Of a stretch of DNA of 45,969 bases, positions 1-45,969 are shown one piece after another; position 1 is the stretch's first letter; each line of letters begins with the position of its first letter. The notes under the pieces were generated by a model. That model searched no databases, was not told where the DNA came from, and saw only the letters and a program-made list of their open reading frames with translations. The stretch is taken from assembly GCA_902794035.1 (NCBI GenBank), contig CADBFN010000018.1, forward strand, positions 1 through 45,969. The letters are read 5' to 3'. Source of the DNA: an uncultured bacterium. GTDB lineage: Bacteria; Cyanobacteriota; Vampirovibrionia; Gastranaerophilales; Gastranaerophilaceae. The translations under genes and the position numbers were made by a program.

Positions 1-1
1 T

Positions 2-582
2 CTAAAAAATTGTATCGGATTTATAGATGTCAATGGTGTCAGCTTACCTAATAAAGAAGTAACCTGTGCAGACGGTACATCTTCATTAGATGTTTATACC
101 CCATGTACATTAAAGACAACGGGTTCAAAAATCGGAGATGTATATCCGATAGTCTTTCATAACGGCACAGTTGAACCTGCCACCAATGCAGGACTTGCAC
201 AAATTGGTGCACAAAGAGAACTAACAGATGCAGAGAAACTAGCCAAACGCCGTCAATTTGACAAATGGGTTGCAGAACCCGTTTTAACTCCAATGACGAA
301 AGCACAATGCGAAGCAAAGAAAGAATCCTTAGGTATCAAAGCATGTAATTATGATAATGATTACTTCGCCGCAGCAGCAGAAAAGTGTGGTGGAGTAATT
401 TCAGTAAATTACCTGAGAGCTTTTCGGGTTTAGGCTCCTCCTGGAACTACTTGTGGTCAGGCCGTGAGGCCAGCGCCTACGGCGCGTACGCCCGGGGCTT
501 CCGCAGTTCGCACTCGGGCAGGGGCAGCAACTACCGCGACTTTTCGAGCTTCAGGGCCGTTTGTGTGGGTGATTTAGAGTGA
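2..582 (+). pseudogene. DGR target protein, 3' part, frame-disrupted (pilin-like body plus variable C-terminus)
   Basis: The gene runs in from the left edge. From position 2 the frame gives about 143 residues, including a VNG/LPNK stretch, a DVYPIVFHNGTVEPATNAG segment and a Cys-containing EAKKESLGIKACNYDNDYF segment, and stops at 431-433. The variable repeat at 433-573 reads in another frame (open 385-582) and ends FRAVCVGDLE then TGA. One protein therefore needs a frame change near 385-410. Relative to DGR lectin-fold targets as I know them, the segment between the CGG motif and the WSGRE motif also looks too short, which suggests an internal deletion. The first part resembles pilin/pseudopilin-like proteins (inference). 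The C-terminus matches the DGR C-type-lectin/FGE style ending WSGRE...AVCVGD. The VR region is far more GC-rich than its surroundings. A sequencing error or a programmed frameshift are alternatives to decay. Confidence 0.7.
433..573 (+). repeat. DGR variable repeat (VR)
   Basis: This is 141 nt (47 codons) colinear and gap-free with the template repeat at 1214-1354. I count 23 differences. In 22 of them TR has A and VR has G, C or T. The exception is position 445, where VR has A and TR has T, near the 5' edge. Most changes fall in TR AAC codons, which become GCC, GGC, TAC, CGC, CAC, GAC or AGC. The last 30 nt (544-573) are identical to TR and are the likely IMH-type priming/homing end. GC is about 65% by hand count against about 52% for TR, as expected when adenines are replaced. 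Adenine-specific substitution is the hallmark of DGR mutagenic retrohoming. Confidence 0.93.
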
Positions 583-1213
583 TTTAATAATTTAATTATT
601 TAATCATTCCGCGCGAATTTCGGAAATGTTACAAATTCTTAACAAAACAATAATTCGCATAAATCACAAAATATTTAATTATTTAATATAAAAATTCGTA
701 CTTTGAAAACCTCCTAAAACCTTTTAATACCAAGCTTTTGATAGTATTATCATACTTCAAAATCTTTGATATTGCAAGTTTTGGGTACATATAACTTCAT
801 GAAACGTAACAATAAAAGCCTTCTCCCTTAGTTAGGGGAGAATAGAAGAGGGGTATTAATTTTGTTTTATTAATCTAAATCTTTCAAGCTTTGTAGGGTG
901 CGTATATACGCACCTAATCGTGGTTTGTACTCACCTGACGGCAAAAGTAAAAGACTTATTATTGGCTTTTAACATGAACCCGAGGGATCTTTATCCAACT
1001 AAATCCTCTCGGGATTTTTTTAATATGTTCATGAAGTAATGTATTTTATATATTGATAAAAACAGGTCTGAGCTTGTCTGTGCTATGGTGCAACAGGGAG
1101 TGCCTTTTTTATCACGTCAATGACAGTTGTCTGTGAAGATAACTAAAGGTTTGGCTCAAGCCAAACGTCGTTATTTCTGAACATTCGGAATGTACGATTT
1201 CAGATCATTGTAT
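583..1213. other. 631-bp gene-poor spacer between VR and TR
   Basis: I see no convincing gene here. It contains two copies of a 15-nt AT direct repeat ATTTAATTATTTAAT (590-604 and 673-687), a weak 5-bp hairpin TTCCG/CGGAA at 607-625, a REP-like hairpin TTCTCCC/GGGAGAA at 821-842, an 18-bp perfect palindrome GGTGCGTATATACGCACC at 897-914, a terminator at 979-1021, and two hairpins just before TR: GTTTGGC/GCCAAAC with a TCAA loop at 1149-1166 and ACATT/AATGT at 1181-1193. The last two may belong to the TR RNA leader (inference). No reverse-transcriptase remnant was recognised. Confidence 0.6.
979..1021 (+). terminator. Rho-independent terminator
   Basis: The stem CCCGAGGGAT pairs with ATCCTCTCGGG (one bulged T) around a 14-nt loop and is followed by seven T (1015-1021). 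It lies inside the VR-TR spacer, so it could end a transcript coming from the DGR target gene or a small RNA from the spacer. It would also insulate TR from upstream transcription. Confidence 0.65.
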
Positions 1214-1354
1214 AGCTCCTCCTGGTACTACTTGTGGTCAGGCCGTGAGAACAGCGCCAACAACGCGTACAACCGGAACTTCAACAGTTCGAACTCGAAC
1301 AGGAACAACAACAACCGCAACAATTCGAGCTTCAGGGCCGTTTGTGTGGGTGAT
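1214..1354 (+). other. DGR template repeat (TR)
   Basis: This is the adenine-rich partner of VR. It has 14 AAC/AAT codons in the VR reading frame and about 40 adenines, 22 of which are changed in VR. Exact homology to VR begins at 1215 and ends at 1354, and the flanks of both repeats are unrelated. It would be transcribed as the TR RNA that is copied into mutagenised cDNA and replaces VR. A 70-codon open frame covers it (1190-1402) but is explained by the VR-like coding phase, so it is not called as a gene. It lies 81 bp upstream of avd, whereas in the Bordetella phage BPP-1 cassette avd precedes TR. Confidence 0.92.
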
Positions 1355-1435
1355 AAATTCAGTTTTTGTCAATATTTTATGCGGTCGAATTTTTTTCGTT
1401 AGTTTTGATTGCATTTTATAAAAGAGGATATATGT

Positions 1436-1783
1436 ATGGCTCAATATCAACATTTATTAATTTATAAAGCTTCTTACGATGTATTTTTCAAATTTGTTAA
1501 TTTAATCAATCATTTTCCCAGAGAATATAAATATTCGCTCGGAGAACGGATACAAAATGTTGCCATTGATATTATTGTATTAATTTACAAAGCTAATTCG
1601 AGTAATGATAAATCTGTTTTAATATCTAAAATTATTGAAAATATACAGTTATTATATCTATTTTTAAGATTGTCACACGATTTGAAAATAATTTCTGTTG
1701 ATAAGTATGCAGAAATAATAGAAATGTTGGATGGAATTTCAAAACAAGCTTGCGGATGGCAAAAATCAAATAATTTTTCGTAA
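1436..1783 (+). CDS. avd: DGR accessory variability determinant (Avd), four-helix-bundle protein
   Basis: The 115-residue product carries the features of the Avd/four-helix-bundle family: a YDVFFKFVNLINHFPREYKYSLG helix pair, then IVLIYKANSS, then a long central helix and DLKIISVDKYAEIIEMLDGI, ending CGWQKS. Known Avd proteins are basic pentameric helical barrels that bind the DGR reverse transcriptase and TR RNA and are needed for mutagenic cDNA synthesis. I start at ATG 1436 because AGAGGA (1423-1428) sits 7 nt upstream; an upstream TTG in frame at 1409 has no such site. Position right after TR supports the call. No reverse-transcriptase gene follows; the next gene is an ABC binding protein. 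The RT must therefore lie beyond the left edge, elsewhere in the genome, or be lost. Confidence 0.88.
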   Translation: MAQYQHLLIYKASYDVFFKFVNLINHFPREYKYSLGERIQNVAIDIIVLIYKANSSNDKSVLISKIIENIQLLYLFLRLSHDLKIISVDKYAEIIEMLDGISKQACGWQKSNNFS

Positions 1784-1839
1784 CAGGCTTGTGTATGATT
1801 AATATTTGTGATATATGATTGCAAGTCAGGTGTTGTTTA

Positions 1840-3015
1840 GTGAATAAAATTATGCTAAAAAAAATATTATTTTTTTTATTAATTCTTTTATTGATGTTAT
1901 TTTTTATTTTTTTCAATTGCGGGAAAACAGATAATAAAACACATATCGAATTTGCAACGTGGGGTTCTGAGTCGGAAATAAAAATATTAAAACCGATGTT
2001 AGAAGAATTTGAACGTGAAAATCCTGAAATAAAAGTTGATTTGATGCACATTCCGCAGAATTATTTTCAGAAAATACATCTTTTGTTTGCTTCAAATACC
2101 GCACCTGATGTTATTTTTATAAATAATTTGTATTTACCGTTATATTCAGATGCAGGAGTTTTAGAGGATTTAACCGAACATAAAGAATTTGAATATGAAA
2201 AATACTTTCCAAAATCAATTGAATCAATGAAATATAAAGGTAAAATTTATGCAGTTCCGAGAGATGTTTCTAATTTGGTATTCTTTTATAATAAAGATTT
2301 GTTTAATAAAAACAAAACATCTTATCCGCGTGAGAATTGGATTTTAGCGGATTTATTAAATACGGCCCAAAAACTTACTAACAATAAAACATTTGGAATC
2401 TCTTTTGATGAAAAACCATTGTATTTTTTGCCGTATATGTTGTATTTTGGCGGTTGGGGGGCAAATGACAGTGCAAATTATTTTAGTCAGGATATTCTGG
2501 CAAAATCCGAAAATAAAAAAGGGTTAGAGTTTTATGCAAATTTGAGAACAAAATATCATGTTGCCCCAAAGAAAGAGGAAATTGGCAGTGCCACTATGGC
2601 ACAAATGTTTTTGCAGGGCAAAATAGGAATTTATTTATCAGGACGCTGGATGGTTCCCAAAATAAGGGAAGAAGCAAAATTTGATTGGGATGTAGCTGAA
2701 TTTCCAAAAACAATGTTTATGGATTCATCAGGCTGGTCAATAGCAAAAAAATCCAATCATAAAAAAGAAGCAATAAAGTTGGTTTTGTATTTATCTTCAG
2801 AAAAAAATTCCAAACGGTTTGCCAAAAGCGGCTTAATTGTTCCTGCAAGAATGGATAGTGCTTATTCAGGTGATTTTTTAGACGGGAAAAAACCAAAAAA
2901 TGCAAAGGCGTTTTTGAATACTGCACAAAAATCCGTACCGACACCTGTTACTGTTAATTACAATGAAATATTAGATGATTTACAAAAGAAAACAGAATAT
3001 CTTTTTAATAAATGA
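1840..3015 (+). CDS. ABC transporter extracellular sugar-binding protein
   Basis: The 391-residue product (from GTG 1840) resembles family 1 extracellular solute-binding proteins of sugar ABC importers. It has a hydrophobic N-terminal segment rich in Leu/Phe ending FFNCGK, the typical opening ATWGSESEIKILKPMLEEFE, then ANTAPDVIFIN-like and FLQGKIGIYLSGRW motifs. The Cys after the hydrophobic stretch suggests a lipoprotein, but FFNC is not a canonical lipobox. GTG 1840 has AGG at 1828-1830; ATG 1852 is an alternative. No permease or ATPase gene is adjacent, so it would have to work with transport subunits encoded elsewhere. The nearness to avd (56 bp) looks incidental. The ligand cannot be read from the sequence. 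Confidence 0.8.
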   Translation: MNKIMLKKILFFLLILLLMLFFIFFNCGKTDNKTHIEFATWGSESEIKILKPMLEEFERENPEIKVDLMHIPQNYFQKIHLLFASNTAPDVIFINNLYLPLYSDAGVLEDLTEHKEFEYEKYFPKSIESMKYKGKIYAVPRDVSNLVFFYNKDLFNKNKTSYPRENWILADLLNTAQKLTNNKTFGISFDEKPLYFLPYMLYFGGWGANDSANYFSQDILAKSENKKGLEFYANLRTKYHVAPKKEEIGSATMAQMFLQGKIGIYLSGRWMVPKIREEAKFDWDVAEFPKTMFMDSSGWSIAKKSNHKKEAIKLVLYLSSEKNSKRFAKSGLIVPARMDSAYSGDFLDGKKPKNAKAFLNTAQKSVPTPVTVNYNEILDDLQKKTEYLFNK

Positions 3016-3017
3016 AA

Positions 3018-3320
3018 TTAATTAATTTTTTGGTAAAATAAAATTCCATCAGTATCTATACTGTTTTTCATTCCCTGATGAGTGAGTATTTTATAATCTG
3101 TTACATCAAATTTATATGGAGTTGGTAAATTTTCCAAATCATCCAGTATTGATGAAATTTTATTATGTTCATCTGTCCATATTGCAAAATCAATATCTGA
3201 ACCGTTGTGAAATTTCCCTTTTGCTCTTGAACCATATAAAACAACTTTTTCAATTTCGGGTTTTGATTTAAAATAATTTAAAAGTTCATTTTTTGTTCTT
3301 TCGGGAATACCGTTATCCAT
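3018..3320 (-). CDS. mntA: MntA-type minimal nucleotidyltransferase antitoxin
   Basis: A 100-residue protein with the minimal nucleotidyltransferase signature GSx10DxD: G30-S31 and D42/D44 in LYGSRAKGKFHNGSDIDF. In MntA/HepT systems this enzyme AMPylates a tyrosine of the HEPN toxin and neutralises it. I start at ATG 3320, giving an 8-nt overlap with the upstream hepT, in keeping with translational coupling; upstream in-frame starts would extend it deeper into hepT without support. Gene order toxin then antitoxin is usual for this family. The third acidic residue probably lies in FDVTDYKI but I cannot fix it without an alignment. Plain HI0073/HI0074-type pairs have been annotated as generic nucleotidyltransferases; the Tyr-containing toxin motif here favours the type VII TA reading. 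Confidence 0.82.
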   Translation of the reverse strand: MDNGIPERTKNELLNYFKSKPEIEKVVLYGSRAKGKFHNGSDIDFAIWTDEHNKISSILDDLENLPTPYKFDVTDYKILTHQGMKNSIDTDGILFYQKIN

Positions 3321-3711
3321 TAAAAGTCTCCAGATTTTCTTTAAATCTTTTAAGTTCATAAAAATATGTTGCTGAAATATTTTCAAGAATCATATTAACT
3401 TTATCCTGATTATATTCGTGTGAACTTGCGTTTCTGTCTTTTGCCATATCAATCCATATTTGGGCACTTGGTAAAATGTTTGCTGCAAAAGCTTCTTTTA
3501 TAGTGTCTCTTGGGGTAAAGGTTTCTATGTCTTTTGTTTTTAAAAAATCCTTAATAACTTTCCATCCGAGTTCATAGACAATTTCAAATGCCTGCACAAT
3601 GGCAAGTTTATAAATATCATTTTGTTTATCATTAATATAACTATTGTGTGCAATTTCAAACAGGTTATAAGCTTTATTAAAATTTTCTATTCTTTCTGAT
3701 AATCTTGTCAT
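3313..3711 (-). CDS. hepT: HepT-type HEPN toxin
   Basis: The product has 132 residues, an all-helical HEPN (HI0074/KNTase C-terminal-like) protein. It carries the complete RX4HXY motif: R93, H98, Y100 in DRNASSHEY. R and H are the RNase active-site residues of HEPN proteins, and the Tyr is the residue AMPylated by the cognate MntA. It is first in a two-gene minus-strand operon, overlapping mntA by 8 nt. The pair stands alone between a plus-strand binding-protein gene and pheT, which fits a mobile stabilisation module. Nothing in the sequence shows whether the toxin is active, but the motif is intact and the length is typical. Confidence 0.85.
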   Translation of the reverse strand: MTRLSERIENFNKAYNLFEIAHNSYINDKQNDIYKLAIVQAFEIVYELGWKVIKDFLKTKDIETFTPRDTIKEAFAANILPSAQIWIDMAKDRNASSHEYNQDKVNMILENISATYFYELKRFKENLETFNG

Positions 3712-3893
3712 TTAAGTCTGCTCCAATTTCCTTAATTATACAAAAGTTATTACAAAAACTCAAATAAATTATACATATAAAGTTTTGTAAAGCCCTGGGC
3801 GTGCCCATCTTTTTTGCTAATATTATATTTACAATGTTTTAGGTTTGTAATACTATTAAAATATATAATATGATTGAATAAGAGGGAAATATA

Positions 3894-6374
3894 ATGCAAA
3901 TATCATTAAATTGGTTAAATGAATTAGTTGATTTATCAGATGTAGAGCCGTCACAAATAGCACATGAACTTACAATGAGCGGTTTGGAAGTAGAAGCAAT
4001 AGAAGATTTAAAACCGTCTTTTACGGATATAAAAACGGTGAAAATAGAAAAAATTGATAATCACCCAAATTCGGATCATTTGCATTTGGTTACGGTAAAT
4101 ACAGGAAGTGGAATTAAAACAGTAGTTTGCGGTGCGCAAAATATTAAAGAAGGTCAGATTGTTCCTTACGCAAGTGTCGGTTCAAAGGTTTTGGACAGAA
4201 AAACAGGAGAACAGTTTGAACTTACTCCCGCAGTTATTCGCGGAGTTGAATCTCAGGGAATGCTTTGTTCTGCGGATGAACTCGGTGTTTCTGACAGAAA
4301 TTATCAGCAAGAGGACGGAATTTTGGTTTTGAACAGAATTTTTCCTGATGTTCAGATTGGTGTTGATGTAAAAGATGTTTTAGGATTTGAAAAAGATACA
4401 ATTATTGATGTTGCGCCAACTGCAAACAGAGGTGACCAAATGTCAATAATCGGTGTTGCAAGAGAACTCTGTGCATTGTTTGATAAGCCGTTAAAATTTA
4501 GTAAGATAGAGTGCACAAAAGATTTAACAACCGATGCGTTCAAAGTTGAAATTATTGACAAAGATGTTTGTAAATACTATTCAGTCGGACTATTAAAGAA
4601 TATAAAAATCAAAAAATCTCCTGATTGGATGCAAAAAAGACTTATAGCTTCAGGCATGCGCCCTATAAACAACGTTGTAGATATAACAAATTATGTAATG
4701 CTTGAATACGGTTGTCCGTTACACGCATTTGATGCGGACAAATTAGACGGGTATTTGTGTGTAAGACGCGCAAAAGAAGGCGAAAAACTTATAACTTTAG
4801 ACAGTGTTGAAAGAGAATTAACAAATGACAGTGTGCTTATTGCAACAAAAGATAAAGGCGTATGTTTAGCAGGTGTTTTTGGAGGTGAAAACTCTGAAAT
4901 TGATAACAATACTACAAATATGGCTTTAGAGGCTGCTTACTTTACTCCTGTAGCAAACAGAAAATCCGCAAGAAGTGTTGGTTATAGAAGCGAAGCAAGT
5001 GCAAGATTTGAAAGAGGCATTGATATCGAAGCCGTAAAACCTGCCCTGATGCGTGCAATGCAATTATTGGTTGAATATGCAGATGCTGAAGTTATCGGTG
5101 TTGTTGAAGATGGAGAAAACAAATTACCTCCAACTGAAATAACCTTGCGATATGCTCAGATTAAAAGAATTTTAGGTTGTGAAATTCAGCCTGAAAAATG
5201 TATAAATATATTAGAGAAATTAGGTTTTGAAAAATTAGGCGGAAATGAGCTTGCTGCGAAGTTTTCAGTTCCAAGCTTCAGAGCAAATGATGTAACAAGA
5301 GAAATTGATTTAATCGAAGAAATAGCAAGAATTAATGGTTATGATAAAATTTCTCCGTCACTACCTTCAAAAACTGAACTTCCTGAAATTTCTCTGGAAG
5401 AAAAAGTTATTGCAAAAGTTCATTCATTTATGCAAAGTGCAGGATTAAATGAAATTCAGACAAGTTCATTAATCGGAAAATCTTTATTAGATAAATTCAA
5501 AATGACTTATGATGATGAAAAAGCGGTAAAAGTTGCAAACCCTGCAAGTGAAGAATTTTCTATGCTCAGACAAAATCTTGCTGCAAGTGTTCTGAACTGT
5601 ATGAAATACAATTTTGACAACGGTCAGAAAACATTTTGGGCTTATGAAATCGGAAAAACTTACATAAAAGAAGGTCAGGCTGATGAAAAACAAGCCGGAG
5701 TTAAAGAAACCAGAGTTCTTGAAGGTATAATAACCGGCGAAGTTCAAAATTCAAAATGGGAAGTAAAAACAGAAACAGGTTTTTATTATGTAAAAGGTCT
5801 GATAGAAAACTTGTTCGAAGAATTAGAAGTATCAAGAAGAATCAAGTATGTATCGCTTGATAAAACAGAACTTGCTTCAACACATAATGTTCTTCACCCA
5901 TACAGAACAGGTGTAATTATGTTATTAGGCAAAAAACCTCAGCCTATCGGATATTTTGGTCAGCTGCATCCGACAGTTGAAGATAAATTAAAACTTAATC
6001 AAAGAGCATATTTATTCAAAATCGATTTGAATGAATTAATTGCCGCAGTTAAAGAATCAGTGCCAAGATTCAAGCATATACCGCAATTCCCTGAAGTTCG
6101 CAGAGATATTGCATTTATAATTAATGATGATGTAACCTGTGAGGATATCCAAAAGGTTATAAAAGGCTCTGTTAAACAGAATATCTTTAAAGGTTCGGAA
6201 ATCTTTGATATTTATCAGGGAGAACATGTTGAAGACGGTTTCAAATCAGTTGCTTTTAGAATAAAAATGCAGGATGAAAATGCAACTTTGACAGATGAAA
6301 TTATCGAACAACAAATGCAGTCTGTTCGTGAAAAACTTCAAAAAACTTATGCGCAGATTAGTTTTAGAGAGTAG
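3894..6374 (+). CDS. pheT: Phenylalanine--tRNA ligase beta subunit
   Basis: At 826 residues it is close to or slightly longer than the usual bacterial PheT. It begins with the MQISLNWLNELVDL opening, followed by the tRNA-binding EMAP-II/OB-like domain (about 40-150, IDNHPNSDHLHL...VVCGAQNI), the B3/B4 editing domain (about 210-400, MRPINNVVDITNYVMLEYGCPLHAFD), B5 (about 410-480), the class II core-like domain, and the C-terminal anticodon-binding FDX-ACB domain (about 735-826, HIPQFPEVRRDIAFI). It joins phenylalanine to tRNA-Phe as an alpha2-beta2 enzyme. The alpha subunit gene pheS is not next to it, unlike the common pheST operon. AGAGGG lies before ATG 3894. I saw no T-box leader in the 182 bp upstream. 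Confidence 0.96.
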   Translation: MQISLNWLNELVDLSDVEPSQIAHELTMSGLEVEAIEDLKPSFTDIKTVKIEKIDNHPNSDHLHLVTVNTGSGIKTVVCGAQNIKEGQIVPYASVGSKVLDRKTGEQFELTPAVIRGVESQGMLCSADELGVSDRNYQQEDGILVLNRIFPDVQIGVDVKDVLGFEKDTIIDVAPTANRGDQMSIIGVARELCALFDKPLKFSKIECTKDLTTDAFKVEIIDKDVCKYYSVGLLKNIKIKKSPDWMQKRLIASGMRPINNVVDITNYVMLEYGCPLHAFDADKLDGYLCVRRAKEGEKLITLDSVERELTNDSVLIATKDKGVCLAGVFGGENSEIDNNTTNMALEAAYFTPVANRKSARSVGYRSEASARFERGIDIEAVKPALMRAMQLLVEYADAEVIGVVEDGENKLPPTEITLRYAQIKRILGCEIQPEKCINILEKLGFEKLGGNELAAKFSVPSFRANDVTREIDLIEEIARINGYDKISPSLPSKTELPEISLEEKVIAKVHSFMQSAGLNEIQTSSLIGKSLLDKFKMTYDDEKAVKVANPASEEFSMLRQNLAASVLNCMKYNFDNGQKTFWAYEIGKTYIKEGQADEKQAGVKETRVLEGIITGEVQNSKWEVKTETGFYYVKGLIENLFEELEVSRRIKYVSLDKTELASTHNVLHPYRTGVIMLLGKKPQPIGYFGQLHPTVEDKLKLNQRAYLFKIDLNELIAAVKESVPRFKHIPQFPEVRRDIAFIINDDVTCEDIQKVIKGSVKQNIFKGSEIFDIYQGEHVEDGFKSVAFRIKMQDENATLTDEIIEQQMQSVREKLQKTYAQISFRE

Positions 6375-6382
6375 TTTGTCAC

Positions 6383-6411
6383 TTGAAAAATGCACAATAA
6401 TAGTTTATAAT
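6383..6411 (+). promoter_or_regulatory. Consensus promoter of the antisense RNA
   Basis: TTGAAA (6383-6388), a 17-nt spacer and a perfect TATAAT (6406-6411) start 9 bp after the pheT stop. Predicted transcription start is about 6418. The only thing downstream is the short hairpin-plus-terminator transcript at 6418-6513; no plus-strand gene begins for another 400 bp. This is one of the best sigma-70-like promoters in the window. Confidence 0.75.
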
Positions 6412-6456
6412 AAAGAAAAGGGCGAAGCAGGTTGCAGCCTGCCTCTTTAAAAGCCC
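6411..6456 (-). terminator. Terminator of the small toxin mRNA
   Basis: Read on the minus strand, an outer GGGC/GCCC pair (6456-6453 with 6423-6420) and an inner GCAGG/CCTGC stem (6442-6438 with 6431-6427) are followed by TTTTCTTTA (6419-6411). It begins right after the stop codon of the peptide gene. The same DNA forms the 5' hairpin of the plus-strand antisense RNA. Confidence 0.55.
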
Positions 6457-6513
6457 CTTATTTGTGGAATTTAAGCACTATGATTATCGCAAGGATAAGC
6501 CATAGTGCTTTTT
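6418..6513 (+). ncRNA. Candidate type I antitoxin RNA (antisense to the 24-residue peptide gene)
   Basis: A discrete unit of about 96 nt: start near 6418 set by the promoter at 6383-6411, a 5' hairpin (GGGC/GCCC outer, GCAGG/CCTGC inner, 6420-6456), and a terminator (6473-6513). It is complementary to the peptide mRNA from about codon 7 through its 3' end, so the two transcripts converge and overlap at their 3' sides. That layout is known from type I toxin-antitoxin pairs such as bsrG/SR4, txpA/RatA and fst/RNAII. The role is inferred from architecture only; I recognise no named RNA family. Confidence 0.55.
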
Positions 6514-6532
6514 CAGTTACACTGAAGTCCAC
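6458..6532 (-). CDS. 24-residue hydrophobic peptide, candidate type I toxin
   Basis: The frame opens at GTG 6532 (codon just upstream is TGA, so no longer start exists) and encodes a short polar head DFSVTEK, one hydrophobic helix ALWLILAIIIVL and a basic tail KFHK. AAAGGAGG with core AGGAGG at 6542-6547 lies 9 nt upstream, the strongest Shine-Dalgarno in the window and the main reason to believe it. Size, single membrane span and basic tail match holin-like/Fst-like type I toxins in general style. A possible promoter lies at 6603-6630, giving a leader of about 64 nt. It is antisense to the RNA at 6418-6513. ATGs nearer the Shine-Dalgarno give only a seven-residue frame. Too short for normal gene callers. 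Confidence 0.5.
   Translation of the reverse strand: MDFSVTEKALWLILAIIIVLKFHK
6473..6513 (+). terminator. Rho-independent terminator of the antisense RNA
   Basis: A perfect 10-bp stem AAGCACTATG (6473-6482) / CATAGTGCTT (6501-6510) with an 18-nt loop is followed by further T (6511-6513). On the opposite strand the same stem lies inside the peptide reading frame, so the toxin mRNA would be strongly structured there as well. Confidence 0.7.
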
Positions 6533-6602
6533 TCATCATCACCTCCTTTCATCATTCGTATAGGTACGATTTACAGTCGCAGCGAACGGAAAGTAAGTGT
6601 TG

Positions 6603-6630
6603 TTTATAGGGCTTACCCTCAAATTAATAA
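6603..6630 (-). promoter_or_regulatory. Possible promoter of the small toxin gene
   Basis: On the minus strand TTATTA (6630-6625), a 16-nt spacer and TATAAA (6608-6603) are spaced acceptably, with a predicted start near 6596. The -35 is weak, so this is tentative. Confidence 0.35.
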
Positions 6631-6727
6631 TAACAAATAAATAAAACAAAACACAAAAACTTAATAATAATTCATAGTAATTTATTTGTAACAAAATGTA
6701 AACTTAAATTTAAAATGCCTCAAACCC

Positions 6728-6736
6728 TGTTATAAT
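6728..6736 (+). promoter_or_regulatory. Extended -10 promoter with adjacent ATATG tandem repeat
   Basis: TGTTATAAT (6728-6736) is a full extended -10 element; no good -35 is seen. Just downstream, 6742-6761 holds four exact copies of ATATG, which would lie at the transcription start and in the first bases of the leader of the gene at 6835. A 5-bp repeat can change copy number by slippage, which could alter start-site sequence or leader length. Confidence 0.55.
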
Positions 6737-6834
6737 GCTCTATATGATATGATATGATATGATCTTTCAGCTGATATGTTTTTATAAAAGTACAGGGGAC
6801 GTAATTTTATAGAAAGTATTGAAAGGGGAAAATT

Positions 6835-7494
6835 ATGGGATTATTAAATTTTGCAATTAAGCATGTATCATCTTTTTTTAAGCCATGTATGAAATCAAGT
6901 GTAAAACAATGTACAACTAAAATATCTAATATTTATGGCCCGATTTCAAATCCAAATGGAGTGAAAGATTTTTTAAAAGCAGTAAAACAAAGGGGAAATT
7001 TATTAGTTGAAACAAAATCAGAAAATATTTTTAAAAGAACTGCTTTTGGTGTTGGTTATACTGTTCCAGGGCAGAGAACGTCATTTTACAGACTTACCAA
7101 AAATGGTGACAAAGTATGGTTAAAAGATAGAATTATATATGACCGTACCAATAGCAGCAAAATTGTAAGAGAAGATAGATTAAAGGATCATAATACTATG
7201 GTAACGAGAACACGACAATATGATAAGGAACATAATCTTACTAGTTTGTATCGTGAAAAAATGACACAAATTTATCCTGGCGATTTTCAACGTCATAAAC
7301 AATATACATTATATGATTTTAAAAACAAAAAATATGATGATTTGTATATGGGATATTTTCGAAATGGACAACAAGAATATCTTAAAGAATCAGGTGAACT
7401 GATAGCGGTAGATTCAAAAGCTGCCAAGAGTGCAAATAATGTAATTTGTGGTCATAAAGTAGAGATTACTCATAATGAAAAACGTGGTATATAG
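6835..7494 (+). CDS. Hypothetical protein, 219 residues
   Basis: I do not recognise a domain. The protein is basic and has four Cys: C18, C26 and two more (C near the C-terminus in NNVICGHK is one). Its middle is rich in short charged motifs such as SFYRLTKNGDKVW, YDRTNSSKIVRED and YDKEHNLTSLY, which look like repeated beta-hairpin units. The style is close to the minus-strand protein at 34191-34832, which also links TxxGxK and NGxxK motifs to tails of KAAKSAN or TAKGET type, but relatedness is only an impression. No signal peptide or membrane span is evident. AAAGGGGAA precedes ATG 6835. It has its own promoter at 6728-6736 and is followed by a hairpin at 7502-7518. Confidence 0.7.
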   Translation: MGLLNFAIKHVSSFFKPCMKSSVKQCTTKISNIYGPISNPNGVKDFLKAVKQRGNLLVETKSENIFKRTAFGVGYTVPGQRTSFYRLTKNGDKVWLKDRIIYDRTNSSKIVREDRLKDHNTMVTRTRQYDKEHNLTSLYREKMTQIYPGDFQRHKQYTLYDFKNKKYDDLYMGYFRNGQQEYLKESGELIAVDSKAAKSANNVICGHKVEITHNEKRGI

Positions 7495-7814
7495 CCTGTA
7501 GGTTGGGTGAAACCCAACAAAAAAAAATAAAAATGAGGCTTTTAAGATTTGTAGGATGGGCAAAGCGATGAGCGTGCCCATCTTTATTATATTTGTGGGC
7601 ACATTACATTTTGCCCACACTACTTTCTATATAGGAGTTCCCACGAAAATAAGTTAAAATCAGCACCCACCCCAACCCTCCCTCAAGGGGAGGGTATGAG
7701 AATTGTAGATAGGGCATGCTTGTCCAATACAAGGTATTTTTTGATTCTTGTATTTTTTTTTATAATTACTATAATAATATTTAGATTGAATTTTTCAAAA
7801 CGGGGGGCAAATTT
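7495..7814. repeat. Intergenic stretch with three REP-like hairpins
   Basis: No gene seen. Hairpins: GTTGGGT-GAA-ACCCAAC (7502-7518); GATGGGCA/TGCCCATC (7555-7562 with 7575-7582); ACCCTCCC/GGGAGGGT (7675-7695). The first two begin with GTAGG and belong to the same style as GGTGCGTATATACGCACC at 897-914 and TGGGC/GCCCA at 3796-3807. The stretch ends with the promoter of the gene at 7815. Confidence 0.6.
7748..7775 (+). promoter_or_regulatory. Probable promoter of the gene at 7815
   Basis: TTGTAT (7748-7753), a 16-nt spacer and TATAAT (7770-7775). A second TATAAT at 7761-7766 lacks a correctly spaced -35. Predicted start is about 7782, 33 nt before the ATG. Confidence 0.5.
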
Positions 7815-8459
7815 ATGAAAAAAATATTTTTATCAATATTAATGGTTTTTGTAATTGCTTTAGGTGCTTTTGCAAAAGATATTATTCCGACACAACCGAC
7901 ATTAGAAAATGTCAGAACTGTTGGTTTGTATCAGGTTAAAGATGATATTACAATATACAAATTCCCTGATGAAAATGCACAGATACTTTACAGAGTACGT
8001 TGGAATAATGAGGAGTTTTTCCCTGAAGCAATAGGAGCTGATAATTTTTTCTCTTTATTTATTGCAAAAAAAGATTTGGCTTATGTCAATGTGGTTGATA
8101 TTGTTGATGGGTGGGTTGAAATCGTTTATGACAATTCAAAAAGTTTGACAGGCTGGATTAAAGAAGATGATCCGTATAAATTTATGACATGGACAAATTT
8201 TTATACAACTTACGGCAAAAAATATGGTCTAAAGCTTTTAAAAGGTGTTCCGGCAACTTGTAAAGATATAAAAGGTTCACCTGATGATTTAGCGCAAACT
8301 ATTTCAACAATGAATTTACCTCAAAAAATTCATTTGAATGTAATCAGAGGGAATTACGCATTAGTAAGTATAATGGATTTGGATAAAACGCCTAAAACAG
8401 GTTATGTAAGATGGCGCAGTGATAATGGGGTCAGATATTTCTTCCCTGCAATAAAATAG
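7815..8459 (+). CDS. Exported SH3-like hypothetical protein
   Basis: A 214-residue product with a clear signal peptide (MKKIFLSILMVFVIALGAFA, cleavage after residue 20 or so). The mature part is beta-rich, with segments like LYQVKDDITIYKFPDENAQILYRV and VDIVDGWVEIVYDNSKSLTGWIKEDD. These have the look of bacterial SH3-like domains, where a DGW-VxV..GWI pattern is common. A similar GYVRW appears near the C-terminus, so two such domains are possible. It would sit in the periplasm or at the cell surface; binding partner unknown. GGGGGG lies upstream of ATG 7815. It is 9 bp ahead of a MarR regulator gene, which probably shares its transcript. Confidence 0.75.
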   Translation: MKKIFLSILMVFVIALGAFAKDIIPTQPTLENVRTVGLYQVKDDITIYKFPDENAQILYRVRWNNEEFFPEAIGADNFFSLFIAKKDLAYVNVVDIVDGWVEIVYDNSKSLTGWIKEDDPYKFMTWTNFYTTYGKKYGLKLLKGVPATCKDIKGSPDDLAQTISTMNLPQKIHLNVIRGNYALVSIMDLDKTPKTGYVRWRSDNGVRYFFPAIK

Positions 8460-8468
8460 GATAAAAGC

Positions 8469-8930
8469 ATGAAAGAGATTAAATTAAATCATTATGTCGA
8501 TACGGTAATATATTCCGTTGATATGATTATAAAAAATTTAAAAATAGATTTAAAACATAAAATTGATAAGCTTGATTTGGGTATAACAGGAGAGCAGTTT
8601 GTTGTGCTGGATACTGTTGCATATTATGAAAATATGTATCCGCAAAGGTTATCTCAGATTTTAATGAAAGACAAATCAAATACAACAAGAATGATAAAAA
8701 TACTTGCAGATAAAGGATTAATTTCCAAAACTGCCGGAAAAATAAATAACAGGCTTGTATATTTGCTGAATATTACACCTGAAGGTAAAAAACTGGTTGA
8801 TGATAATATGCCAAAAATAAAAAAATATATAACGGAAATTTTTGAAAATATAACAGATGAAGAAATAGAGCTTTTACATTCTATGAGTAAAAAATTTGAA
8901 AAAGCTTTAACATTAAATATCCGAAATTAA
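8469..8930 (+). CDS. MarR-family transcriptional regulator
   Basis: The 153 residues fit the MarR winged-helix fold: N-terminal dimerisation helix, then LDLGITGEQFVVLDTVAYYENMYPQRLSQILMKDKSNTTRMIKILADKGLISKTAG (helix-turn-helix), a wing around NNRLVYLLNITPEGKKLVDD, and a C-terminal dimerisation helix. Such proteins repress nearby genes and are released by small ligands. It lies 9 bp after the exported-protein gene and 70 bp before the methyltransferase of a restriction-modification system. It could regulate either; a link to the RM genes is a guess, since RM controllers are normally C-proteins of another family. Confidence 0.88.
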   Translation: MKEIKLNHYVDTVIYSVDMIIKNLKIDLKHKIDKLDLGITGEQFVVLDTVAYYENMYPQRLSQILMKDKSNTTRMIKILADKGLISKTAGKINNRLVYLLNITPEGKKLVDDNMPKIKKYITEIFENITDEEIELLHSMSKKFEKALTLNIRN

Positions 8931-9000
8931 TAAAAGAGTGCCCATATTTGACGTATGCATATATTATTATGAAAGCAAAGATAAAAAAGGTTTAAATTAT

Positions 9001-10527
9001 ATGGTTGAAAAAAATAAATACGGTCAATATATGACGCCTGAATTAATTACGGATTTTATGGTTGGACTGATTGAACATGATAAAAGTTCTTCTTGTCTTG
9101 AACCTGCATGCGGTGAGGGTGCTTTTTGCGCAAAATTGAATGAATATGGTTATAAAAATATTACAGCTTATGAGATTGATAAATCTTTAATAAATAAAAA
9201 ATTTAATGTAATAAATAAAAGTTTTGTTTCTTCAGAAATTAAAGACAAATTTGATGTGATAATAGGTAATCCGCCTTATATACGCTGGAAAAATATCGAA
9301 GAAAAATTAAAATCAGAGTTGTCAGGTTCTTATTTATGGAATAATTACTGTAACAGTTTGTGCGATTATTCTTCAATTTTTATTTTAAAATCTGTCGATT
9401 TATTAAAAGAAAACGGCGAATTAATTTTTATTACTCCGGATTATTGGTTTAGTACGACACATGCACAAAAAATGCGTAATTACCTCTTAGATAATGGTTA
9501 CATAAAAGAAATTTATCATTTTAATGAAACACCGATTTTTGATAAGGTAAAAATTTCTTTTGTTATTTTTAAATATATAAAAAATAAGAAAATTAAACCT
9601 GATATACAGATAACAAAATATTTTTCAAAATCAAAATTGACTAAAGATGATTTATGCGACATCATTGCAAAAAAATCCGAAAATGCGCAATATTTTTCAA
9701 TACCTCAGTTTGAAAAAAACAGCAAATGGATATTAGCTGATGTTGAAACAATGAATAATATTAAAAAATATGAAAAAGCCTGTAAGAATGATACTTTTGA
9801 GGATTTTCTCGAAATCGGCAACGGTATGGTTAGTGGTTTTGATAAAGCCTTTCAGCTACCTGAGAAAATTGTGTTGAATGAAAATGAAAAAAAGAATTAT
9901 ATAAAAGTAATAAAAGCCAAAAATCTGAAGCAATACAGCTTTGCAGAAGTTACAAATTATATTTTTGTAAAAAATAATATAGATGAAAAAACATTTAAAA
10001 AGGATTTTAATGATTTTTATAAGTGTCTTTTGCCTTATAAGGAAGATTTATTAAAGCGATACAATTATGAAAAGGATTTAAAATTTTGGCAATGGGCATT
10101 TTTAAGGAATTACAATTTATTTAAAAGAAAAGAACAGAGGATATTTTGTCCCTGTAAAGAAAGAATTACAAATAAAAACAGATTCAGATTTGCAGTTGTA
10201 CCTTCGCAATATTACCCGACGCAGGATGTTACCGCATTGTTAAAAAAAGAAAATACTCAGGAAGATATAAGATATATAGCGGCTCTTTTAAACAGTAAAT
10301 ATGTATTTGACTGGTTGTGTAATAATGGGACAAGAAAAGGAGATATAATTGAATTTTCTTATAAACCTGTAGCTTCTATTCCTTATCGAAAAATAGATTT
10401 TTCAGATAAAAAGGAAAAAGCTTTGCATGATAAAATTGTTCAACTTGCAGACAGATACTCAGAAAAAGAAGATATTTCCGATTTAGACAAAATTGATAAT
10501 GTTATAAAAGAATTATTGAAAATATAA
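9001..10527 (+). CDS. hincIIM: Type II N6-adenine DNA methyltransferase (HincII-like system)
   Basis: The 508-residue product is a gamma-class N6-adenine methyltransferase. It opens with YGQYMTPELITDFM, has the SAM-binding motif I EPACGEGAF (residues 34-42) and catalytic motif IV NPPY (90-93), and ends with a long target-recognition domain holding PSQYYPTQDVTALL and AALLNSKYVFDWL. It should protect host DNA from the neighbouring nuclease. I start at ATG 9001, which gives the normal MVEKNKYGQY opening; AAAAAAGG lies upstream. An in-frame start at 8938 would add 21 unlikely residues. It lies 12 bp before the endonuclease gene. Given the close match of that endonuclease to HincII, the expected target is GTYRAC, but specificity is inferred from the partner. 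Confidence 0.88.
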   Translation: MVEKNKYGQYMTPELITDFMVGLIEHDKSSSCLEPACGEGAFCAKLNEYGYKNITAYEIDKSLINKKFNVINKSFVSSEIKDKFDVIIGNPPYIRWKNIEEKLKSELSGSYLWNNYCNSLCDYSSIFILKSVDLLKENGELIFITPDYWFSTTHAQKMRNYLLDNGYIKEIYHFNETPIFDKVKISFVIFKYIKNKKIKPDIQITKYFSKSKLTKDDLCDIIAKKSENAQYFSIPQFEKNSKWILADVETMNNIKKYEKACKNDTFEDFLEIGNGMVSGFDKAFQLPEKIVLNENEKKNYIKVIKAKNLKQYSFAEVTNYIFVKNNIDEKTFKKDFNDFYKCLLPYKEDLLKRYNYEKDLKFWQWAFLRNYNLFKRKEQRIFCPCKERITNKNRFRFAVVPSQYYPTQDVTALLKKENTQEDIRYIAALLNSKYVFDWLCNNGTRKGDIIEFSYKPVASIPYRKIDFSDKKEKALHDKIVQLADRYSEKEDISDLDKIDNVIKELLKI

Positions 10528-10539
10528 AGGAACAAATTT

Positions 10540-11316
10540 ATGAATATAGATTTTGAATTACTTGCAAAAAAAATGATAGGTCAAACAGTACCAAAGCCAA
10601 GTAGTGGAACTTTGTCAGGGCATGCCGCAGGAGAACCTTTTGACAAACTCGTTTACAAGTTTTTAAAAGAACAACTTCCGCAAAATACCTTCAGACAATA
10701 TGAATTTTTAAATGAATTATTTTTGGCGAATCCACAGGTACAAAATTATAATGAACGTGTAAAACTAATTGGTACGCCAACAATCAGCTATCTGTTATCA
10801 AGGGGAAAAGAACCGACAAATAAATGGAAACCCGACAAATTGTTTGAAGAAAAACAAAATGATACTGCTGATATTGTTGTATCTGATAAAGATTTTATAC
10901 ATATTATTGATGTCAAAACAAGAAATATGTCTAAAAATGCACAGGCGCCAAACATTATTTCTGCAAGTAAACTTGCAGGGGCTTGCTCTGTCATGCTTGA
11001 TAACAATGATTTTGATTCTTTTGATATAAATTATATTCAGGTTGATTGGATTTTGGAAGATAAAAATCTTGTCTGTACAAATATTACAAAAGCCGATTTA
11101 TTCAAAAGTAATCCTGAAAAATTATATATAAACTGGGCATCTGCAATGCAAATACAGTTCCATGTAAATGAATTAAATCAAAATTACAACGGTGATAAGA
11201 AAAATTGGGCAAAAGAATATCTGTATCATTTTACACAAGAAGCCACAAAACGCTCAAAATATATGATAAATGAATATGTAATCCCTTATGAAAAATATAC
11301 AAAATCTGTAGTTTAA
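10540..11316 (+). CDS. hincIIR: Type II restriction endonuclease, HincII-like
   Basis: The 258 residues follow HincII as I remember it almost end to end: SGTLSGHAAGEPFDKLVYKFLKE, LLSRGK, LFEEKQNDTADI, DVKTRNMSKNAQAPNIISA and LYINWASAMQIQFHV. The PD-(D/E)xK catalytic residues are present as D111, D124 and K126, each three residues before the known HincII D114, D127, K129. The enzyme should cut GTYRAC to blunt ends. It lies 12 bp downstream of its methyltransferase and overlaps the convergent flavodoxin gene by 4 bp at the stop codons. HincII comes from Haemophilus, so this pair probably arrived by horizontal transfer, although its AT-rich codon use matches its neighbours. Confidence 0.93.
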   Translation: MNIDFELLAKKMIGQTVPKPSSGTLSGHAAGEPFDKLVYKFLKEQLPQNTFRQYEFLNELFLANPQVQNYNERVKLIGTPTISYLLSRGKEPTNKWKPDKLFEEKQNDTADIVVSDKDFIHIIDVKTRNMSKNAQAPNIISASKLAGACSVMLDNNDFDSFDINYIQVDWILEDKNLVCTNITKADLFKSNPEKLYINWASAMQIQFHVNELNQNYNGDKKNWAKEYLYHFTQEATKRSKYMINEYVIPYEKYTKSVV

Positions 11317-11855
11317 ATATTTTTTCCCAAGTCGTAAGCCTGTTTTAGTAAATCGGTTCTTTGTGAAGCATCATTTGGTCCTTCAAGTCCTCCACCGTTT
11401 ACAAAACCTTTAATACTTGTCCCCGGCAGGCATGCACACCAACCCTGCAAGCCGCTCAAGACTGTCTGAACAACATCTTCCGAGCCATCTGCTGAAGTTG
11501 TTATCACATAAACATCTTTAAAATTATAGCCTGTAACATAAAGGGAATTTGCTCTGTCAATTAATGTTTTCATTTGACCTGACATTTCATAATAATAAAC
11601 AGGTGTTGCCCATACTATAACTTCAGCTTCTTTCATTTTTGCCGTAATTTCGTTTGCATCATCATTGATTACACAATGTCCTAATTTTTGACAAGCCATA
11701 CAACCTTTGCAAAAACCTATATTTTTATTTTTCAGAGTTATAAATTCAACTTCATGACCTGCCTCTTTTGCTCCGCGTTCTGTTTCATGAGCAAGAATTT
11801 CAGAATTAGCATTATTTCTTAAACTTGTTGAAATTATTAAAACTTTTTTAGTCAT
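11313..11855 (-). CDS. Flavodoxin-family NAD(P)H:FMN reductase
   Basis: At 180 residues this is an iron-sulphur-flavoprotein-like/NADPH-dependent FMN reductase fold. It has the FMN phosphate loop IISTSLRNNANSEIL, a CKGCMACQKLGHC cysteine cluster (CxxCxxC...C) and the flavin-contacting segment WATPVYYYEMSGQMKTLIDR. The Cys cluster may be redox-active or bind metal. It is the last of three minus-strand genes (flavodoxin, acetyltransferase, flavodoxin), overlapping the acetyltransferase by 8 bp. Substrate unknown; the family often reduces quinones, nitro compounds or metal ions. Confidence 0.85.
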   Translation of the reverse strand: MTKKVLIISTSLRNNANSEILAHETERGAKEAGHEVEFITLKNKNIGFCKGCMACQKLGHCVINDDANEITAKMKEAEVIVWATPVYYYEMSGQMKTLIDRANSLYVTGYNFKDVYVITTSADGSEDVVQTVLSGLQGWCACLPGTSIKGFVNGGGLEGPNDASQRTDLLKQAYDLGKNI

Positions 11856-12423
11856 TTTTTACCTCCCTTAATATTTTTGCAGGAATTCCTGCCACTATTG
11901 TATTTTCAGCCACATCATGTGTCACAAGGGCATTTGCTCCAATTATTGCTCCATTTCCGATTGTGACTCCGCCAAGTATTGTAGCATTTGAACCTATCCA
12001 GACATTATCACCTATTTTTATTGATTTTGGATAAATATTTTGTCTGAATTGTGGTCTTTCATCATGGTTTAAAGTCGCAAGTGTTACATTATGTCCAATT
12101 AAAACGCCATTTCCAATTATAATACCGCCCTGATCCTGAAATTTGCAGCAAGCATTTATAAAAACATTTTTCCCGACTGTAATATTTTTGCCGCAATCTG
12201 TGTGAAATGGTGGAAATAAACGGAAACTTTTATCAACCTTTTTACCTGTCAGTTTTGAAAATAATTCAACAATTTCTTCAGGTGTATGATATTTATTGTT
12301 CATTTCCATTGTAACTTTTAATGCCTGCTGACTTAATTCATTGAAAACTTTGAGCATTTTTTCTTCTACAAGTTTTCCGCTTGCCATATATTCGTAAAAT
12401 TCATCAAGATTAATATCATTCAT
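11848..12423 (-). CDS. Sugar O-acetyltransferase (left-handed beta-helix)
   Basis: 191 residues. The N-terminus MNDINLDEFYEYMASGK.VEEKMLKVFNELSQQ replaces the usual maltose/galactoside acetyltransferase cap. The hexapeptide-repeat helix follows (NITVGKNVFINACC, GNGVLIGHNVTLATLNH, VWIGSNATILGGVTIGNGAIIGANALVTHDV). The catalytic His is probably in ATLNHD. It should transfer acetyl from acetyl-CoA to a sugar or related hydroxyl. It sits between two flavodoxin-like reductase genes, 1 bp after the first and overlapping the second by 8 bp, so all three are co-transcribed. The acceptor is not evident. Confidence 0.88.
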   Translation of the reverse strand: MNDINLDEFYEYMASGKLVEEKMLKVFNELSQQALKVTMEMNNKYHTPEEIVELFSKLTGKKVDKSFRLFPPFHTDCGKNITVGKNVFINACCKFQDQGGIIIGNGVLIGHNVTLATLNHDERPQFRQNIYPKSIKIGDNVWIGSNATILGGVTIGNGAIIGANALVTHDVAENTIVAGIPAKILREVKND

Positions 12424-12424
12424 T

Positions 12425-13093
12425 TTAGTTCATTTCTGTCAGTTTTTTGCCTAAGTCAAATGCTCTTTGTAAGTCAATCGGGAATTGTGTCTGCTGAACC
12501 TGATGTTTATGTTCAGGGTTAAACAAATCGCAGTTATATTTTGAAAAATCTGCAAATTGAGTTGTATCATATGAATACAAGCCTTCAGCATAACCCATAA
12601 TGTGATTTAAACTTTTTACGTTTTCATCAAGAATAATATTATAATTGATTTGATTTGCAAGTTCTTCAGGACAATTCATTGTAAAAATTACTCCTGTAGG
12701 AATAATTTTATCCCCAAGTCGTCTTTTCAATCCGCCGTTTTCTTTATCAACCATATATGTGTGGTTAGGAAACATCAATCGTTCAACAAAACTTCTGAAA
12801 ATTCCTGTAGGATATGAAAAATATACAGGTGTTCCGATAATTATGGCATCTGCATTCAGACATTTTTCAAGAATAGGTTTTAAATCATCTCTGAGAGCGC
12901 ATATACCTTCGGTTGTACTTCCTTTTCTCTGGCAGGCAAAACAACTCATACAACCTTTAAAATTGTATTCGTATAAATTAAAAAATTCTGTTTCTGCACC
13001 TGCTGATTCGGCACCTTTTTGTGCTTCTTTCAAAAGTTTTGCCGTATTAAAATTTCGTCTTGGACTTCCGTTTAAAACGATTACTTTTTTCAT
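12425..13093 (-). CDS. Flavodoxin-family FMN-binding oxidoreductase
   Basis: 222 residues, same broad family as the gene at 11313 but longer. It shows the FMN loop VLNGSPRRNFNTAKLL, the cysteine cluster CMSCFACQRKGSTTEGIC and IIGTPVYFSYPTGIFRSFVERLMFP. It is first in the three-gene minus-strand operon. A/T-rich sequence and an AAGGAG-like site (TAAGGAGAAATCAATG on the minus strand) precede the start. It probably acts as an NAD(P)H-dependent reductase; substrate unknown. Confidence 0.85.
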   Translation of the reverse strand: MKKVIVLNGSPRRNFNTAKLLKEAQKGAESAGAETEFFNLYEYNFKGCMSCFACQRKGSTTEGICALRDDLKPILEKCLNADAIIIGTPVYFSYPTGIFRSFVERLMFPNHTYMVDKENGGLKRRLGDKIIPTGVIFTMNCPEELANQINYNIILDENVKSLNHIMGYAEGLYSYDTTQFADFSKYNCDLFNPEHKHQVQQTQFPIDLQRAFDLGKKLTEMN

Positions 13094-13161
13094 TGATTTC
13101 TCCTTATTTGTTAAGTTTATTATAAAGCAAAAAAATCTTATTATATGTTAAATTTTAAAAT

Positions 13162-13192
13162 CAAAAAGCCCTGCATATACTGCAAGGCTTTA
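13162..13192 (-). terminator. Terminator after fabF
   Basis: On the minus strand AAAGCCTTGCA / TGCAGGGCTTT forms a near-perfect stem (one mismatch) followed by TTGATTTT. It lies 22 bp beyond the fabF stop. Confidence 0.6.
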
Positions 13193-13213
13193 AAGTTTAT
13201 TATATTTATCAAA

Positions 13214-14467
13214 CTATACTTCTTTGAAAATCAAAGTTGTATTGTGTCCGCCAAATCCAAAAGAATTTGAAAGTGCTGCGTGGACTTTCTTTTCTCTCAT
13301 TTTGTGCGGTACATAATCAAGATTTGCAACATGTTCATCCTGATTGTCAAGATTTATTGTTGGAGGAACTTTGCCGTCAGTGATTGCTTTTACACAAACG
13401 ATAGCTTCAACCGCACCTGTTGCACCAAGCATGTGTCCGTGCATACTTTTTGTTGAAGAAACAAGCAAGTTTGGATTTTTTCCCTTATCACCAAATATTT
13501 CTTCAATAGCTTTTGATTCAGCCATATCGCCAAGTCCTGTACTTGTTCCGTGCGGATTGATATAATCAATGTCTTCAGGTTTTAAACCTGCATCTGCAAG
13601 AGCAAATTCCATTGATTTTAATGCTCCTCTGCCTTCAGGATCAGGAGCAACAATATCGTGAGCATCTGCAGTTTGACCGTATCCTACGATTTCTGCATAA
13701 ATTTTAGCTCCACGGGCTTTTGCATGTTCATATTCTTCAAGAACCATTACGCCTGCGCCTTCTCCCATAATAAATCCGTCTCTGTCTTTATCATATGGGC
13801 GGGATGCTCTTGATGGTTCATCATTTCTTTTTGATAATGCTCTGCATGCAGTGAATGCGCCGACACCCAAAGTTGTTATTGTTGCTTCGCAACCTCCGGC
13901 AACAACGGCATCTGCGTCACCATACTGAATAGATCTGAAAGCATCGCCGATAGAGTGTGTTCCTGTTGCACAAGCTGATGCAACGCATTTGTTCAGACCT
14001 TTATATCCATGTTTGATTGATACTCTGCCTGAAGCAATATCAACAATAAGCATAGGAACTGTGAACGGAGATCCCTTTGTAGGTCCTTTTTCCAGCATAG
14101 CAAGGTGATTTTTTTCAAAAGTGTGGAATCCGCCTGCTGCAGAACTTACGATAACACCAATTCTGTATGGATCGTATCCGGCTTCATCTAGTCCGGCATC
14201 TGCAATAGCTTCATCAGCTGCAACCATACCAAATTGGGTAAATCTATCCATTCTTTTTGCATCTTTTGGATCAAGATAATCTTCAGGATTAAAATCTTTA
14301 TCTTTAATTTCTGCTGAGATTTTTACTGCCTGTTTTTCAGTATCAATTCTTTCTGTTAATGTAATACCACTTTTTCCCTCAAGCATTGATTTCCAGAAGT
14401 TGTTAACTCCGATACCACATGGGGTAACTGCACCTAAGCCTGTTATAACTACTCTTCTTTTTTCCAT
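13214..14467 (-). CDS. fabF: 3-oxoacyl-ACP synthase II (KAS II)
   Basis: The 417-residue product has normal FabF length and all landmarks: RRVVITGLGAVTPCG at the N-terminus, nucleophile C166 in SACATGTHS, His in NPHGTST and His in MHGHMLGATGAVE, and the C-terminal NSFGFGGHNTTLIF. It condenses malonyl-ACP with acyl-ACP in fatty-acid elongation. It lies 161 bp downstream of acpP on the same strand, separated by a hairpin repeat and a probable terminator, so acpP is likely in excess through attenuation. GAAAAGGAAAAAA precedes the ATG. Confidence 0.97.
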   Translation of the reverse strand: MEKRRVVITGLGAVTPCGIGVNNFWKSMLEGKSGITLTERIDTEKQAVKISAEIKDKDFNPEDYLDPKDAKRMDRFTQFGMVAADEAIADAGLDEAGYDPYRIGVIVSSAAGGFHTFEKNHLAMLEKGPTKGSPFTVPMLIVDIASGRVSIKHGYKGLNKCVASACATGTHSIGDAFRSIQYGDADAVVAGGCEATITTLGVGAFTACRALSKRNDEPSRASRPYDKDRDGFIMGEGAGVMVLEEYEHAKARGAKIYAEIVGYGQTADAHDIVAPDPEGRGALKSMEFALADAGLKPEDIDYINPHGTSTGLGDMAESKAIEEIFGDKGKNPNLLVSSTKSMHGHMLGATGAVEAIVCVKAITDGKVPPTINLDNQDEHVANLDYVPHKMREKKVHAALSNSFGFGGHNTTLIFKEV

Positions 14468-14486
14468 TGTTTTTTCCTTTTCATAA

Positions 14487-14555
14487 AAAGATTCTTTGCT
14501 TTGTACCCGTCATTACCGAGAACTTAAATCCAAAGAATCTTTGCTCAGAATGACG
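14487..14555. repeat. Palindromic dispersed-type repeat between fabF and acpP
   Basis: A 12-bp inverted repeat AAAGATTCTTTG (14487-14498) / CAAAGAATCTTT (14531-14542) surrounds a CGTCATT (14508-14514), with AATGACG downstream. The pattern is typical of short mobile or REP-type sequences. It lies in the leader of fabF. Confidence 0.45.
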
Positions 14556-14562
14556 TATAAAT

Positions 14563-14600
14563 AATACGGGAGCGAAACATTAATGTCTCACTCCCGTATT
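14563..14600 (-). terminator. Terminator/attenuator after acpP
   Basis: A perfect 10-bp stem AATACGGGAG (14563-14572) / CTCCCGTATT (14591-14600). On the minus strand it stands 28 bp beyond the acpP stop and is followed by an A/T-rich ATTTAT run. It would end or reduce readthrough from acpP into fabF. Confidence 0.6.
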
Positions 14601-14628
14601 TATAAAATTCAATTTTCAAAACTCAATC

Positions 14629-14865
14629 TTAGTGAGACAATTTGCTGTCAATGTAATTTACAGCATCTTGAACTGTTTGAATTTTTTCTGCGTCTTCATC
14701 AGGGATTTCGCATTTGAATTCTTCTTCTAAAGCCATAACTAATTCAACTGTGTCTAATGAATCAGCACCTAAATCATCTGTAAAACGAGCTTCAGGTGTA
14801 ACTAATTTTTCATCAACACTTAACTGATCTACTACAACTTTTTTAACTGTTTCTAATGTACTCAT
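14629..14865 (-). CDS. acpP: Acyl carrier protein
   Basis: A 78-residue acidic four-helix protein with the phosphopantetheine site [14 protein letters not shown]; Ser36 is the attachment residue. It carries growing acyl chains for FabF, FabD and other fatty-acid enzymes. Length and motif are standard. A strong promoter sits at 14927-14954 on the minus strand, with AGAGGAAAG before the ATG. It is the first gene of the acpP-fabF unit. Confidence 0.97.
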
Positions 14866-14926
14866 GTTTTTCTTTCCTCTTTTTTTTGTAATAAAAATGT
14901 ATTACTATTAATACTTCTCTTCCATA

Positions 14927-14954
14927 ATTATATTTCTTAAATAATTTTTTGCAA
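14927..14954 (-). promoter_or_regulatory. Promoter of acpP
   Basis: Read on the minus strand: TTGCAA (14954-14949), 16-nt spacer, perfect TATAAT (14932-14927). Predicted start is about 14920, leaving a leader of roughly 55 nt. Confidence 0.65.
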
Positions 14955-15033
14955 GAATTTTACAAATTGTATATTATTTTGTTATAAAACTTTATAAAAC
15001 TAAGCAAAAAAAGTTTTGTTTGGGTATTATTAG

Positions 15034-15169
15034 AAGTAGATAGGCAGTTAAGTTAATAAGTAGATAAGTTCATATCAATTTATTAATTTAATAACAAAGT
15101 TCAGTATTGAAAATAATTAAAAAATGTAAAGAACTTATCTACTTAGTTCTTTATATACTTATAAACTTT
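15034..15169. repeat. MITE-like palindromic element upstream of the gene at 15188
   Basis: A perfect 15-bp inverted repeat TAAGTAGATAAGTTC (15057-15071) / GAACTTATCTACTTA (15131-15145), with weaker complementarity continuing outwards over about 25 nt on each side (AAGTAGATAGGCAGTTAAG versus the reverse of CTTTATATACTTATAAACTT). No coding capacity. It lies in the upstream region of the hypothetical gene and may be a miniature mobile element or a large leader hairpin. Confidence 0.5.
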
Positions 15170-15187
15170 AATAAAAAGGAAAAACAC

Positions 15188-16099
15188 ATGCAAATAACAC
15201 CAATCAACAATAATAATCAAACCTTCGGACATTCTTTCAGAGTAAGTATCTGTACAAAAGGTGAAGATGGAATAGTTAAGTTTGTAAATCCGTCTGAAAA
15301 TCATCAATTATACAAAAAATTAAATGCAAAAATTGTAAATTGGCTCAATGAAGATTATTACGATAATTTACGTAAAATTTACGGAGTACCCCGTAAAACT
15401 TCTAAAATACAACCTGAAACCCAAAAACATAAAGAAATGTCAGAAAAATTAAGACAGAAAGATACTGATTATGCAAAATTTGGTGTTGTCCGTTCTGTTT
15501 ATCGCAGAAACAATCTTAGTTATATTGCGACCGGTGCTGATGTTTCTATTATTGAAAATTTAAAAGGAGCAAAAGAACTTGGTGTTGCAAAATCTGACTC
15601 TTTATGGACATATGGTGATTCTCACAGTCAGTATGTTAAAGCTTTGTCTAAAGCCGTTAAAAATAATTCTTTAAATTATGTAATGCATGATAATGTTCTT
15701 TTGCGTTCTCCAAATAATAAAGAAATAATGTTAAAAGCTGTATTTAAACCTCTTGGCAAGAAGGCAGGATCTGAAAGGTATGAACTTGATGATTTTGAAT
15801 TTCATGAAAATATCACAAAACGTACATTGGCACCTGTGAATCGCAATTTCTTGCAGTTTAAACAATCAAAAGGCATGCTGGAAGAAATTAAAAAAACCGT
15901 TCAGTATCATTTGAATAAAATTTTAAATAAAAGGGTTCATTTTTCTGATATTGATCAAATTCTTTATGCTCAAAAACCTGTTTCTGCTCCATCTGTAAAT
16001 TCTTCCGCCGTAAAAGTACAAACTCCGGAAGTTAAACAACAAAAACCAACATTTGTTCACAAAGAACCTGTGCAACTAGAGTTTAAATTTGAAGATTAA
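15188..16099 (+). CDS. Hypothetical protein with lineage N-terminal leader (MQITPINNNNQTFG)
   Basis: 303 residues from ATG 15188, which has AAGGA 7 nt upstream. An in-frame upstream start at 15107 would fall within a palindromic repeat and is rejected. I do not recognise a domain. The first 15 residues match a leader seen on other proteins in this window (Asn-rich then FG). The rest is basic and probably globular; the C-terminal about 40 residues are low-complexity with Ser, Val, Pro and Gln, ending KEPVQLEFKFED. No signal peptide or membrane span is evident. Function unknown. Confidence 0.75.
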   Translation: MQITPINNNNQTFGHSFRVSICTKGEDGIVKFVNPSENHQLYKKLNAKIVNWLNEDYYDNLRKIYGVPRKTSKIQPETQKHKEMSEKLRQKDTDYAKFGVVRSVYRRNNLSYIATGADVSIIENLKGAKELGVAKSDSLWTYGDSHSQYVKALSKAVKNNSLNYVMHDNVLLRSPNNKEIMLKAVFKPLGKKAGSERYELDDFEFHENITKRTLAPVNRNFLQFKQSKGMLEEIKKTVQYHLNKILNKRVHFSDIDQILYAQKPVSAPSVNSSAVKVQTPEVKQQKPTFVHKEPVQLEFKFED

Positions 16100-16111
16100 A
16101 TCGCAAATAAA

Positions 16112-16140
16112 TTGACAATATTCAAAAAATATGAGATTAT
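16112..16140 (+). promoter_or_regulatory. Promoter of the STAS/phosphatase operon
   Basis: A perfect TTGACA (16112-16117), 17-nt spacer and GATTAT (16135-16140) with an extended -10 TG at 16132-16133. Predicted start is about 16147, 37 nt before the GTG start. Confidence 0.6.
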
Positions 16141-16183
16141 AGTCCTGTAAATAAGATTATTCTTGTACAAGCGAGGTTTTATA

Positions 16184-16498
16184 GTGAATATTGAGTTAAA
16201 AAATTTTGGTTTAGATGGTTTATATGCAAAAACAAGCGGAAGACTGGATTTGGATTCAGCAGTAGAATATGGTGTAACTATAAAAACTGCAGTAGAAGAT
16301 GCTCAGGAAGAAATAAAAGAGCTTGTTCTTGATTTTTCCGAAATTACATTCATTTCAAGTTTCGGATTAAAAGTTGTTTTGGAATTGTATAAAGAAATGC
16401 AGGCAAGACAAGGTAGTTTAAAGTTAAAAGATATTCCTGAACAACTTAAAAACTCTTTTAAAATGGTCGGATTTGATAAATTTTTAGATTTGGATTAA
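16184..16498 (+). CDS. STAS-domain anti-sigma factor antagonist
   Basis: 104 residues from GTG 16184 (GCGAGG upstream). It is a single STAS domain: VNIELKNFGLDGLYAKTSGRLDLDSA, then ELVLDFSEITFISSFGLKVVLELYKEM, with a Ser pair in FISSFGLK where the regulatory phosphoserine of SpoIIAA/RsbV-type proteins lies. Such proteins bind an anti-sigma kinase when unphosphorylated and release the sigma factor or other partner. Its stop overlaps the start of the next gene (TAATG at 16496-16500), so it is coupled to the phosphatase/kinase fusion, which should control its phosphorylation. No sigma factor is encoded nearby. Confidence 0.9.
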   Translation: MNIELKNFGLDGLYAKTSGRLDLDSAVEYGVTIKTAVEDAQEEIKELVLDFSEITFISSFGLKVVLELYKEMQARQGSLKLKDIPEQLKNSFKMVGFDKFLDLD

Positions 16499-18843
16499 TG
16501 TTTAAGACTTTAAAATCAAAAGTTATTTTCACTTCATTTGTAATGCTGACACTGTTGGTGTCTGTGTTTATATTTTTTGCAATTCAGTCAAGAATGTTTA
16601 CCAAACAACTTATGGTGCAAAATTACGGGTATTCTATTGATGCATTATTTGTTGATGATATTAATGACAGCATAATGACATTGGAAGATAACCTTAAAAG
16701 TTTGGCACTAATCGGCGGATTGCATTACAGAACCAGTCGTAGTGATGAACTTACCGATGAAGTTATAATAAGAATTTTTCGCAATTATCCTCATACTTTG
16801 GGTGGCGGAATTTGGTTTAAGCCATATATTTTTGGTGATAATAAAAAATATAATTGTTTTTATGCATACAGAAATAAAGATAATAAAGTCGTACTTGATA
16901 AAAATTTTGCAAGTGATGAGTATGACTACCCAAATCAACAATGGTATAAGGAAATCATTTCAAAAGTTACTCCAAAACGCAATATTGTCTGGTCTAAACC
17001 GTATTATGAAAAAATCGGAAGTACAACCAAAATGGTTACCGCAGGTACAGGTATATATGCAAAAGGGAAACTTGTCGGTATTGCTACTGTGGATTGGGAA
17101 ATCAGTTCTGTAATAAAAAATATTTCAAAAATGAAACCTTATACCATGACTTTTTCTATGTATAAAAAGGGCAAAAACATAAAAAACAGTTTTGTTTTAT
17201 TAGGGCATGGAGATGATTATATAATAGCTACAAATGACCCGTATCTTGATGGTAATTCTCTTGTTGGTCATTCTTTAAAAGAAGTTCCCTGGTATGCACC
17301 GGATTTATACTGGAAAACTTATATTACATACCATGGCAAAAAATATATTCCGTTTTGGAGAAAATTACATAACGGAATGGTTTTGGTAATATGCCTGCCA
17401 AAATCAGAAATGTTCCCATATGTAAATGATTTTTATTTCTATTTCACAGCCATAATACTTTTATTAATATTTATGATATTTGCAAGAGTATATTTTGGAA
17501 TGAATCGTTATATCATGAATCCTATTGATAAACTTATTGATATTGCACATAAAATAAGTAACGGAAAAGATGTGAATATCAAAATTGACAAACCTGCTGA
17601 ATTTGCGCAACTTGCTTCAACTTTTGATACAATGACAAAAAATTTAAAAACAATTACAAAAGAAAAAGAACATATAAATTCCGAACTTAATATCGCAAAA
17701 TCCATTCAGGCATCAAGTTTGCCTGATGTATTCCCTCCATTTCCTGACAGAGATGAATTTGATATTTATGCGTTTATGGAACCTGCAAAAGAGGTCGGCG
17801 GAGATTTTTATGATTTTTATTTTATAGATGAAAATCGTTTTATGTTTTTAATTGCTGATGTTTCAGGCAAAGGTGTACCTGCGGCATTATTTATGATGAC
17901 AGTTAAAACACTTATAAATAACCTCTCCCAAGTTGGTTATGAACCACAGGAACTGATAAAAGTAATAAATAACAAGATTTGCCAAAGCAATAAGCAAGGC
18001 TTTTTTGTAACAATGTTTGCAGGAATTATAAATGTTGAAACAGGCGACATTACTTATATAAATTGTGGTCATAATGCACCGTTAATCAAATCTGGCACAG
18101 GGGAATACAAATATTTGGAATGTGATTCAAATATAGTACTCGGGGCATTTGCAGATTTTGATTACAAAATTGTTCAGTCAAAACTTGAGGTTGGTGATAC
18201 AATTTGCTTATATACTGACGGTATGACGGAAGCGACAAACCAAAATAATGAAATGTACGGCGAAGAAAGATTACTTGAAAAAATTAATAAATTTGATAAT
18301 GATGATATTTATACTATGGCATCTGATATGAAAAATGATGTTATTAAATACAGTGAAAAAATTGAACGCAGTGATGATATTACCCTTGTAATTTTCAAAT
18401 ACAAAAATAAACATAATAATATGCGCAAAACGATTTATAAAGCGCCTGCTTCACAGGAAAACTACAAAGATTTTTATAAATGGCTTCACGAAATATGCAA
18501 TCAATGGCAAATCAATGATGAACTAAAAAACAAACTTGATATGTGTGGTGAAGAAATTTATGCAAATATAGCATTTTATGCTTATCCGCAAACACAAGGC
18601 GATATTCGTGTTGCAGTTTTAAAAGACGAAACACAAATTACTCTGAAATTCGCAGACGATGGTATTCCGTATAATCCGCTTGAAAAACCGGATCCTGATA
18701 TTACTTTGCCTCCTGAACAACGCCCGCTCGGTGGTCTTGGGATATTCATGGTAAAAGAAATGGCAGATAATATTCAATATGAATACACTAATAACAGTAA
18801 TATTTTAACTTTAAAATTTAATATTAATCAAAATGTTCAATAG
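16498..18843 (+). CDS. Membrane sensor PP2C phosphatase fused to RsbW-like ATPase domain
   Basis: 781 residues. Order: TM1 (about 8-29); extracellular Cache-like sensor (about 30-305, with WYKEI...PKRNIVWSKPYY and GKLVGIATVDWEIS); TM2 (about 312-335); HAMP (about 335-385) and short coiled coil; SpoIIE/RsbU-type PP2C phosphatase (about 400-640) with metal-binding Asp in EVGGDFYDF (432-), ADVSGKGVP (451-), YTDGMTEA and SDDITLVIF; and C-terminal HATPase (641-781) with N-box EEIYANIAFYAY (about 685), DDGIPYNP (720) and GGLGIFMVKEMAD (746). The first domain set would dephosphorylate the STAS protein encoded just upstream; the last resembles the anti-sigma kinase that phosphorylates it. Opposing activities in one chain suggest a self-contained partner switch driven by an extracellular ligand. 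Confidence 0.9.
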   Translation: MFKTLKSKVIFTSFVMLTLLVSVFIFFAIQSRMFTKQLMVQNYGYSIDALFVDDINDSIMTLEDNLKSLALIGGLHYRTSRSDELTDEVIIRIFRNYPHTLGGGIWFKPYIFGDNKKYNCFYAYRNKDNKVVLDKNFASDEYDYPNQQWYKEIISKVTPKRNIVWSKPYYEKIGSTTKMVTAGTGIYAKGKLVGIATVDWEISSVIKNISKMKPYTMTFSMYKKGKNIKNSFVLLGHGDDYIIATNDPYLDGNSLVGHSLKEVPWYAPDLYWKTYITYHGKKYIPFWRKLHNGMVLVICLPKSEMFPYVNDFYFYFTAIILLLIFMIFARVYFGMNRYIMNPIDKLIDIAHKISNGKDVNIKIDKPAEFAQLASTFDTMTKNLKTITKEKEHINSELNIAKSIQASSLPDVFPPFPDRDEFDIYAFMEPAKEVGGDFYDFYFIDENRFMFLIADVSGKGVPAALFMMTVKTLINNLSQVGYEPQELIKVINNKICQSNKQGFFVTMFAGIINVETGDITYINCGHNAPLIKSGTGEYKYLECDSNIVLGAFADFDYKIVQSKLEVGDTICLYTDGMTEATNQNNEMYGEERLLEKINKFDNDDIYTMASDMKNDVIKYSEKIERSDDITLVIFKYKNKHNNMRKTIYKAPASQENYKDFYKWLHEICNQWQINDELKNKLDMCGEEIYANIAFYAYPQTQGDIRVAVLKDETQITLKFADDGIPYNPLEKPDPDITLPPEQRPLGGLGIFMVKEMADNIQYEYTNNSNILTLKFNINQNVQ

Positions 18844-18861
18844 TAAACATCATCATAAATA

Positions 18862-18889
18862 TTGAATATAAAGATTTTTGTTTTATAAT
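18862..18889 (+). promoter_or_regulatory. Promoter of fabD
   Basis: TTGAAT (18862-18867), 16-nt spacer, perfect TATAAT (18884-18889). Predicted start is about 18896; AAGAGGAA precedes the ATG at 18927. Confidence 0.65.
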
Positions 18890-18926
18890 TGATATATTGA
18901 GAAAATAATTTAAGAGGAATATTATC

Positions 18927-19871
18927 ATGAATAAATTAGCATTTATCTTCCCGGGGCAAGGTGCTCAGGTTGTAGGTATGGGAAAAGATTTATATGAACA
19001 CTATCCGGCAGCAAAAAAAGTTTTTGATACCGCTGATGAAGTTTTAGGTAAAAAAGTTACAAAGATTTGTTTTGAAGGTCCTGAAGAAGATCTTAAACAA
19101 ACAATAAATACTCAGCCTGCGATTGTAACAATGTCTATAGCCGCGTTAGAAGCTTTTAAATCAAAATTAAATATCACTCCGCATTTTACTGCAGGACATA
19201 GTTTGGGTGAGTATTGTGCAATGTTTTGTTCAGGAGTAATGAATTTGAAAACAACTCTTAAAGCAATACAACAGCGTGCAACTTTGATGAATAAAGTAAA
19301 TAAGGGTATGATGGCTGCTGTTTTAAATGCACCGGAAGGAAGTATTGAAAAAGCAATAAAAGAAGCTTCAAAAGAAGGTTATATTGATGTAGCAAATTAT
19401 AATTCTCCTGTGCAGGTAGTTTTGACAGGTGATGAAAATGCCGTAAAAAAAGCAGGTGAATTATTAACAGAAGCAGGAGCAAGAAGATTTGTTCCTTTGG
19501 CTGTGTCAGGTGCTTTTCATTCAAAATATTTAAATGAAGCAAGCAAAGAATTCGGTGAATTTGTAAAAGATTTGGATTTATCAAGTGCATCTGTTCCTGT
19601 AGTTACAAATGTAGATGCAGCTGCAACTATTGCTTCTGAAGATTTCAGAAACAAAATGCCAAGACAAATTTCGTCTTCCGTTCATTGGACTCAAACAATT
19701 GAAAATATGGCTAAAAATGGTGTAGATACATTTATTGAATTTGGTCCGGGGAAAGTTCTTGCAGGTTTAAACAGAAAAATTAATCCTCAGTTAAAGACAT
19801 ACAATGTATATGATAAAGAATCTTTAGAATCTACAGTTAGTGCTATAGAATCTGAATTAGCAAATGTGTAA
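18927..19871 (+). CDS. fabD: Malonyl-CoA:ACP transacylase
   Basis: 314 residues, standard FabD length. Landmarks are the FIFPGQGAQVVGMG opening, nucleophile S92 in AGHSLGEY, the Gln in NTQPAI, and the His in AFHSKYL. It loads malonyl groups onto acyl carrier protein for fatty-acid elongation by FabF. It lies on the opposite strand to acpP-fabF with the partner-switch module between them, and has its own promoter, so it is not in the same transcript. A dense antisense Leu-rich frame is a shadow. Confidence 0.97.
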   Translation: MNKLAFIFPGQGAQVVGMGKDLYEHYPAAKKVFDTADEVLGKKVTKICFEGPEEDLKQTINTQPAIVTMSIAALEAFKSKLNITPHFTAGHSLGEYCAMFCSGVMNLKTTLKAIQQRATLMNKVNKGMMAAVLNAPEGSIEKAIKEASKEGYIDVANYNSPVQVVLTGDENAVKKAGELLTEAGARRFVPLAVSGAFHSKYLNEASKEFGEFVKDLDLSSASVPVVTNVDAAATIASEDFRNKMPRQISSSVHWTQTIENMAKNGVDTFIEFGPGKVLAGLNRKINPQLKTYNVYDKESLESTVSAIESELANV

Positions 19872-19946
19872 ATGATTTAAAAACACGAACAATATAATTA
19901 ATAGGATATGAGCTGAAATTTATTCCGAAAGAAAATAAATAACGAT

Positions 19947-21839
19947 TTATTCTTGTTCTTTTAAGATATTTGCATATTTATCAAGTACATATAATATTTT
20001 TTCAGTTTGTTTCCAGACTTCATTAGCATGTTTGCCTTTTGCAATTTCCATGTCTGCTTTGCCCTGAACGGCAAGTTTTAACACTTCAGGCATGTTTATT
20101 GCTGTCGGATTTTCAGAAGAAAGATTTTTGTAATATGTATCCTCGTAATCTTGGTTCAATCTTAATTTCCAGTTATCAGGATTTTCGTCATGACCACCTT
20201 CATTGTAAGTTTTATCAATGCCGAAGAAATCAGCAAATGATATTTGTACTTTTTCTCCCATCATAAATAGTTCCGCAAATTTCGCTTTTACTCTTTCATT
20301 GTCATCATTTGCGATTTTGTCGCAATATTTGCTGCTGTCATGGGATGCATTTAATACACCTGCCAGATACATAGGATTCCAAGCTTCATTTGCTCTGACC
20401 CAGTCTTTTTTAATCATTTTATGAGCAGGATCACTGTCGTGAGAACCTACCAATGTCCAATTTTTTGTCCCTTTATAATATTCTCCTTTTTTATATTCCA
20501 AAGGAGTAATGCCGGGTAGTCCGTTTTCCTGATAATAAATTCTGTTAAATGTAGGTGTTTCGGTAACCAAATCTTCCCAAACAGGATAAGTTTTATCTAT
20601 TGCGTGTTCTTTTAGTGTCGGAATAATTATTCTGTTTAAGACTTTTTGATAATTTTTATCAGGATCAATGTCAGGCATATTATTTATATTATCTTGTCTG
20701 TAACCATGTTTTGAGTATATATAAGGATCAACAAGTCCCAATGCATGATCGATTCTTACATTATCAAAATTATCTAAAGCGTCTTCTAATTTTGCTTTCA
20801 GATATTCTCCTGCAGGACCTAATGTTCCGTCATCATTAAACAATTTTTTCGGATCCAAAACAGGAACATTCCACTTTTGTATTCCGCCGTCAGGACCGCC
20901 GTATGGACAACCCATTCTGTAATCTTTTAAAAATAAATCCTGATGCGCCCATTCATCAGCAGGTGAAAATCCTACCAACATATCACTAATATATTTAAAA
21001 CCATATTCTTTTCTTAAATCCGTATTTTCTCTGATTTGTTTATTAATGATAAACTGACCGAATTTGTATTTATCTGTTTCAGATTTATATAATTTCGTCA
21101 AATATTCTAATCTTTCCTGAGCTTCAGGGGTATTATCCTGACAGAGATTTTTATCAGTCGTATTCCATTTTGTAAAATCATTTGTGCCGTAATGTTTTGA
21201 TAGTATATGGAATAGTGCGGAATTTTCTAAATCTTTCCCTTTTCTGTGATAAAAGTCTTCTTGTTCTTTTAATAGTTGGTTAAATTCTTTGGTTCTGTCT
21301 TCTTTTTTTAAAATTTGTTGTTGTTCGAAATTTTTATATGCTTTATTTATCAGATAATCATAATTTGCAAATGCATCAGGAAAATCAGAATAAGCATAAT
21401 TTTTTCCTGTAACTTTTGTTTCACCTGTTAAATTTTCGATGTCTTTAATATCAAGAAGATTTCCATATTTGTTTTCGGTAAGTTTTGTAAAATCTATGAA
21501 TAAATAATTTTTAGAGCCAACAGAAGATTCATATGGAGAAATTTGAGTTACTGAATTTAACTCCCCGATTGGACCTAATTGGTTTGAATTAAAACCGTGC
21601 AATATTTCAAAAGGCATTAGTTGTGCTGCAACTTTGCCATATGGTGTTCCAACTCCAGTATCATTTTTACTCTGAGGATAAGATGTTCCATGCAAAATCA
21701 TAGCAACTTCTTTTGTCCCAAGATAATCAAAAGCAGGTTTTAATCCGGAATTTTTATAATCCTGTTCTTCTTCTTTTGTTAATCTTCGCCCAAATGTAAA
21801 CTTTTGTGGAGATAAAATATTTATTTTATTTATGTACAT
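19947..21839 (-). CDS. malQ: 4-alpha-glucanotransferase (GH77, amylomaltase)
   Basis: 630 residues with GH77 marks: GTPYGKVAAQLMPFE in the region where related enzymes have GSPYSP, GGPDGGIQKWNVPVLD, the catalytic nucleophile Asp in NVRIDHALGLVDPYIY, a probable acid/base Glu in PVWEDLVTETP, and SHDSDPAHK near the place of the third carboxylate. It moves glucan chains in starch, glycogen or maltodextrin metabolism. The first 20 residues (MYINKINILSPQKFTFGRRL) form a lineage-type leader not usual in MalQ. It is a stand-alone gene with no glycogen genes nearby. The substitutions around the active-site motifs make it a divergent member. Confidence 0.82.
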   Translation of the reverse strand: MYINKINILSPQKFTFGRRLTKEEEQDYKNSGLKPAFDYLGTKEVAMILHGTSYPQSKNDTGVGTPYGKVAAQLMPFEILHGFNSNQLGPIGELNSVTQISPYESSVGSKNYLFIDFTKLTENKYGNLLDIKDIENLTGETKVTGKNYAYSDFPDAFANYDYLINKAYKNFEQQQILKKEDRTKEFNQLLKEQEDFYHRKGKDLENSALFHILSKHYGTNDFTKWNTTDKNLCQDNTPEAQERLEYLTKLYKSETDKYKFGQFIINKQIRENTDLRKEYGFKYISDMLVGFSPADEWAHQDLFLKDYRMGCPYGGPDGGIQKWNVPVLDPKKLFNDDGTLGPAGEYLKAKLEDALDNFDNVRIDHALGLVDPYIYSKHGYRQDNINNMPDIDPDKNYQKVLNRIIIPTLKEHAIDKTYPVWEDLVTETPTFNRIYYQENGLPGITPLEYKKGEYYKGTKNWTLVGSHDSDPAHKMIKKDWVRANEAWNPMYLAGVLNASHDSSKYCDKIANDDNERVKAKFAELFMMGEKVQISFADFFGIDKTYNEGGHDENPDNWKLRLNQDYEDTYYKNLSSENPTAINMPEVLKLAVQGKADMEIAKGKHANEVWKQTEKILYVLDKYANILKEQE

Positions 21840-21926
21840 AAACCCTGATAAAATTTTCTACAAATATATCAAAACATATAAAAGATATTTTTGCTAACGT
21901 TTTATCAAAAATATTTACAAAATATC

Positions 21927-22307
21927 TTATTTTATAAACATTTCATAAAATGGCGGTGTAAATAACAAAACACCAACCGCAATGGCTACAAATGTCATTA
22001 CCATAACTGCCCCTGCAGCAATATCTTTTGCCATACCAACCATTCTTGAATATCTGTTATGATAAATTGAATCAAGTGTAAATTCTATAGCGGAATTCAT
22101 CATTTCCATTGAAATTACTCCGCCTATTGCAAATAATAAAATGCAAATTTTAATGGCAGAAAAATTAAAATAAAAAGCCGTAGTAAGGGAAAGTAATGCG
22201 CACATAAGGTGAATTCTTATATTGCGTTCGCTTTTTATGGATAACCGCATACCTTTGCGGGCATTTTTAAAAGTTCTGAAAAAATTTTGTGATTTAAATT
22301 TTGTCAT
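21927..22307 (-). CDS. dgkA: Diacylglycerol/undecaprenol kinase family protein
   Basis: 126 residues with three hydrophobic helices and the family's core: NARKGMRLSIKSERNIRIHL, EMMNSAIEFTLDSIYHNRYSRMVGMAKDIAAGAVM (metal/ATP-binding Glu residues in EMMNSAIE). In Gram-positive and cyanobacterial relatives the enzyme phosphorylates undecaprenol or diacylglycerol in the inner membrane. It overlaps ybeY by 14 bp, and the order pgpH-ybeY-dgkA is widespread in bacteria. Confidence 0.9.
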   Translation of the reverse strand: MTKFKSQNFFRTFKNARKGMRLSIKSERNIRIHLMCALLSLTTAFYFNFSAIKICILLFAIGGVISMEMMNSAIEFTLDSIYHNRYSRMVGMAKDIAAGAVMVMTFVAIAVGVLLFTPPFYEMFIK

Positions 22308-22809
22308 AATTTATATTTATACTTTCCAATGCTTTCTTTTGCCAATCTATTACAAAATTATAATCCGTAATTGTCTGATGGTCAAAACCCAGTAAATGCA
22401 TTATTCCATGAGCAATGAAAAAACTCAGTTCATCTTCTTTTGAAATTCCTTTTTGCAGTGCTCCTTCAATCATTTTATCCAGTGCAATTATAATTTCTCC
22501 GAGGTTTATATTCCCGTCAAGTACAAATTTTTCATCTTCTTCACTATCGGCAAAAACTGCAAATGTTATAATATCTGCAGGATAATCCTTGCTTCTGTAT
22601 TCCAGATTTATCGAATGTGTTTGTCCGCTGTCACAGAACAAAAAATCAAAAGAAACAGATTGATAGGCATAATTTTTCAGGCAGCAATTATCGCAAATTT
22701 CTTTTTGTGACATCAGGTATTCAAATAATGTTGAAGCAGTATTTTTTACTTTTTCAATATCAACATTCCAACTATCAAATTCATTTGTACATTCAATATT
22801 TATATTCAT
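22294..22809 (-). CDS. ybeY: Endoribonuclease YbeY
   Basis: 171 residues with the zinc-binding signature HGIMHLLGFDH (HGxxHLxGxDH). It acts in 16S rRNA maturation and ribosome quality control. The N-terminal half has extra hydrophilic residues, including a NCCLKNYAYQS patch, as in other longer YbeY proteins. It is translated within the pgpH-ybeY-dgkA operon, 6 bp after pgpH and overlapping dgkA. Confidence 0.92.
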   Translation of the reverse strand: MNINIECTNEFDSWNVDIEKVKNTASTLFEYLMSQKEICDNCCLKNYAYQSVSFDFLFCDSGQTHSINLEYRSKDYPADIITFAVFADSEEDEKFVLDGNINLGEIIIALDKMIEGALQKGISKEDELSFFIAHGIMHLLGFDHQTITDYNFVIDWQKKALESININYDKI

Positions 22810-22815
22810 AATTTT

Positions 22816-25044
22816 TTATAAAGAGTGAAAATCATCATTCCTTTTTTCAGGTTCATCTTGCGGTGCAACTGTTTTGGAAGCTTCAAGTTCTTTTATTTTA
22901 TTTTCCAAATCTGTATCTAATGCTTTTGCAGGCATTTCTATTTTGTTTTTCTTAAATTCTTTTGCAATATCTTCCTGATATTTAATTCTGTCATGCTGCA
23001 TTCCGCGCAAAACTCTGCTGAATGTAATTGCAATAACTTTTAAATCTTTTAAAGTTAAAGGACTGTCTTCTAATTGTCCGTCATTTAATCTTTCAACAAT
23101 AATTTTATCAATAATGTTTTCTATTTCTTCGGCGCTTGCACCTTTCATTGCGCGGACTGCAGATTCAACAGCATCGGCAATCATCAGTATAGCAGTTTCT
23201 TTTGAATTTGGTTTTGGACCTGTATAGCGGAATTGTTCTTCTTTTACATTTTCGCTTCCTTCTTCTACAACTGCCTGATTATAAAAATATTTTGCAATTC
23301 CTTCACCGTGGTGTTGAAGAATAAAATCATTAATTACGCTTGGTAATCCGTATTCTTTGGCTAATTCTACACCATCTTTCGGGTGCGCTGTAATAACCAT
23401 TTTACTTAACCTTGGAGTAAGATTATTATGTGGATTTTCAATGCTGAAATACGATTGGTTTTCTACAAAGAATAACGGTCTTTTTAATTTACCTATATCA
23501 TGATAGAAAGCTCCGACTCTTGCTAAAATCGGATTAGCTCCAATTGCTTCTGCTGCAGCTTCGCATAACGTAGATACCATAAGACTATGGTGATAAGTCC
23601 CCGGAGCCTCCATTTGTAATCTTTTTAATAATGCCTGATTATGATCCCCGAGTTCTGCCAATCCATACGGAGTTATTATATGGAAAGTGCTTTCTAATAA
23701 CGGAGATAAGCCCAGTGCCAAAATAGAACTGATTATTGCATTTAAAAATATAAAAGTACAGTCTTTCAAAATTAGATAATTATCTACTTCTATTAAACAT
23801 TTATCTATTAAATACAAACTCAGCATAATTAATACTCCGGAAATGCCCAAATGAAATCCGAGTCTGATTAAATCAAAACGTCTTGTATATTTAATTTTTG
23901 AGGTAACTATCATTGCTATCAGGGATAATAATATAAATATTACAAGGAATTGTGCTTTATATTGAATACCTATAGCCATAACCGATAAGATTAATGTTGA
24001 TAATAAAAATGCGATACGCGGGTTCAGAAATACTGCGGCAATAATTACAACTGCAGGTATAGGAATTACATACGGAGAAAATCCTGTCGGCAGCATTACT
24101 CCGATTGAACACGCAATCATTGCCAACATTGCCGACAATGATAAATAACGCGGTTCATTATATTTTTTTTCAAATACGTTTAAATAAACCAAAAATATAA
24201 AACTTACTAAAAATACAAGAATATATATAGATAAAACACCCTGCCAGTTTAATTCATAAACGTTAAAACCTGCTTCACGCAATGCATCTCGTTTTAATCG
24301 TGTAATTGGTTCGCCTTTAAATACAATTTTTTGACCTTTTTCAAATGTAACCATTGATGGTTTGACTGATTGCTGAGCATTCATTTTGGCAAGTTCAGTT
24401 GCTGCTTCATCTACAACTAAATTAGGGACTATGACCTGTTCTAAAACGGCACAGATAACGGCAACCTGACGTTTTGAAACATTAGAAACAAGATTGTCCA
24501 TGATAATCTGCTTTATGTTTCCTTTATCGTAGTCATTTTCCGTTACCCCTTTTTGTAATACATTGGTCAAAGACATTGATGCTTTTTCAAAAGCTTCATT
24601 AAGGCTTGGTTCATCAACATTCAGAAGAAAATCTATGATAAAATTCTTCTTAGAATTGTCGGTAAGATCGAATAAAACATTTATTTCTTCAATTTTTTCA
24701 GCTTTTGCAGCATCTTTTTTTCTTATTTGAATAACTGCATTACGCAATGTTTCAAGATTTGTTTTTATAAATTCGTCTTCTGCCGGCACCAGTTTAGGTT
24801 CGACTTTTTTTGCAATTTCCTTTTTGTGTGCTTCTGTCTTTTTTACATCTTCTACGGTTATGGTTTTTTCGGCAATAATTTCTTTTTTACTTATGCCATT
24901 TTCAATAATATTCTGAAAAAAGAAGTTTTGAGAAGATATAATTGCTGTTATAACGAGAGTGAAACAAATCAAATAAAAAAATTTGATAAATCTTGAAGAT
25001 GTAAAAAACTCTCTCACAGATTCTAAATATTCAATTTTAGCCAT
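22816..25044 (-). CDS. pgpH: 7TM-HD (PgpH-type) cyclic-di-AMP phosphodiesterase
   Basis: 742 residues. An N-terminal membrane anchor (about 17-40) is followed by an extracytoplasmic 7TMR-HDED domain (EKTITVEDVKKTEAHKKEI...; about 50-265), a seven-helix membrane region (about 268-470) and a cytoplasmic HD domain with MVSTLCEAAAEAIG, ARVGAFYHDIGKLKRP (the HD pair), and ILQHHGEG. PgpH homologues hydrolyse the second messenger c-di-AMP. It leads the operon with ybeY and dgkA; AGGAAA precedes its ATG. The C-terminal tail (KELEASKTVAPQDEPEKRNDDFHSL) is charged and probably disordered. Confidence 0.92.
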   Translation of the reverse strand: MAKIEYLESVREFFTSSRFIKFFYLICFTLVITAIISSQNFFFQNIIENGISKKEIIAEKTITVEDVKKTEAHKKEIAKKVEPKLVPAEDEFIKTNLETLRNAVIQIRKKDAAKAEKIEEINVLFDLTDNSKKNFIIDFLLNVDEPSLNEAFEKASMSLTNVLQKGVTENDYDKGNIKQIIMDNLVSNVSKRQVAVICAVLEQVIVPNLVVDEAATELAKMNAQQSVKPSMVTFEKGQKIVFKGEPITRLKRDALREAGFNVYELNWQGVLSIYILVFLVSFIFLVYLNVFEKKYNEPRYLSLSAMLAMIACSIGVMLPTGFSPYVIPIPAVVIIAAVFLNPRIAFLLSTLILSVMAIGIQYKAQFLVIFILLSLIAMIVTSKIKYTRRFDLIRLGFHLGISGVLIMLSLYLIDKCLIEVDNYLILKDCTFIFLNAIISSILALGLSPLLESTFHIITPYGLAELGDHNQALLKRLQMEAPGTYHHSLMVSTLCEAAAEAIGANPILARVGAFYHDIGKLKRPLFFVENQSYFSIENPHNNLTPRLSKMVITAHPKDGVELAKEYGLPSVINDFILQHHGEGIAKYFYNQAVVEEGSENVKEEQFRYTGPKPNSKETAILMIADAVESAVRAMKGASAEEIENIIDKIIVERLNDGQLEDSPLTLKDLKVIAITFSRVLRGMQHDRIKYQEDIAKEFKKNKIEMPAKALDTDLENKIKELEASKTVAPQDEPEKRNDDFHSL

Positions 25045-25130
25045 ATATAAAAATTTCCTGTTTTATTCTGATTATAATATATATTTTATAACCATTATGT
25101 AAAAATTCAAGTATGTATCATATATTTGGA

Positions 25131-25679
25131 TTACATTAAAATAGATTTAACCGCCAATACTACAAAAATTACTCCTCCGACAACATGCCAGAATTTAGGA
25201 AAAATATTTTTAAAAACATTTCCGCTCCAAAAGCCTATTTGTGACATTATGAAAGAAATTATTCCGATAATTGTGCAGGATATAAATAAATTTGTCATAG
25301 TTAATCTCAGAGAAATGCCTGAAACCAAAGCATCTATACTTGTTGCAAATCCCATTGCTATCAGGCATTTAAAACCTATACATTTTATATCTTCTTTTTC
25401 TTTTTTATGCCTGATAATTTCCAGTAAGAAATGAATACCCAATATCGCAAATATTATGCAGACAATTTCTTTGCTGTAGGGATATATATATCTGTGTATT
25501 TTCCCTGTTTCATAATAGCCTAAAACCGGCATTAAACCCTGAAATAAACCCATGACACAAGCTAACAGTAGCGAATTTTTTATTCTGTTTGAACTTATGA
25601 TCAAGCCTTGTGAAAAAGATACTATAAGACAATCCAGCCCAAGAGCTATTGCTAATAATATTATATCTGTTATACCCAA
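25131..25679 (-). CDS. MntP-like manganese/metal efflux membrane protein
   Basis: 182 residues with six hydrophobic segments in two similar halves: IILLAIALGLDCLIVSFSQG and CLIAMGFATSIDALVSGISL carry the conserved small/acidic residues of the MntP (DUF204) family in helices 1 and 4. The protein is probably a manganese exporter in the inner membrane. It overlaps the DUF4127 gene by 10 bp, which suggests the two are co-translated. No mntR or yybP-type riboswitch was seen. The sporulation-related YtaF branch of the same family is an alternative. Confidence 0.75.
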   Translation of the reverse strand: MGITDIILLAIALGLDCLIVSFSQGLIISSNRIKNSLLLACVMGLFQGLMPVLGYYETGKIHRYIYPYSKEIVCIIFAILGIHFLLEIIRHKKEKEDIKCIGFKCLIAMGFATSIDALVSGISLRLTMTNLFISCTIIGIISFIMSQIGFWSGNVFKNIFPKFWHVVGGVIFVVLAVKSILM

Positions 25680-27004
25680 ATTTCTACCTCAAATAATCTG
25701 TTCCACGGATAAGAATATTTTACATCAATTTCAGAATTAAGTACATTTCCGATAATTGGTTCAAATTCTTTCATTAGCAAAGACAATTCATTTTCATCAG
25801 TTTTTTTCAATATTTGTCTGATATTTGCCTGATATGCCCAATCATCAAGAAATCGTGTTATTTCTAATTTTTTAAAGCAGTTTTTATTATATTTTTGAGC
25901 AAAAAATTTGAATTTTGCCCCGCAAATCAGGCTACCCAAAGTATTTGCGGTTGTGTTCCATGCACTGTAGCCGTAAAAGTATTTATCCTCTATTTTGTTT
26001 TTAAATAATTCTTTTACAAATATGTTATCGCTTCCGTTTGCATACCTTATATCTGCAATCATGTATGGTTTTTGCGGAGTCTGAAATGTTTTGCTGAAAG
26101 GTTCTGTTTCAGTTTTCATGACAATTTCGCCCTGATGATGTTTAAAATTATTGACATAAAGAATTAAATCTGCATTTTCTTTGTTATTACAAATTTCGCA
26201 TCCTGCAAGTTCAATTTGTCCTTTTACCGAATTTTCGACAGAAACATCTTCGTAGTTGGAAATCAGATTTTTATAATCAGGTTCCAAAAATACCGGATAA
26301 ATTTTCATGCTTTTATTTACAGCTCTTGATAAAAGACTCAGCGGAATTTCATCTGCTCCTGTTTTTGTAAATCCTCCCAGCAATTCAAGCTCCTGAGCTT
26401 CCTTTACGTTTAGTCCGTATTGTGCGCAATCATCTTTTGAAAAAACTAAAGTTTCAAACAATCCTTCTTTTTGCCAGTTTAAATAAATTTTATTGACTTC
26501 AAAATTACGGTTTCTTGTTGAAATATAATCTTCTATAATTTCATTTGGCACATCTGTTTGGGCAGTTCCTGTTTTGTGCAGATTATAAGAATATTCAAAA
26601 ATTTTCTTTCCGTATTTATTCCAGTATTCTTTTTCTTCCTCATTGAAGTTGTTATTTGAAATTCTCATAATACTTGAAGTTGCGTAAATTTTCGCATTTT
26701 TACTTAATAATATATTTTTTAACTTTTCAAGACGTAATTTTAAATCTTCAAGACTCTCTTTCCCTCTGCGGGAAGGAATTAATCCTCCATATACAAGCGT
26801 ATCTAATGATATTATTATTGCATCTTGTTTGGGTAAATTTTTCAGCCATTCAAATAATCCGTCAATATCTGCAATTTTTTTTAAATCTCCCAAAAGTTCA
26901 CGTTGCGGAATTGTAAATTCAATATTACCGTCAATTCCTGCAATGATTTTTGGTAATGTGTAACAAACAGGTCTGTTATCTATAGGTAAAAATGCAATCT
27001 TCAT
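25670..27004 (-). CDS. DUF4127 family protein
   Basis: 444 residues matching the uncharacterised DUF4127 family: IAFLPIDNRPVCYTLP at the N-terminus, LLGDLKKIADIDGLFEWL, LDTLVYGGLIPSRRG, and a C-terminal GYSAWNTTANTLG with FLDDWAYQANIR. The family's function is unknown to me; the invariant DNRP, SLDTLVYGGL and AWNTxxNTLG patches look like an enzyme active site. It is cytosolic by appearance. It overlaps the MntP-like gene by 10 bp. Start ATG 27004 begins directly with the conserved motif. Confidence 0.88.
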   Translation of the reverse strand: MKIAFLPIDNRPVCYTLPKIIAGIDGNIEFTIPQRELLGDLKKIADIDGLFEWLKNLPKQDAIIISLDTLVYGGLIPSRRGKESLEDLKLRLEKLKNILLSKNAKIYATSSIMRISNNNFNEEEKEYWNKYGKKIFEYSYNLHKTGTAQTDVPNEIIEDYISTRNRNFEVNKIYLNWQKEGLFETLVFSKDDCAQYGLNVKEAQELELLGGFTKTGADEIPLSLLSRAVNKSMKIYPVFLEPDYKNLISNYEDVSVENSVKGQIELAGCEICNNKENADLILYVNNFKHHQGEIVMKTETEPFSKTFQTPQKPYMIADIRYANGSDNIFVKELFKNKIEDKYFYGYSAWNTTANTLGSLICGAKFKFFAQKYNKNCFKKLEITRFLDDWAYQANIRQILKKTDENELSLLMKEFEPIIGNVLNSEIDVKYSYPWNRLFEVEIWV

Positions 27005-27118
27005 AATAAGATTTTAAATCAAATCACATTATAAGCAAATTGTAACGAAAATTTCTAAAATATGTGTCCGTTTTTGGTATATCATAATGTTATATTTATC
27101 CTAAAAGGAGAAATAATT

Positions 27119-30100
27119 ATGAGTAAATTTAAACCTAATCAAAAGCAGCAGGAATGTATTGATAATATTGAAGGGAAGTATCTGATTTTGGCAGGTCCGG
27201 GTACCGGTAAAACATTTACAATTATTGAACGTATGAAATCTATGATTGAAAATGGTGTAGATCCTGAAAGAATTTTAGCTTTAACATTTTCAGTACCTGC
27301 GGCAAATGAAATGAAAAACCGATTAGATAAAGAGTTGTGCAAACTTGATTCAGGGGTGCATATAGCGACATATCACAGTTTTTGTCTTGATATTATTAAG
27401 GACAATCCGGAAGAATTTGAACTGCCGGATAATTATAAAATTATATCAGATACTATTACCAAGCAGTTTATAAAAGAATGTATTGATGAGTTAAATCCCA
27501 AGGCTTACAGAACAACAAAAAATGATCCTTATTTATATATGAAGGCTATTCAGGATCAAATAGAAGAAATTAAAAAATACAGAATGACAAAAGAAGAATT
27601 TTTTGACAATATAAAAAATAATTACGATTGGGAACCGGAACTTATAAGAGCAGAAAAAAGACTTCAACAACTTCAGCAATCGGGTAAAAAAATCCCTGCT
27701 AATGCATTTACAGACGTTGAAAAAGCACAAAAAAGAATTGAAAAAGCAAAAGAATTATGGCAATTTTACGAACTTTATAAATCCAAAATGGAAGCAGGTC
27801 ATTATATTGATTTTGACGACATGATAAATTTTGTTCTCGATAAATTTGATTCAGACGGATCTTTTTTGCAGGAAGTTGCTAACAAGTATGATTATTTATT
27901 TGTTGATGAATATCAGGATACAAATAAACCGCAAAATGATATTATTATAAAATTAACTCAGAATATGCGTTCAGGAAATGTATTTTTGGTCGGTGATGAT
28001 GATCAGATTATTTTTACTTTTCAGGGCGCAAAACTTGATACTATGAACAAATTTCTCAAACAATTTCCTGAAACAAAAGTTATATGTCTTACTGAGAACA
28101 TGCGTTCAACTCAATCAATTCTTGATTTCTCAAGGGAGATAGCTCTACAGGATAGCAACCGTCTGGAAACGGATTTGGAATTTGAGAAATATAATATTAA
28201 CAAAAAATTAGAAGCTAAAAATGAAGAAATTATAAATTTTGACAAGCCTGTAAGACTTTATAAATACCGCAATATTATGCAGGAATACAATCATATTGTT
28301 GAAGAAATCGAAAGTATAATAAATTCTGATGATTGCCCTAAAGATGATGAAGGGAATAGAAATCTTGCAGAAATAGCAATTTTAACAACTTCAAACGGAG
28401 AATTGGAAACTTTTGCCCAAATGCTGAAAGACAGAAACATTCCTTATGAATTGAAAGAAGGGAAAAATATATTTTTAATAAAATCTTCTCTGATTTTATA
28501 CTATTACATGCAAATGCTGACATCTCCTGAATTACATTCGGATAAGATTTTTAAACTTCTTTTGCTTTCTCCTTTTAATATTAATTCAAAAGATTATGAA
28601 ACATTATTTATTCAGCATTCAAAATATAAAACATTCATTGAAGCAATGAAATCAATTGATAAATCAGAGTTCAGTGAACCTGAGAAAATAGTTGATTTTA
28701 TTCTGACTTATGATTATTTGCAAAATTACAGAGCAAATGAAACATTAAAAAATGTAGTTCTGGAAATTGGTGCTAAAACAGGAATTTTTAATCATTTTAT
28801 CAATTCTGAAATTAACAGAAATGAGAATATTGCAGGCATAAAAAAAATTACGGATTTAGCGTCAGAATTTTCGGATTCATTTAATTCAATATCTTTAGAA
28901 GATTTTGTCGGATATTTAGATATTGCTTATTCCGGTGAAACGGTAATAAAAACTGACAAAGCTCCTGTAACGCTTAATGCAGTTCAATTAACTACTTATC
29001 ATTCCTCAAAAGGTAAAGAATATTCATATGTATATATGCCGACGCTCATTCGTGATAAGTGGGAATCATCAAGCAGTTCATATAAGGCGATTATACCGCT
29101 GCCTCAAAGCGAATATAAAGACAAAGATGAGCTTGCACAAATAAAATATTCCGACAATATTAAACTTATGTTTGTAGGAGCTACCAGAGCAAAACATTCT
29201 CTGTATTTGTCTTATCCTGAAATGATTTCAGGCAGAGAGAAAAAATTATCAAGATTTATTTTAAACATACAAGACAAGGCACAGCAGGCAGAAGCACCGG
29301 CATTTGATGAAGATTCCTACTGGAAAGAAACTACTAAAAATCTTATTAAACGCGATTATGATTATACAAGAGAATTTCAGACTTTAGTAGATAGCATTTT
29401 AAAAGGTAAACCGTATTCACCGACAGCAGTTAATACATATTTAAAATGTCCTCGTCAATATTTTTACGACTATATACTTGATTTGTCGGCAAAAGACGGT
29501 AATGCGGATGCAATGCATTATGGAACATCTGTTCACAAAGCGTGTGAAAAAGCAGTGAAATTCGCCAAAGAAAATGGTTATTACCCTGAAAAATCAGAAT
29601 TTATAAAATATTTTACTGATAAACTGGAAAGCCTGCCAATATCAAGTTTTGAAGCGTTGAAAATTTTAAAAGGCAGAGGAGAAAAAGCTTTTGAAAAGTA
29701 TTATGTGCAGATGTGCAATACTCCTGTAAATGAACTTTTTGAAGTTGAAAAATATTTAGAATTCCCTATTGACGGAGTAAAATTCTGTGGAATAGTCGAT
29801 AGAATTGATAAAAATTCTGATGGCACATTCTCAATATACGACTATAAAACCGGTAATGCCAAGGATATATCTTCAATTTGTGTAAATGGTGATCATGAAG
29901 ATTATTACAATCAGATTGCATTGTATAAATACTTTTATGAGAAAAAAGAAAAGTGCACAGTTAAAAATACTGGATTTATATTCCCTGAAGAATTTGAAAA
30001 TAATTTAAATATTGAATTCACAAAAGATGAATGCCAAAAAGTTATTGACAAATTCAAAGGTGCAATAAAAAATATTAAAGAATACAAATTTGAGCCAATA

Positions 30101-30178
30101 GAAGTAAAAGAGCGTAAAAAAAGTAAAACTTGCCAATATTGTCAATACAAAGACTTTTGTAATTTAGAAGTAGTTTAA
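27119..30178 (+). CDS. UvrD/PcrA-type helicase fused to RecB-family Fe-S nuclease
   Basis: 1019 residues from ATG 27119 (AAAAGGAG upstream; the upstream in-frame start is not used). Helicase part: Walker A AGPGTGKT (25-32), LTFSVPAANEMKNRL, Walker B LFVDEYQDTN, GDDDQIIFTFQGA (Q-motif partners), NMRSTQSILDF, TYHSSKGKEYSYV and KLMFVGATRAKHSLYLS. Nuclease part (about 780-1019): CPRQYFYDYIL, GTSVHKACE, VDRIDK, YDYKTG (catalytic D and K), and a C-terminal TCQYCQYKDFC cysteine set. With the Cys in CPRQY this gives the four ligands of an AddB-type Fe-S cluster. It resembles AdnA/AdnB-like end-processing enzymes but stands alone, with no second subunit nearby. Confidence 0.9.
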   Translation: MSKFKPNQKQQECIDNIEGKYLILAGPGTGKTFTIIERMKSMIENGVDPERILALTFSVPAANEMKNRLDKELCKLDSGVHIATYHSFCLDIIKDNPEEFELPDNYKIISDTITKQFIKECIDELNPKAYRTTKNDPYLYMKAIQDQIEEIKKYRMTKEEFFDNIKNNYDWEPELIRAEKRLQQLQQSGKKIPANAFTDVEKAQKRIEKAKELWQFYELYKSKMEAGHYIDFDDMINFVLDKFDSDGSFLQEVANKYDYLFVDEYQDTNKPQNDIIIKLTQNMRSGNVFLVGDDDQIIFTFQGAKLDTMNKFLKQFPETKVICLTENMRSTQSILDFSREIALQDSNRLETDLEFEKYNINKKLEAKNEEIINFDKPVRLYKYRNIMQEYNHIVEEIESIINSDDCPKDDEGNRNLAEIAILTTSNGELETFAQMLKDRNIPYELKEGKNIFLIKSSLILYYYMQMLTSPELHSDKIFKLLLLSPFNINSKDYETLFIQHSKYKTFIEAMKSIDKSEFSEPEKIVDFILTYDYLQNYRANETLKNVVLEIGAKTGIFNHFINSEINRNENIAGIKKITDLASEFSDSFNSISLEDFVGYLDIAYSGETVIKTDKAPVTLNAVQLTTYHSSKGKEYSYVYMPTLIRDKWESSSSSYKAIIPLPQSEYKDKDELAQIKYSDNIKLMFVGATRAKHSLYLSYPEMISGREKKLSRFILNIQDKAQQAEAPAFDEDSYWKETTKNLIKRDYDYTREFQTLVDSILKGKPYSPTAVNTYLKCPRQYFYDYILDLSAKDGNADAMHYGTSVHKACEKAVKFAKENGYYPEKSEFIKYFTDKLESLPISSFEALKILKGRGEKAFEKYYVQMCNTPVNELFEVEKYLEFPIDGVKFCGIVDRIDKNSDGTFSIYDYKTGNAKDISSICVNGDHEDYYNQIALYKYFYEKKEKCTVKNTGFIFPEEFENNLNIEFTKDECQKVIDKFKGAIKNIKEYKFEPIEVKERKKSKTCQYCQYKDFCNLEVV

Positions 30179-30181
30179 GTT

Positions 30182-31255
30182 TTATTTTTCTGCAATTTTA
30201 TCGCGGATTTTTACAGCAAGTGTAACCGCACCTGATGTGATTAAGGCTCCTGCAAAATATACTGTCCATGCTAAGAAATTGTATTTATTTACACTTTTCA
30301 AAAGTTTAGGATCAAGTACCTTTTTGGCAATTTTTGCACCTCTGATGCTTGCAAGTCCTTCTTCTGCAAGCATTGGAACAAGTGATGCAAAAGCAAGTTT
30401 TCCTGCATTATTTTTTATGAATGTAGTTGTTTTATCAAGAATTCCTTCAGGTTTTTCGCCGTCTTTTTTCTTAGACTTTAATAATCCGATTGCCAAAATA
30501 ACAGGAACAAATCTTGCGCTTATATGACGTCCTATTACAAGAGCTTTCATAGCTTTTGAGCCTGATGCGTTGAGGGCGTGTCCCATTTCATGAAAAGCTG
30601 CAGAGCCTAATTTATCTGTATTAATCATTATATCTCTTGTTAAAGGTGAACAAAAAGCATTTTCTCCGTCTGCAACGATTTTTAATTTTGATGATATGTT
30701 TTGATGTTTGTCTGATTTTATAATTTTGTTTTTTGCAGAATTAAGTGTTGCCTCTCCCATTTTTTTGCCTGAATCTGTTGCAGCAGATGCAGAAGGCTGA
30801 ACTTTTCCTGCATTTTTTATTTCTTCAAAGAATTTTCTGTATTCCCTGTTTTTAAGATGCTCTGTTAATTTTTTTGCAAGTTCTTCTTTTTGTTTTTCTG
30901 TAAGCGGTTTTCTGTTTCCGTTCAACTTTTTAACGATTTTGCCCCATTTGGAATTTGTCCCGAAAACTTGAGATTTTTTTTCAAACAATTTAGTCATTTG
31001 TTCATAATTTTCAGGGGTAACATTGTGCAAGTAATACTTCTTTGATTTTAATCCTGACTGAACAAAACCGTCGGAAGCTGCTTTTTTGATGACTTTACTT
31101 TCTGCAGTTGAAAAATCTTTCATCTGCTTCATTATTTCGCCAGCATAGCCCTTTTTGAATTGCCATCCAAGTTTTTTTGTTCCATGGTATGACAGGTAAC
31201 CTGCGCCAGCACCTAATGCGTAATTGTTATTATCATTATTTGTATTGTTAATCAT
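30182..31255 (-). CDS. Membrane protein with HExxH zinc-peptidase motif, function unknown
   Basis: 357 residues. The N-terminal part is basic and helical. A zinc-binding motif FHEMGHALNASGSK lies near residues 218-231, after a beta strand region NAFCSPLTRDIMINTDKLGSAA typical for the approach to HExxH. Two hydrophobic segments follow (about 240-260 and 325-348), and EEGLASIRGAKIAKK supplies a possible third-ligand Glu. The pattern suggests a gluzincin-type metallopeptidase tethered to the membrane. The first 25 residues are Asn-rich (NNTNNDNNNYALGAGAGY), a style repeated in this organism. Convergent to the helicase gene with a 3-bp gap. I could not name a family. Confidence 0.7.
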   Translation of the reverse strand: MINNTNNDNNNYALGAGAGYLSYHGTKKLGWQFKKGYAGEIMKQMKDFSTAESKVIKKAASDGFVQSGLKSKKYYLHNVTPENYEQMTKLFEKKSQVFGTNSKWGKIVKKLNGNRKPLTEKQKEELAKKLTEHLKNREYRKFFEEIKNAGKVQPSASAATDSGKKMGEATLNSAKNKIIKSDKHQNISSKLKIVADGENAFCSPLTRDIMINTDKLGSAAFHEMGHALNASGSKAMKALVIGRHISARFVPVILAIGLLKSKKKDGEKPEGILDKTTTFIKNNAGKLAFASLVPMLAEEGLASIRGAKIAKKVLDPKLLKSVNKYNFLAWTVYFAGALITSGAVTLAVKIRDKIAEK

Positions 31256-31324
31256 ATAATATTCTGCATGTGTTTTGAGTATAACTTATTAAACACAAAA
31301 CCTGAACAAAAATAAATTTGCTGA

Positions 31325-32020
31325 TTAATTTCCATTATTTGCCAGATATTTTTTATATAAGTCAGGACGGCGTTTTTTTGTGCGTTCAATTTGTTGATTA
31401 AGGCGGAATTGTGCAATTTCTTTATGATTTCCGTTTAAAAGTACCTCAGGAACATTCAAACCTCTGTATTGTCTGGGTTTTGTGTATTGCGGATATTCTA
31501 AAAGACCGTTTGAAAAACTGTCATCATGTGCTGATTCAATTTTGCCCAAAGTCCCTTCAATTTTACGGCTGACTGCATCAATAAGACAAAGTGCGGGCAG
31601 TTCGCCGCCTGTTAAGACAAAATCACCAATAGAAATTTCTTTTGGCTTAATAATATCTCTGATTCTTTCATCAAATCCCTCATAATGACCGCAAAGCATT
31701 ATAACTTGTTCATATTTTGCAAAATCACATACAATTTTTTCATTTAAAGGCTCGCCTTGTGGTGAAAGCATAACAGTAATTGAATTTTCTTTTTTATCAA
31801 TACTTTCATACGCATCAATATATGGCTGAGGAGCCAATACCATTCCTGCTCCGCCTCCGTACGGGGTATCATCAACTTTTTTGTGTTTATCCAGTGTAAA
31901 ATCTCTCGGATTTACTGCGTTTATTTCAAATACTCCATTTTTTTTTGCGCGTTTCATAATACTGATATCGCAATAATGCTCAATAACTTCCGGAAATAGC
32001 GTTAAAACATCAAATCTCAT
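31325..32020 (-). CDS. trmD: tRNA (guanine-N1-)-methyltransferase
   Basis: 231 residues, typical length. It has MRFDVLTLFPEV, the SAM knot CGHYEGFDERI and ISIGDFVLTGGELPAL, and the tRNA-binding DDTPYGGGAGMVL. It makes m1G37 in tRNAs to prevent frameshifting. ATGA overlap with rimM (32017-32020) shows translational coupling. The rimM-trmD order is standard, but the usual neighbours rpsP and rplS are missing here. Confidence 0.97.
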   Translation of the reverse strand: MRFDVLTLFPEVIEHYCDISIMKRAKKNGVFEINAVNPRDFTLDKHKKVDDTPYGGGAGMVLAPQPYIDAYESIDKKENSITVMLSPQGEPLNEKIVCDFAKYEQVIMLCGHYEGFDERIRDIIKPKEISIGDFVLTGGELPALCLIDAVSRKIEGTLGKIESAHDDSFSNGLLEYPQYTKPRQYRGLNVPEVLLNGNHKEIAQFRLNQQIERTKKRRPDLYKKYLANNGN

Positions 32021-32532
32021 TCCAGTAGTCCTTCAATATTGTTTATGATTATCTTTTTATTTTTAATATCAACATCAGGAACGATAGCTTTTACAAATGG
32101 TATAAGGCAAATATGTTTGGTACTTGTTTTGACTGATAACAAATCATTTGCACCATTATTTGAAACTCCTATTACAAAACCAAGATTTTTGTCTGTTTCT
32201 TTGTCATAAATGCCCATTCCGACAAGTTCATCTATCAAAAATTCATCTTCATCAAGATTTTCTCTTATTGTTTCTTCGTCTGTAAATAAAAGCATACCTT
32301 TGTATGGCAAAAGATCATTTATTGAATCAATGCCTTTGAATTTGACAAGTAAAAAGTTTTTATTCGTACGGCAAGACTCAATTTCTAACTTATTGTATTC
32401 GCCGTTATTTTTTATATAAACGCAGTTTAAAGACATAAAAAACTCTTGTCGGTTTTTAGAAAATCCGACTTTTGCTTCGCCTTTAATTCCATGAAAATTA
32501 AGAATTTTACCGACCGAAATGAATTTATCCAT
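32017..32532 (-). CDS. rimM: Ribosome maturation factor RimM
   Basis: 171 residues with the usual N-terminal VGKILNFHGIKGEAKV, the middle LLVKFKGIDSINDLLPYKG and C-terminal LIPFVKAIVPDVDIKNKKIII. It assists assembly of the 30S head around S19. It follows the zinc-ribbon protein gene after 2 bp and overlaps trmD by 4 bp. Confidence 0.95.
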   Translation of the reverse strand: MDKFISVGKILNFHGIKGEAKVGFSKNRQEFFMSLNCVYIKNNGEYNKLEIESCRTNKNFLLVKFKGIDSINDLLPYKGMLLFTDEETIRENLDEDEFLIDELVGMGIYDKETDKNLGFVIGVSNNGANDLLSVKTSTKHICLIPFVKAIVPDVDIKNKKIIINNIEGLLE

Positions 32533-32534
32533 AA

Positions 32535-33551
32535 CTATTCTTCAGAGTCTGACTTTTTAGGTCTTCCTCTTTTCTTTTTAGGTTCTTCATCTGCCGGAGC
32601 TGTGTCTTCAGCTTTTTTTTGATTTTTAAATTCTTCCGGAACATCAGGTCTGTCCTGATTCCAGCGTTCCATTCCCATTTGGGCGCGAACTAAACCAATA
32701 CCAACGTGAACTCTCCATTCATCCATTTTTAATTGTGCCGCAATAATCTTGTGGCAACCGATAGGAGGTATTGGTAATAATGGTTCATATAACATTTTGA
32801 TTGCATTTAACTGATCAGGTGTAATCGCAAGTTTACGTTTAGGATAAGGGAGTTTCGGAAGCATCATTTTTTGTCTGATTAAATTAATCCCGAAAAATAC
32901 CTTTCTTGGCTCTAAACCGATTTTTTCACCGATTACTTCGTGTGCATCAGGATTAGGCAGCGGAAGCATAAGCTTATATAGCAATTCAATTTGTTCTAAT
33001 TGTTCTCTGCTGACTAATAATTGCTTAGGAGCTTTATTCCTGTTATTTTGCGGACGTCTGTTATTATTAAATCTGTTATTTTGCGGACGTCTGTTGTTAT
33101 TGAATCCGCCTTGTTGTGGTCTGTTATTATAAGGCCTGTTATTTCCGTAACCGCCCTGACGATTGTTGTTGTATGGTCTTTGACCGCCCTGACGATTATC
33201 TCTGTAGCCGCCCTGATTATAACCCTGACGATTGTTGTTATATCCGCCCTGACGATTATAATTATTCTGCCGAGGTCTGTTATAGCCCTGATTATACCCC
33301 CCTTGATTATTGTATTGACGAGGAGGGCGTTTGTCTTCATCATCTCCGCCTGCAGAGTAACTGCTGTAAAATTGCGGAGCAGTTTCATTTTCAGCACTTG
33401 GCTGAACTGTTCCCTGCTGCACAGGTTTGTTTTCTTCTGATGAATCTATCATCATATTTTTGTCGGGGTATAAACAATCCGGACATATTACCCTTTTAGG
33501 ATTCTTAGTTTCGAATTCACGACCGCACTTAATGCACTTGTTTACATACAT
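32535..33551 (-). CDS. Zinc-ribbon, Gly/Asn/Arg-rich protein with duplicated C-terminal domain
   Basis: 338 residues in three parts. Residues 1-28 form a zinc ribbon (CIKCGREF and CPDCLYP). About 70-175 are low-complexity with many NRQGGYN-type repeats. About 180-310 contain two related units of roughly 60 residues: LLVSREQLEQIELLYKLMLP and LAITPDQLNAIKMLYEPLLP, each followed by a helix pair ending LIRQKMM or LVRAQMG. A basic KKKRGRPKK motif ends the chain, resembling an AT-hook. It is the first gene of a tightly spaced rimM-trmD operon, 2 bp from rimM, so an RNA- or ribosome-related role is plausible. I do not know the family. The repeat DNA is GC-richer than its surroundings. Confidence 0.8.
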   Translation of the reverse strand: MYVNKCIKCGREFETKNPKRVICPDCLYPDKNMMIDSSEENKPVQQGTVQPSAENETAPQFYSSYSAGGDDEDKRPPRQYNNQGGYNQGYNRPRQNNYNRQGGYNNNRQGYNQGGYRDNRQGGQRPYNNNRQGGYGNNRPYNNRPQQGGFNNNRRPQNNRFNNNRRPQNNRNKAPKQLLVSREQLEQIELLYKLMLPLPNPDAHEVIGEKIGLEPRKVFFGINLIRQKMMLPKLPYPKRKLAITPDQLNAIKMLYEPLLPIPPIGCHKIIAAQLKMDEWRVHVGIGLVRAQMGMERWNQDRPDVPEEFKNQKKAEDTAPADEEPKKKRGRPKKSDSEE

Positions 33552-33713
33552 AATAAAAGCCTCTTAATTAGTAAAAAATAAAAAATCAATAAATAAAATC
33601 TAAAATAAATTTCCTCACAGTATAAATCAATTTAAAAACAAAATTCAACCTTGTATTCTAATTGTAACATGTATTTAATAAAATGTAAAGTCCTTCATAT
33701 AAATTAGATTTTC

Positions 33714-33742
33714 TTTACAAATTAAAATTAGTTATGTATTAT
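33714..33742 (+). promoter_or_regulatory. Promoter of the Cys-rich protein gene
   Basis: TTTACA (33714-33719), 17-nt spacer, TATTAT (33737-33742). Predicted start is near 33749, leaving a leader of about 18 nt that is mostly the AAAGGGAG ribosome-binding site. Confidence 0.6.
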
Positions 33743-33766
33743 TAGCTTAACAAAGGGAGATACATT

Positions 33767-34132
33767 ATGAAAAAAATTATTATGGGTTTAATGGTTATTT
33801 GCACATTGTTTTTTATGACAAATGCTTCTTTAGCCTGTGATTGCGGGTGCCAAAATGGAAAAAATACTGCAGAAATCGAATGCCCAAAGGATTGTGATTG
33901 CGGGTGCCAAAATGGTGAAGAATGCAAATGTAATAAAGATAAGGCTCAATGTTCTAAAAAAGAATGCTGCAAAAAATGTGATTGCGGATGTCAAAATGAT
34001 GAGAAATGCAAATGTTCAAAATCAAAATGTCATAAAATATTCGCAAAATGTAAAAAATTAAAAAAAAGATGTAAAAAGGGTTGTCCTCTAAAAGATATAA
34101 TAAACGAAAATACTGAAAACTCAGAAGAATAA
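33767..34132 (+). CDS. Exported cysteine-rich, metallothionein-like protein
   Basis: 121 residues with a signal peptide (MKKIIMGLMVICTLFFMTNASLA) and about 98 mature residues holding 21 Cys. The block CDCGCQN occurs three times, with CKC, CC and single Cys between, and Lys-rich spacers. The DNA of two copies is identical over 23 nt (33836-33858 and 33893-33915), so the gene grew by recent duplication. High Cys plus Lys content and no aromatic residues in the mature repeats suggest metal binding or a disulphide-rich secreted factor. A strong promoter precedes it and a bidirectional terminator follows. No homologue recognised. Confidence 0.75.
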   Translation: MKKIIMGLMVICTLFFMTNASLACDCGCQNGKNTAEIECPKDCDCGCQNGEECKCNKDKAQCSKKECCKKCDCGCQNDEKCKCSKSKCHKIFAKCKKLKKRCKKGCPLKDIINENTENSEE

Positions 34133-34153
34133 TTTATAAATTTAAATAAAACA

Positions 34154-34183
34154 AAAGCATCAGATTATATCTGATGCTTTTTA
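34154..34183 (+). terminator. Bidirectional Rho-independent terminator
   Basis: A perfect 12-bp stem AAAGCATCAGAT (34154-34165) / ATCTGATGCTTT (34169-34180) with a 3-nt loop, flanked by T-rich sequence on one side and by A-rich sequence on the other. It serves both the plus-strand Cys-rich gene and the minus-strand gene ending at 34191. Confidence 0.8.
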
Positions 34184-34190
34184 TTTTATA

Positions 34191-34832
34191 TTATACAATA
34201 GTTCTGAAATTTGCTCCCAGTTCATCTGATTCTATGCCCAAACTCTTTGCAATTTTCATATTATCTTCTCTGTTTTGATTTGTTATAGTTTTTGTTTCGC
34301 CTTTTGCGGTTTTAATGATAATTGTTTTTGGAAGCGGGTAATATGAATTGTCAAAATCTTTAGCCAATACTTCCTGTACCTGAATATTATTTTTACCTTC
34401 TGTGGCGTGTGAAATTTTTGCAGAATTGCCGTTTGTTATAAGTATTTTTGACTTGGGGTGTTTGCTATTAAATTTTATTTGTATTTCTTCAGGAATCATA
34501 TTTTTCAAAATCCATCTTGCAGAAAGTATAAACGGATTTTGTCCTTTAGAATCTTTGCCTGCTGTCATTGCACCATCAATTGTATCTTTCTGTGTCCGCT
34601 GGTATTTATATACTCTTTTTATTCCATTTGGAGCAATTGTTTCCATTATTTTACCATTTGAAGTAAAAAGTTCCCGCCTGTTCCCATCTTCGGTGATTAA
34701 TAATTGTGTTGTTCCTTTATTGCCGTTTTTACTGGCAATAATACTTCCTTTTCCGTATGCATTAAATACTGAACTCCATCTTTTGTATAATTTACCGTTA
34801 CAGTAATTGGGTAATGTCTCTATTCTAACCAT
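34191..34832 (-). CDS. Hypothetical protein, 213 residues
   Basis: No domain recognised. The N-terminal half is beta-rich with hairpin-like turns (ASKNGNKGTTQLLITEDGNRRELFTSNGKIMETIAPNGIKR). Parts are reminiscent of YD-repeat-like or secretion-associated chaperone repeats, and of the plus-strand protein at 6835. It has no signal peptide. Start ATG 34832 is supported by GGAGGT 6 nt upstream, and the gene shares a terminator with the convergent Cys-rich gene. Confidence 0.7.
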   Translation of the reverse strand: MVRIETLPNYCNGKLYKRWSSVFNAYGKGSIIASKNGNKGTTQLLITEDGNRRELFTSNGKIMETIAPNGIKRVYKYQRTQKDTIDGAMTAGKDSKGQNPFILSARWILKNMIPEEIQIKFNSKHPKSKILITNGNSAKISHATEGKNNIQVQEVLAKDFDNSYYPLPKTIIIKTAKGETKTITNQNREDNMKIAKSLGIESDELGANFRTIV

Positions 34833-34915
34833 TGAACGACCTCCATAATCCGGTAGATATATAATAGCATATCCATAAATATATGCAATTGTTGTTAAGC
34901 AAAATTACAAAAATA

Positions 34916-34953
34916 ACAAATATATTTGTAAAACTACTTGTAACATGTAAAAT
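34916..34953 (+). promoter_or_regulatory. Promoter and possible operator of the SLH gene
   Basis: TTGTAA (34926-34931), 16-nt spacer, TAAAAT (34948-34953). A perfect 14-bp palindrome ACAAATATATTTGT (34916-34929) overlaps the -35 and could be an operator. Confidence 0.4.
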
Positions 34954-34986
34954 AATTTTAATGGTTAATATTAAGGAGGGAATTAT

Positions 34987-36135
34987 ATGAATAAAATTTT
35001 TAAAATGATTTTATCTGTTGCGGTGTTGTTCTTTGCATCACTTCCTGTAATGGCATATCCTGATGTTGATGAAAGTCATTGGGCATATTCTCAGATAAAT
35101 ATTTTAACTGAAAAAGGGGTTATTGTCGGATATCCTGACGGAACATTTAAACCTGATGAAAATGTTACAAGAGCTGAATTTGCGGCTATGGCAATTCGTG
35201 CCTTGGGGCAGGAACATACAAAAGTTGTTCAGCCTGTACATTTTACAGATATTGATGAATCTCACTGGGCATATTCTGATATTCAAAAGGCATTATATTT
35301 TGATTTGGTTTCATGTGACAAAAATGGTGAATTGTTCAGACCTGATGATTCTGTTTCAAGAGCGGAATCTCTAACGGTTGCTGTTAATGCTTTGACAACA
35401 GAAACAATTACTATGGCTAAGGCAAAAGAGGTTTTGGGAAAAAAATATATAGATACCCATTCAATTCCTGAATGGTTTACAATTCCTGCAGGTAAAGCAG
35501 AAATTTTGGGAATGATTGTGGTTATGCCTTCTGCCAAAGAAGCAGAGCTTGCAGCCGACAGACCTGCCACTCGTGCAGAAGTTGCGGCTATTTTATTCAA
35601 TATGATGGAACAGGCAAAATTGAATCCAAACGCAAAACTTGCCGAAGCTATGAGAAAGAAAACAGGTGAAGGTTTTGTAATTGAAGAAGCAACAGTTCAG
35701 GGTAGTGTTGGTACTATTCCTGCAGGTACTTTTGTTCCGGTAAAACTGAATAATTATATAAGCTCTCAGACAACTGAAGGCGGAGTTATTTATAACGCAT
35801 ATATTCCTCAAAATTATGTAACAAGAGAACATTATATTCTTTTGAGAGAAGGCGATCGCTTACAGGGACAGGTTTTAGATGCAAAACCGGGAAAATATTT
35901 TGTAAGAAACGGTGTTTTAGTTCTTAAAAATAATTTAGTTACAACTGAAAATGATCAGGTTGCTCCATTAATTGGTCTTTCTGAGATTAAAAAAGACAGA
36001 AACTGGTGGATGAAGTTTGTCAGATGGGCATTTAAAGGAGAACAATTAGAAGTTGTTTCTGACGGAGATGTTTATATGAAACTTTTAAAACCTGTAAAAG
36101 TTGATTTGACAAACGGTTGGATTTATACAGAATAA
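34987..36135 (+). CDS. SLH-domain surface protein
   Basis: 382 residues with a signal peptide (MNKIFKMILSVAVLFFASLPVMA). Two S-layer-homology repeats follow: YPDVDESHWAYSQINILTEKGVIVGYPDG...NVTRAEFAAMAIRAL (24-75) and HFTDIDESHWAYSDIQKALYFDLV...VSRAESLTVAVNAL (about 83-132). A third, weaker one ends RPATRAEVAAILFNMMEQ (about 190). SLH domains bind peptidoglycan-linked polymers, so the protein is attached to the wall. The C-terminal region is beta-rich and of unknown fold; it is shorter than cyanobacterial SLH porins, and the lack of a long barrel argues against a classic porin. GGAGGG precedes the ATG and a terminator follows. Confidence 0.88.
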   Translation: MNKIFKMILSVAVLFFASLPVMAYPDVDESHWAYSQINILTEKGVIVGYPDGTFKPDENVTRAEFAAMAIRALGQEHTKVVQPVHFTDIDESHWAYSDIQKALYFDLVSCDKNGELFRPDDSVSRAESLTVAVNALTTETITMAKAKEVLGKKYIDTHSIPEWFTIPAGKAEILGMIVVMPSAKEAELAADRPATRAEVAAILFNMMEQAKLNPNAKLAEAMRKKTGEGFVIEEATVQGSVGTIPAGTFVPVKLNNYISSQTTEGGVIYNAYIPQNYVTREHYILLREGDRLQGQVLDAKPGKYFVRNGVLVLKNNLVTTENDQVAPLIGLSEIKKDRNWWMKFVRWAFKGEQLEVVSDGDVYMKLLKPVKVDLTNGWIYTE

Positions 36136-36140
36136 CTTAA

Positions 36141-36179
36141 AAAGGCGGGATTTTAATCCCGCCTTTAATATTTTTTTAG
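36141..36179 (+). terminator. Rho-independent terminator after the SLH gene
   Basis: A perfect 10-bp stem AAAGGCGGGA (36141-36150) / TCCCGCCTTT (36157-36166) with loop TTTTAA, then AATATTTTTTTAG. It also faces the convergent thioesterase gene. Confidence 0.85.
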
Positions 36180-36186
36180 TTTTTTA

Positions 36187-36939
36187 TTAAATATATTCTA
36201 CCCTTATCAGGCATAATTCTTCATTGTTAGCGGCATTTTTAATTAAATGTTCTGTTGTATTGTCGTCATTAATTTTAACCGCAGAAATTACATCTTCGCC
36301 GTATCTGACTTCGTGTTTGTAATAAATGTCGATGGCTTTAATTGTATGAGTGTTACGGAATTCGTAACTCAAAGCTTCCATTGCCCAGGTCATATAAACA
36401 ATATTATTGACATGACCGTTCATATCCAAATCATCATATCTTACATGGAAAACAACTTCGCTGTCTGGGGTTTCAACAGGTTTTAATTTACGAAGTACTA
36501 CGTCATTTTCACGTTTTTGATATTTTGTAATATCAGGGAATTTTTGTTCAATATTGACAAGACTCTTAGAATCTAAATCAACCATTAACCAATATGATGT
36601 TGCTCTTAAAAGTCTTTCCCCGTCAGGAGTATAAGCTTCAAAATCACGATATGCACTTTGACGTTGTGTTCCTCTGTTTTCTGTGTAAAATTTAATTTCT
36701 GTCAGATTTTGCGGATATTTGTCAAATTCTATTCTGTAACGAACCAAAAACCAACCTAAATTCTGTGCATTAAGCTCTTTATTTCCAAAAGGTGTGCCGT
36801 TGATGTTTCTTGCACCCATATCCTGTAATAAATCAAGCATTGCTGCCGGTTTTAGGCGATATTGTAAATCATGCATAGACATTGTGATAGGATATGTTTT
36901 TTCTAATGTATAAAATTTATCCTGCGTATCTATTGTCAT
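36187..36939 (-). CDS. Acyl-ACP thioesterase
   Basis: 250 residues with two hotdog domains of the FatA/FatB-type family. The first shows KTYPITMSMHDLQYRLKPAAMLDLLQDMG and LGWFLVRYRIEFDKYP; the second VRYDDLDMNGHVNNIVYMTWAMEAL, with the catalytic Asp/Asn/His patch DxNxHVNN. It hydrolyses acyl-ACP to free fatty acid, so it works with the acpP, fabF and fabD products. AAGGAG lies just upstream of the ATG, and a MITE-like repeat lies immediately before that. Confidence 0.88.
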   Translation of the reverse strand: MTIDTQDKFYTLEKTYPITMSMHDLQYRLKPAAMLDLLQDMGARNINGTPFGNKELNAQNLGWFLVRYRIEFDKYPQNLTEIKFYTENRGTQRQSAYRDFEAYTPDGERLLRATSYWLMVDLDSKSLVNIEQKFPDITKYQKRENDVVLRKLKPVETPDSEVVFHVRYDDLDMNGHVNNIVYMTWAMEALSYEFRNTHTIKAIDIYYKHEVRYGEDVISAVKINDDNTTEHLIKNAANNEELCLIRVEYI

Positions 36940-36956
36940 TTTCTCTCCTTTTTAAG

Positions 36957-37063
36957 GTGAATAGTGAGTGGTGAATTGTGAATAGACCTTTACAAAAATA
37001 ATAATTTTTAATTGTGCGATAGCACTGATAACGACTATTCACTACTCACTACTCACTTTTCAC
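36957..37063. repeat. MITE-like element, copy 1
   Basis: About 107 bp with imperfect 29-bp terminal inverted repeats: GTGAATAGTGAGTGGTGAAT... on the left and ...TACTCACTTTTCAC on the right. It has a small inner GTGCGATAGCAC hairpin and GATAACGAC. Copy 2 (40330-40423) shares the ends, the ATAGACCTTTACAAA block and GATAACGAC in opposite orientation. It has no coding capacity. It sits between the Na/Pi transporter stop and the thioesterase start. Confidence 0.7.
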
Positions 37064-37070
37064 TTAATTT

Positions 37071-38828
37071 CTACTCCATCAATTGCAGTGAATACTGCTT
37101 TTTAAATTCTTCAAGTTGTTGTGCTATGCCTGAAATGTCTTCTGTTTTAAGACTTTTCTTGAGCTCATGTTTAGGAATGGATGAATTTGCGGACTGAATC
37201 ATATTTGTAGAAATATTTGAGCAGTGGTCTGAAATTCGTTCTAAATCGTTTAAAACTTCGGCATAAGCAAAATTTCTTCTGATATGGACTTTCTCTCTTT
37301 TTACACGTTTAATATGGTTTTTCTTTGCAACATATGAAATATCATCAACAACCTGTTCAAACGGTTCAACTTCATACGCAGTTCTCAAATCATTATAAAT
37401 AAATGCTCTTACTGTAATGTCATAAACTTCTTTAACCGCATTAACTACTTTTTTAAGTTCTTCAACGGTTTCTGGTGCAAGAACCCATTCTTTTCTGTGC
37501 ATTTGATCTGCGATTTGCATAATATGTGTTGAATGGTCTGCAATTTTTTCAAAATCTGAAATTGAAAGAATAAGTTGAGAAATCTTATTTGAATCATCTT
37601 CTGTCAGATCTTTTGCAGAAAGTTTTTGCAGGAATGATTCTAAAACATCTTGGTATTTATCAATTCGTGCTTCGTTTTTGTTAATTATTTCAGAAATCTT
37701 TGGATTATACTGTTTTAATTGACGAACAGACATCACAAGAGATTCTCTTGTGAGTTTTGCCATTTCGGCAGTAGTCTTATAGCACTGAGAAATGGCGATA
37801 GACGGAGTAAGAAGCAAACGTTCATCAAGTATAACTTCTTTTTCTTCTTTACTGTCTTTGACAATAATATATGAAATTTTTTCAAGCATTTTTCTGAAAG
37901 GAAATAGACAACAAGCCGCCAAAATACTGAATATAGTGTGGACAACTGCTATCCCAAACGGATTTGCCATTTGTTTTAGCGGATATTCAAAGGTATGAAG
38001 CCATATTTCAAATATTGCAAGAAATATAATTGCACCGATTACATTAAATGCTACATGCACTGCAGCAACTCTTTTGGCGTTGGTATTAACCCCGATACTT
38101 GATAAAACGGCAGTTATACAAGTTCCGATATGCTGACCTGCAATAATTGGTGCGGCAATCATATAAGAAATACTGCCTGTTAAAGACAAAGCCTGCAACA
38201 TACCGACTGATGCGGCTGAACTTTGAATGATCATAGTTATTACAAGTCCGACCATTAATCCTAAAAACGGATTTTTAAATAAAGTCAAAATATGCGAGAA
38301 ATTAGGGTCATTTGCTAATGGTGCCATTGATGAAGACATCAAACCCATACCAAACATTAATATTGAAAATCCGATTAAAAAGGTCCCGATAGGTTTTCTG
38401 CGTGAAAAATTACTTCTCGAAGTCATAAGCATTATGACACCTGCCAGAGCAAGTAACGGCGAAAAGGATTCAGGTTTGAGCATTCTCAGGAAAAAATTGG
38501 TACTTTGAATACCTGATAAACTCAAAATCCATGATGTAACCGTTGTTCCGACGTTTGAACCGATAATTATAGCAACAGTTTGGGATAATTTCATAATTCC
38601 CGAGTTTACAAACCCGACAAGCATGACTGTTACTGCGGAAGAACTTTGGATTGCGATTGTCATGCCTGCACCGACCAAAAATCCCTTAAACGGATTTGAA
38701 GTAAGTTGTTCGAGCAATTTTTCCATTTTTCCGCCGGCAATTTTTTCCAATCCCGAGGACATTACAACCATGCCATATAAGAAAAATGCCAAACCTCCCA
38801 TTAGAGTAAAAATTGAAAATATATCCAT
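37071..38828 (-). CDS. Na/Pi-cotransporter family protein with PhoU-like tail
   Basis: 585 residues. The N-terminal half has two inverted-repeat units marked by GAGMTIAIQSSSAVTVMLVGFVNSGIM and GLVITMIIQSSAASVGMLQALSLTGSI (QSS motifs), each with membrane helices, as in NptA/YjbB-type sodium-phosphate transporters. Residues about 340-560 are helical and PhoU-like, with long amphipathic helices (ISDFEKIADHSTHIMQIAD, LERISDHCSNISTNM). It probably imports or exports phosphate and senses supply through the tail. The start uses AGGCGGA. It is flanked by a MITE-like repeat on its 3' side. Confidence 0.9.
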   Translation of the reverse strand: MDIFSIFTLMGGLAFFLYGMVVMSSGLEKIAGGKMEKLLEQLTSNPFKGFLVGAGMTIAIQSSSAVTVMLVGFVNSGIMKLSQTVAIIIGSNVGTTVTSWILSLSGIQSTNFFLRMLKPESFSPLLALAGVIMLMTSRSNFSRRKPIGTFLIGFSILMFGMGLMSSSMAPLANDPNFSHILTLFKNPFLGLMVGLVITMIIQSSAASVGMLQALSLTGSISYMIAAPIIAGQHIGTCITAVLSSIGVNTNAKRVAAVHVAFNVIGAIIFLAIFEIWLHTFEYPLKQMANPFGIAVVHTIFSILAACCLFPFRKMLEKISYIIVKDSKEEKEVILDERLLLTPSIAISQCYKTTAEMAKLTRESLVMSVRQLKQYNPKISEIINKNEARIDKYQDVLESFLQKLSAKDLTEDDSNKISQLILSISDFEKIADHSTHIMQIADQMHRKEWVLAPETVEELKKVVNAVKEVYDITVRAFIYNDLRTAYEVEPFEQVVDDISYVAKKNHIKRVKREKVHIRRNFAYAEVLNDLERISDHCSNISTNMIQSANSSIPKHELKKSLKTEDISGIAQQLEEFKKQYSLQLME

Positions 38829-38898
38829 AATTCCGCCTAATTTTTATTTTTAATTACACACGCCTAGTATAAATGAAAAATATCTGACAGGCAAGAAG

Positions 38899-40284
38899 TT
38901 ATTTAAACCTTCTCATCATATTCATAGCTTTTACCATAGCTTTTTTCTGACCGGTTTTATTATTGCCGAATCCGCCGAACATTTTTTGTAATTTGCCCAT
39001 ACCGCCCATCATTTGACGCATCTGTTCAAACTGTTTTACATAAAGATTAATTGTATGCATATCAATTCCGCATCCCTGCGAAATTCTGCGTTTACGGCTT
39101 GTATTCATAAGCTGTGGGTTTTCACGTTCTTCAGGAGTCATACTTTGAATAAACACTTCAATACGTTTAAATTCTTCTTCACCTTTGTGAGAAATCATTT
39201 CTCTGTCTTCTTTTTTAATATTTAATCCCGGAATCATTCCCAATAACTGATCCATAGAACCAAACATTTTCATTTGTTTTTGCATATTCAGAAAATCATT
39301 ATACGAAAATTCAGCTTTCTGCATCTGCTCCTGCATTCTCAAAGCCTGTTTTTCATCAAAGACTTCCTGTGCACGCTCTACCAGAGAAACAATATCGCCC
39401 ATTCCTAAAATTCTTGTAACCATTCTTTCAGGATAGAAATTTTCAAGCGCATTTAGTTTTTCGCCCGTACCTGTCAGTTTTATCGGCTTACCTGTGCAGT
39501 AAACAACTGATAACGCCGCACCCCCTCTTGAATCCCCGTCTAATTTGGTCAAAACCAAACCTGTCAAGCCGATTTGGGCATCAAAGTTTTCTGCAACATT
39601 AACCGCTTCCTGCCCTGTCATTGAATCAATGACCAAAAGTTTTTCATTTGGTCTGAAAACCCTGTCAATTATGAGCAATTCAGCCATCATTTCGGTATCA
39701 ATTTGTAACCTGCCCGCAGTATCTAAAATTAATACATTAAATCCGTTATCTTTTGCATAATTTAGCGCACTTTGAACAATATTTTGAACATCTTTACTGT
39801 CAGGAATTGTAAACACTTCACATCCGATTTCTTGCCCCAAGGTTTGAAGTTGAGAAATTGCGGCAGGACGATAAACATCACATGCTACAAGCAACGGATT
39901 TTTACCCTCTTTTTTTAGTTTAACCGCAAGTTTTGCACTTGAAGTTGTTTTACCTGAACCCTGAAGCCCAAGCATCATAATAATTGACGGATGTCCTGAT
40001 AAATCAAGCGGTTTAAGTTCTTTCCCCAAAAGTTCCACAAGCTCGTCATTAACTATTTTGACTAATTGTTGTCCCGGGTTTACACCTGTTAAAACATTTT
40101 CGCCTTCTGCTTTATCTTTTATTGCGGAAATAAAAGCTTTTACTACCCGCAAATTAACATCTGCTTCTAATAATGCTCTGCGGATTTCTCTTAACGCATC
40201 CTGCATATTATCCTGTGTAAGTTCCGCATTCCCTTGAGTTTTTGCAATTATATTTTGTAATTTTTCACTTAAATTATCAAACAT
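38899..40284 (-). CDS. ffh: Signal recognition particle protein Ffh
   Basis: 461 residues with NG and M domains: GTPase P-loop GLQGSGKTT (about 106-114), DVYRPAA, LDTAGRLQ, TKLDGDSRGGAAL, and a C-terminal Met-rich M domain ending QMRQMMGGMGKLQKMFGG...MVKAMNMMRRFK. It binds 4.5S RNA and signal sequences and targets membrane proteins. A second MITE-like repeat sits in its upstream region, 46 bp before the ATG. Confidence 0.97.
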   Translation of the reverse strand: MFDNLSEKLQNIIAKTQGNAELTQDNMQDALREIRRALLEADVNLRVVKAFISAIKDKAEGENVLTGVNPGQQLVKIVNDELVELLGKELKPLDLSGHPSIIMMLGLQGSGKTTSSAKLAVKLKKEGKNPLLVACDVYRPAAISQLQTLGQEIGCEVFTIPDSKDVQNIVQSALNYAKDNGFNVLILDTAGRLQIDTEMMAELLIIDRVFRPNEKLLVIDSMTGQEAVNVAENFDAQIGLTGLVLTKLDGDSRGGAALSVVYCTGKPIKLTGTGEKLNALENFYPERMVTRILGMGDIVSLVERAQEVFDEKQALRMQEQMQKAEFSYNDFLNMQKQMKMFGSMDQLLGMIPGLNIKKEDREMISHKGEEEFKRIEVFIQSMTPEERENPQLMNTSRKRRISQGCGIDMHTINLYVKQFEQMRQMMGGMGKLQKMFGGFGNNKTGQKKAMVKAMNMMRRFK

Positions 40285-40329
40285 TTTTATTCCTTTACAC
40301 TTATTTTATTATTGTATTATTTGAGAATC

Positions 40330-40423
40330 GTGAGTCGTGAATAGTGAATTGTCGTTATCGGTGCTTTCGCACATTTCATAAATACATAAATTTGTAAAGG
40401 TCTATTCACAATTCACTTTTCAC
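40330..40423. repeat. MITE-like element, copy 2 (inverted relative to copy 1)
   Basis: About 94 bp with terminal GTGAGTCGTGAATAGTGAAT on the left and ATTCACTTTTCAC on the right, plus GTGCTTTCGCAC and the shared TTTGTAAAGGTCTATTCACA block. It lies between dxr and ffh, 46 bp from the ffh start, where it may carry promoter or hairpin function. The GTGC...GCAC loops of the two copies differ in sequence yet keep the pairing. Confidence 0.7.
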
Positions 40424-40435
40424 ATAAATGTTATT

Positions 40436-41575
40436 CTAAAGTCTTTTTATCAATTCTTTTGTTTTAATACGAACCTCATTGTCAATTTCAAAAATTTCGT
40501 CTATTGACGGATTTTTAATTACATTATGATTTTGTGTCATTTTATCCGTTATCTTATAAATATCCCCTAAACTTATTTTCCCGTCAAGAAAAGCAAAAAC
40601 TGCTTCTTCGTTAGATGCGTTCATACAAACAGTTGCACTTCCGCCCAATTTACCCATATTATAAGCAAGTTTTAATGTCGGGAATTTGTCAAAATCAGGT
40701 TTTTCAAAATCTAATCTTGCGATTTCACTAAAACTAAAACTCTTTGATTTAATCCCTTCAAAGCGTTCAGGATAAGTGATTGCATATTGAATAGGAATAT
40801 GCATGCTTGGTAACCCAAGTTGTGCTATAACACTTCCGTCTTTGTATTCTATGGCAGAATGAACAATACTTTGAGGATGAACAACAACTTCAATATCATT
40901 GTAATCCATGCCAAACAAATGATGTGCTTCAATGACTTCCAACCCCTTATTCATCAATGTTGCACTGTCTATGGTAATTTTTTTACCCATATTCCAGCGG
41001 GGATGAGATAGAGCCTGTTCAACCGTTGCAGAATTCATTTCTTCTTTGGTTTTGTGTAAAAAAGGGCCTCCGCTTGCAGTAATAATAAGTTTACTTACCT
41101 GAGAAATATTTTTTATACACTGATGAATTGCACAGTGTTCACTATCAACTGGGATGATTTGTACGCCGTTTTCTTTTGCTTTTGACATTACAATATCACC
41201 TGCCATAACAAGTGTTTCTTTGTTTGCAAGCGCAATATCAATACCATTTTCTATCGCTTTTAGTGTAGGTTTTAAACCGATTCTGCCTGATACCGCAACA
41301 AGAATTATATCATTTTCTTTATCTGAGCATATTTCTTCTAATCCGTTTGTTCCATAAAGAGTTGTGATGCCGTCAGCTTTGAAGTTTTTATCATTTGAGC
41401 AGACATATTTAGGTTTATATTTATCGCACTGTTGTTTCAAAAGTTCGGTGTTGCTTCCGCCTGATAGTGCAATTATTTCAAATTTATCAGAAATTTTGTC
41501 TATAACTTCAAGAGCCTGTGTTCCTATTGAACCGGTTGAACCTAATATACTTATTTTGCGTTTTTTAGTTTCCAT
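40436..41575 (-). CDS. dxr: 1-deoxy-D-xylulose-5-phosphate reductoisomerase
   Basis: 379 residues, standard length. It has the NADPH-binding GSTGSIGTQALEV, the metal/substrate motifs PVDSEHCAIHQCI, ASGGPF, and ATLMNKGLEVIEAHHLF. It makes 2-C-methyl-D-erythritol 4-phosphate in the MEP isoprenoid pathway, in keeping with a cyanobacterial-type lineage. A nearby MITE-like element lies 3' of the gene. Confidence 0.97.
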   Translation of the reverse strand: METKKRKISILGSTGSIGTQALEVIDKISDKFEIIALSGGSNTELLKQQCDKYKPKYVCSNDKNFKADGITTLYGTNGLEEICSDKENDIILVAVSGRIGLKPTLKAIENGIDIALANKETLVMAGDIVMSKAKENGVQIIPVDSEHCAIHQCIKNISQVSKLIITASGGPFLHKTKEEMNSATVEQALSHPRWNMGKKITIDSATLMNKGLEVIEAHHLFGMDYNDIEVVVHPQSIVHSAIEYKDGSVIAQLGLPSMHIPIQYAITYPERFEGIKSKSFSFSEIARLDFEKPDFDKFPTLKLAYNMGKLGGSATVCMNASNEEAVFAFLDGKISLGDIYKITDKMTQNHNVIKNPSIDEIFEIDNEVRIKTKELIKRL

Positions 41576-41664
41576 ACTGTAAATAATTATAACATGTTAA
41601 AATTCAGGCGCAAAAAAAATTTTTTTGTATTTTAATACTATCAACAGTATAAGGAGTAAATAAA

Positions 41665-41988
41665 ATGAGTGGTATATCATTTCAAGGTAATATTACAGTA
41701 ACAACATGGAACAAAGCTGAATGTATTTCTCACGAATACCCTACAACAAAGGCTCAGGATAAACTTTTAAAACATATAGTAAAAGATATGTGTAAAAAAG
41801 AAGAAGTTACCACATTATCTAAAAAGAATGCTAATTTTTTATTTAAACTTATAGAAAAATTTATCGGTAAACCTGTCAAAAATATTAATAATGAAAAAAT
41901 CATTTATAACGGGGGTGATAATATCGTATTATCCGATCGTAATCCTGTTTTGTTTAACGGAGTAAGAGTTGAAGTTGATTTAGATTAA
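41665..41988 (+). CDS. Small hypothetical protein, 107 residues
   Basis: Starts MSGISFQGNITVTTW and runs through a basic helical middle to a beta-rich end (GDNIVLSDRNPVLFNGVRVEVDLD). The SFQGN opening resembles the FG/QG leader of other proteins in this window. No signal peptide or membrane span. AAGGAG 10-13 nt before the ATG is a good ribosome-binding site. It is convergent with the cyclo-ligase gene, 1 bp apart. Not recognised. Confidence 0.65.
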   Translation: MSGISFQGNITVTTWNKAECISHEYPTTKAQDKLLKHIVKDMCKKEEVTTLSKKNANFLFKLIEKFIGKPVKNINNEKIIYNGGDNIVLSDRNPVLFNGVRVEVDLD

Positions 41989-41989
41989 T

Positions 41990-42502
41990 CTAAATTGTAG
42001 TTATTACTATATCAGTTTTTTTATCATATTTTTCAACAGGTAATTTTTCAGTAAAAAGTTCTTTTGGTATCGGACATAATGTTTTGAAATTTTGTCCGTG
42101 TTTTTCTATAAACCTGTCATAAAAACCCCCGCCATAACCAAGACGGTATCCCTGTCTATCTGCCATTAATGCAGGAACTATCACCAAATCCAAAACTTTA
42201 GAATTTACAGGTTGTGAACAAGGTTCATATATTCCCAAATCTGATTTTTTCAATTCTGAGCAATACGGACAAATTAAAATATCTGAACCATTAACCTTAG
42301 GCAAATAAAATTTTTTATCATCATTTAAAAGTTCTCTCAAATCAACTTCATATTTTACAGGATAAAAAATCATTATATTATTTGCTTTTATATAATATTT
42401 ATTTGTTCTTATCAGGTTTACCAGTTGTGCGGAAATTTCTTCCATAGGAAGATTTATGCGAATATTTTTTGCTTTTTTGCGCAGTTCATTTTTATCAATC
42501 AT
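41990..42502 (-). CDS. 5-formyltetrahydrofolate cyclo-ligase
   Basis: 170 residues with the family's C-terminal signature PALMADRQGYRLGYGGGFYDRF (Gly-rich, folate/ATP site) and IMIFYPVKYEVDLRELL. It converts 5-formyl-THF to 5,10-methenyl-THF in one-carbon metabolism. The N-terminus MIDKNELRKKAKNIR is the usual opening. It starts 25 bp from the divergent cobO-type gene, so the two share a promoter region. Confidence 0.92.
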   Translation of the reverse strand: MIDKNELRKKAKNIRINLPMEEISAQLVNLIRTNKYYIKANNIMIFYPVKYEVDLRELLNDDKKFYLPKVNGSDILICPYCSELKKSDLGIYEPCSQPVNSKVLDLVIVPALMADRQGYRLGYGGGFYDRFIEKHGQNFKTLCPIPKELFTEKLPVEKYDKKTDIVITTI

Positions 42503-42527
42503 ATTTTTAATATATAATAAAAACGCA

Positions 42528-43106
42528 ATGACAGAATATAAACAAATGAAATTAATAAACCCGAATTGGGATCAGCACGGATACATTCAGGTCTATACCG
42601 GTGACGGGAAAGGAAAAACGACTGCATCTTTGGGACTTGCAATGCGTGCCTTGGGCAGGGATTGGAAAGTATTAATTGTCATGTTCACAAAAGGCGGAAA
42701 TGACTATGGGGAATTAAATTCTTTCCGCCAGCTATCTGATAAAATTGCGGACAATCTGACGATTGTTCAGGCAGGGCTTGACAGAGTAATTTATAAATCA
42801 AACGAAAATGAACAAGACCATAAAAAAATCAAAAAAGGCTGGAATATAGTCAAAAAAGCAGTAAAAAATGATGAATATCAATTGATTATTATGGATGAAG
42901 CAAATATTGCAATTGATATGGGAATACTTGATGTTGATGAAGTAATAAAAGTACTTGAAAGCAAGCCTGATGAAATGGAAATAGTTCTAACAGGACGCAA
43001 TGCGCATCCTAAAATTATTGAAATTGCTCATCTTGTTTCAAGAATTGAACCTGTAAAGCATTATTGGGATAAAGGGGTTTATGCAAGAAAAGGAATTGAG
43101 TATTAA
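42528..43106 (+). CDS. cobO: Cob(I)yrinic acid a,c-diamide adenosyltransferase
   Basis: 192 residues from ATG 42528; ATG 42546 is another possible start, and neither has a clear Shine-Dalgarno. The P-loop YTGDGKGKTTASLGLAMRALG, MFTKGG, LIIMDEANIAIDMG and LTGRNAHPKIIEIAHLVSRI are standard CobO/BtuR. It adenosylates corrinoids. No other cobalamin genes are near, so it may act in salvage. Divergent to the cyclo-ligase. Confidence 0.93.
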   Translation: MTEYKQMKLINPNWDQHGYIQVYTGDGKGKTTASLGLAMRALGRDWKVLIVMFTKGGNDYGELNSFRQLSDKIADNLTIVQAGLDRVIYKSNENEQDHKKIKKGWNIVKKAVKNDEYQLIIMDEANIAIDMGILDVDEVIKVLESKPDEMEIVLTGRNAHPKIIEIAHLVSRIEPVKHYWDKGVYARKGIEY

Positions 43107-43213
43107 TATGCTCAAATTTCAATAATTTACAATAAATCCATATAAAAATTTGCCTTTTGAAAAATCATAAATATAATAATTATATCTGAGATTTATGAGG
43201 GATAGAATTAAGT

Positions 43214-43912
43214 ATGAATTTAAAATTGAAAAAATTATTTGTAAAAGTTTTATTAGCATCTTTTTTGGTTGTCAATGCCGGAGCAGGTTCTTTTGCTAAG
43301 GATAATGACATTACAAGTCAGGTTGTTCCGAAACAATACCCTGCAAAATACACTCCTGTTTATATTAAACAAATTGCACCGGGGTATAAATCTGTCGGAC
43401 AGGATGAAATTTTTTATGTTGCTTTGGATATGTTAAAAGATACAACAGGCATGTATTCACGCAATGCAATTTTAGGAAGTAATTTATCCCAGCGGCCTGT
43501 CAAAATTGAATTCAGGGATTTAAGTCAGATAAGTCCTGATTATGCTACTTTTGATGCTTTAGGTTGGAAAAAAGGTAAAAAATTGTATATTTACATTAAT
43601 CAAAAACACAGAAATGCACCTGCAGGGGCATTAGCGGCATTATTATCCCATGAAGCACTGCATCAGGATGAATTCAATTCCCTTGCAGAAGAAACTTATG
43701 CGTGGACTATGGAAGCTGTTGTATGGGACGAAATTTTAAAACTTTATCCGGAATCTAATGATGAAAGTTCATCTTTGGTAAAAAGAGAAAATACTCTTAA
43801 AAAGCTTTTGGAAAAAGGGAATTATACAAATAAATATATTAAAAAATCCGTTATGCAAAACTCCGGATACAAAAATCTGCCGTCTTATTCTCCCGGGTTT
43901 GAAGATTTATAA
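43214..43912 (+). CDS. Exported protein with HExxH motif, putative metallopeptidase
   Basis: 232 residues with a signal peptide (MNLKLKKLFVKVLLASFLVVNAGAGSFA). The mature part has LAALLSHEALHQDEFNSLAEETYAWTMEAVVW: an HExxH zinc site, followed 13 residues later by a Glu that could be the third ligand of a gluzincin. Outside this motif it is a small alpha/beta domain (YVALDMLKDTTGMYSRNAILG, KLYIYINQKHR). The substrate is unknown; a wall- or surface-related role is possible given its export and the CtpA protease next to it (75 bp). GAGGGA lies upstream of the ATG. Confidence 0.75.
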   Translation: MNLKLKKLFVKVLLASFLVVNAGAGSFAKDNDITSQVVPKQYPAKYTPVYIKQIAPGYKSVGQDEIFYVALDMLKDTTGMYSRNAILGSNLSQRPVKIEFRDLSQISPDYATFDALGWKKGKKLYIYINQKHRNAPAGALAALLSHEALHQDEFNSLAEETYAWTMEAVVWDEILKLYPESNDESSSLVKRENTLKKLLEKGNYTNKYIKKSVMQNSGYKNLPSYSPGFEDL

Positions 43913-43987
43913 TATTTTTTGAATACATACTTGTTTTAGGCAAAAAGTCTATTGATTATGAATTTTTGTTGATGTTAAATATCAAAT

Positions 43988-45220
43988 ATGAAACGTAGAG
44001 TTGCGGCTTTGATATTAATAGGTGCAGGTGCTTTGGTATTTTACACAGGGCGTGCTTTTTATATTGCAAATAAAAATCCGATACTCAATTCATATACCCA
44101 AACGGTAGATAAAAGACAAGTTTCACCCCAAAAACTCTTTGATAAAAACTGGCATGTTATTAAAGAAGAATACTATGACCAGTCATTAAATCATCAGCAT
44201 TGGTCAAAATGGAAAAATCATTATCAAAATAAAATAAAAACGCTTGATGATGTAAAAGTTGCTACAGAAACAATGCTTGCCAGCCTGAATGATCCGTATT
44301 CAAGATATTTGACAAAGGAAGAATTTTCTAATCAAAGGATTTCAATTTCGTCAAAAATATACGGTATTGGAGTCAGTATAACTAATGATTCCGGAAAAAT
44401 AAAAATAATAAATATTATTGAACAAACTCCTGCTCAATTTGCGGATTTAAGAAACGGAGATATTATTCTTTCTGTTAATGATAAAGATATCAGCGGTTTA
44501 TCAATCTCAGAAGTTTCAAATCTTGTCAAAGGACCTGAAAATACTATTGTCAGTCTGGATATAATGCGCGGGAAATCAAAAATAAATAAACAAATTATAA
44601 GAAAAGAAATTACAATCAAAACTATAAAAAGTTCTGTTGAAGATAATATCGGTTATGTTCAGATATCAAGTTTTATCAGTAATTCAATTCCAAATGAATT
44701 TCTTGAAGCATTAGAAAATACATCAGATTCTGCAGGTTTAATATTGGATTTGCGTGGGAATACGGGCGGATTGCTTTCAAATGCCGTATTTTTGGCGAAT
44801 TTATTTATTGAGAAGGGTAAATTGGTAAGTATTGTAGGTCGTAACGGTTACAGATATGATGTTACGGCAAAAGATTCCAATTTAAGTATCGATAAACCTG
44901 TTGTAATTTTGGTAGATCAAACAAGTGCAAGTGCAACGGAAATATTTGCAGGTGCCATGAAAGACTGGCATAAGGCAAAGATTGTAGGCACAAAAACTTA
45001 TGGTAAAGGAATGGTACAAAAAATAATACCTATGCCTAATGAAACAGGAATTAATCTTACTATTGCAAAATATTTAACACCCTCTGGAGCTGATATAAAT
45101 AAAAAAGGAATTAGTCCTGATGTAAAAGTTCATTTTACCAAGAATGATATAGAAACAAGAACAGACACTCAACTTGAAATGGCTAAAGATATTCTTAGTA
45201 AAATGATTTCAAGCAGATAA
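43988..45220 (+). CDS. ctpA: S41 C-terminal processing peptidase (CtpA-like)
   Basis: 410 residues with an N-terminal anchor (VAALILIGAGALVFYTG), a conserved helical region (FDKNWHVIKEEYYDQSLNHQHW), a PDZ domain (about 115-205, GIGVSITNDSGKIKIINIIEQTPAQFADLRNGDII) and the peptidase domain with LDLRGNTGGLL, the catalytic Ser in DQTSASATEIFAGAM and Lys in GTKTYGKGMVQ. It degrades or trims proteins outside the cytoplasm. Directly after the exported HExxH gene, perhaps co-transcribed. Confidence 0.93.
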   Translation: MKRRVAALILIGAGALVFYTGRAFYIANKNPILNSYTQTVDKRQVSPQKLFDKNWHVIKEEYYDQSLNHQHWSKWKNHYQNKIKTLDDVKVATETMLASLNDPYSRYLTKEEFSNQRISISSKIYGIGVSITNDSGKIKIINIIEQTPAQFADLRNGDIILSVNDKDISGLSISEVSNLVKGPENTIVSLDIMRGKSKINKQIIRKEITIKTIKSSVEDNIGYVQISSFISNSIPNEFLEALENTSDSAGLILDLRGNTGGLLSNAVFLANLFIEKGKLVSIVGRNGYRYDVTAKDSNLSIDKPVVILVDQTSASATEIFAGAMKDWHKAKIVGTKTYGKGMVQKIIPMPNETGINLTIAKYLTPSGADINKKGISPDVKVHFTKNDIETRTDTQLEMAKDILSKMISSR

Positions 45221-45235
45221 ATTTTGATTGAAATC

Positions 45236-45264
45236 TTGACATGCTGTTATGTCTTTCGTATATT
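45236..45264 (+). promoter_or_regulatory. Promoter of tRNA-Cys
   Basis: Perfect TTGACA (45236-45241), 17-nt spacer, TATATT (45259-45264). Predicted start is about 45271, nine bases before the tRNA. Confidence 0.7.
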
Positions 45265-45279
45265 GTTAATACGAAATAG

Positions 45280-45350
45280 GGAGACATGGCCAAGTGGTAA
45301 GGCAGAAGCCTGCAAAGCTTTTATCCCCGGTTCAAATCCGGGTGTCTCCT
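45280..45350 (+). tRNA. tRNA-Cys (anticodon GCA)
   Basis: A 71-nt cloverleaf: acceptor GGAGACA/TGTCTCC, anticodon stem GAAGC/GCTTT with loop CTGCAAA (U33 present, anticodon GCA), and T arm CCCGG-TTCAAAT-CCGGG. The base after the acceptor is T, matching the U73 identity base of tRNA-Cys. CCA is not encoded; a T-run follows directly as a terminator. The promoter lies at 45236-45264. Confidence 0.95.
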
Positions 45351-45373
45351 TTTTTTAGTACAAAGGAGTATTT

Positions 45374-45628
45374 ATGAGTTCAATATTTGGGATTTCTGAT
45401 TTGCCTGTATCAACTATAACATCTTCTGTTCAGATAGGTGGAGGTATGGATGTTCCGCAACCTATGTTTCGGGAAGTTGTTGTGTCCCGTAGTGAATTGG
45501 AAAGAATTCCCGACTCAGATAAATTTGTACCAAAGCCAAAGATTGTTACAAATTCTAATCCTATTATAAATATGCGTAATGGATTTGGAAAGTTAATGAA
45601 ACACTTTAGCAAAGTGCAAATTAAATAA
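45374..45628 (+). CDS. Small hypothetical protein, 84 residues
   Basis: No domain recognised. The protein opens MSSIFGISDLPVSTITSS, where IFG again resembles the FG leader seen elsewhere, and the rest is flexible with a basic end (NGFGKLMKHFSKVQIK). AAAGGAG before the ATG is a good ribosome-binding site, which supports translation. It lies 24 bp after tRNA-Cys and may be read through from its promoter. Confidence 0.6.
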   Translation: MSSIFGISDLPVSTITSSVQIGGGMDVPQPMFREVVVSRSELERIPDSDKFVPKPKIVTNSNPIINMRNGFGKLMKHFSKVQIK

Positions 45629-45630
45629 TT

Positions 45631-45805
45631 TTTGTGGGTGATTGGCACTCAATCTTATTCCCCTCGCCCGCAGTGTTTGTGAGCGGGAGAGGGCAGAATT
45701 TCTTAATAAGCGATAGCGAATTTAGAAATTCGGGTGAGGGAACGAGAGGGGTAGCGCAATCTCAAAAAAGCGAAGCGTTTCGGTAAGGGCGCAAAACAAT
45801 TGAAT
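45631..45805. repeat. REP-like palindromic repeat with a tRNA-like leader
   Basis: GTGGGTGATTGGC (about 45634-45646) almost repeats the start of the tRNA-Val downstream. It is followed by hairpin CCCTCGCCCGC / GCGGGAGAGGG (45660-45693, one mismatch), then GAATTTCT/AGAAATTC with a GCGATAGC core, then CGAGAGGGGTAGCGCAATCTC. The GGTAGCGCA within this last part is also in the tRNA D arm. It may be a broken tRNA copy interrupted by a repeat. Confidence 0.5.
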
Positions 45806-45813
45806 AGATTTGT

Positions 45814-45889
45814 GGGCGATTGGCGCAGTTGGTAGCGCACTTGAACGACATTCAAGGGGTCACAAGTTCGAGCCTTGTATCGCCCACCA
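45814..45889 (+). tRNA. tRNA-Val (anticodon GAC), atypical C33
   Basis: A 76-nt cloverleaf with encoded CCA: acceptor GGGCGAT/ATCGCCC, D stem GCGC/GCGC, anticodon stem CTTGA/TCAAG with 7-nt loop ACGACAT, variable loop GGGTC, and T arm ACAAG-TTCGAGC-CTTGT. The anticodon at 45847-45849 is GAC (Val). The base before it (position 33, at 45846) is C instead of the near-universal U. All stems pair perfectly. Either a functional variant, a sequencing error, or the mark of an early-decaying gene. Confidence 0.85.
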
Positions 45890-45892
45890 TAG

Positions 45893-45917
45893 AACCTCCG
45901 AGAGAATCGGGGGTTTT
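45893..45917 (+). terminator. Terminator after tRNA-Val
   Basis: A stem AACCTCCGA (45893-45901) / TCGGGGGTT (45907-45915) with one T-G wobble and a 5-nt loop, ending in TTTT, begins four bases after the tRNA CCA. Confidence 0.7.
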
Positions 45918-45969
45918 ATAATGCGATATTTTGGCGAGAACTTGTATTTTCAAGTTCGGCGCAAGCGAG

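Follow-up and report, generated by a model that had tools for sequence, protein, structure and literature searches.

The 45,969-nt window analyzed here opens inside a diversity-generating retroelement (DGR) that is very likely complete and probably working and that has been split over two contigs by the assembly. Its parts are a reverse transcriptase (RT), a prepilin-like target gene carrying a variable repeat (VR), a template repeat (TR), and avd. The window constitutes the whole of contig C18 from a 1.785-Mb, 47-contig assembly (G000) that is 94.5% complete, and position 1 is therefore a contig end.

The window carries a DGR cassette

An initial reading of the letters alone (the sequence-only reading) had reported two 141-nt repeats with 23 differences, 22 of them at TR adenines, and a recount of the ungapped pair (433–573 versus 1214–1354) gave the same figures. 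The TR contains 40 adenines in 141 positions, and the hypergeometric probability of placing 22 of 23 differences on them is 7e-14. Repeat finding in the window returned the pair as 434–573 and 1215–1354, at 84% identity. In a related genome, G021, the TR differs from that of the window at 9 of 140 sites, none of which is a window-TR adenine. The ORF that follows the TR had been called an Avd gene, and profile searches agreed: it matched Pfam bAvd at 6.8e-15, above the cut-off of that model, and the PHROG family "Avd protein of DGR" at 1.7e-25, while the match to NCBIfam DivGenRetAVD (3.3e-17, 62.7 bits) fell below the cut-off of 80. This is the sole avd found in the genome. The next gene had been read as an ABC binding protein and indeed matched solute-binding proteins. 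The cassette at the start of the window is a DGR, with the following features.

2–433, + strand: middle part of a prepilin-like DGR target, close to intact paralogs; its 5′ part is lost at the contig end
2–433, + strand: frame of this target, stopped by a TAG immediately before the VR; 94 nt are missing compared to the C21 paralog, shifting the frame
433–573, + strand: VR; its own frame is open from 361 to 582 (..SSFRAVCVGDLE)
1066–1213, + strand: structured RNA leader 5′ of the TR (z = −3.8 for 1066–1214; conserved, covarying hairpins in seven genomes)
1214–1354, + strand: TR, forming the repeat pair with the VR, with adenine-specific differences
1355–1435, + strand: TR-avd spacer with a hairpin (z = −1.5; a stronger hairpin and a T run in G021)
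1436–1783, + strand: avd, 115 aa (Pfam, NCBIfam, and PHROG matches)

Further along, at 3018–3711, two short ORFs on the minus strand (122 and 132 aa) resemble by eye a nucleotidyltransferase/HEPN-type toxin-antitoxin pair.

The reverse transcriptase probably lies just left of position 1

No RT had been seen in the window, and this observation held. At an E value of 0.001, a search of the whole assembly for RVT_1 gave a single match, on contig C30 (977–1645), which rules out an RT elsewhere in the window as well as loss of the RT from the genome. The gene is an intact 382-aa ORF (C30, 707–1855, minus strand). Its best match by sequence among solved structures was the RT of entries 8ub7–8ube (E = 1.5e-34), which we take to be the Bordetella (BPP-1) DGR RT, with a group II intron RT behind at 1.4e-9. 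A PHROG RT family was matched at 8.5e-99, as were the general models PADLOC RT (7e-37) and UG17 (1.3e-31). The NCBIfam group II RT match remained below its cut-off, and among the profile models matching this protein, none was named for a DGR RT. The sequence contains YVDD and IGNLTSQ, and the pattern IGxxxSQ marks DGR RTs. Judged by these matches and motifs, the C30 RT would be of the DGR type.

On the same strand and 3′ of the RT, C30 terminates within a prepilin-like ORF, the N terminus of a target, whose translation ends in ..LKNCIGF; the window starts in frame with LKNCIGF, and the first 22 bases of C30 are the reverse complement of window positions 1–22. When 19 N-side were compared with 14 C-side contig ends in or beside the target family, no exact overlap of at least 12 bases other than C30–C18 involved either of these two ends. 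On its own the overlap is weak evidence, because the 22-mer is repeated, with five exact places in the genome of which two are contig ends, and because other paralog contig-end pairs overlap by 40–97 bases. We place the RT left of the window because the related genome G263 carries on one contig the order RT-target-VR-TR-avd, exactly that predicted by a C30–C18 join; 21 of its 24 TR/VR mismatches are at A. Two further genomes, G243 and G318, which belong to one genus and are close to each other, have RT-target-VR-avd-TR on one contig, with 13/14 and 11/12 mismatches at A, respectively. Carried over to window coordinates, the RT would thus probably span about −1832 to −684, its near end being some 0.7 kb left of position 1. 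The layout lacking a nearby RT is most likely an artifact of the contig end.

Three possibilities had been offered for the RT. A position left of the window is now the best supported of these, and loss fails at the genome level, as the RT is on C30; action in trans is likely, though in another sense, since 12 of the 13 VRs described below lie at other loci. The layout favored by the sequence-only reading, in which the RT is separate from avd, is unsupported at this locus. An RT immediately left of position 1 had been named as the finding that would speak against it, and this is probably what the end overlap and the RT-first relatives reveal.

RT matches at an E value of 1e-40 or better were obtained in 45 of the 383 family genomes sampled (52 matches), and flanks were examined for 33 distinct RT genes (35 loci, two genes being covered twice). 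For 21 of the 33 RTs, avd was present inside the fetched flank; 19 of these avd genes precede the RT on its strand, which departs from the order proposed for G000. Among the RTs examined, the eight nearest to the C30 RT (itself included) had no avd within the fetched flank, and a targeted search found avd in 10 of 10 chosen genomes. A clade with separate RTs had been considered, and the finding of avd downstream of the RT accounted for most of it; G122 remains. In RUG12020 (L042; RT position as in G021 contig C36), the RT is 84% identical to the C30 RT; a prepilin-like target that carries a VR comes next on that strand, and the contig ends 169 bases past that gene.

It is unlikely that the DGR of G000 is truly split, with the RT and one target at the C30 locus, TR-avd and another target at the window, and the RT acting in trans everywhere. 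Such an arrangement would fit the separate contigs for RT and TR-avd in G000 and likewise in G021, where TR-avd and RT-target are apart, and it has a probable counterpart in G122 (L171–L173). There the RT, the single match at 1e-40 (weaker RTs left out), lies within a contig of 83 kb, and the 6 kb fetched around it contain neither avd nor TR, whereas target-VR-avd-TR is found on another contig of that genome, C19, with 20 of 20 mismatches at A; G122 contig C12 holds a second avd beside a TR/VR-like stretch that is 69% identical. Because the G122 RT stands apart from VR-avd-TR, truly split DGRs may exist in this group. For G000, a split is countered by the exact end overlap of C30 and C18 and by the three contiguous RT-first cassettes, one of them in precisely the inferred order.

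Other arrangements were seen among the sampled loci. G005 (L059, L060, L061) has three DGR-type RT genes in one genome, one in a target-avd-TR-RT cassette and two without avd in the fetched flank. In SIG32 (L043, 11120–11772), what appears by eye to be an Xre/RelE-like antisense pair lies directly downstream of the RT, where the target would be expected.

One template repeat and thirteen variable repeats

A genome-wide search for further VR or TR copies, which had been proposed as a check, yielded one TR and 13 VRs: the TR matched itself and 13 full-length stretches, 71–91% identical, on 12 contigs, two weak short matches being left out of the count. TR adenines account for 225 of the 292 substitutions over the 13 VRs: 225 of 507 A sites are changed, compared to 67 of the 1313 sites with other bases (Fisher p = 8e-84; this value ignores shared ancestry of the VRs). 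Two VRs are divergent, those on C19 and C6a, where 19/34 and 19/41 substitutions are at A; in the other 11 VRs the figure is 187 of 217. Indels of 3 nt occur in 4 of the 13, and the nine VRs that have none are all distinct. The two VRs of G021, compared to the TR of that genome, have 15/16 and 16/20 substitutions at A. Downstream flanks of the VRs (2.48 kb each) have dispersed repeats in common, with a longest match of 438 bases at 83%, and are not mutual copies. For 12 of the 13 VRs a contig end is no more than 1 kb away, as fits a window that begins inside such a gene. A viral origin was considered and is unsupported: a 36-base core of the TR had no exact match in IMG/VR, and the one IMG/VR relative of the RT is 36% identical.

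In 12 of 13 cases the VR forms the end of the open target frame, whether of a protein or of a fragment (..VCVGD). The exception is the window copy, where 94 nt present in the C21 paralog are absent near position 397 and the resulting frameshift puts a stop just before the VR; this deletion may be real or may be a misassembly. Were it real, the cassette could be dead or dying and the system a relic, as could also be read from the many non-A differences in 2 of the 13 VRs (C19, 15/34; C6a, 22/41). We consider this quite improbable, given that RT, avd, and TR are intact, that substitutions in the remaining 11 VRs are so strongly concentrated at adenines, that the adenines of the window TR are kept in G021, and that the deletion may be a misassembly, 12 of the 13 VRs being close to contig ends. 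Gene conversion or duplication among pilin paralogs in place of retrohoming would draw on the multicopy nature of the targets and their common sequence around the VR, but has next to no likelihood, as neither process predicts that 225 of 292 differences fall on the adenines of one noncoding copy.

The targets form a prepilin-like family

Only one target gene of G000, C6b, is present whole with its VR on one contig. The N-terminal methylation (prepilin) motif of C6b scored above the cut-off of NCBIfam TIGR02532 and just below that of Pfam N_methyl. C29, C19, C6a, and C39 retain part of the N-terminal domain before a contig end or gap, and the remaining VR loci comprise only middle or C-terminal parts of the same prepilin-like family. 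The N-terminal domain had 30 matches in the genome at an E value of 1e-5 or better; because many of these run off contigs, some target fragments must be two halves of the same gene, which leaves the number of genes uncertain. As regards a C-type lectin fold of the variable domain, no Pfam domain covered the VR region in three targets from G000 and RUG12020, and a PDB profile search of target C termini gave no match. A single-sequence AlphaFold model of the L042 target C terminus had a pLDDT of 50.5, too poor for a structure search. The DGR targets are probably surface proteins.

Poly-G tracts follow the leader of many family members

The genome of G000 contains 14 places with nine or more consecutive G, and all 14 follow the leader of the prepilin-like family. 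Tract lengths vary between copies from 9 to 15 G. Nine of the tracts run straight into the prepilin motif, while in the other five (C4, C12, C17, C33, and C38) an inserted repeat-like stretch comes next, as judged by eye (L098, L099, L101–L103); on C12 and C33 the contig ends before the prepilin motif. The reading frame depends on tract length: of the three length classes, a single one leaves the usual leader start in frame. When 12 tracts were translated, C37 read into the prepilin motif, C12 was open to the contig end, and 10 stopped early; the C17 tract reads through, and the C5 tract was left out of the translation. The leader copies of C7 and C28 have no tract and are both open, and still other members of the family lack a tract and start with a different leader.

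Two complete genes, C6b (8 G) and G021 C36 (10 G), were the only ones found with both a tract and a VR, and both stop early; the other tracts sit on gene fragments cut by contig ends. Within the genus, TTTNNNCCTC followed by eight G was present in 2 of 46 genomes, G000 (12 places) and G021 (2 places), which are also the two with the closest RTs. A reversed control of this pattern had no match in the 46 genomes. These observations, made on consensus assemblies in which homopolymer lengths can be wrong, suggest that the poly-G tract may act as a phase-variation switch of the family genes.

A conserved RNA structure precedes the TR

The 149 nt at 1066–1214 fold better than shuffled sequences (z = −3.8), and the equivalent stretch of G021 gave z = −4.0 with similar hairpins. 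Seven genomes were aligned over this leader, including the closely related G243 and G318, with rows not trimmed to identical ends. One hairpin, named by eye, had 92.9% of cells paired across the seven genomes. Changes on both sides were seen in 3 of its 6 pairs, a count reached by 23 of 500 shuffles; its covariation score was reached by 2 of 500 and its number of further pair types by 206 of 500. RNAalifold predicted 26 pairs, and in 15 of them both sides have changed. The leader 5′ of the TR is thus a structured and conserved RNA. The hairpin between TR and avd was matched by 13 of 200 shuffles in the window (z = −1.5), and in G021 it reached z = −3.9 and is followed by a T run. Rfam models gave two matches over 560–1460, both below their gathering scores.

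Comparison with known systems

Published systems are compared here as described in excerpts of the papers cited. In BPP-1, avd stands on the 5′ side of the TR and a structured spacer, followed by brt, on its 3′ side, and the structured element that recruits the RT lies 3′ of the TR (PMC12875486). The DGR described here resembles that of BPP-1 in having an RT, Avd, a TR, and a VR with adenine-specific differences, and the RTs are related by sequence; unlike BPP-1, the RT is probably the first element, and a conserved RNA structure was found 5′ of the TR. Over the leader and the TR-avd spacer folded here, the 5′ structured domain would be a difference from BPP-1.

Dispersed VRs also have precedents. 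In Treponema denticola, one TR and one RT serve dispersed VR genes, with up to seven targets (PMC4891356); the VRs of G000 are likewise dispersed, but number 13 and lie in prepilin-like genes of a family with poly-G leaders. For cyanobacterial DGRs, 76 remote targets across genomes have been reported, in an account that describes CLec proteins, most of them predicted to be cytosolic (PMC7517822). Targets are thus remote in both groups, CLec proteins in that account and prepilin-like here, and the text of PMC7517822 mentions neither pilin nor Melainabacteria. Trans action of a DGR has been described for Thiohalocapsa (PMC10907252). Multiple VRs were reported in 271 of 948 DGRs, some with a dozen or even hundreds per TR, and putative pilin structures were linked to DUF1566 targets (PMC6642488); most cellular DGR targets are reported to be membrane anchored, with C-lectin-type variable regions (PMC8144416). 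Because multitarget DGRs are known, 13 VRs are many but not unprecedented.

The leaders, in turn, resemble poly-G contingency loci in their 5′ coding G tract and their multicopy, probably surface-exposed family, and differ from them in that the family consists of DGR targets. Our literature search returned no paper joining diversity-generating retroelements with Gastranaerophilales, Melainabacteria, or prepilin, and none joining a diversity-generating retroelement with both phase-variable and homopolymeric.

Implications

In the mechanism that we propose for this probably working DGR, the TR would be transcribed with its structured 5′ leader, and RT and Avd would copy the TR RNA, misreading adenines. 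The cDNA would then replace the VR in the window target and, in trans, at the 12 dispersed loci of the same gene family, with the replacement varying the C-terminal part of probable surface proteins. The oddity reported for the RT dissolves with this arrangement, and what stands in its place is a 1.8-Mb genome in which a single TR, a single RT, and a single avd face 13 VRs.

The prepilin-like target family also carries a possible second, independent diversity mechanism. We tentatively suggest, as a possibility falling somewhat short of an even chance, a two-layer engine in which poly-G tracts switch prepilin-like genes, a largely trans-acting DGR rewrites up to 13 of their C termini, and the TR RNA is structured at its 5′ end. 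If the poly-G switch works, a single gene family would be subject both to choice of expression and to rewriting of sequence, and for genes that have a tract as well as a VR, long reads could follow the two at once. If the two-layer engine is real, each cell would show few variants out of a constantly mutating repertoire, in a nonphotosynthetic relative of cyanobacteria.
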